The notes below the pieces were generated by a model, which was not told the origin of the DNA, searched no databases, and was given only the letters and a program-made list of their open reading frames with translations. A DNA stretch of 64,000 bases from Centroberyx gerrardi (Eukaryota > Chordata > Actinopteri > Beryciformes > Berycidae). Location of the stretch: the NCBI RefSeq assembly GCF_048128805.1, contig NC_136003.1, positions 22,025,340 to 22,089,339 of the forward strand, given 5' to 3'. How positions within the stretch are numbered: position 1 is the first letter of the stretch; each line of letters begins with the position of its first letter. This document shows positions 1 to 64,000 of this stretch, piece after piece. The position numbers and the translations under genes are program-made.

Positions 1-97
1 CTGCAAAATCGGCAGCGCCCTTTCCCCGCAGGTCCAGGCCACCTGGCAGAAGTTTCTGTCTGCGGTGGTCGAGGCTATGAGCAGTCGGTACTTCTGA
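1..97 (+). CDS. Beta-globin, last exon only (partial at left edge)
   Basis: This is the 3' end of a beta-type haemoglobin chain, the oxygen carrier of red cells. From base 2 the reading frame gives the end of exon 3, with the motifs [18 protein letters not shown] and the C-terminus SSRYF followed by TGA at 95-97. The coding bases match the last exon of the complete beta gene on the opposite strand (2062-2190) with no difference I can see. The rest of the gene lies left of the window, so exons 1 and 2 cannot be checked. The chain ends in Phe rather than the His at beta HC3 found in most adult beta chains. It is tail-to-tail with the next beta gene. Confidence 0.93.
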   Translation, partial: CKIGSALSPQVQATWQKFLSAVVEAMSSRYF

Positions 98-141
98 GGC
101 GCCGCCGCGGTGCTGAATCTCAGCCTGAGAGACGAAAATCA

Positions 142-147
142 AATAAA
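142..147 (+). terminator. Polyadenylation signal of the left beta-globin gene
   Basis: AATAAA lies 45 bases after the stop codon, inside the 3' UTR that is duplicated in inverted form at 2012-2017. Confidence 0.75.
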
Positions 148-199
148 ATCATCGCATTTAAACCCTGTGTGTTTGAATGGTTTTCTGTTTCGGTGTGAT

Positions 200-1959
200 C
201 GGTTTCTGTTCCAGTGGCTCTTTTTAATTTAAGAGCTAGTAACCGAAGTGCAAAATGGCCTCAAACATATTGAAATCAGTTGCTCAATAAAAAAATAAAA
301 ATAAAGTGCATTGGAACATGATATTTTTAGTGTAAGGGAGTTGGAAAGGTAGGAACGTATTTATACTGGATAATTTGGACATTCTTTTCTACTCGTAGGT
401 CTTTTACACGCAGCTTCTGGAATGCCAGTCATGTGGCTTGTTTATAAATTTCTGGATATAATTGATTTTGAAATAGCTACAAGGGTGTTAGATGAAGAGG
501 AAACAGTATTTTTGCACGTGTGGGCGTGTTTATGTCATCATTCAGTGATATGTTTGCTTTGGTCATGTCATTTTATGCACGACAGCAGAGAAGAATTTAC
601 GGCCTGTGAAAAGATTGACAGTGTAGGCTAACTGACAGACGGTATACACAGTTATTACTGAATGTAGCTACTGGTTGATAATGAGTGCGTGCTGATTATT
701 TTAATCTTTGGCTGCTGCTTTTGAAATATTAAAACTCTAACCTATGTGGTGCGTAAATTGGATTTGTTCTGTGTGCGTTATGCGCAGGACTGAGGATGTG
801 ATGAGGAGGGAGGCCCACAGGGATAATGTTTTATTATCCCTGTGTTATCTCACACCACTGCTCTGCATCATCTTCTGTTTTTGAAATAACCCATATTTGA
901 TGATAGTATCCTCTGTTTATGAAAGTTTGCACAGTTGTTAAACTACAGACAGATGAGACCAAAACAAAGAAATGAAACCAAGAGTTTGTCACAGTCTCAG
1001 CACGTTTTGTGGGATTTCATGTTATTAAAAATCAATTTTTAGAACTGAGAACTGTGACAGTAATAAACAGCGCAAAATTGTATACAACCGAATATCTCCG
1101 TAAAGGACAATAGATGACAATTTATCTCTATCAAGGCAAAACTAACATATAGGATCTGTGTGAAAAAAATGTTAGTTAAATTCACTCTACCCCATAGAGG
1201 TTAAAGTTACAGTTATATTTTTGTGGAAAAATGTCCTCATGATAGTTGTTCATCCTTCATCTCCTCCCACGGTCATGATTAGACTTCTGACCTATAATGA
1301 GATAAATGTCAACTGCGGAAATCATCCCAGGAATTACCTATTACTCAATAGTATTTAGTAGTTACTGTAGAATACCTCTAAGGAGCGTTTCCATAAAACA
1401 TATTTTCTAGCAAATTCAACTATAGGCCCAACATTATCTGGTAGGCTATGTTTGTAGGCTACACGGGAACAGACACAGAAGTAGCCTAGTAGCCTATTAA
1501 TTTAAAATGAAGGAGAGTCCGCAGTGAAGCTTGACAGAAACGAGAGGGGAGAGCTGATCCAGCACCCTGCTGCAGTTTATGTGGTCTCCCCGGAGAATGT
1601 CCACTCAATTACCACACCCGCGAAAATGCATTTTGATTGTGCGATTATGGACAAAAACAGTTCACACAGTTTGATATAATGCATAGTGGGCTATTCACAT
1701 AATTATGTTAACAGTATTGTAATTTTATAGCCTACAAATGTAAACGTAATCAAGAGTGTGCGTTTGGTAATCCCAATAATCCCACATGTCATTTGTGCAT
1801 CAGGTTTGATTTGTCTGCTTGTAATGTATAATAATCACTGAAAGAGTCTAGTTTAGAAGAGCAGAATATTCCAAAGACATCATATGAATTTGTGAATTAT
1901 AATCGGCATGTAAAATTAGGCCTGTTATAAGGTGGTGTCTCATATGATTATCACTCTCT
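200..1959. other. Intergenic spacer between tail-to-tail beta-globin genes
   Basis: About 1.8 kb of AT-rich DNA. The one open frame here (422-631) has no recognisable protein character. I see no RNA gene or clear regulatory cluster. Confidence 0.6.
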
Positions 1960-2158
1960 ATCACACTGAAACAGAAAACCATTCAAACACACAGGGTTTA
2001 AATGCGATGATTTTATTTGATTTTCGTCTCTCAGGCTGAGATTCAGCACCGCGGCGGCGCCTCAGAAGTACCGACTGCTCATAGCCTCGACCACCGCAGA
2101 CAGAAACTTCTGCCAGGTGGCCTGGACCTGCGGGGAAAGGGCGCTGCCGATTTTGCAG
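1960..2158. repeat. Right arm of an inverted duplication of beta-globin 3' ends (left arm 1-199)
   Basis: The bases 2158 down to 1960 on the minus strand repeat 1-199 of the plus strand. The match covers the end of exon 3, the stop codon, the 3' UTR, the polyA signal and a short distance beyond. I see one difference, near the outer end (CGGTGTGAT against CAGTGTGAT), after which the copies diverge at once. The left arm is cut by the window edge, so the true length is unknown. Either a recent inverted duplication or gene conversion between the two beta genes would explain it. Confidence 0.9.
2012..2017 (-). terminator. Polyadenylation signal of the complete beta-globin gene
   Basis: TTTATT on the plus strand is AATAAA on the gene strand, 45 bases past the stop codon, matching the copy at 142-147. 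Confidence 0.75.
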
Positions 2159-2353
2159 GCAACAGCAATGGTGAGGCAGTCGGCCAACAGCTGCGGACAA
2201 AGGCAGAAAAACATTATGAAACTATCTGTGGAATGGAATCAACTATCCTGCACGGCTGATACTGATCTTATACGATACATGGTTAAAAATGAATTTATTT
2301 TCAAATATTCGCGTTCTTTTAGATAGATAGATAGATAAATAGATAGATAGCTG

Positions 2354-2395
<42 letters not shown>

Positions 2396-3176
2396 CTTCA
2401 TTAATCCCCAAGGGCCTATTTTCCTATTACAACGGAGTCTGGGATTCGATGCCAACAGGAGTATATTGCTCACCCTGAAGTTGTCAGGATCCACGTAGAG
2501 TTTTTCACAGTGAAACTGGCTCAGATCGGCGTAAACGCCCTTGATGTTGTCAATGTTCTTCACTGCTTTCTCCAGAGCTTTCAGCACCACCTTGCCGTGC
2601 TCGGCCACTTTGGAGTTACCCAAGATAGCAGCCGCGTTGGAGACATCTCCGAAAGAGCCGAAATACCGCTGGGTCCAGGGGTAGACGATCAGGACTCTGT
2701 TAATGTGGAGAAAATAAGTTTGCAGTGTGATCAGTAGGCCTGATGCATAGCGGCAACTAAAAAGGTGGGTAAACTATGTCCAGTCGGTGACCATCACAAG
2801 GCAAATTTTGAACAAAAATCAATTATACTTTCAGAAAAGCGTGATGATTTATATTTTACTATCTGACATCAGTTTTAAACTATACTTATGATGTAGCCTA
2901 TATACCGACCATAAATTTACCATAGAGATTTATGTCACAAAAAAGTGGGTGAACTATCTTCCGCAAATAAAAGTGGGTAAACTGAATCCAGACATCCCAG
3001 ATTAGCCCTGTAACAGCAAATGACACAGATCCTAGGTTTAACTGAAAGACATGGACGTCAGTTTGTTCATCATCACAGCCCTACCTTGCCAAAGCTTGTG
3101 GTCCAATCTCATCGACATTAATTTTGCCCCAAACAGCCCTGACCGTGCTGCGCTCCTTATCTGTCCACTCAACCAT
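2062..3176 (-). CDS. Beta-globin, complete, three exons
   Basis: Beta-type haemoglobin chain of 147 residues including Met. Exons on the minus strand are 3176-3085 (92 nt), 2696-2474 (223 nt) and 2190-2062 (129 nt with stop), the same sizes as classical vertebrate beta-globin. Introns interrupt Arg30 and follow Arg104 and have GT-AG ends. The start [10 protein letters not shown] is typical of fish beta chains. The distal His lies in AEHGK and the proximal His in SQFHCEKL, followed by Cys at F9. Lys82 in DNIKG is kept. The C-terminus is RYF, so HC3 is Phe, a change known from cathodic fish haemoglobins that lack a Bohr effect. It is divergent from the alpha gene at 6233. Adult, cathodic or embryonic use cannot be decided from sequence alone. 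Intron 1 holds a dispersed repeat and intron 2 a GATA microsatellite. Confidence 0.96.
2322..2395. repeat. (GATA)n microsatellite in beta-globin intron 2
   Basis: About 18 units of GATA/ATAG with two interruptions (AAAT and CTGG). It is followed by CTTCATTAATCCCCAAGG, which resembles the 3' tail of teleost LINE-derived repeats that often end in such tetranucleotide runs. On the gene strand the array reads TATC. Confidence 0.9.
2756..3005. repeat. Dispersed repeat family A, copy 1 (beta-globin intron 1)
   Basis: A stretch with the words GGTGGGTAAACTATG, CCAGTCGGTGA, TTTCAGAAAA, GTAGCCTATAT and GTGGGTGAACT. A diverged copy in the same order and orientation lies at 47035-47290. It fills most of beta-globin intron 1. 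No coding capacity is visible, so it is probably a short non-autonomous element. Confidence 0.7.
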
Positions 3177-3241
3177 GATCTCGTTGTGTATCTTGGTCTT
3201 AATTTTTATTACAATCTTGTGTGAGACAGACACAACAAACG

Positions 3242-3293
3242 GCTTATAGTGGTCAGAGTTCTCCGCCCCACGTTAAGCTGCGTCAGTGATTGG
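3242..3293 (-). promoter_or_regulatory. Beta-globin promoter: TATA, GC-rich and CCAAT boxes
   Basis: Read on the minus strand, a CCAAT box (AGCCAATCA, core 3289-3293), a GTGGGGCGG box (about 3263-3271) and a TATA-like CTATAAGC (3242-3249) lie in the usual order. The TATA box is about 66 bases before the ATG. This is the standard arrangement of vertebrate beta-globin promoters. Confidence 0.75.
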
Positions 3294-3369
3294 CTCTGTG
3301 ATGCGCAGTTGTTAAAATATACTTAATTAGGGGCCGGGCAGCTGCTGGTCCCTCTTGTATTTGCCAATG

Positions 3370-3442
3370 TTATTATTATTATTATTCATCTTCTTCTTCT
3401 TCTTCTTCTTCTTCTTCTTTTTCTTCTTCTTCTTCTTCTTCC
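3370..3442. repeat. (TTA)n then (TTC)n microsatellite
   Basis: TTA units at 3370-3386 run into TTC units at 3388-3442. On the minus strand they create a false poly-lysine and poly-asparagine reading frame. Confidence 0.9.
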
Positions 3443-4480
3443 GAGGAAATCTAACTTCCCATGCATGAAAATAAACCAAACTTTGCACATAGGTCCAGTC
3501 CCATGCCAAACTTCCTCAACTGGAATTGGGGGCCAATAGTCCTGATGGTGGCGCTACAGCAACCGTCTAAAGTTCTACATTTTGAAAATTCATTAAAAAT
3601 CAGCCGTATGTGCTACAGCTTTGCAACTTCAACCTCAATGTAGGCCCAAGTGTGAAGAAACTTTTGTAAACTTCAACCTAGTGCAAATTATGAAGTCCAT
3701 CACTCTGTTTTTCTCAAAAACTGTAAAACTAATTAAACCTATCTCCTCCCACATTTTTTGCTCAATTGACACCAAACTTGTTACAATGCATCTTCAGACT
3801 GTCCTCCACAAACGATCCAGACAGATTTTTGAATTATCAAAAATTAAGCCCACAGTGCATCAAAATGTTTTACTGTAAACGGTACTGTAAACAGCTACTG
3901 CAAATTCTCGCTAAATAAATCTCCAATGTTCATGAAAATAAATTACAAAATTTTGCTGTCATGGTAGATGACGTGTGTAAAATTTCAGAATTTTATCTCA
4001 AAAACTGAATTTTTGACAGTATTTTGAATTCTGCCCTCATGTAAACTATTGCAGTCAATGGAAATAGAGCGTCTTTAATCAGTTTTTGGCTTATGGAGCA
4101 TAACTTACAGACATCTCTATGTTGTCTAGATGAAGTATGCAAATTCTCCGAATTTTGTCTTGAACACTGAATATTTGACACTAGTTTGAAATCTGCCTTT
4201 AAATGCATAGACAACTGTTATCAAGCACCCTGGTGGTTGGCTAAGTCATAGTGTGAAGCCACTTTTAATTTTTTCACTTCTTAGGTAGCTCGACTTCATC
4301 TCAACTTGCCATTGGTGGCAAAGGTTGTGAGTTCGAGCCCCGGGTGAAGCAGAATAAACATGCTTATTCCTACTTAGGCATTGTGCTGTGTGGATTAGAA
4401 ATACATGATTTCAAAGATGTTTTAATGATAATTATGGTCCGGGCAGTTCTCCTGATGGACCCTCATGTATTTCTCATTCA

Positions 4481-4560
4481 TCCTCCTCTTCTTTTTCCTC
4501 CTCCTCCTCCTCTTCTTCCTCTTTCTCCTCTTCTTCTTCTTCTTCTTCATCTTCCTCCTC
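4481..4560. repeat. (TCC/TTC)n pyrimidine microsatellite
   Basis: Imperfect run of CCT, CTT and TTC units near the right end of the repeat block. Confidence 0.85.
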
Positions 4561-4575
4561 AAAATGCCCGGCCCC

Positions 4576-6090
4576 GACACTGCTGCGCAGCAGCTATAAT
4601 TTATATTTTGTATCTCCTACAGATTTATTGATTGTTTATTGATTGTTTTGATACATATTGCTAATACTTAACGTTTACGTATATATTGTCTTAGATTAAT
4701 GCTCGACTCTCATTGGCTAATTACTCTCAGCAGTGCATCTGGTGGATTGTGCATTTACATTTTCCTTCAGCAGAGTTGTTGAGCTAGCCGCAAATGAACG
4801 TGTCCTTTACCGTGCCTTTTTCCTTATCCCATTGTTTGATTTGCATATCCTCAGTAAACGGTAAAACAAAGAAAGAGCCTTTTGTTGAGTCACGCGTCAA
4901 CTATAGGCCTATGCCTATATTTAACAGTTTAAGTGCGTTTAATATAGAATCAGGTTGAGAGCCTCTAATTTTCAGTATTACACCTATCCTAGATATACAC
5001 ATCAATAAGCATTATCAGTCTATTAATGCTGCCATAGCTGCCATATTATTATTATTATTATTATGATTATTATGATTATCATTATTATTATTATCATTAT
5101 TATTATTATTATTATTATTATTAGTGATAGTAGTAGTAGCATTATTAGGTAGGTAATATGAATTTTATAATTTATTAACTCTAAATAGACCTAGTACTGA
5201 AAATATATGCCAATAAGTAGGCTACACTATGTATAAAACTGCTGTTTTCAGAAAAACTCTCATTTTGCCATTTTTTTCTTCCTTTGATCCTCAATTCCAA
5301 AATTATTTGGCACAATCAGTTAAATTTGTTCAGATTATGCTAATCATTCATTATCGAGACATTCAGGCTGCCTCCACCCGTTACATTTCTAACCTGAGAG
5401 CCAATTATTTTCATGAAAGTGCAGCATGTACTTTCAACAAGATTTGCAGATAGATGTTTTCTCTCCCTGTCCTCAAATGACCCCGGACTGCCTGATCAAG
5501 TCGTTTTTAAACCAGGTATTAGAAATAAGTGTGGGGCAACAATTAGGCTACCTTGAAGTTTACAGGCTTGAAGGAAGAGGCTGACGATCACTGCATGCTT
5601 CACCTGAAGGTCTCAAACAGACCATATCGCATTGTAATAGCAACCTGGAGAGACAACCTCAGCCCACATCACCTGATGCAGATATAAGGGATTGCAGAGT
5701 CGTTAGGCATAAAGAGGCTATACTCTTCTAGAAACACTGTATAATTTCTATTCCTGGGGGTCACTGACTCATTTCACAATTCACTCAAAATTGTAACATC
5801 TACAAGAAATATGCAATAGCTTCAAAGTCCAAATTTAAGCATAAGGTTGTTATGATCGCTGTGTCCTAAATAAAAACCTTTTCCCTTGGATCTCTTATTT
5901 TGGGGAACGTTTTTAAGATTTTTCTCTCTGGATTTTCCCTTTCCTCAGAGAGTTTACTAAACGTTGTACAATTTGAAATGATTCATTAGAGGAATGGGTT
6001 GTGGATAATGTTAGTATGTCACTTTATTCATTTTAGTCATGTCACTAGGGATAATTACTATGTAATAGGCCTCCTGTCTTATGGGTCTGA
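4576..6090. other. Spacer upstream of alpha-globin
   Basis: AT-rich DNA with a TTA/TTATGA microsatellite at 5045-5124. A TGACTCA word (AP-1 / NF-E2 like) lies at 5765-5771, about 470 bases before the alpha start codon. No coding region is supported. Confidence 0.5.
5045..5124. repeat. (TTA)n / (TTATGA)n microsatellite
   Basis: Runs of ATT and ATTATG units, in the alpha-beta intergenic region. Confidence 0.9.
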
Positions 6091-6094
6091 GTTC

Positions 6095-6190
6095 ATTGGC
6101 GGGATATTCTTGGATTCTGTCCAACGTCTTGTCCGTCTTTGTTAATGAGTAGCTCTGGGCGTGGCTGCCTCTCTCCTGCGCCCCATATTA
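6095..6190 (+). promoter_or_regulatory. Alpha-globin promoter: CCAAT, CACCC and TATA-like boxes
   Basis: An inverted CCAAT (ATTGG, 6095-6099), an inverted CACCC box GGGCGTGGC (about 6158-6166, CCACGCCC on the other strand, a good KLF1-type site) and a TATA-like ATATTA (6185-6190) precede the ATG at 6233. Spacing suggests transcription starts near 6213. Confidence 0.7.
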
Positions 6191-6232
6191 AGCTGTCATC
6201 TTCTCGGGTGTTAATTCTCACGAGGAGCGACA

Positions 6233-7776
6233 ATGAGTCTGACTGCCCAGGACAAGTCTGTGGTAAACGCCTTCTGGGGTAAGGTTGCTGGGAAGGCGGA
6301 TGCCATCGGCGCTGAGGCTCTGGGGAGGTAAGATTTCTTCGTTTAGCAATCCAACTAGCTCAGTAGTAGGCTACTGTCTGAGTGGGAAAAAAACATGGAA
6401 TGGTAGCAGAAATTAATGTCATCTTGTCAAATATCAATTATTTCGTTATTCATTCAAACGACGACCTTTGGTGCAGGCAGGGTTAACCCACCTAAACTCA
6501 GCACAGATTTTATTTTTTAGAGTTTTCATACCCTTTTAACCTGAAATAAATCTTTATGAGGTCAATAGTATAGATAATAGAGAGTATCAAACTGATAGGC
6601 TATATGAAGATGGTCTTTGGCAAAAGAGCACAAAGCAATATTTTTCTGAGTATATAATAGATTTTTGTCTATACTGACTGTTTGTCTCATGATGGTCACC
6701 ACATTGTTATTTACCTCTCCACCTCTGCTCTTACTGCAGGATGCTGGTTGTGTATCCCCAGACAAAGACCTACTTCGCCAGCTGGCCGGACCACAGCCCG
6801 GGTTCCGCACCGGTTCAGAAACATGGGAAGACTGTGATGAAGGCCATTACTGATGCCGTCCCCAAAATGGACGACCTGCTCGGTGGGTTGAGCGCTCTCA
6901 GCGACCTGCACGCCTTCAAGCTGCGTGTTGACCCGGGCAATTTCAAGGTAGCTCCCGACTATACATTTAGGCTACTGTAGCCTACCTCATCTATGTTATA
7001 ACTTTAGAAATAGGCTATATTTGCCTACATTTAAAAAAACGTCTGCAAAAACGTCTATCTCAACAAGTCATTTTATCGAGCCTACTACTGAGTCTTGATA
7101 TCTAATATCTTAAACAAGTAAAGAAATCTGCGAACACTGAGAGAAGTTCATTAGTTTCCAATGTAGATCAACTTGTTTTCAATTCATATTTCAATCAATT
7201 TTTGTTTTATTTTTTGTGATTTTCTTAAAACTAGTGGAATGATCTTCCTTATTCTGTCTTGCTTTAGGATATTGACATTCTTTCTAGAAAAAACACCGAA
7301 TCAAGTGAAAATTCATTAGAAACAAATTAAATTGTCTCACCCCATTGGTATAATTTTTAATTAAGGAAAATTCTATTTTAAGACTAAACATTATAGACTA
7401 CGTGACGAACATTTCTGCACTCATTGTACACGCAGAAAATAGGCTATTTCACATGGAATATATTTAAATGTATCGTAGCTTATATACCTATCCAAGAGTA
7501 TTGAAATATGAGCTTATCCCAGGATACATTAATAACATTTACTGATATTATGAAATGTGTGTGTTCATCCCAGGATATGTTATGGGCTATCCTACATAAA
7601 TATATATAGTTAGGTTTTAACAAAATCATTTCTTCATGTATTTTCAGATCCTGTCCCACAACATCCTGGTGACGCTGGCTATCAATTTCCCTGCAGATTT
7701 CACTCCTGAAGTGCACGTGGCTGTGGATAAATTTCTCACAGCTTTGTCCGCTGCTTTGGCTGACAAATACAGATAA
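6233..7776 (+). CDS. Alpha-globin, complete, three exons
   Basis: Alpha-type haemoglobin chain of 143 residues including Met. Exons are 6233-6327 (95 nt), 6740-6947 (208 nt) and 7648-7776 (129 nt with TAA). Introns split Arg31 and follow the FK of DPGNFK, as in other vertebrate alpha genes. The start MSLTAQDKS is the usual fish form, where Ser is exposed and often acetylated. The motifs include [13 protein letters not shown], the distal His in KHGKTV, the proximal His in [10 protein letters not shown] and a C-terminal DKYR. No frame break is seen. It is divergent from the beta gene at 3176, the paired layout common in fish globin clusters. Intron 2 contains a dispersed MITE-like repeat. Stage of expression cannot be told from sequence. 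Confidence 0.97.
7044..7440. repeat. Dispersed MITE-like family B, copy 1 (alpha-globin intron 2)
   Basis: Starts near TCTGCAAAAACGTCT and contains GTTTCCAATGTAGATCAACTTGTTT, AGGATATTGACATTC, AAAACACCGAATCAAGTGAAA and TCTCACCCCATTGG. The same ordered words occur at 29145-29500 and, in part, at 54340-54540. This matches a common teleost non-autonomous element whose ends read CACTGCAAAAA. Confidence 0.7.
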
Positions 7777-7824
7777 AATCAGAATGAGCTTTAACATGTG
7801 ATGTTTGCTCCCTGTTGATGTCAC

Positions 7825-7830
7825 AATAAA
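7825..7830 (+). terminator. Polyadenylation signal of alpha-globin
   Basis: AATAAA 48 bases after the stop codon. Confidence 0.8.
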
Positions 7831-8344
7831 ATCAACTGGCGATAATTGCAATCCTTTTCTTTTTCCATAGCACCACATATAACACCTGGCACAGCCAACA
7901 CGATGCTTAAACGGCTAACATGTAGCCTGTATAACATGGACTTTAAGAATAGGCTACTACATTTAGTCATCTTGTTAACAGCTTTTTCAAATATTAACCC
8001 AATGGCACGTTTGTTTTGTTTTACCTAAGGTATAGGCATTTTCTTTCTAATTACACAGGCCATTCATTCTCAATTAGAAAGCATTGTAATACATTCACTG
8101 TCAGCAATCATTTAGTCATATTGTATTTTTTTAACATGGCTATCGACCTACAGGAGACCGGGGTTGTATGTCACACTTTTTACTTTGGCTTCCATATCTC
8201 CACAACCAAAAGTTAAACAGTATCCAAGATGAATTGAAAGCCTAGGATGTCCTGCAGAATTTGAGTTACCCTTGACGTAATTGTCCTATTTACAAGATGA
8301 GATATTGGATGTTCAATACACTGTGAGCATTTGTGCCCAGGTGA

Positions 8345-8650
8345 AAAAGAAATATAGTTAAGTTGTGCTTTTCTTCGATGTACTTAATACATTTTAATTG
8401 TGCTATACTAAGTGCATACTAAGTGTGTTATTTTGGAACAACTTTAAGTATGTTAAGTGTTCTTTTAGAAATGCTTAAGTTCAATTTTAAGCTAATTGCA
8501 ATATATTTTAATGTACTTAGTTGTGTTAAAATGGAACAACTTCAAGTACCTTTATTGTAATTGAAATGTATTACTTTAAATTACATTTAAAATACCCTTT
8601 TCTGTCGTATTTGAGGTACTCTCTGAGTATATCTTAAGTTTCATATCAAT
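8345..8650. repeat. Left subterminal array of AAGTATACTT-like words
   Basis: Degenerate copies such as GTACTTAATACATTTTAA, ACTAAGTGCATACTAAGTG, TTTAAGTATGTTAAG and TTCAAGTACCTT are spread through this arm. They are less regular than those in the right arm. Confidence 0.6.
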
Positions 8651-8835
8651 GTGTTCCATGGACACTTTCAATAGGATATCAGTTCATTAGTAATTTATTA
8701 CCAGTATACTCCAAGAGCCACTATTAGTATAATAAAAAGCTGTTTAAGACCATTCAATAGCTCATTATTACTGCATTAAAAATATACTACTACTCCAGTA
8801 CAATAAAAAGCAGTAGAAAATATATTTTAAAGCCA

Positions 8836-8852
8836 ACACACACACACACACA
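8836..8852. repeat. (CA)n microsatellite
   Basis: About eight CA units, downstream of the BEN-domain gene. Confidence 0.85.
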
Positions 8853-9261
8853 GAACACTAGAAAAACTTTAATGTAGATCTTGTTGTGTACATTACAGTC
8901 AAAAAATAAATTCCCTGTGTACATAACAAGTACAGCATATATCACATCTTGACCAAAAATAAATTAAAATAATATATTGATCAGTGAGATGGTATGGCCG
9001 AGCTACTTTAAACAGAACAATTTGTAGCACACTTCAAATATACCTCTATTACTGAAATGTAAACTATGAATATGTCATCATTAATGCAATACAAGAATGA
9101 TTTTCTTAGAGGCATGCCTCACATTGCAATGTCCTGCACAAAAAATATAAGAATCTAAAAAATAATGAAGTGCAGAAATAAAGTGCATTTTTTACAAACT
9201 CAAGGTAAGCGTACAAATGGTTGAACCAAACACAGAAACTAAAACTTAAATGTCACCATCT

Positions 9262-12200
9262 TCATCCTTCCAGTGGAGGGTCGGTTTTCTGTGAGTAGGA
9301 CTCATTGCTGCATTTTCTGTGAATGAGGGCTCCCACTTCAGACACTGTGGTATTTGGAAACTGCTTTATCACGGTGTCTGTGGAAGGGACAAAGAGACAT
9401 TTTTTTTTTTATATAAAAGCAAAATGAACCACTGAAATCAGTGTACCCTTATTTTATCTGCAGTCTACAAGAGGAACATTTTTTCATTTTGCTTCAAAGT
9501 TGCTGTAACACAATATGGCACCACGATCTGGTGTCCTTTTGAAAGGTAACCATTTGTAGGTAGAAACCTATATTTTCAAGTTACAGCAGCCGTTCTAAAT
9601 TTTTTAAAATGGCATCCTTTCAGGGTGAAATGTTTGTCCACACGGCAGCCAACCCATTTAATGCTTAGTTCTTTTATGTTAACATGAATGGAAATGTAAT
9701 ACAAAAACGTTGTTAATGTAAATTCAGCCTAGGAGTTCATATATGATGAAATGTTATTAAATAGGTACAATGAATAATCAAAATGAATAAGTCTTGCAGT
9801 ACCCCTGCCAAGTCTACATGGCATTCCAGTAGCACATCAACCAATTTGTGAATTAGTTTAACTGTGTTTAAGTACAAAGGTATCAAGCCAATGATTACCT
9901 ACATGAATACCAATATTTTTAATACATTTATTTTTTAACAGTAAGATTTGTTTATTTTAGTCAGACCCTTGATATGTAGAGACAGCAAAAACAGTGATCA
10001 TGTATAGGATCCACACATACCTATGAGCACATTGACTTTGTGAGGGTCCAACTGGTCCTTTGCCGTTTGAATGCCTGATTTCCCTGTGAGTGTGGATTTG
10101 GCCAGTGTGTCTTTTCCAAAAATCAGCGTGGCCAAGTCTTGGGTGAAAAGAGAAACTTGTGATTTGTTGAGTCTCTCAAACATCCTTTTGGGGACTGTAA
10201 CATCAGAATCAGCGAGTGCAATCTGGGTAGAAAAAGACACAGGCAGGGGTATTATAACAATGAATCACACAATACAAAGCAGGCACTATGACACTATATT
10301 TTCTGAAGTGCTCGTACATACAGACACACAGAGACACAACTAAAATAAATTCTTAGTACAACTATAACATTTTGATAATCACAAGGACTTTTCTAACCAT
10401 TTCTGAGCATCCAGGGATACACAGCTCACTGGAACTTGGGCTTGAACTTGAGCTGAAAGATGAGCCTCTTCTCATGGCCTCAAAGACATCTTTGAGTGAG
10501 GCAACGATCCCAGGAAGCTCTACAAGAAAAAAATGCAGTTGCAAGTATACTTAATTACATAGTTATGGCAGCACTGGCACCTAGTTCTGTTTGTCCTCCA
10601 TTTGTAGTTTACAGTGTCTTTATGAAGTACTGCATGACTGTTGTTAACATTAAATCTTTATTATTATTATTATTATTCTTTTCTTGATTTTGCTGTGCTA
10701 AGGCACCAAATTCAGACTTGCATCAAGGCAAGGTTCAAGTTGGGTATAGTAGGTAAAGGTTTGGTTCAACCATAAAAAGTTGAATACAGGAGATAATACT
10801 ACAATGCTAATATACAATGGTAAAGTTAAGGAGAAATTTTCAGTGTAAATTTGTCTCATGTTAGTAAATGTGGACAAAAGTATAACATCACATGCAACTG
10901 CATGGTTTGGCCAGGTCTTACGAGGGCAGATCACATTTTTTCAAGTCTGTCTTAAAACAAAACTCACATGCCCATATGTACAATGACGTTATTGTTATTA
11001 TTGAGTTATTGGTCGCTGTTCCTCCTCTCCATGCTGGCCCTGAAGAGATACCTTCTCAAAAAGACTGTAACTTTGGAAGATATCCACTTGATTAGTCTAA
11101 CACACACTGTTGACGCTTCATATTAGCTTTAACTTGAACTTTACAATATATTTTTACACACAGAATTTTGTCCCCCATCACTTACATTGGAATTGCATTA
11201 GGAAGGGATCTCTTTACAACTGGTATGGATATGAGGAATGATTACAGTGACCAATAACTCCCTCAATGTAAACATGAGTATGTGAGTATTGTGTTTGAGT
11301 ACATGGATTTATGGCGGTTCTGCCAGTCAGTATCATGTGACATTACCGATACATACCTCGCCCAGAGTGATGTAGTGATCAATCTTCTCTTTGAAGATGT
11401 ATGGGAGGAGAAGCCCAGCCATGGAGTCGATTCCTACAATACACATTACACACAACTTTTACTTCAATAATTTTTTTAAAGGATATACTTTTTAATGTAA
11501 CTGAATTAAACAATTTTTATGTGTCAATACTCAAAATTGCTAACAGAAAAATACAGTATGTAAACTGAATTAGTCAAAATCCTATTTACTACCCTTTCAT
11601 TCAATTCACATCTCATAGGGCCTTGTCAGTTTTTTTAAGTTGGGATCACCAATGCTACCCCAACCAAATTAAAACGTTGATTTAGAGCCAAATAGTCCAA
11701 GCAAGTGCACATACATTAGTTACAAGTAGCATAACATATTACTGTCAGTACCTGGTAAATGCTCAGCTAGGGCATCCTCTCTTGTCTCCTTGTGTAGCTG
11801 TTAATGGCGATTTCCCCTGATCCAGTTTCAGCACATTTGGTAGTACACTGGTGAAACTCTCACTGAAGCGGTGACAGATGTAGCCTGTTGAAGGGTGGAT
11901 GCGCTCGACCTCATCAAACTGTAAAATGATAAAACAGTAACTATTACAACACTGAATACCTCATTAACTCATAGCTAATATTTGATGATGATAATGAAAT
12001 GTTGCAAACCTCACTCTGGAGTTACCAGGCCAAATCTCAATCAATGGCAATTTTGGAAGAAGGAAAAAACCCTGCAATACTATTTTGTGTAGCTGACCCA
12101 TAGGCTAAACACTGTAGGATATTGAGGAAGCAGTAAGGTAAGGTCTAATTGTCTTAATTATTCTATTGCTTTTTTTGTGCACCCTTCCATCCCTAACTAA

Positions 12201-14035
12201 CAGACATGACCTGCAATTTCAAAACAGCTCAACTTGCATCAAGCAATGAGTGTAAGTGGTATTCACCTCCCTTCCCTTCAACAGCAATATCTGTTTACAA
12301 AGTAGTGTTAACACCCCTATATTATTTAGGTCGTTTTGTTATACTTACCCCAGAAGGTGTTCTTAAGAATGGGTATTTTTTCAGTATGCCCTACAGTCCC
12401 CTCTGCAATCTCCAGACACAGTCACAGTCTCTCCATCCACTTCATTGTCTGAGATGCAAAAACAAAAGCATACACAATCATTAGCATAGGCGTACACATG
12501 TGCACACAGATGAACTAGTTAACTGATACAGGGTCATATAATGTAAGGCATCTGCATATCCCTTATTTCATTCAAGCATCAAAATATATTTAGAAAATAG
12601 ATGTTTTTAAGAAGTTTTAATTCAACTATTAGCCTAATTAAGTTATAAATGATTCAATCTTAGCATACTCAATAAATGTTTAAATAAAAGCAAATTCCCT
12701 ATAGCTGACATTACCTCATAAACAATTAGGTTGGCACCATCACTAAATAAACTTGTCACCAGTTGAATCATTTATATGATGTGAGGGGTTTGAAATTATC
12801 CTCAGCTGACAGTCTAATGTTATGCAGCCTACCAATCTACAAATTGTGTCATTGTTTTACATGTCTTACTATCCAAGGACACAAGAAAGAACCCCTATAT
12901 ACATACTGTATGTTTATACAGTAAAAACAAGCAAGGCTGTCTTAAACATGACCAAGGCGATCGGGTGGCAGATCGGTATTTTATTTCCGTTCTAAATATA
13001 AGAATGTTGGCGGCCAGCTTACATAATGGGAATACCTCTTTTTGATGCAACTGTTGTATAGCCTAACTAAATCGCTATGTTTGCCATATGCACAAAAAAC
13101 ACTATTAAGGGGAAGCAGGAGTCGCTCTCTGCCTCTCATCCACTCAATGTGCCTTTGGAAACACACAGGCTAACAGAGGTCGGAGTGGTAGACCGCTAAA
13201 AAAAAAATAGTTCTCTAGTTCTCTCCTTGAGAAAAGATTTTCAGCAACTTTTACATCAGATGTTAACACTATCCAAAATTCTATTTAAGGATTTTGATAA
13301 AGGCTATAACTAACGTATAAGGGCCAGGCATAGCATTAGGCTATGTACATTTAGAGGATTAACATTAGTTGCTCAGTCATCATTGCCCAAGTTAACTTAA
13401 CTCCATTGGAGCATATGAGTGGGGACTGGTAGAAACAGGCTAAGCAATGAGCCTGCCTAACTGTTAGATATTTAAGGAAAAAAACGCTATGGCTGAACTT
13501 GTGATTTCAATTTAGCTAGTTATCTTTTGAAATCGGAATTATTTTTCTTAAGAATAGTGCATTTCCAATTAGCCTGAAAAATGCACGCAAGTCCCAGGCT
13601 GTATTGATTCAGATCTATCTCCGTGTTTTCCTGCTCTTGGTTAACTCTTTTAGGTTAGCTCAATAGCTAACCTAGCTAGCTATGTGCTAGTATGTGGCTA
13701 ACTTTAGCTAGCTGGCTAGAATTCCTATATTAACCAAAACATGTGTAGGTGGATGATAAAATCGCTCCTGAAATAACGTGTACCTACAGACTCATCTTAT
13801 TTTAGCAACAAGCCATGTTGTGCAATCCTGAATTGGTAGAATGATTTCACACACACGATGAAAAGATGATTAGCCTTGCTACTTAGCTAACATTAGCATA
13901 ATTAGAGCATGCTAGTTACCAAGATCTTAAGAGTTAACTTACCCCTGCATTTCTGTGCCTCTTCGTCACTTGTATTCCAGCTTCTATTGGTGTTTTAATG
14001 AGCCCATCCGTTGACAAACTCGATAAACGAGACAT
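9262..14035 (-). pseudogene. BEN-domain protein gene, multi-exon, with frame breaks
   Basis: Inferred minus-strand exons are 14035-13943 (start MSRLSSLSTDGL), 12448-12349, 11918-11752, 11433-11357, 10517-10398, 10222-10021 and 9377-9262 (stop TGA). The last four join in frame: DSMAGLLLPYIFKEKID, then a Ser-rich linker, then a BEN domain over the last two exons (VPKRMFERLNKSQ ... LDPHKVNVLI / DTVIKQFPNTTVSEVGALI). BEN domains bind DNA or proteins in chromatin factors and also occur in mobile-element and viral proteins. Exon 12448-12349 needs a one-base shift between GDCRA and ILKKYPFL. Exon 11918-11752 needs one between GKSPL and KETREDALAEHLPG. The first two exons also do not join in a shared open frame. 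The upstream part resembles teleost proteins with a YPFL...EVERIHP...F...LPNVLKL pattern. It lies wholly inside the inverted-repeat unit, so it may be a decayed cargo or transposition gene. Neighbouring globin and nprl3 exons are intact, so poor sequence quality is an unlikely cause. Confidence 0.65.
10658..10678. repeat. (TTA)n microsatellite
   Basis: Seven TTA units in an intron of the BEN-domain gene. Confidence 0.9.
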
Positions 14036-14529
14036 TTTGGCACCACTTTACACCTGAGGGCACCACTGTGAGAGCGCGCGGTACCAAAAGGCTGAGATGA
14101 AGGCTGACCGTTAGTTTTGAAAGGGGGAGGGGTCAAAATCCCGATAGCCGGGAAAGTCGTCCTACCGCCCACTGCTGGCAGCATTAATTGTGTTTTCTGT
14201 GTAATGTAATTTACATGCTGACATTAAAATGATAGCCATTTCATGAGCCTACTGATTACTTTTTGATTAAGCACACAACCATTTTTTTTTACCATATCAT
14301 TTTGCGTACTAATGAAGACATGGATAAATATAAAAACTATAATCCGAAAACACGTGAAAATGACAAATGTTAAGCAAGCTAAGCTTTTAAGTAAGCCAGC
14401 CTCACTGACTCATATGCAGACCGCACAGACTGAGAGCTGTATTAAAATAAAACTGCACATTAAACTGATAAAGCCCCTAACTCCCCCTGAACCCCTAAAT
14501 CTATACATATGATACTGCCAAATTTGCAT

Positions 14530-14735
14530 GCTCTTATTGTACCTTAAATTGGAGGTAAAATGGTACAAATGTGAACTTTTTGCTGTCAGAAATGTCTGTG
14601 TACCTTTTAGGTGCAAAAAACGGTACACAATTAGTATGTTAAGGTCCACTAGCATACCTTTGAGGGTACATTAGGGACAAGTGTACCTGTAGGGACAGAA
14701 ATGGACCTGTACTGTACCCCTATTTCTGAGTGTAT
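14530..14735. repeat. Short dispersed element ending in CCCCTATTTCTGAGTGTA
   Basis: Contains GGTACAAATGTGAACTTTTTG, GGGTACATTAGGGACAAGTG and GACCTGTACTGTACCCCTA. I recognise the end TGTACCCCTATTTCTGAGTG from repeats seen widely in fish genomes. It lies between the BEN-domain gene start and the right array. Confidence 0.5.
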
Positions 14736-14824
14736 ATGTAATTCCTCCATATTGAACAAGACTTATTTGACGGGGCATCAAGGAAGGCCTCAACCTTTCC
14801 AGAGAAGGTTGGTTCTTTTCCTTA

Positions 14825-15415
14825 GAATAAAGTACTCTTCATGTAATTATACTACAATACACTTTTAGCGAAATGAATTTCATAAGTACACTAAATTACC
14901 ACTATAAGTATTTGCAATTTAATATACTTTTTCAAAGTACACTGAAGTACAGCTTAAAATGAACTAACATTAAAGTGCACTGTTTGTAAGTATACTTAAA
15001 TACACTTCTAATGAAGTGAAATTAAAGTACACTTTAATAAAGCATACTAATAGTGTATTACAAAGGACTTGAAAATAAGTATACCTTTCATAAGTACACT
15101 AAATTACCACTATAAGTATTTGCAATTTAGTATACTTTTTAAAAGTACACTTACGTAAAATTTACAATACACTTACAATAAAGTACACTTTTTATAAGTT
15201 CACTGAAATACCACTTTAAGTATTGCAGAATTAGTATATTTATTTTTAGTACACTGAAGTTGAACTTAATGACATCTATTTTGAAGTACACTTTTTAAAA
15301 GTACATGTTAAATATACTTTAAATTAAGCACAAAAAGTAAAAGTATACTTGTAATAACTTTTGTATACTTAAATTATATTTCTAATACACTAAAGTATAC
15401 TACTTTTTGACCTGG
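14825..15415. repeat. Right subterminal array of AAGTATACTT / AAGTACACTT words
   Basis: Perfect palindromic AAGTATACTT occurs at 14988-14997 and 15341-15350, with many one-base variants. A longer unit of about 60 bases starting ATAAGTACACTAAATTACCA is present three times, at about 14882, 15089 and 15194, with growing divergence. The array runs up to the inner terminal repeat CTTTTTGACCTGGG. Confidence 0.8.
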
Positions 15416-15633
15416 GTGACAACCATCCCCACAACGGGGTTGGTTGTCACACAGTATGGGGTCGGTTGTCACAATTTTTACACCTGAAGGTGAGGGTGGC
15501 ATAAATGATTGTTTGACCACATTTGAGAATCATTCAACTTTATTTACAATCATTGTCAAAAAGGTAACACCAGTATGATTATAGTTCATGTTTTCAACTT
15601 TCTTTATTTCTTTTTAGAAAACCATCACATTTA

Positions 15634-15636
<3 letters not shown>

Positions 15637-15666
<30 letters not shown>
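15637..15666. repeat. (TA)n microsatellite
   Basis: About 15 TA units between inner and outer right termini of the transposon-like unit. Confidence 0.9.
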
Positions 15667-15668
<2 letters not shown>

Positions 15669-16169
15669 AAAAGAGCATGTATTTAAGTTTAATTCCTCTC
15701 CAAACATTTATAAACAAAACAACAATTTTACTAACATTCATAAACAGGGCCAATCACATAACTAGGCCTGTAGAGCTGGCTGTCACATGTGACAACCAAC
15801 CCCAATGGGGGAGTTATGCTAAAGGTCATGCTAACAACTTTGCTATATCCAAGGGAACAAACACAACATTTATACTGTAGCTCTCCTTGCCCTCTTTTCA
15901 GTGATAAAGTTGATTTTAAAGTATATTCATACATCAACATAGTTCTACAAAACAAAAATCAAGACTTTGAAAATTTAGTTTGAGTCATAAAAAACAGAAA
16001 ATGCCCCCTTACCTCAAATCCTTTACATCCATACACAAACTGACCACAAAGGTAACCTTTGTCCTCAAGGCTGAACATTTCATTATCAAAATTTTTAAAC
16101 AGCGCCCCCTGGTTTGAAGGATATAAGCAATGTGACAGCCAACCGTGTGACAACCAACCCCGGTCTCCC

Positions 16170-16300
16170 CTATGAAGCGGGCTGTGACCAGAAGATTGTT
16201 GGTTTGAATCCCCAGAACGGCTGAGCCCTCCCTCATCAACCACTGTCCCTTGGGCAAGCTGGCAGTTTAAAAACGCTCTCAGCAGCACGAGGTGAAAATC
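16170..16300. repeat. tRNA-derived SINE fragment
   Basis: GAAGCGGGCTGTGACCAGAA followed by GTTGGTTTGAATCCCC has the look of a tRNA-type B box in fish SINEs, followed by ACCACTGTCCCTTGGGCAAG. The 5' part is missing; it begins at the outer transposon end. Confidence 0.5.
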
Positions 16301-16679
16301 TGTAGTGTGAGCTGTCATATCACTTGACTTTATTCTATCAAATTTGTCTAGGATGTTGCAGATGACAGCTAGTGTGTGAGAGAGAGATATTCACATGCAT
16401 CCGGAGGGGGGGTGCTAATCAAAACGGAAGGGTAATTCTGCTTCTCGACACCCTAAATAACGTTTTTAAAATGTTGAGAAAACAGATTATGATTTTTGTC
16501 TTTTATTCGTCTCCGCCAACAAAAACTGTTCCCTCAGCATTCTAATAACAAATGTTCCCAAGCTACACACAAGTTACAGCAACACATAAACTATTAGACC
16601 ACCTGTAAAGCGGAGTGAATCATACATAATAAAACGGACGGTTATATTATATATCAGATACTGCTGTAATGTCTCCTGT

Positions 16680-16718
16680 CCAATCAAATGACTCGACCAG
16701 AACTAACTGTTGTATAAA
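16680..16718 (+). promoter_or_regulatory. Probable nprl3 promoter (CCAAT and TATA boxes)
   Basis: CCAAT at 16680-16684 and TATAAATA at 16713-16720 lie about 360 bases before the likely start codon, which puts initiation near 16745. The following stretch to 17030 has TAACGTTAAC and GTTAGCTAGAATGCTAAC motifs like those near other promoters here. Confidence 0.45.
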
Positions 16719-16818
16719 TACCGTTATCTGCTGCTACAAACTAACGTTAACAAATAGGCGGAATGGTATAGTCATCGTCGCTGTTCCCTCCGAACAATTT
16801 CCAATGTGACACAAAACA

Positions 16819-16872
16819 ATGGCCGCGTCAGGACGGACGGACACGATAGCCAGCACTCAAAGTTCACGTTAA
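16819..16872 (+). CDS. Short upstream ORF in the nprl3 5' leader
   Basis: A 17-codon frame (MAASGRTDT...) with A at -3 and G at +4, ending in TAA. It precedes the nprl3 start. A second short frame begins at 16909. Translation is not shown; it could lower nprl3 translation if the transcript starts near 16745. Confidence 0.25.
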   Translation: MAASGRTDTIASTQSSR

Positions 16873-17075
16873 AGTTTGCCGAGAGTCGGTGTTACCTTAT
16901 CAGTCAATATATGTTTGAGAAACGTAAAAGCGACTTTCAACTGCAGCAAGCTAATTAGCTGATCATAGACACAACCAACGGCGTTATTGTGCTGCTACTA
17001 AACTACATACACGTTAGCTAGAATGCTAACATGATGCTCAACCCTTCCGCCGAGTTACCCGATGATCGAAAATCA

Positions 17076-32329
<15,254 letters not shown>

Positions 32330-32540
32330 GGGCACAAAGGCACTATCAGCTGTTATGGTGCACCTACTGGAAAAGATTTCAGTTTGAGGGTGGTGAAACT
32401 CTCTGCTCACAAATAAGTGCTACTGCTCAACAATCTGCTGCTTTGAAATGAACTGACATGGCTGTGAATGTGTATAGATTTTTTTTAAAACTTGTCACGT
32501 TTTATTCCTTTATGAGCCAGATGTTTTGTTTGTTTACGTT

Positions 32541-32546
32541 AATAAA
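32541..32546 (+). terminator. nprl3: Polyadenylation signal of nprl3
   Basis: AATAAA about 210 bases after the stop codon. Confidence 0.65.
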
Positions 32547-33253
32547 TTATTTCGTACATACGAGACATGTCTGAAGCAGTCACTCTGAACACTGGAAAGA
32601 TTTCTGACTTGATGTTCCCCTGTCCCAGATGTGTTAGATCATCCTTGCCGACCACAGAGGGGCACGTTCTGTAATGATCATTCCAGACCGCAAGCTACCT
32701 CTCCTCAGGAATCCCAGAGGTGGGGAGGGAAAGACGGCAAGACAGGGAAGACTCAAAAACATCAGACAGGCTGTTTTTGCTCCGAGGGAAGCAAAGCGTT
32801 CCAAACATCTGTGAAATCAATGAGTCAACCAGGAGAGAATTTCTCAAGCATGAATGTTTATTAAAAAACACAGGTGGAAGACTTAAACAAAGCAGATTTA
32901 GAGAGTGGTAAAAGCTTTTTGGAACTCGTGCAATTAAAGTCTTATTTCACCTATCATTAACTTCTATTTCACAGAGTAGCACCTCAATGTTTACAGTCTA
33001 GAAAATTCCAGTGTGAAAATTGATATATCGAGGCTGAGTTGCCTCAAGTGTGGACAATTAAGTGAAAAGTGTAATGTATTATGTTTGACTTGATTTCATA
33101 TGGTGTAATGTCTAAGGACAGGGCACAGCTGACAAAATGAATGATACAAATTTAATCAATATGATTTATGCAAATTGGATGTCTCTTACAATCACAAAAC
33201 CAGTCACAGAAGTTATTCACCCTTTTACTTTTTGGGAGGTACAAAAGTGTTCA
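32547..33253. other. Spacer between convergent nprl3 and mpg
   Basis: About 0.7 kb between the two polyA signals. No coding region or repeat is recognised. Confidence 0.5.
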
Positions 33254-33259
33254 TTTATT
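33254..33259 (-). terminator. mpg: Polyadenylation signal of mpg
   Basis: TTTATT on the plus strand is AATAAA for the minus-strand gene, 123 bases past its stop. Confidence 0.55.
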
Positions 33260-33381
33260 TGAGACTACTTCTGTAGGAATCTACACAGAGCGTTCTGGCA
33301 AAGTGAAAAGGACTTTATAAACTGTAAAGTCCTTGAAGGGAACAGATGGCAGAACGGTTTCAGGAATGTTCCTGCATGTCC

Positions 33382-35172
33382 TTATGTTATGACATCTTGC
33401 TGTCCCGTGTCAGACTGCACATCTGAGGCGCCCAAATCGTGCATTACAGTTCCAGCCTGTCTTTCTGCCTCTTTATTCACCACACTAATACAGGAGTGCC
33501 CACGAAGATAGAAACGCAAGGGTTTGGTGGCCCATTCCCCATGGGACTCGATCCCGATGCGGGATGCTGAGACCACGTCATGGGATTCTGGCGGAGGGGC
33601 TCGGGGGTCCTGCTCCAGCCACACCTCGGGGTCCGAGGCCAGATCTCGACGGTCAAAGCAGCGGGGTATACTTAGAGCCTGGCACAGCTTCGAAGGGCCA
33701 TTGCAGAGCTCTTTGTCCTTCAGTTGGCGCGCTCCGTCTCTGCGTCTGGCCGCCCGCAGCTGCCTCATGAGGGGCTGACCCTGCAGGGGCTCCAGGGAGC
33801 GCAGCAGCACCGCAGCACCCTCCCCTACACAACACAGCACACAATATGCATCAGTCAGCAAGGCTCCACTCTGTCTCCTTCCTTTTGCCCTTCACCCACT
33901 GATGATGGAAAACACAAAGCCCTATAGGTTTAATCTAGTATTAATGGCAAAGACTTGGGAGAGGAAAGCACATCAAACCAAAAAGGCCTTTTTAATGTAA
34001 CATGGGTACAAGCATCACCACGTGGGTAAAGATGGCTATCTCATAATTAACAGAACATGGTGCAAGTATTTCTACTGAAGTGATTTTGCAGACAGATGAG
34101 CTACCACTTGATAGAAAACTCTGGTGAAATCTACTTATATTTGATTTCAGTGGAAGGATCTGCTCAGTTATTTTAAGGCGCCCTTGGTAGGTGATGTTTT
34201 TACCTTGGCTGGACACATTCATACAGAGGTAGATCCCATAGATTGGATACACATAGATTGTGCCTGGCTTCATGAACATTGCTGTGTTCCTCTCGGTGCG
34301 TTTGCCCCCCACTGAGTGAGAGGCTTTGTCCTCCCCTCCAAGATAGGCTTCAGTTTCCACTATTTTTCCTTGCAGCTCGGTCCCATCTGTACACCTGCGG
34401 ACCAGGACCTGGTACAGGGACAAGGAACAAGACAGGTTCTAGGTTTTGTTTTCCATAAGGCAAGTAGACATACTGTAGTGGAGCAGATTGGATGCATGTA
34501 GGCTACCTGAAGTTGAAGCTGGTTGATTTGAAAATATTGAAATACGTCTAAAATTTTAGGATGAAACAATGAACAAATTGAACCGAGAGAGAGACCACTA
34601 AACAAAGCTCCTTTGTAGAACACATAGTTTGAAATAAGAGGAAGGTAAGACTTTCAGACAAGACTGTACAGAAGAGTGGGGTAGTTCGTTTCCTTGTAGT
34701 TTTGACATTTGACAGTTCAAAGTCTTGGCTGTACTTATCATTTATTTACCAGCTTATATCCAGTAGCCTTTGTAAATACCCCTCAGTGTGGTTTGAGTCA
34801 ACTTGGACTTTTCATGTTCACTGGCACACAATATAGCTGGGTTTATTACAACCACACAGATAAAGCTATAGTTTTCATCAAAAATCATTAATCAACACAT
34901 TGTCCACTGAGAAAATATATGGGGGCAAAGTGGGATGACAGTGTTACCTTGCCTAGCAATGCTTTAGCCAAACTAATGCAAGGTTTGTTGAAAAAATCCT
35001 CTCCCAGTCTGTGCTGCTGATCCTGTTTGAAATAAGGGCTCTGCTCCGTCTCGGGTCGGACCTCAGCAGCACCTGGACCATTTCCACAATGAAGGGACTT
35101 CAGCTCGGCAGGTGAAACCTTCAAATCCCTTTGGTTTTCATGGTCGTCCTTCTTCCTTTTCCTCCCTGCCAT
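33382..35172 (-). CDS. mpg: Alkyladenine (3-methyladenine) DNA glycosylase, complete
   Basis: This enzyme starts base-excision repair by removing 3-methyladenine, hypoxanthine and ethenoadenine. Exons on the minus strand are 35172-34948, 34408-34204 and 33824-33382 with stop; phases agree and the product is 290 residues. The start MAGRKRKK gives a basic, nuclear-signal-like end and a variable N-terminal 55 residues. The catalytic domain follows from about RLGEDFF. Residues matching human Glu125, Tyr127, His136, Tyr159, Asn169 and Arg182 are Glu95, Tyr97, His106, Tyr129, Asn139 and Arg152. Motifs seen are IVETEAYLGGED, MFMKPGTIYVYPIYG, MNVSSQGEGA and GPSKLCQAL. An in-frame ATG at 35295 would add 41 residues. 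It is convergent with nprl3, as in human. The C-terminal tail after SVVNK is longer than the human one. Confidence 0.95.
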
Positions 35173-35760
35173 ATCACGACAAAGAAGGTAACCTACGCCT
35201 TCACGAAAAGAGCCAAAAGCACTGTGGACTCTTTTAAGGACCAAATAATGAGCAACTGGTCTTCTACAGACCAACCTCATATGTAGCAAACCCACCTTAA
35301 GGATGCACTTTTACTAACGTTAACTTTAGCGAGATTTTTGCTGGACAGCAATGATAGCTAACTGACAGTTGCCTGTCGATAAATATTGCTCAAACCCGTG
35401 CAACAGGACGTGAAGCCCAAACTAATGTAACTACATTTTAACAAGTATTGACCGGCTAACTTTAAGCTAACTTAGCTCGTAAGGTCAACGTAAAGAAGAA
35501 GCTAAAGCTCGAGGCTAACGTTAGCTAGAAGATAATATCATAACAGACTCAAATAGCTCCAACGTCAGGTGAAATAGTGCCCTTGTAGAGGCTATTTTTT
35601 CTCATTTTCTTTTATTCTTTATTTTTTGTATTTATTTTATTATTCATTCTACATTTTATTTAGATTTTATTCCTTGTAGGAGTTAATGTTAGCGCTAACA
35701 GGAAGGAAGTAAATCTCTGTTTTGTTCGTCTTAAAGGAGCCGCGTACCCATTTAGTTTCA
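35173..35760. promoter_or_regulatory. mpg 5' region with TTAGC / AACGTTA motifs
   Basis: No TATA box is seen upstream of the mpg start. The region is dense in short inverted words: CTAACGTTAAC (about 35314), GCTAACTTTAAGCTAAC (about 35455), GGCTAACGTTAGCTAG (about 35513) and GTTAGCGCTAAC (about 35688). Confidence 0.4.
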
Positions 35761-35841
35761 TGGAGTGTTTCACTATTGATAAGGTTTTGTTTTGTTGTAA
35801 TTTAGTAGCGTACGATTATGTGCGTTTCCTGTTGGGATCTG

Positions 35842-35890
35842 ATTTTATTTATTTATTTATTTATTCATTCATTCATTTATTCATTTATTT
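35842..35890. repeat. (ATTT)n / (ATTC)n microsatellite
   Basis: About 12 tetranucleotide units. Confidence 0.9.
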
Positions 35891-36600
35891 CAGAACATTG
35901 TCAAACATGACTGTCCAATCCATAGGCTTTTCTTATACACATTACAGCAAACTAATCTGCTGATAGGGATAAAGTATGACCCTCCCAAAGCAGTGGCCTT
36001 TTCTTCCCCGTGTCTTATCTTTTCAGCCTCATTTGAAACAACAGTCCCGTCTAATAAGAGGTTATAAATAGTGCTACTGTTCTCATGCCTGCCTGTGCCC
36101 AGGAAGTGGATGGCGCCAGCTTGGCCCCAGGCAATGTTGGTCCATGTGCCACTCTGGAGGACTAACACTATGTGACACAGTCGGGCCATACACTGCAACT
36201 TCATGAGGAAAGTACAAGTGTGTTTTGTGCTGTTCAATTGTTTGGAAAGTCGTTCAGATCCTAAAACATCTAACAGTATGAGTTTAGCTCCAAAGTGAAA
36301 GTATAACTAAATTGAAAGTATAACTGTCCTTTGGATGAGTGGCTCTGTTGACAGATCTTGGTTTCCAGATGGGCCCCTGCTGACTCTCCATGCTTTTTGG
36401 TCCTGTCATCAGCAGCAGAAAGACATAACTCTACACAAGCACAGAAAAGCAGTGCTGCAGCCCCGTCCCCTGGCTCAACTGCAGGCTTCTCTGCAGGAAA
36501 TCCTTTTACATTCAAGGGAAGAGACTTTGATGGGGTTGCACTCTTTTACCAAGTCACATCCCAAGTTCCATTATATGGCACGCCAGGTCAAGTTGAGTCC

Positions 36601-36672
36601 AAGGTTACAATAGAGTCTAGGGTTATAACAGAGTACAGGGTTATAATAGTGTACAGGGTTATAATAGTTTGG
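36601..36672. repeat. Four tandem copies of an 18-bp unit
   Basis: The unit resembles AGGGTTATAATAGTGTAC. Copies start at 36601, 36619, 36637 and 36655. The first is the most diverged. Confidence 0.85.
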
Positions 36673-39600
36673 GGATTTGCATCAGATTTTATTTTCAAAT
36701 TTTCAAAGTTCAGTTTTACTTTGATTTCACTTTGACTTGATTTTCATATTCTGTCACTTTGATTTTCACATTTTCAGACAGTTGGGTTTGTTAGTTTCAG
36801 TTTATCACTATTTTTTAAGTGTTTAGTTTTAGTTTATATTTAATTTAGTTTCATTTTAGATTTTAGTATTTTTACGGTCATGGATAAGGAGAATGGGTAC
36901 ACAAAGTACACAAAGCTAGAGAATTACCTTAGTTTCATAATATGTTTCAATGTAATGTTAGTAGCTTTTTACTCATTTCTACATAGTTCTCTCCTATATT
37001 CCACTGTTAATTTTGGTTTGACTGAAGTGTTGTTTGAATATTTTTTGTTTCATCTGTTAGTTTTGAATGCAGTAATTATAGCTTTAGTTTAGTTTCAGTT
37101 TTCATATAGTTTTACTTTTAGTCTCAGTTTTAGCTTTAGTCAACTGTAATAACTTTGGTTGAGTTCCAAGTAGAAACTGAGTTGAGTTAAATCCAATAAG
37201 TGAAAGATGTGGGCTGATTTTAGGGATTGGCAAGAGTACAGTTGATGCAGTTGTCTGTTTTTGCTGTCAATCCTTGATGTTTTCTATCATCAAGTTGGCT
37301 GGAGAGGATTGTTAGATCAAGATGTGTGAGGAACATCAAAATCATCATATGATCATCAAAAGGCAAACCACTGCAATGCCTTTTGCCTATAGCTTTACCC
37401 TAGAGGACGGGTACCAAGTTTCAGGGCATTAGTCAACTAAATGAAACAAGTGTTCCATTGAAGTTGACTTTTAGGTTGTTATTCTAGAAAAGTAGACGTT
37501 TCCCTAATACTTTCCAAGATTTTTTTCAGTTGTTTTATGTGTTTTGAGTCTAGATTAATGGAAAAGCAGTGTAATGACATCATGGATTGGCATTACCTCA
37601 GATGGTGAAATACATTTTATAGACAGTCACTTTCCTGTACCTATATTAAATATCTACACTAATGATTAAAAGTGTCACTGTTTATTAAATGCAAGGGAAC
37701 ATAACAGTTTCCTTTATTCTTAGTATTCCCATGATGTCACATGCCTTTTCCTACCAGTATGGTGCTTTACCATACACACAGCTCATTGGCTGTCATTTGA
37801 TCATAATCACCTGTTAATTTATTACAATCACCTGTTATTTTCCTACCAAGATGGCCGTGTGGTGATGTAACAGAATACTATGGATTTCCCTTATGTTCAT
37901 TTCCCCTCTGTTATAAACTGTATAGCCATTTTGCTTCCTTCATATTTCTGCTATACTGCCATGAAACTTATGTGTAATTTCAGTGCTGAGACTAAAGGCA
38001 GGGAGGCGGGTTGTAAACAAAGATAGAACTGTAAAAAATGAACAACTCAAGTTATGTTGGACAAGTGTCTGAACCTGTGAAAACTCTGATGGGCAGGTTA
38101 ACTCAGAGTGTGTTTTTTATATGACCAAATAACTCTGATAACCACAATCACTTTATTCACCAATTGCAATAAATGCACAGGGATTTGTTGTGATGACATT
38201 GATGCAAGGACACATCAACAAATCATATAGTGATATAAATACATGCTGGCACACACTGTATAGTGACAACAGGACCTGCAACAGACTGTAGACTATTCAA
38301 AGACTATATTGTCACTGATATCAAAGTACTGCTCATGTCTTATTTTCAGTTTTAAAACTCCAAATATTACCCTAATCAAAGTATTATATAACTAGATTCA
38401 GGTGTTTACATGACCTCAGATCTTTTGCATACAAGAAATGTAGCCCACGTCAAGTCATATGTCAAACAAATTCAAGTCCAAGTCATTATTTTCCTCTCAT
38501 TTCACAAGTCTGAGCTCATCAAATTTGTGGCTGACTGAGATTGGAAATAGCACTACTCCATCCCTATGTTTATAGTATATTTTTAAAAATAGCCCACTTG
38601 TTTTCTGTCAGCCTGCACCTTTCATATTTTATCTTTTGTTCATTTACTGTAGTTCTATCTGTCTCCTAAGGAAGAAAAGCAGGAAACACTGCACTGATAG
38701 CAGTGTTACTATAAATTTCTCCCCCCACAGCGGCCTCTCTCCCTCGGTCAGGCAGATCTCTGGAGCGGTGCCAGAGAGAGCAGCATGCTTGTGAAGTGGC
38801 AGTCTTATGTGTGTGACATTGCAGAAATAGGTGAAGGGCACACATGTCATTGGCTGGAGGGTAAGCTGATATACTGCAGTAACATAAAAAAAAAAAAAGT
38901 GGCATAAAAATTCCCAGTTCAAATATTTGCATGGCTCATTTTCAGGATGCCATGGCAGCTATCTGTAGGCCTATCTCTTATCAAATGACATAACGATCCA
39001 GAGTGAGGTTATCTGATATTTCTGAATAATTCTAGTTTAAATTTATGTGATTATTTGTAGCATTGATTTTCATTTTTTGTTGCTTCCCACTCATAAAACA
39101 GAATTAGTATTTATTCCCATAGGGTAGAAATGATAGGAACAATTTTGCTTATTCACAAGTATTAGGTGACGTCACACTAATATTAGTACAACTGTGTTTT
39201 CCATGAAAATGGACCCCAACAAAACATCAGACGCCCCAGTAATTATGGACAACGAGCCCTGGGCTGACTTTACTGAGCCAGGATAGGAGCCAGACGCACA
39301 AATCTGCAGAGCGTCTCTGGTAGTGGAGGCCTGGCCTGGCATGGTGTGTTGATTCTGTCATGCCTGGTGGACCGGCGAAGGCCATTGTTTGCTTTGACTG
39401 TGTTTCCACTGTCTGTCAGCAGTGATGCCGAGGTCTGGGCCAGGCAGAGCGCTTTCATTGTCGCTGCCACTGATAATCTTAGCGGCCACAGCTTGGCTCT
39501 ACCGACGGATTCTGGATTACTTTCAACTCCGGCAAAGCACCGCAGCGGTAGAGCCTCTGAGCCGGGACGACAAACACTCATCTGTGGTGTGCAGATGGAT

Positions 39601-41211
39601 GAGCAGAATGCATCCGCAGCACACAGACTGTAAATATCCTTTTACACCGTGACTCATACAGTCCCATGAAGAACAGTGTTTGATCTGCTGCGGGATAGTA
39701 AGCTCTGCTCTCACAATAGGTAGCCTAATCTTCAGGAAGGAAGTGTCTTGGGCTGATATTGATCTTTGATGATGTGTTACACACGACTCTGTCACATTAA
39801 AAGTAATGATTTACCTGACTGATTTACCTACATGTTAGACTAATATTTCACTTTGCTCTAACATTTCAGGTGTCTCTACTTATTTCCTCATAGCCACTGC
39901 TGTCTTTGGTTTACTTCTGGGTGTAGCCTATCAAAATACGACATCAAACACATGACTAAAACAGATCGACCAAAATAATTTCTGTTTTTTCCTGTTGTTC
40001 ATGATATTTTCCAATAAGTAAAATGGCATATTTGCAAAAAGGACTAAGAGAAAACGTCTGAATAGTTATGTCGGTAATGTCTGAGGCTGACAGTCCCACC
40101 ATGTGTAGTAGAAAGTTAAAAGGTTTTCTTTGAGTGAATAATTACTTTAAGGATATAATCAGTAATTTATGTGACAATGTGGTATTTTGTTCAAGTTTGA
40201 CTTGTTGCTTGGCTTTATTTTTACAAATTTTGTGTAAGTGACAAGCCTTTCACAGCCTCCACAGATATTTAACACTCATATTTATCTGTTACATCCTGTC
40301 AGACCTAAATTTCAGTGTGGAGTGAATATCTTCAGTCTGATAGTAGACAGTAATGGGGTGGTAGTGGTTCAACAGGGGGCGTTGTACTGCAGTTATGTAC
40401 TGGGCCTTTAAGGCAGGCCCCCCTCTCACATGCTACAAAGCAGCACAGGATGACTGTGATGGGGATGTGTGCCAAATTTCTTTCTTTTCTTTTTCTTTTC
40501 TTTTTTATCACAAACCGCAGTGCTATTTTTCACTGGCGTCCAAACCCTCAATCATTTAGACCCACAAAGAAACCACTCATCACAAAGGAATAAGCCAGAG
40601 AAGACTGAGAGACTTTTACATTATATCTCTTTTCATATGACAGTCATGATTAAAGAGAGGAGATAAATGATTCACATCCCATGCATTTGTTGTGGTAAAT
40701 ACACTTAAAATGTATTTTCTTGTGATACACTGATGGGCTGATGTTGTGAATGTGTTATGTGTATAATAGCCTACTGTGTTTTCATTTGTGTTGCTCACAT
40801 GTGATCATCATGTGCCATCCAAAACCCAGCAATTGTTATTGAGGAGATTTTTTAGAATTAATAATGTTTCAATGTTTTGGTGTCACATGATGGTCTAAAT
40901 GCTGTTTCAGGGGCTTTTTTTGCATTTAAATGTCATGCAAATTTAAAGATACTGAATATCAGCACAAAAAATATGTTATCAGCACCTTAAATACAAAAAT
41001 ATCAGCATCAGCTTTCAAAAACCCCCATCGAACCCCATTATAAACATAATTTTAAAAGACATTTATCGGCTTTTATCATACAAAAATCTGACTATAGAGG
41101 CTTCCTGCTTGCAGAGCCGGGTCATCATCTGCATCCTCGGTGTTTGATGGGATTAATTATTAATTGCTGATCATTAATGTTTCATGTGACTCTTTTCTTG
41201 TTTGCTGCAAA

Positions 41212-41258
41212 GGTGTGTGTGTGTGTGTGTGTGTGTGGAGGTGGGTGTGTGTGTGCAC
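41212..41258. repeat. (GT)n microsatellite
   Basis: GT run interrupted by GGAGGTGG. Confidence 0.9.
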
Positions 41259-43435
41259 GCGCTGCAGGTGGCCGGCTTCTCACTGGGAGGGGGGAAGCAG
41301 GATTACTGCACGTCCACATGGGATCCAGCTCACACACACACCGCTGGCTCCACCTGCACAGCAGAGACACACTGGAGGAGGAACAGCTTTTAGTTTCTAA
41401 CAGAATCACTGGTATAAACATCGGTTGGGGAATGCCTCACTTGTGTGTGTGTGTGCATGTGTGTGTATTCACCATTGTGGAGTTTCTGTACCACTGATAC
41501 AATTCTGTTCTGCTTGCATGGCTCTAAAGAATATGGTGACAGTGATGCTATTGTATTTGGGGGTCGAGTTTAGAGAGCGCTGCTGTCTCCACCTATTCAA
41601 CAGAGACACACTTGAGGAGAAACAGCTGTCCGATCTATTCACTCTAACTGCAGAATCTGGTTTTTAAACATCTAACCAAGTGACTAAATCAAACACACAG
41701 AAGCATAAATGAGAGTCAGTGACAGATTGAGTACTTTTCATAGCTCATGTAAAGTCAAAAGCTTGTGTTTTTCAGCTGTTTGGTTTATTGACTGAGCCAG
41801 CAGTGGGATATCCAGCCCCACTCTGACCTTTCTTGGCCTTCTCTGATAACAGTTTCCTTGTCTCAACTCACACCTGTAGCTCTCCTAGGAAACAGCCATT
41901 GGGGGGGGGGCTGTCTGCGGCCCGTTACTGGTCTTATCACAAAAACAAGGGAGTCAAAGTCTGTTCAACAAGCACACACTATGTGAGTCCAGCCAAAGCT
42001 TTCCTCCTCTCTTTGACTTATTTTACAGCCTCGCTCTAGCTTGCTGAGGTAGTTTGCCTTTTGCCAGTAACATGTCGGTGGTCTTTGATCGAAAGAAAGC
42101 CTGCAGGTCGTTTTTTTATGCCTTCATGAACTGTATCTTACATCTGGGTGACTTTAACTTTGCTATTCAATCATTTTGTTATCAATACTAATAGTAAACC
42201 AACCTTAAATGCACAATATTTTAAAAAAAAAAAGATCTTGGGTTAAAGTGCGTTTTATTCAGATGGGGTAGAAGAACGGGAATCTCTAGGCTCTGAGACG
42301 CCATCAGTGCTGACGGGACAGACTGACATTTCAAGCAACAGCACAATCGATAGAAAGCAGAGAAACAGCTCAATGAAAGGCTCTTTTGAGGATTTCTCTC
42401 GTGGGGTAAACCACATGTCGCCCATGTCTGAGCAGCAACCTCTCTGCTCTTAGCCCAGAAATGATGGTCTCTCCTCCACTTCTCTGGTTGGCTGACGAAA
42501 GAGGAAGCCGTTTATGGACCGTCTGACAGTGTTCTTTTGGTTAAACATTACCCTTGCACTAAACCCTTTTATCTGTGTCTGATTGATGGGGCTTCGGGGG
42601 ACCTCGAGTGCTCCTACAGGTCTGGCGTTGCTTCCTAATTGCCGTCTTTGCCCCTCCTGTTTCCCTCTGCTCAACCCCGGGGGAGAGTTCACCATTAATT
42701 ACTGCGACTTCATGGTATATCAATCAGAGGCTCCCTGTAGGCCCCTGAACGGCCCTTACATGCGTTTCGTGGCTGTACACATGTAGCGGAGTTGACGAAG
42801 TCCGATAAACTCATTCCTCTGGTAGAAATACTATCTTTTGCCTAATTTAGGAGCATGTCTCTGAATCAGCTCAATATGTGGTGTGGCCATCTATCACGCT
42901 GGCAGGGACACGACCCACGGGTGCAGGACGGAGAGGAGAGGAGACCTGAGAGGAAGCTATAGCCTTTCCCAGTATGAATGACGCTGATAATACATAGGCT
43001 AGTGTGCTTATGTATGAGCATGAGCAGCTGTGAGACCTGTCTGCGGTTTGTAGTATATTTTTGTTGTCCAAGAGTGGAATAAACTAAGAATATCCTCACA
43101 TTTAAATTGATTAAATTCATTCTTCATGCAGGGATTGATAAGAAAAGTAAAAGGGAATGCCATGTTCCTCGCTACAGATCTCTGCTGTGGGAGGAGAGAG
43201 GCCGGTGGTGTTCAGTCATCTTGCTACTGAGGAGGTGTTACTATATTTCAAAGCCATGCTTTACACACTAGTCATCTGTCCTGTAGTCAGAAACCTGTTA
43301 CTAGTCATGAAAGTATGTTGACTTAAGGGATATTATCCCTGCAATGAACTTTTACACACCCCCCGTGCAAACCTAGTCTAGTCTAATCTAGTCTTGTCTT
43401 GTTTGTTTATATAGTCAATTATCACAGTCAAGTCT

Positions 43436-43615
43436 CAAAGGGCTTTACATACATCATATACATGTCATATACCATACTACATCATACATATACATGCTAC
43501 AAATATATATACATACACATCCTATACTAGGTCATATACATACTTCATGTACATTGTTCACTACATCATACATACTATATATCATATGCTGCATCATCAA
43601 ATACATCACATGCTG
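43436..43615. repeat. Degenerate CATACATCATATA-type low-complexity repeat
   Basis: Repeated ACATCATA, CATATACAT and TACATCATAC words over about 180 bases. Confidence 0.6.
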
Positions 43616-44119
43616 CACACAAACACACTCACGCCTATGGACAATTTAGAGTCTTAAATTCACCTGACCTGCATGTGTTTGAACAAACTAGGCAAACAAA
43701 CCTCCTAAGATGCTGAACCTGGATGGGCTGCTGGGGAAATACAAGAAATCCACCATCAACTGAAAAACTGTATTAAACTGCTATTTCCATTACTCTGCTG
43801 GTATCAGATCTGCTTTTTACAGCAGGAACAAACCCCCCACACGCCCAAAGAACAGAAAGTGAAAAAAAAGAACAACCCAGAAATAGAAAGTCTACACGCA
43901 AAGTGGCCTTGCTCGGCGCTGACAACCTGAAGGAGAATACCAAAGAAAATAAAACTAGTCGGCCACTCTGTCCTCCCTTGTTTTATGGTGAAAAAAACAA
44001 CTAACAACGAATCATCGGTTGCTCTGTCACCATAAAACATGGGACCACATTAAAGCTGTCTCCTTCATCTGTAAGAAAGTGTAGACGCCGGCTGCCAGAT
44101 TCGGTGGTGAGGTGGTGAT

Positions 44120-44137
44120 GGGGGGGGGGGGGGGGGG
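44120..44137. repeat. Run of 18 G
   Basis: Homopolymer of 18 G; length may be unreliable. Confidence 0.9.
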
Positions 44138-47034
44138 AGCATCGTGATCGAGATGTGGATCAAAGCAGCCGAGGAGGAGACTTTCCCAGTCCCAGACGAG
44201 GTACAGGAGCCTGGGCCTCTTGTGCCCAGCAACCTCATCTAAGGAAAACTGCGTATAGACCCTTGCCCCTTGTCAGCACCTCCAAAACCTCCTGCTTCCC
44301 AACATCCATCTTCCTCCTCCTGAATAGTCCCAGGTGGATATGAGCTTTCACAGAAACCGGGATGGAATGTACTGTAATGGTCTTTTCATTAGATTGAGCA
44401 GCAGCTTGTATCGCCTGTCACCTTAGAGCAGCACTTAATCTCCAAGACATTTCTCTCAAACAAAAATCCCCCTTTTTAAGTATAGAGTAAAGTGTTCTCG
44501 AAATAGCAAACTGTTGTGTGTGGGCGGTTGTTTTAGGTAATGTGTGTACCGTAGGTGTCTAAAGAATGGAAATAGCTGACATGAAATCTAACCTGAAAAT
44601 TGAAACAACTCCTCAGAAGAACATTAACAATCTTACCAACGAGAGAATCTTCCTGCGCTAACACAATACATTTGAAATGTAAAGATGTGCGGCGTCACAG
44701 ATAATTGCTGTATAGAAATGTCTCACACACAGTTGCTGGGGAAATGGTTTCACAGTGGGGGAAAAGCCCATGAGGTTTGCGTGTGTGAGTAATGACGAAG
44801 ATATGGCTGGAAAATCCCATGGGGCAACTATGGGTGGAATCTCAGCTGCGATGATGTGAAAATAATGGAATGCCACACATGCAAATCTGATTTGTTTTGT
44901 TTATCTTTTCAACCATCTGGGGCTGATTTACTCATAATAGTCAAAATAGCACAATTGTATTTGCGCTAATCTTATCTTGTTTGCCTAGTTACAGTCATGA
45001 AATATTATATTCTGTATTGTTAGTTTTTTTTTACAAAGGCAGGTATGAGTTGTTGTGTGCCAAGAGGGAAGATAGATGTGATTTCTTACCTAAATCCTCA
45101 ACTTGAATCAATCATGTAACAACAGTTAGGTATTTTATAGCAGAGTACAGAAAAAAGTGTATATTATATGTTAGGACCATGATATCTTGACAAAAAGTGA
45201 TCATACACTTTACCATTGCTTTTGATTTAGTTGTTATGTTGTCTGCAGAGCTGCTGACAAAATAAACAGACACATAGCATTTGAAGCAGCAGCAGATGCA
45301 GTAGGAAGAGAGCGATGAGGCCTCTGCCAGCCATGTTACATGAGAAGGCTCATATGACACCGGTCTAATATAATTATGGGGTTTAGATAATTGTTAATAG
45401 ACAATAGTTTCCTTTATTGGTTCGAGCTGTTGCCCTAGTGATCATTTTCAGTCTCCTTTGTGGACGGTTTGTCATGTGGCAACATTGTGTTTTGTCTTGT
45501 GACTGTCCAAAAATGGAAAAGAAAAATATGAGGGGGGTTACATAATAGATCCATAATACTCCCTTATTCGTGAAACGGTAATTCATAATTTTAACACCAC
45601 CTTCACACGTTCTAGTTCTATTCATAGAGCTGTTCATGAGATTGTTTTTAAGCCTGCTGATTTGGGGCTGTTACTTCTTGAAAATAGAAATCTTTAAAAT
45701 CATACTTGTAGATTTTACCACCCCAAACACACCTCTTTAACATTACATGGTGCTCTCATGGCTGATGTGAAACAGTAAGTTTAAAAATATCCCCCACTTG
45801 GAAAGTTTGTCTGACAAATTCCTAGCTGTCACTGCCAAGGCCAGAATGAATACATTTGGTGGGAATATGCCAAAAAAGGGTGAGCAAATGAGGGTGGGGT
45901 CAGATTTCAAAGCTCTGTGTTTACCTGGTGTGACTACAGTAAGTGTAAGCGCAAATGAGTCATTAGAAGTTTTTTCTGACAAAGCCAAATACATGCAAAC
46001 TGGGGGTTGATAATGGCTGTGAAATTGTATATAAATCCAGTTTAGCTGGTTGTTCCTGTTACTAAAATGAAAATCTGGCAGAGGTGAAGTTGATACCTGA
46101 TCACAGTTTTGTTTGGTTCAGGTTGGTTTCATATTGCTAACGGACAAGTGAACAACACTTTATAGAAAAAGCTATGTGTTTGTGCAGGTCAGCCATTTAT
46201 TGTCAATTAAATTTGCTTATGGGCTACCAAACACTGAAACTAATGAATCCCGCTGTATTTCCCCCTCTGCTCCTGTGTTTTGAAGACTTCTCTGGACTCA
46301 CTCGTTCATGTCAGATGATCCTTCAGTGGTCACGTGGAGGCTGAGCAGCTATACAGGAAGTGTTTGTTTGATTTACACCTGAGTTTGATGTTCTCATCTC
46401 CCCGAGTTTGTTTAACTACTGAAGGAAAACAAGAGGACTCTGATTAAGACCAGATCCGGTTCACTTGTTGATTGTTTGTTTTTAATTATGTAGCCTAGTC
46501 ATGATAATAAATGTTTTTTGTACCAGCAGACAAGAGTGCCTTGGCTTTCTGAATTAGGGATCCATAGACACATGAAGAGTAAAATAAAATAACAGCAATT
46601 ATCTCCACTTGTAATTAAATATTGAAGTGTTTGAATGCTCCAGATTTTGATTTTTTTAAAAAACCAAATGTGAGTCTGCCCTCTCCACTCTGTAATTCAT
46701 CTCAATCTCATGAAGCAGAAATGCCAAAAAAAAAAAAAAAAAGGGAATAGGCCTGCTTGCTTGTCTCAGTAACTTTTATTTTGAAATCTGCTTCCATGCC
46801 CCACGTTGTAAATGTGTAACGAAGTTGGCACATACTGATTGCTCATTCATAAATGTGCCATGAAACACGTGTTGGGCCTACTGATTAAATAATGAAATAG
46901 GTCTATCTAGATAACGGGTACAATAGGCGTGGATAAAAAAAACAAAAACAAAGTGGTGATGTAAGGAACGACACGTTAAATTCATCTTTTATTGTCAAAT
47001 CCAACATGTTGTTATGATGTCTCTATCCAGTGAC

Positions 47035-47290
47035 GTAGTGGTAAATTAAAAGATGGGTAAACTATGACTTCCAGTCGGTGATCATTATGACCTCACGACT
47101 TCTAGAAACAAAAATCATTGTCATTGTCAGAAAAACAGTAGGCTATAATTTATGCTCATATGGGCTATCCTCATATAACTTAGGTCAGTTTGACACTATA
47201 ATGTATACTATGAATTTGTATATGTCCGTGTAAAAAGGTGGTTAAATGCTATTCCACAAATAAAAATCTGGGTGAACTCCACTAGCACGT
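47035..47290. repeat. Dispersed repeat family A, copy 2
   Basis: Same ordered words as the copy in beta-globin intron 1 (2756-3005): GATGGGTAAACTATG, CCAGTCGGTGAT, GTCAGAAAAA, CACAAATAAAAATCTGGGTG. It starts near CCAGTGACGTAGTGG. Confidence 0.7.
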
Positions 47291-47519
47291 CTCTGTCCTT
47301 CTATTACAACCTTATAGATTAGGACACCCCAGATGATAAAATATCATCTGAGGGATCCCCATTTTTAGAGCATGTTTTATGATTCACTGTAGAATTGCAT
47401 AACTGTCTATACTGTAGGTAGAGACAGTGACACTTAGAATTAAAACCTTAGACATTCTGCCATTGTGCCTTTTTTGCAGTGAGGGAAATAAAAGAGAATC
47501 CATTCCTCATGTGGCTGTT

Positions 47520-47588
47520 TAGGGCCCCCGGAGCCCCCTCAGAGGCCCCTGGAGGTCCCCGGACCCCACTTTGGGAACCACTGGTTGA
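47520..47588. repeat. Repeat fragment ending CCCACTTTGGGAACCACTG
   Basis: The reverse complement begins CAGTGGTTCCCAAAGTGGGG, which matches the terminal repeats of many hAT-type elements. Only one end is seen. Confidence 0.45.
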
Positions 47589-47639
47589 GGATATCGCTTA
47601 GTCACCGCCGTTAACGGAGTGAAGCAGCGCCTCCCAGCG

Positions 47640-48026
47640 TACACCGATTGGCTGGTTGAGTTTGACGGGCTTGCTTTCGCTGCCGGCCGTCTCCGGTCCA
47701 GGGCGGGGCTGACTCTCCGTCAAACTGAGCTGGGCTACAACCGGCAGAGGAAAACTTACCCCGGCTGATCCATGGAGGAGTGTGGGAATGCTCTGTCCGT
47801 AGGTGGGAATAAGAGAACCGGACCGCAGCGTTTAGGCCACGTCCTGGACTGTCAGAGTAAACACTAGAGCTCCGGCACCAAAACATCTGCGGGGAATTAA
47901 AGCACATTTATTCCTGCTGCTCTGTCAGGATGATGTGACAAATCACTCTTCTACTGCCTGGGAAATCTGTCAAATCGGATTTTTTTTTTTCATTGCTGGA
48001 AATCACCTGACCTGGTTATCATAAGG
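47640..48026 (+). promoter_or_regulatory. CpG-rich promoter and possible non-coding first exon (candidate rhbdf1)
   Basis: An inverted CCAAT (GATTGGCTGG, about 47645), a GC box GGGCGGGG (47701-47708) and many CpGs are followed by a strong splice donor ATAAGG/GTAAGTTG at 48026/48027. CpG richness and (CGG)n at about 48083 continue into the putative intron. In human, RHBDF1 lies next to MPG and head-to-head with it; this block has that position and orientation. No rhbdf1 coding exon is in the window, so the name is inference. Confidence 0.4.
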
Positions 48027-49678
48027 GTAAGTTGTGTTATTATTTTATGACTGTCTCGTGTGTCGCCTATATGGGGAAGGCAGCGGCGGCGGCGGCGGGA
48101 GGAGGCGCTCACCGTCGTGACCAGGAAGGATAAATACGCGTATAGGCTTCTAGTCGATTGAATTACTCGTCAATTCATCGGCACGGGGATCCTTCACACA
48201 CAGAATGGACATAGCCACAGCATCATTTATGCCACAGTGTGCTATATGCCACCTGCGCTGCCTGTACAGTGGACTTTTCATATTGAAAGTAGGCTATTTA
48301 AAGTGCCCGTGTAGTCTAACTGGGTCTACCGAGGCCCACGCGCAGTAGGATGGGAAATCATCATTAAAAGTAATGTACACACACTCTGGAGGTGTTCAAA
48401 TGGAGTGAATGAGGTGTGAAGTGGTTTCTCGTACCTAATAACAGGCTAAATGACTTTTTTTTTTTTTTTTTTAGAATTTGAACTTTTAATACGCACGTAA
48501 TTCAGTACAGATTACAGTCATTAGAGCTTCTATAATGGTTTTAATGAAACGAGTATCCAATATCTATCACATTATCTCAGTGGCTCGAGACAGAGGAAAG
48601 ATAGCTTGGCCTACTTTTGCCTTAACGAGTGAGCTTAAATGAAGACCTTATCCAATAACACAACAGTCATACAACACATTACTCATACAGTCATACCATA
48701 CCATGACCTAACGGGTAGCTGTTCCTCCTCCTCTTCTTCCTCCTCCTCCCCGTCCACCTTCTCGTCCTCATGATCATCATCAACATCATCAGTGACAAAC
48801 TTGAATGTTTATGCAAGTTTCTGTGTTTCTGCTTGTGCTCTCATACTGTCATTGCTGGTTTTTATTCTTACTCAGCTCATTACAGGCCAATTTTTCTCAG
48901 AATATTGTGGACCATGTCTTAAATGTAATTCATTTTTCTTTACTTATATGTGTTTTATAATATTAAAATACCATCTTCTCTCTATAAATCAACGCAAATT
49001 GCAGCATAATAAATTTCTCCTGCTATATCATAGATAACTCTGATGCCATGTTGAGTCACACATTAAAAGGTCACATAATTTATATTAAAAATGTGGAATA
49101 TGAAGAGAGCAGCAAACTTCTCCTATCAGCCTTTCTGCTCTTGACCTTCTGAACCTGGCAGGTTTTTCATGGGATCTTTTGTTTTCTGCTGAATTGTGGC
49201 TTGTATGAGGCAGCAACACCAGTGACTCAAACTGCCTCATGACAGACAGACAGACAGACAGATAGACTAAAGGACATGAACTCCACAAACTTAGTTGCAT
49301 GAACCACCTACATGCTTCAGCTCCACTCCTCGGAGATTGGCAGCTGTGGGAAAACAGCTCACATACTCATTAAGTGCGTCTTGTTGACATCAGAAAGGTT
49401 ACGCACTCCGATGTCCTACGATACCTGGGCAGGCCGAAGTGAAACGGGAGACATACTGTATTAGAAACTGCTGAGTTATTTTGGCAGACAGAACATAGGA
49501 GCACATGGCCTGCCCTGATTTGTGTGCCCAGTGTTCCTGAAACATTATCTCATGGAGGGGGGATCATGGCTGGGGGTGATGTAATCACACCGATAAAGCA
49601 GGGGCCCGACGTGTGATAGTGGCAGCCATGCTCATCCTCTGTGTCTGCTCCAACTGGACCCCAGAGAGACTATTCCCA

Positions 49679-49730
49679 GTGTGTGTGTGTGTGTGTGTGT
49701 GTGTGCTTGAATGTTTATGTGTGTGTGTGC
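49679..49730. repeat. (GT)n microsatellite
   Basis: Two GT runs separated by CTTGAATGTTTAT. Confidence 0.9.
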
Positions 49731-51113
49731 ATGTGGGTATGTGATACTGCAAGAGTGTCTGAGAGGGAGCTGGGAGTAGCTCTGGTGAGGCAGGTGGACC
49801 AACCAGGCCGGCGTGTGTTGACTGGCTGGTATGTGAGTGTTTCGGGGGGCTGCTGAGGGGGCAACACTCAAGTCATGCCTGCATGACTCATGGCGCAGTA
49901 TCTGTCTGTCTGCCGGCCCGGCCAAGTGCACAGTCCTGTACGGCGTTCAAAAGAGCTGCAGAGCAGGATCTTACGCTCACTGGTCATGTTACCCACCGTC
50001 ACTCCTATGACAGACTTGCTTTCACCTGCCAGTTTGGAATAGACTTTTCTTTCCGTACATCTTTTTTTCCCTAGGCCTTGCAGCAAGGACAGTATGTGAT
50101 ATGTTGATGTTTGTCATGTGTAGCTTAATCTCTTCAAGATGCTGTATCCACACGCAGGACACAGTTACTTAACCCAGAATGCGCCCTCTTTGTAGATTTG
50201 ATGCTCTGCTGATGAGATGACACAGACTGCACTGGAAACACAAAGCAGCTATGCATTTCCCGGAAAAAATCTGCTGAAATCTGAAATCGGCTGGTGATGG
50301 AACGTGGGTGTTCTCTCGGTGATTGTTGGTCATTTTCTTCAGTCTCTGGAGAGAGATCTTTGAGTTCAGACAAAATGAACGTCACTGGGCTGAACAGTTC
50401 CATGTGTGCAGAACACATGCTCCTCTCAACCACCTAAGGCTGTTTTCAGCAACGAACACATCTATATCACATGAGTCAAAAATAGAAGAATTAGATTATT
50501 GGATAACCTGAAGTTCACCATTCATATCGGCCTAGATAGCATTTTGCTCTGTGATTAGTGTAATAGTAAGGCACAGTATCTGCTATATTTAGTCTAGATC
50601 TATAATATTTTAGGCATGTGTAATTTTCAAAGGATTCCAATGGGTAGCATAATATGTTGATTACATAATATTTTGACATTTATATTTATTACTTCATTGA
50701 TAATTGTAGTTGCATCCAGTTCCTTGAAGCATTTCAAGCGTTCAAACATTCACCAATGTTTGTAATGTCTTCAAGTGTTATAGCGCAAAATTATATACTC
50801 CCATCTCTCAAACTCTCATACATCAGTCATCACAGCCATTGACAGAAAATCTACTACAGATAAGATCGCATGCTGCTTGTGTGGATTTGTAAATGTGGGG
50901 CAAGGCAACAGTATCTGGTGAGGTAAAACATGTCAACTGACTTGTTCTGCTACTTTAGAGACAATAAGCACGCTCTTCCTGCTAAGTAGATCGGTTACAA
51001 CTGTTCCCGCAGTGGAAGTCAAACAGACGATGCTTTAAAGCACGTCAGGTATGGTTTTACAGAGGATTGATGGTGAGAGCGCCCACAGGTCCTGTTTGAT
51101 CTATAGGCCCCAT

Positions 51114-51152
51114 TGATACTCGCTCAGCTTGTACCATGCTGAGCGAGTATCA
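51114..51152. repeat. Perfect short hairpin, 15-bp arms
   Basis: Arms 51114-51128 and 51138-51152 are exact reverse complements (core GATACTCGCTCAGC) with a 9-base loop. Confidence 0.9.
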
Positions 51153-52782
51153 GTGCTGATTTGACTAAGTTGTCATGGGCAAGAACAGTGATCTTTTTTA
51201 TGTCAAACATTTAATGTGGTATTTGCGGATAAATGAAAATCATATTGTGTCTCCAGTGTCTGCAATGCATGTGTAACGAGGAATGTAAGCGGACACATTC
51301 TGCCAGGTCGCCAGAACAAAACAAAAAAAACACCATCATGTGGCGTTCTGGTTTTAATTATACAGTAAATGGTGTTTGTTGCCGGTCCAAATCATCTTCC
51401 CGCGGCTGCCTGTTTGTCTGTCTGAAAATACATCGCGTATTGCACGATCTGAGCGCGCTTCCTCTGTTTGTGTGACTCACAGTCGCGCTCCCACCAATTG
51501 TTCCTGTCCCAGTGACATCTTGGCGGCAGCGTGGTGCAGAGGCAGCCATGACAGCAAAATCAGTTGTGATGTAATGCTGTAATGCAGCAGCAGCAGGGCT
51601 ATTTCAGGTCTACCTCTGGTCTCCAAGGCCTCGGTCTGCCAGCTCGCCACTCTGCCCCTCTCTCAGTCAGTCAGCACCTCGTCTGTCAAGAGCCAAACGG
51701 CCGCGCGTGAACCGGCACTCACAGGAATTTACTAGAAACTTTGACGCACAGGCTCCTTGATACGACTCGGGTGGGTTGTAGGTGTGATCGGCTTGGATTG
51801 TTTTCGCAGTTCTTTGGTTTAAGCTGATCTTAGGCTGTAGCAGAGTATGAAAACATCTAATTTAAGGCTGGTAGTTACAGGGTGTTTCGCGGTCCCAGAG
51901 GTGGTATTCACTCTGAGATTGTGTCTGAGGCCGGTTAACCTCGGGGGCAAACCTAATTTTCAGGGCTGTGGGAATGCTGTGTGTTTTCCCAGAAGGCCGG
52001 CGCTTGGAGAAGCAGCAAGGGCTCCTTGAACTTTGATCTTCCTCTCTGAGTGTGCACGGCTCTCGGAGGGCGGGTCCACGGATAACCCAATAAAAATCTT
52101 TCTCTCCAAACGGTGCCGTGGGACAGAATGATGTCCAGGGGTTTTTGTTTGCGTGCAGAACCATGCCTGGGTAAAGTCTCACGACAGAGAGTTTGTTTTC
52201 TGAGCTCAAACAATGCCTCCGAATGTCATGTCCGCCGTCCGTATCATATCGTGCCTCGGAAAAATACGACTTGATGGATTGCCACCTTGAGAAAATCAAT
52301 GCAGTCACCTTGTCATAAACGTACTTACAAAAAGGGATTGTATCATCATCATCCTTTTTTTTTCTTTACTCTCTGTGATTTCCTAAAGGATTTGACAGAC
52401 CAGAACTAAATGTACTTATTCTTTTACATGTGACAATTTTCATGTAAACTACAAATTGTTATAAGACTCTTTATCCCATAGTGGAGGCTGTCGTTTAATG
52501 CATTCAGCACAGGCCTCTGCTGCTCTAACGAATGCACGGTGCAGTGTCTGTTTACTCTTTCTCAGATCATTGTCGGGACCAAGTGTAGCGACACCCAGAC
52601 TGATACAGTATCTCAGCACTGTTACAGTGGGGATGAGAGTGCAGTTTTAAATAGGATAGCCGTCCCCCACTCCGCCTCCCCCCGCTATCTTTGGCACAGT
52701 CAGCCGTCATACCCAGGGGCTGTGAATCCTCATTGTGTACCAGACTGCTAAACTCAAGTTGACTGTTCCCTGAATGGAACTG

Positions 52783-52805
52783 CACACACACACACACACA
52801 CACAC
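52783..52805. repeat. (CA)n microsatellite
   Basis: About 11 CA units. Confidence 0.9.
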
Positions 52806-53908
52806 GCAGTTATATCTGGACAGCCTCAACAGTCCCACCAACATCACATACCACGGGCCAAACTCACTCTAACAGCTTTTCCCAGAAATGAGGGTGTGCT
52901 TTGGACTCCTCTGTGGCTTGTCCTTTACTGGATTTTTCGGAAGAGGTGGATCTAAGAAGGCGCGCTAGTCAATGTGAGCACACTTTACATTCGCACTGAG
53001 ACCGAACCATTTGACCGGAGCGTTCAAGTACCAGCGTTGAAGGGTCACCATAGCGTGCCGTCGGTGCCTCTTGAAGTGATATTTTCAGATGAAGTTGTAC
53101 AAATAGATTTCGGTTAATCTGTTGGCTAGTGTTTAATGTTTGTCAGTCAGAAGGATTGAAGTGGCTTCGAGCCAGGTGCCTTTGGCATATTTGAACGAGT
53201 GCCTGATCCTGTAATTCTCTTCTTCAGAGTCAACCGTCCTGTCCTTCTCTGCTGCCTCTGCTTCTCTTCACACCCATGCCAACTTTCCCTTCCATTTGCC
53301 AGTTGTCAGAGCTTGTAATGGCCTGTGCCAGGGAAAATGATGTAAAGCCTCTCATTTATGCTGCCCGGTTGATCACGCCCAGCAATACTGAAGCCATCAC
53401 GCTGGAAGCATAATATCTGGTGAAGCACATTCGCACACAGTGACGCGAACACAAACACGTTGAACAGTAATGTAAAATCAAAAGCAATTAATTCCTTGAG
53501 GCTGTCAGGGTTTGTACTCCCACTCTGTGCAGACATATAACCTCTTATTCTGCTCTGAGTTAGACGTACCAACTCTTCACCACCATTATATTTCCCGATC
53601 ATGCATAGTTAATCCATAGCAAGATATTATTTATTTAGTTTGTCAAAGCATGTACAGAGAGAGGAAGTGTCCCTATGTTTGCGCACTGTGACCTGGGGGA
53701 AAAACACTGACTTCATTTCCATAGACGCAGAGTCTGTGTGTTTTCTTTAGTTAAATCAGGAGAGTGAAGAGGCCTCCCCCACATTGGGCCTGCGAACGTC
53801 CCGAGGGCCCTGCCCCAGCCTTCCTAGTTTTCCCGGCCTTCCTGTGCCTTTGTCGGGAGTTTTCCACAGATCTGTGAGCCCAGCTGGCTGAGCTTGGCTT
53901 CATTCTTC

Positions 53909-53968
53909 CTCTCTCTCCCCCTCTCTCTCTCTCTCTCTGTCTCTCGCGCTCTCTCTCTCTCTGTCTCC
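53909..53968. repeat. (CT)n microsatellite
   Basis: Interrupted CT run. It produces an Arg/Glu-rich false frame on the minus strand. Confidence 0.9.
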
Positions 53969-54339
53969 CTGACCCCCGGCCCGGAGCCCCGGCCTCGCCT
54001 CTGACTGCTCCCCCGGGTCACACTCACTTCCTCAGTGTAACCTTTATCGCAGCAGAACGTATGGATTATTACCCAGTAAATACAGGCGATGAACATGTCT
54101 TAAACAGTTCTGTTGAATGAAACATGGGAGCGGGCGGCTGTCAGCGGTGCAGGGAAATTAAAAACTCCACTTACTTTGATCAGTGAACACCGGCGACCCT
54201 GTTTTTTATACCAGAGTTCTCTCTCTCTGCTCTTTTTTTGTGCGCTGTGCAAATGACATCCTGAATGATCTGAAATACAAAGGTTAACACAATATGGCAT
54301 TTCTATTGTATCCTCTTCATGTTGATAGCAGTTTGGCAG

Positions 54340-54540
54340 TAAAACTGCAAAAAGGGTTAGGGTAGGTTAAAGATATTGGCTTTTGTTTCAAGGGAATTCC
54401 TGAAATAAGTGAAATTACATTGGACTATACTATTGAACTATTTCACCCCATTGTCTGAATTTTTCACTCGTTTTAAGAAATTAAGATTTTAAGACTGAAT
54501 ATGACATTAAATTACTTGTTAAGACATTCTTGCAGTATAT
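54340..54540. repeat. Dispersed MITE-like family B, copy 3 (partial)
   Basis: CTGCAAAAAGGG at the start, then TGAAATAAGTGAAATTACAT, TTTCACCCCATTGTCTGAAT, CACTCGTTTTAAGAAATTA and TTCTTGCAGTATAT at the end. Both CTGCAAAAA-type ends are visible, but the middle is shorter than in copies 1 and 2. Confidence 0.7.
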
Positions 54541-55504
54541 AGAGTATGAGACTATGCATCTTGTGCAGATGTTTTGGATTAAGTATTATTCAAGCCACTT
54601 TTACACATACAGAGTTACACCTGGATCTCATAATGTTCTTTATTTTCCCAAAGGTTGTGCTAAGAACTGTCTTTGAACACCAGTCAGGGCAAGGCACCGC
54701 CTTGAGGAGTGATTTTCAATTGTTTTTTCATCGGGACCCAAATCTGACCTCAAATTTAATTTGAGTCAGTAGTCCACTATCTAAGTTATTAAACACCCTG
54801 CCAGAATGTCTTTTGACCCACTTTAGTGTCCCAACCCAGCAGGAGAGGAACCCCGCTCTAGACCCAGAGATTTATCCTGTGGGTTGGAAATGTTAGATTA
54901 TATCAGCAGTGCTCGGTTTGAATAGTCGTGCCTTTTTTTGCGCACCCACCGGTTTGGGCAGAGGGTATGTTGTAGCTGATGTATGTGGGAATGTGTACAC
55001 AAGGAGTCTGAGAGGTGGTGGGAAGCAGAGCGCATACTCTAGGTGTGAGTAAGCGCTCGCCTGTCTGTCAAGCCAGAGACTGCAGCACTACACCTTCCAT
55101 AAGTCACCCGCAGCAAGAGCAAAGGCTCTTTGTGCCTTTAAGACTCATTTTAATGATGGCTCTCTGCCTCAACTGTTTCTCTTTCATCCGCATATTTCCT
55201 TGTGTAACACATGAAAGAGATTCAAATACGGGAGCTTCATTAAAATGACCTAGTTGTAGAACAAAAACTGTTTTCCTTCCCTCAAATCCACAGGGGAATC
55301 CAGAAAAGTAAATAGGTCTCTGAGGCTGAAGCCACTGCAAATTAAAATCCTTCTACCTGTGCTGCCTCAAGTTTGTACCGTCATCTCAGGCGGAGAATTT
55401 AGCTCGTCTATGACAGTGAATGTGAAGTGGTGCAGATGAAGGCTGGTGGTGTCGTTGAGAGCTCAGCTGATATTCAGCCTCCTTCGCTTGACTGTTAACT
55501 CAGA

Positions 55505-55590
55505 TTATGCACACATACACACACACACATATACAAATAGACACACATGCACATACTCACCCACCCACAAACGCGTGCACACACACATTT
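55505..55590. repeat. CA-rich low-complexity stretch
   Basis: ACACACACA runs broken by TAT, AAAT and CCCACC. Confidence 0.8.
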
Positions 55591-57936
55591 GCTCACAGCC
55601 TCCACTGGTGAAAATCAATGCAGTCACTCAACGGTCTGTACTCTGCTGTCATGTGTCTACAAGTCTTTCAAGGAGACATTTTCCCCATTCTCTGCAATTG
55701 CATGCAGAGGTTACAACCATCAGAGGCTTTTTAGTAATTTCAGCAAGTGTTGCCTTGGAGCTGCTTCTGTGGAGCAGAATAATGCGTGCCTCGCTAAAAC
55801 GTATGAAAGATGGAAAGGAAAGGATAGAAAACTTAATTAGACCTTACTATGAAGGTTGACTCAATCTGTACACATAGAGGCTCATTCCCTGCAGAACAGG
55901 ATGAATTATGAACTAGTTACATTTTTAAATATGTGAATTAGAGTTTGAACATTAAATGGGTTAATGTGGGCTATTCATGACTTGTGAATGTTGTTTAACA
56001 AAGCTTTCCGTAGCTGAAAGTGGTTTAACATGATTTTCTGTGCATGTGTGGATGTTGGATGGTGTTTTTATCACACATGAGTTTTTATCACACATCCTTG
56101 GTTGTGGGTGCGCCTCCTGTCTGGTTGATACAGATTGACCTCATTATCTTTTTCTCAAAGATTAGCAAGATTTAGCGGGTATTTTTAACACGGAGGGCCA
56201 ACAGCTGAAAGCTAACATGGTGGCTGCTGGGCCACAGGCAAAAGAAGGCAATTGGATATAAATTATTTAGAAATGTAAGAAACAGGCATTCTCTTCTTAA
56301 GTCTCATGGTGTGTGTTAATATGCCTTTTAATAAGGTATAATGATAAGTGATTTTCAAAAAGATTTTTGTGAATTTTTGCTTGCTGGCTCTGCGTTACGG
56401 ACAGATTGATTTGGACAACTTCCATTCTCTCCTCTGCCTGAATCCATGCTAATATGCCTAATTCCCTTCGTCCCAGCGCTACAGGCCACGCTTCGCCTCC
56501 TCTCTTCAATAGAAACGTCAGCTTTGATGTCACACTACATGTGAGATCTCACTCTCTGGCCACTCTTCGCTGCGCCAGAATGTGCGGCAGGCCTGAATCA
56601 AAGTAGGCCTGTGATTTTCCACGTAGTATCTTGACTTGCGATGCATGCATCCTCATGGCCGGGGATGGGATGTGTATGTTTACATGTGCGGTGTGGATGC
56701 GTCCGTGCACATGCGAGCGAGCGCGTGTTGTTTCTGTGCCCGTGTGGACCGGACACGGAGAATACTCCCGGACAGCAGTGTGTTTCCTGCCTTCGCTCGT
56801 ACGTCTCCAGCATCTCTGCTCGCCACTTCCTTCCTCCCAGCCCTCCTCTGTAAAACAAGCAGTAATCTGACCTCTCCATGCCGGTGGTCTCCCAGAGAGG
56901 ATGTGGGATGACAGAGCTGATGGCTTTCCTTTGTGAAGTATTTTTAATCCTGTTGATTGATTAGATCACAAGGATAAACTTAAACAGTCCAGAGAGTAAT
57001 GCGATGCCGGCAGCCTGTGGCGCGATCGCTTCTCTGTTTTTAGGACTTGGGTATAGCTGTCATACATGAAGCATCTCCAATACAACGTCTCCGTCTCTCC
57101 GCTACACCATCATGGGGTTAACTGGTCTTGTGCCTCGCCGAGAGTAATTATCTCAATAGAGAATTTGCTTAGTCCACCATTTCAATTGATGAAGGAATGA
57201 AACCCTCAGCCTGCTCTTGCTTTTTTGACGATGATCGGTAGCTGCACAATGACCCTCGTTCAGCCCAGTGCACATCAGCCCGACGCAGGGCGGACAATGC
57301 AGCCTTTTGTAGGCTTGATTCAGGCTGATATCATGCTGGAAACTATTTAGATGGGGATCACATGTTGTTAGGGCACGCTGTTGCTGAGAGTCTCCTCTTA
57401 CTCACTTAACAGGAGAATGTCTGACTTCCCACAGACAATAAGGTGCTTGTTTGTAGTTTCGGGACGCATCTGGGAATACTGGGACTGGGCGGAAAGATGG
57501 CTTGCTTCCCTTTGTTGTCTAAAGCAGCTTCTCTTGTTAAGCCATAAATCTAAGATACTGTGTCCAGCGAGGGGAGGTCAAGGGGTCAAACCCACACCAC
57601 AACCTTGTCAGAAAGTCAAATGCTAATGTTATTGATCTCCTGATAATGGCAAGTTGTGCAGATAGAGATCTTCCACATTTACATCGGCCATCATGTTAGG
57701 CTGGTGTGACAACACAGGTCCAATTTGGAAATTCATTATGGAAATAAAACTATTTCCGTGCTTGATTGGGCAAGGCTTTCAAATTTATCTGACATCTACA
57801 GATAATGTCTTCTACTGTAAAATTGGAAATTATGAGACAAGCCTTTGGGTTTTTGAAAAACATTTTGAATCATATTACATTCATTTCACAATTTCGCTTA
57901 AGAATTCTGGTTGCTTCTCATCCCTGCTAGCCTGCA

Positions 57937-57972
57937 TTATTTATCCTGCATCCTAGTATGCAGGATAAATAA
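57937..57972. repeat. Perfect short hairpin, 15-bp arms
   Basis: TTATTTATCCTGCAT (57937-57951) and its exact reverse complement (57958-57972) flank a 6-base loop. Confidence 0.9.
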
Positions 57973-60734
57973 GTGGCTGCTAACATCACGTTCTATCATA
58001 TTTACTGCCATAGACATACCAATTCATTTCAAAGGTAGACGTGTAACTACAGACAGATTTTTCCTATAATTATTTGGTTCCATATGATCACCGTTGCCGT
58101 CGGTTTTTAACATCTACCAGAGTTGCTTGTTGCCCTCTGAGAGGAGGTCAGGTCCTTGTGAGTATCACACTCATGCTGAATTTCATTAACTCCACTCAGC
58201 ACTCAGCTCTTACTGGCCTTGAGCGTTTTGTCCATACTGTCTGCATCTCATGCACATGCTCTCCATGCCCCGGTGTGTAGGCGTTCAGTAGCTATCAGGG
58301 GCTGTTGGCCTTCCCACTCCATCCTAGGTGGTGAGCTTCTGCTGCTGGAGATACTGAGATAAGTTTCTGTGGGAAACAAATAGTTTTCAGGTCTGTGGTC
58401 TGACAGCTGGAGTCCCAGCCTAAAACTAACTGCTTATCAACTGCTTTATCCCAGAGGGGTGAAGGCTGTTTCACTGTGTGTCAAGCCCACAGGGTGTTAG
58501 CTGATCTAACTAAAGTGGCCACACAGTGTGCACACAAGTCGCTTGTTATTGTATTAAACCATATCTAGTTGTCTTAAAGTGTGAGGTGTATATGCAGCCC
58601 ACGCCGAGGGAGTTTTACAGTCGGCTGCTTCCTCGAGATTAGAGACACAAACACTGGCCTGGACTCAGACAAGATACAGATGTACTGAGTGAGCCTTGTT
58701 TTTCCATCAAAGTGAAGACAGGCCCCTGCACCGTCTATTTCTAGTGTTGAGGACTGAGCCCATTTACACTACTGAGAAAAGAGACACCGTAGCCAGCGGA
58801 CTCGGCCATATGGAGCTCCAGTGGAAAATACAGTAAATAATTCACCTGAGCACAAAGACTAAATAATTCAAGTGTTGAATTAGCCACGCATGTAATAATG
58901 CTGCACCAATATAGAAAAGAAGGAATAAACTTTCAGCTCAGTGGAGCACAAGTGGCTGGCTAACACCATTCTGTTCATACACATGTTGAGATTAAAGTAA
59001 TTATGTATTCTGATATCAGATTACTGTTAAGCCACCTCACCTCTCCTTCATATTGATTCCCTGAGGAGGATATTGCTGCACAGTGAGAGGCCGTCTCCTT
59101 TGCTGATAACCTGGCACAATTTCTAGGCCCTGCATTAGCTTGGAAATACGCAAGGCTTTGTGGAGAGAGATGGGAAGATGGCAAATACAGATATTGCTTC
59201 GGGTGTTGTTCATTTCTTGCAGGGAGATAAATGGACACATCCAGGCGTATAAAAACTAGTTTGATCTGTAAAGCCTTTGAGAGATGTAGTCACATTCGCT
59301 TTTGTTAGGATAAAGCCCACCGCCTTGAGATCTGGAGCAGGATGTTTTTCATATCGGTCTACAGTTTCATCCAGCAGTACATTTGCAATTGAGTTCTATA
59401 AATACACCACATGCACACAACCCTGTTGGAAAGCCATTTATACTTTCGTTGCGCTATTCATATCTCTGGCACTCGATCCTGTCATTTAGTAAACACTGTT
59501 ATGACAGTAGGAGAGCTTGGCAATGGACCCAATACAAATCTGTCACTCTCGCTCCAAACTGAAACCACTGAGACTAAAAGGTTAACTCTGCATTGTAAAA
59601 CCACACTGTGTGCTGACAGACTGAGCTGAAGGTCCCGTGAAAAAACATGGGAAAGGGCACGAGCTTCCCCACCCTCCTATGACTGGGCCTGTCAGCCATG
59701 CCCACCCTGCACCACCCACCTTGCCAGTCACAGCAGCCCCACCCGCCCACCAGCCCTGCCCCTCAGCCAGCCGTGACACTTGATCCCGAGGTCAGCTGCG
59801 GTGGATATTTCTGCTGTCTCTCTGTGTGTGTTTTTTAATGTCATAAGGGATAGTTTGGTGTGACAGCCTGTCACATGTCACTAGGGTCAATTCAGATTTA
59901 CTGCTGCTCGGTAGCGTTTCCCTCTCTGGCCTGCGGCTACATTTTGTCGAGTATTTCCTCTCCTGTAAGAGGGGCGCATTCTTTTCTCTTCTACTGAACC
60001 TGAGCTGAAATTTCATTCTTGTTGGAGAGCAATGTGTGTGGAAGCCATGTGTTGGAGTCACACTGTTCTGTTAGTCACCAGAGAGCCAGAGCAGACCAGA
60101 GAAGAAGAGACACATAGCAGAACAAGAGAGAAATAGACACACTGACTACACCCTTGGCTCTATCTCTGAGATAACTCTGCACCCAAATCAGCTTCCACAG
60201 TTGGTGTAGTCACCTATTTATGTCTACTCTGCAATATAATACGTTTATTTTTAGTGCTTTTATCTGTTTCTGTTCTCACCCAAACAAAATATCGGTAGCT
60301 TTGCAGGTTTTGTCAGCTTCTTAATTGGTCCTGGTTGGAAGCAGGATGTGCTATATAAAGATCAAAAGCACCATTCTGCAATTAATGCACAGATGGGCCT
60401 CAGATGGCTTGGAGTTACACAAAACACATGGCTACAGTGTTAGTAAGTGCAGCTGATTTATGTCTAGATCTTCTGTATGGGTCAGTTGCCAGATCGGTCG
60501 CTTCTTCAGATTGTTTTGCACATTCCTCCACGCTCACTTGAATGATCATGTGGTCTTGTTCTGGCTGATTATTATGAAATCCTGGTTTAGGGAACTGCCG
60601 ATTTCGTAATTATGACATTAAATCTGATCTACGTGCCATTTCATTTGAGAAAATTGAGAGGATTTTGTTTTCCTCTCATATCCAGAAGAGACTCTACCTC
60701 TACTTCACTCACTCACTCCATCCAGTTTCTATGA

Positions 60735-60767
60735 TAGAGAGAGAGAGAAAGAGGGAGAGAGAGAGAA
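60735..60767. repeat. (GA)n microsatellite
   Basis: GA run with AAAGAGG interruption. Confidence 0.9.
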
Positions 60768-63321
60768 TGCTAAGGGAGAGATCAGTGTTTAGAGAGAGTG
60801 AGCGTCTGAATAGCTTAGTTTCCCTCTATTGTTTCCAGTGTCAAGCTTTGTTTCCAGCATGGAGTGAGACATAAGTAACAATGGATAGAAGGAGCATTTA
60901 TGGTGAATGACTAACTGTTAGGGCATGTATGGTGAATGCTCAACATTAAATGCCATCAGGTTCGCAGTGCTTGAGAGAATAATCTATAAATCAGTCCGGA
61001 GCCCACTGACAGGAAATTGTAGCTATGTCAGTAAGTAATTAAATACTATGCTTGCTAATACATAGCAAAAAGTTTACAGGAAACTACTACAAGACTAATT
61101 TGAGCCAAAGCGGTGAAAAAGTTGACCCGGAGCGGACAATGAAAGAGCAGCAGTTTAAAAACATGCAGAGGGAAGAGAAAGAGGACGAAAGAGAGAAAGG
61201 AGGAACAAAGGCCCGGGGCCAGGAAGTGCTGCAGCTCTTAGGAATGAGGCATCCGGACTTCTCACTACCCAGATTAATGAGGTCATCCATCATGGCGCCT
61301 GCCCGTGCGCGCTAGTCGGCGATTCCTCCGCCCTACTGTCCACCCTGGCTGTGTGGAGCGAAGGGCCCCACTTGGCCAGCCACCTGAGACTGTGTCAGCC
61401 TCAGCCACACGGTCGCACGGTCGCACGGCGCTGTCAGCCGCCCTCGGTGCGGCTGCAGCCTCCCTGCCTCCTGTAGAGCAGCACACAGCAGCAGAGTACA
61501 CACAGTACCCGGAAACCAGCCAGCTTCTGTCCACGTCGGTTAGACATCATGTGGTTTCCTGCTCTGCCATTTCAGCTCGGTTCGGTTTCACCCGGAGATC
61601 TCGTGGAATGTGGGTATGGAATGCTGCGAGATTAGAAATGTAGGTTATGTCTCTGGATGGAGGACTTTTTGGAATGCACAAATATTTCACAAGACCATTT
61701 CAGAAATGTTTAATTCATAAGTTCTTTTTCAAAAACAACTGATGTGCCTACAGCTGACGGGACTATGAAGGCAATTTCACTTCACAGTCGCGTGCAGTTT
61801 GTGTAGATGAAATGTGTTTTACTTACAGGCGCTCTGTGTACATCATTGCGTTTCATGTACAGGTGTGACTATAGGGACTAGAAATTTTAAACAAGGCATC
61901 CAAAAGAAAAGATGAGGGATCCAGCAAAAAGAGGCCACATCCGGGCTTATATTTTATTTATGATGAATGTGAAACAGGAGGGCAATGCTGTGGTGTGAGT
62001 CCCTGTGCACATGTGAGGTGTAACAGCAGCAGGAACAAGCACAAAATAAAGCAGTAGCACAGCCGCCGCCCACATCAAGCCCTTTTCACTCAGGCACCTG
62101 AGTCTGTTCAAGGTGGCACTTTGAGCTCCAGTGATCGAGCCTCTCTGCTGTTTGCCTCCCAGCCTCGCCTGTGACAGCTGGGCTTCTATTGTCATAAGCC
62201 AGTGCCTTTCTCTGCATGACTGGAGACCATTCAGCAAGTCATTATGTGAAATGATGGACGGAAAACTTCATTGGGCGAGAGTTTGCATGCAGTATGAAAT
62301 ACAATAGATTGCAGCTCCCCAGAGAGAGAGAAGGAGAGAGAGAAACGCTGGTTAGCCTGTCAGCCTCAGACATGAATGCCTGCTGGACATCTCCGCACCT
62401 GGAGAGACCTCGGCTTGTCCTCGATGTTTTGTCTGCCTGTCCGTCTCCCCCCCCGGCTAAAGGAGAGAAGTGGCCTTGTGAGGCAACGCCAGCCCCAGAA
62501 TTAAAAACAATCCATGCAGGGCTGTCATGGGTCTTGTGATTGAGTAGGAAGTGTTCATTTCTCACATGGGCTAGCCCGACGACAGGATGACGACAGGAAG
62601 CCAATCTTGCAAAGTGTGGTGCAAAGGGATGGGAGTGGGTGTTTTCCCTCTCTTCAGATGTGAATGTAGAAGTCAAAACAAATCTCTTCAAGAAGCCAGA
62701 TTAAATCATGGTGGTCTGAAGAATGCGGGTCCCAAATCAGTAGTGGGAATGTAAGCATTGTGGGAAACTATTACATACAACAACATTTCATACCACAGCA
62801 TTTCAACCAGAAAATGTGTGATCGCCTTGACCTTCAGATAACACAGGGTGCATTAGTTAAGTATTTGGTCAGGTTCAATCATTTCCAGTCTTGTCACACT
62901 ATGCCATTTTAAGACTGATTTTCTTTTACTGTGGAGCTTGACCATGAACAGATAACATGCGCTGTCAAGGGAGGGCTAATCCTCTGGCCTGGGTAATTGC
63001 CAAATACAGAATTCAATCAACTCTCCTTTCCCCAAGGATATCTGCGCTGCTGAAGGACTTTCTGCCTATGCAGGCCTGTCTATCTCAAACAGGGACCGGC
63101 CTTGAGTCCTATCTTCTCTGTGCGGTGCTTTCTAATTACCGCAGCGAAGGAGCGATGACTGACATCTTGAATACTCCCTCCTGGTGAAATAGGCAGGTCG
63201 CTGTCTTAGCCATGCTTGTGTTCGCGGCACAGACCATGCAGGCCTTTCCAACAACCCCCCTCCTGAGACACGAGTCCCCGGCCCATGCCAGTTCAGCTGC
63301 CATGTTGACTTTGGAGGAAGA

Positions 63322-63345
63322 CGAGAGAGAGAGAGAGAGAGAGAC
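63322..63345. repeat. (GA)n microsatellite
   Basis: About 12 GA units. Confidence 0.9.
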
Positions 63346-64000
63346 AGGGCTCCACGGCGCTTGGCTTGGCTGTGTGTCCAACCTTGGAGGTTTACCTTGG
63401 GCTGCGACCAAATGCTCCAACAACCTACTGATCCACAGGCTAATGGAAAACAGCAAAACCATGACAATAGACGCATGTCTGTGTTCATGCTGCAGCATCA
63501 GATTTTGTTTTTTATTGATTTCTAACATTGATTTATTGATTTATGACAAAACAAGGATCAACAGAACACTTCTATTTGGTATACCTTAGTACATAGTCAG
63601 ACATTACAACTTCTCCAATATACACCAAATATTACTTGCCTCAAGCATTATTCAAGGTAATAGTATGCAATATTCATGATATACAGACATTAAACAAAAC
63701 AACAGAAAAAATATTAGTGAGGCAAGACTAAATAAATAAAAATAAAAACACATGAGAAATTCTGCATACATTCTTATGCATGTTCTGGTGCTGAAATGTA
63801 TTTGGCCGGTTAGAATACAGTTTTTACGGTTATGTATTCTGTATGGGGTATAAATGCTCAGTGCTCCGGTCTCTGTATCATTTGAATCAGTCAGACATCT
63901 CAACTGCCCTCCCACTTCATTTCCATAGCTTTCAATATTTTTGAAGTCTCTATCTGTGTGGGCGCAATCTGATTAGCAGGCATACAGCAGGCTGAAGGGG

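Follow-up and report, generated by a model that had tools for sequence, protein, structure and literature searches.

How did a spliced BEN-domain gene come to lie between alpha-globin and nprl3, enclosed by two pairs of inverted repeats? In the window, the 64 kb stretch of DNA analysed here, exons that we take to be alpha-globin (6233-7773, by their match to an alpha-globin probe) are followed from about 25.2 kb by nprl3-like exons recognised by eye. The original prediction regarded the interposed repeats and gene as one nested inverted-repeat unit. The locus consists of two nested DNA transposons, an outer element at 8151-16170 and an inner element at 8336-15416, with the BEN gene in the inner one only. 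Their features are listed below, with strand where one applies.

8149-8150: outer left target duplication, TA
8151-8333: left part of the outer element, beginning with the terminal repeat (CA)GGAGACCGGGGTTG.. (91% identical copies at C11, C24 and C16; ends from flank comparison)
8334-8335: inner left target duplication, TG (single dinucleotide, TA, at the C11 empty site)
8336-8349, plus strand: inner left terminal inverted repeat CCCAGGTGAAAAAG
8336-15416: inner element with the BEN gene, 7,081 bp (copies at C16, C20 and C3)
8350-8600: AT-rich subterminal region on the inner element's left, degenerate (matches the right array in inverted orientation)
9262-9377, minus strand: e7, last exon, C-terminal half of the BEN domain and stop codon
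10021-10222, minus strand: e6, N-terminal half of the BEN domain
10398-10519, minus strand: e5, acceptor at 10519, or at 10517 for frame with e4
11357-11433, minus strand: e4 (G-IDSMAGLLLPYIFKEKIDHYITLGE)
11752-11918, minus strand: e3 (FDEVERIHPSTGYICHRFSES..), reading frame changes inside
12348-12448, minus strand: e2 region (.. GILKKYPFLRTPSG), start and frame uncertain
13943-14035, minus strand: e1, first coding exon (MSRLSSLSTDGLIKTPIEAGIQVTKRHRN[AS]G)
14820-15400: inner right subterminal AT-rich array (AAGTATACTT / AGTACACTT)
15403-15416, minus strand: inner right terminal inverted repeat CCCAGGTCAAAAAG
15417-15418: inner right target duplication, TG
15419-16170: right part of the outer element, including its right terminal repeat and the repeated motif TGTGACAACCAACCCC
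16171-16172: outer right target duplication, TA (flank comparison)

Both predicted repeat pairs are present, the outer 24-bp pair at 8153-8176 and 16145-16168 with 22 of 24 matches and the inner 14-bp pair at 8336-8349 and 15403-15416 with 13 of 14. Neither by itself exceeds chance: of 60 dinucleotide shuffles of 7800-16600, 3 contain a 24-bp inverted pair that agrees at 22 positions or more, and of 100 window shuffles, 17 contain at least two matches to the inner end (up to 2 mismatches). The repeats are judged real because the motif TGTGACAACCAACCCC is clustered and because copies exist elsewhere in the same genome. This motif has seven matches in 64 kb (up to 3 mismatches), all within 8160-16161, where 0.48 are expected, and none of 100 shuffles reaches seven. 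The predicted subterminal arrays are real but lopsided, with AT-rich repeats on the right and, on the left, a degenerate stretch in inverted orientation that matches the 14820-15400 array at 61% over 277 columns. Both of these belong to the inner element, and the GGGGTTGGTTGTCACA copies belong to the outer one. Mapping of the termini, a check that had been asked for, yielded the limits given above.

Copies elsewhere define each element separately. The outer element, about 0.94 kb long, recurs at C11, C24 (C24:1287642) and C16 (C16:2287226). All three copies whose two ends were read, those in the window, at C16:2287226 and at C24:1287642, have TA/TA flanks; the C11 copy, in which the right end was not identified, is left out of this count. 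Terminal inverted repeats, TA duplication and shortness liken it to TA-duplicating non-autonomous elements, and as it has no transposase no superfamily name can be assigned. The C11 copy passes from the base equivalent to 8334 to that equivalent to 15416 ('..GAGCATTTG-TA-ACAACC..'), with a single dinucleotide TA where the inner element sits in the window, and is thus an empty site for the inner element. The latter, with ends CCCAGGTSAAAAAG, has three further copies with BEN exons, at C16, C20 and C3; counted by substitutions, identity is about 98%. A fifth copy, at C12, has the same first exons and a different last exon. All five copies read at both ends carry 2-bp duplications (window TG, C16 TA, C20 TG, C3 AA, C12 CA). 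A search with the inner right end gave seven matches at six loci, these five and C4, where the match is truncated. The predicted mobility is therefore borne out: the ends recur in the same genome and the BEN gene travels within the inner copies. Terminal inverted repeats, duplications, several copies and an empty site together mark the inner element as a cut-and-paste transposon.

These observations decide against a single large transposon that has both pairs of ends. Although both repeat pairs enclose the same gene, and a motif beside the inner right end (15415-15430) is similar to the outer motif, the inner copies at C16, C20 and C3 stop at CCCAGGT with differing flanks, the outer copies at C11, C24 and C16:2287226 show no inner sequence, and the duplications differ, TA for the outer element and variable 2 bp for the inner. 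Given the separate copies of each element and the empty site, the single-unit reading is rejected, its probability being next to nil. Two nested transposons imply two steps: the outer, non-autonomous element would have landed between alpha-globin and nprl3, and the inner element would then have jumped into it.

The pattern CCCAGGTSAAAAAG with up to 1 mismatch gave 678 matches versus 403 for the reversed control. Among the matches listed, 23 were exact; nine are known copy ends, and inspection of the other 14 gave one true right end (C4), one weak relative (C18:5503412), one marginal case (C2) and 11 sites with no match to the element ends. Two candidate relatives, C2:5500643 and C14:30404230, look by eye like LINE sequence. 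At window position 11499 the C16 and C3 copies carry 1.3-1.6 kb extra, which was considered as a missing gene and looks instead like a hAT-type insert with ends CAGGGTCC..GGACCCTG and the 8-bp duplication AACTGAAT. In viral contigs three stretches matched a pattern and none was confirmed, and an Rfam scan of the window found no family at gathering score.

The cargo is, as predicted, a spliced minus-strand gene with a C-terminal BEN domain. Its joined exons match Pfam PF10523 (E 3.5e-10) with 40.4 bits, above the curated cut-off of 23.2, and the BEN part matches PDB entries 4ix7 (E 5.7e-8), 7yul (8.1e-4) and 4x0g (1.6e-3). The N-terminal part has no Pfam family at E 10. The C-terminal BEN domain is what the gene shares with proteins such as 4ix7 RE55538p, BEND6 and Bsg25A; unlike these, it sits in a mobile element. 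To our knowledge BEN is a DNA-binding domain not usually known from mobile elements, and the literature searched holds no report of a BEN gene within a DNA transposon. A close parallel is the DNA transposons that carry TET/JBP, likewise a chromatin-related gene, from which the present case differs in its BEN cargo, in its fish host and in that no transposase was found in the carrying copies.

The state of the exons bears on whether the gene still functions. In the window copy e4-e7 retain open reading frames, which speaks for a host gene domesticated from the transposon. Against this, the e3 frame change is common to the window, C16, C3 and C12 copies (it is absent from a relative at C1), e2 is unclear, and exon changes are about as frequent as elsewhere: exon divergence, counted over synonymous and other changes pooled, is lower than non-exon divergence in five of ten copy pairs and higher in the other five. 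Domestication is accordingly very improbable. The original prediction recognised no transposase, and none was found in the element copies. Scanned with Pfam in its three frames on the gene strand, the C16 copy yielded BEN (below cut-off, the frame being unspliced) and a single chance hit; transposase frames from C7 and C4 and a C21 fragment, run by tblastn against the window, C16, C20, C3, C12 and C18 pieces, found nothing at E 0.01; and a six-frame Pfam scan of the C9 (L013) and C4 (L051) neighbourhoods found no transposase. Because no transposase was found, the exons diverge much like the rest and the frame break is shared, the inner copies look like passengers, probably moved in trans.

Where the gene came from is suggested by its relatives. 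Two loci, C1 and C21, hold relatives of the first exons no more than about 0.9 kb away from EnSpm/Plavaka-like transposase remnants with PPDIMHD. The C21 locus is rearranged, and each locus has one terminal-repeat match with 2 mismatches (L053:4847 at C1, L054:6941 at C21), about the chance estimate, so that remnants and exon relatives are neighbours rather than parts of an element shown to be common by shared ends. No transposase was seen next to the BEN exons proper. The Pfam Plavaka model hits a related transposase at C4:31997365 with 19.9 bits (E 4.9e-4), short of the 26.3-bit cut-off, and for the 790-aa C7 transposase (C7:3676669) Pfam gives nothing at E 1. In both, the DDE, C(2)C and H(3-4)H motifs can be made out by eye, as they can in part in the remnants beside the gene's relatives. 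Neither locus has a convincing match to the BEN-gene exons. On the same strand, the C7 element bears a second gene of another kind; a homology of this gene to the N-terminal part, suspected by eye, was dropped (blastp E 0.20, hhalign probability 0.4).

Plant En/Spm elements are known to have two gene products, one of which, TNPA, binds the subterminal repeats. By proximity to the remnants, the BEN gene may be the former second, DNA-binding gene of an EnSpm/Plavaka-like two-gene family; by analogy with TNPA, its BEN domain would once have bound the subterminal AGTAYACT repeats. More tentatively, and at less than even odds, there may be a fish family of the EnSpm/Plavaka type whose BEN protein is a TNPA-like second gene binding AT-rich subterminal repeats, with an exchangeable C-terminal domain (the window, C16, C20 and C3 copies have BEN there, C12 and C21 a different short exon).

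According to PMC12730594, CMCT (EnSpm/CACTA-Plavaka) elements have 2-5 bp target duplications and termini that are CA..TG in most cases, with Plavaka ends TGT..ACA or CATCA..TGATG. The 2-bp duplications of the inner element fall within this range, and it resembles the group also in its subterminal repeats and in the transposase remnants that adjoin its gene's relatives. It differs from EnSpm/CACTA-Plavaka elements in its CCCAGG..CCTGGG ends, in its BEN gene, and in that the search of the inner copies found no transposase bearing the DDE, C(2)C and H(3-4)H motifs. These CCC..GGG ends, and the lack of a clear shared end at C1 or C21, would suit a transposon of another or unnamed superfamily with 2-bp duplications, beside which the remnants are unrelated neighbours. 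However, remnants adjoin the gene's relatives at both extra loci, and ISL2EU, which duplicates AT in A|AT|T (PMC4482050), is rejected by the duplications of all five copies. Another superfamily is thus unlikely, though worth keeping in view. Capture of a cellular BEN gene by a non-autonomous element, as a neutral passenger, fits the retained introns, the missing transposase and the exon divergence. Against it, e6 and e7 match in at least four copies (window, C16, C20 and C3), and a protein search of the genome found no such exon outside these at E 0.001 among 24 scored candidates. Moreover, C18 holds a diverged locus in which a 77% match to the left end and the last BEN exon (72% at the DNA level, 57% at the protein level) are about 1 kb apart, so that the association looks old, and first exons occur beside transposase remnants. 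Capture is improbable. The preferred reading, with a probability of roughly 0.7, is that of two nested cut-and-paste transposons, the inner one moved in trans and its BEN gene the decaying second gene of an EnSpm/Plavaka-like two-gene family.

The two successive insertions account for about 8 kb of the interval between the alpha-globin and nprl3-like exons, which calls for caution in comparisons of enhancer distance. DNA-binding modules such as THAP and Myb/SANT shuttle between transposons and host regulators. If the BEN gene is truly a transposon gene, BEN domains would join these shared modules, and transposons would offer a test of where some vertebrate BEN proteins came from.

Searching the fish's own genome (778,876,752 bases in 278 contigs, here numbered with the prefix C) with window positions 8153-9000 gave at least 11 matches, the window itself (C7:22025340-22089339) among them, repeat counts being lower bounds. 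The ends of the predicted unit thus recur elsewhere, but not as one unit with two nested end pairs, as the original prediction had it: outer and inner ends are found separately, at different loci. Matches on C16, C20 and C3 start at 8316, 8330 and 8336 (95-96% identity), and four matches at three loci (C11 in two pieces, C24 and C16:2287226) are confined to 8153-8334, showing that outer and inner ends come from separate elements. C18, C9 and C7:21370462 hold diverged sequences related to the inner left end (71-77%). On C11, sequence that aligns as far as 8334 runs straight on into sequence that aligns from 15416 onward, with a single dinucleotide, TA, at the junction; in the window, a TG flanks the inner element on each side. 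The C11 copy is a paralogous empty site for the inner element; it carries an extra ~0.7 kb near the position matching 8288. The outer copies on C24 and at C16:2287226 lack the region around the insertion point and are uninformative here.

Features of the nested elements in the window
8151-16170: outer element, non-autonomous, TA-duplicating
8336-15416: inner element, 7,081 bp
14035-13943 (e1, first exon) to 9377-9262 (e7, last exon), minus strand: BEN-domain gene

The inverted repeats first described, an outer 24-bp pair with 22 matches and an inner 14-bp pair with 13, are both present, and each by itself is weak: the outer pair is equalled in 3 of 60 shuffles, and 17 of 100 shuffles yield at least two matches to the inner end. 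The motif TGTGACAACCAACCCC occurs seven times in the 64 kb, every time within 8160-16161 (0.48 expected; 0 of 100 shuffles reach seven). In each of the three outer copies for which both ends were read (window, C16:2287226 and C24), TA stands on either side, and the window's outer element measures ~0.94 kb without its guest.

The inner element has the ends CCCAGG..CCTGGG and a 2-bp duplication in all five copies read at both ends. A search with its right end gave seven matches at six loci, the sixth (C4) with ~1 kb of the right end visible and no more. The C12 copy aligns with the window over 11295-15416 in four stretches (96.9, 91.7, 98.5 and 95.3%) and has a different left end (region of L034:3915-5120, a piece of C12), assigned to this copy by its terminal repeat and duplication. 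The C20 copy lacks 10577-13336. A hAT-like insert, 1.3-1.6 kb long and with an 8-bp duplication, AACTGAAT, is shared by the C16 and C3 copies at the place corresponding to window 11499-11506, and the window copy lacks this insert; traces of another insert common to C3 and C20 are visible by eye.

Inner-element copies: duplication; substitutions versus the window
Window: TG
C16: TA; 126/6653
C20: TG; 92/4293
C3: AA; 116/6817
C12: CA; 129/3378

Around the elements lie alpha-globin exons (6233-7773, plus strand) and a beta-like globin exon (2453-2704, minus strand), located by probe, and, from near 25.2 kb, putative nprl3 exons recognised by eye. Window 1-199 and 1960-2158 form an inverted duplicate (198/199 identical) that takes in what appears to be the final exon of a beta-type globin gene; these may be a pair of globin genes in inverted orientation, homogenised by gene conversion. 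Within the nprl3-like region, 26949-27124 forms a hairpin-like inverted repeat whose 71-nt arms are 96% complementary and 34 nt apart.

The spliced minus-strand gene does encode a BEN domain, in e6 and e7 (joined exons: Pfam 3.5e-10, PDB 4ix7 5.7e-8). Joins e5-e6-e7 are in frame, as are the 3' part of e3 to e4 and, if the acceptor is 10517, e4 to e5. Exon e2 is uncertain. The frame changes within e3 in the window, C16, C3 and C12; its relative on C1 has a single open frame of 142 aa at this place. The C20 copy lacks e2-e4, and a frame-changing loss affects e7 on C16. The last exon on C12 differs from the window's, ending ..VQFVDQDWKTAIARRGLNVVKVDGVEVCHWTGVA*, and the C-terminal part of the gene thus seems exchangeable. 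Across all 10 copy pairs, exons are less diverged than the rest in five and more diverged in five, which we read as no clear selection on the BEN protein since the copies spread.

Divergence of exons versus the rest, by copy pair
Exons lower: window-C16, 12/870 vs 114/5783
Exons lower: window-C3, 8/813 vs 108/6004
Exons lower: window-C12, 10/344 vs 119/3034
Exons lower: C16-C12, 11/344 vs 109/3007
Exons lower: C3-C12, 11/338 vs 97/2873
Exons higher: window-C20, 15/524 vs 77/3769
Exons higher: C16-C20, 17/519 vs 55/3466
Exons higher: C16-C3, 13/809 vs 81/5615
Exons higher: C20-C3, 16/521 vs 47/3763
Exons higher: C20-C12, 6/93 vs 65/1449

That no transposase is recognisable inside the unit was borne out by tblastn (E 0.01) in the window, C16, C20, C3, C12 and C18 pieces and by Pfam in three frames of the C16 copy. 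The N-terminal exons match two further loci, C1 (e3, E 6.9e-27) and C21 (e4, protein E 0.0034; DNA 84% over 201 bases). On C1, degenerate transposase blocks stop ~0.8 kb from e3 and match the C4:31997365 transposase (E 4.9e-10); on C21, two transposase fragments occur, at ~0.8 kb (E 6.5e-7) and ~4.5 kb (E 1.2e-11) from e4. One match to the inner terminal repeat with two mismatches occurs at each locus, that on C1 (L053:4847) on the right strand ~0.5 kb before the transposase blocks. These matches are near chance by estimate, so the link between transposase and BEN gene is proximity at two of two loci, not a complete element.

The C4:31997365 transposase resembles Pfam Plavaka weakly (4.9e-4, under the cut-off). 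The C21 fragment has 13 genome matches, three at C1 and C21 and ten elsewhere, in which open frames reach 790 aa; at the two of these ten that were read, C4:31997365 and C7:3676669, no convincing match to the BEN-gene exons was found. The transposase at C7:3676669 shows, by eye, ADNLGAH, CRFC, PPDVLHDLLEG, HFVEH and RFEAKH, which fits the C(2)C and H(3-4)H motifs that PMC12730594 describes for its clade; the word BEN is absent from that paper's main text. The piece C7:3672500-3682000 (L058) holds a 790-aa open transposase frame, which matched no Pfam family at E 1, a zinc-finger frame and, on the same strand, a different second gene.

An autonomous two-gene element probably supplied transposase in trans to altered copies that had retained their ends. 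On C1, transposase blocks and gene exons face each other. The BEN protein would bind subterminal words (AGTAYACT). With palindromic sites entered on both strands, this word or its complement occurs 16 times in 14780-15416, five times in the interior, not at all in 8336-8700 and nowhere in the window outside the outer element; the lack of an exact word at the left end argues against a symmetric two-ended array in the window copy.

Among the openly available papers listed by literature searches, titles and abstract openings describe no BEN gene in a DNA transposon. Less probably, the gene is a captured host gene. Neither the terminal repeat nor e6 was found in the C18 piece read, which matches the inner left-end region at 77% and, ~1 kb beyond, carries the last BEN exon at 72% in DNA and 57% in protein. 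Left-end relatives with a BEN exon and a weak right-end relative ~28 kb away span C18:5474988 to 5503425 (L012/L048), which could be one heavily interrupted old copy. A diverged left end beside a BEN exon suggests a long association of BEN with the ends of the inner element and so argues against recent capture.
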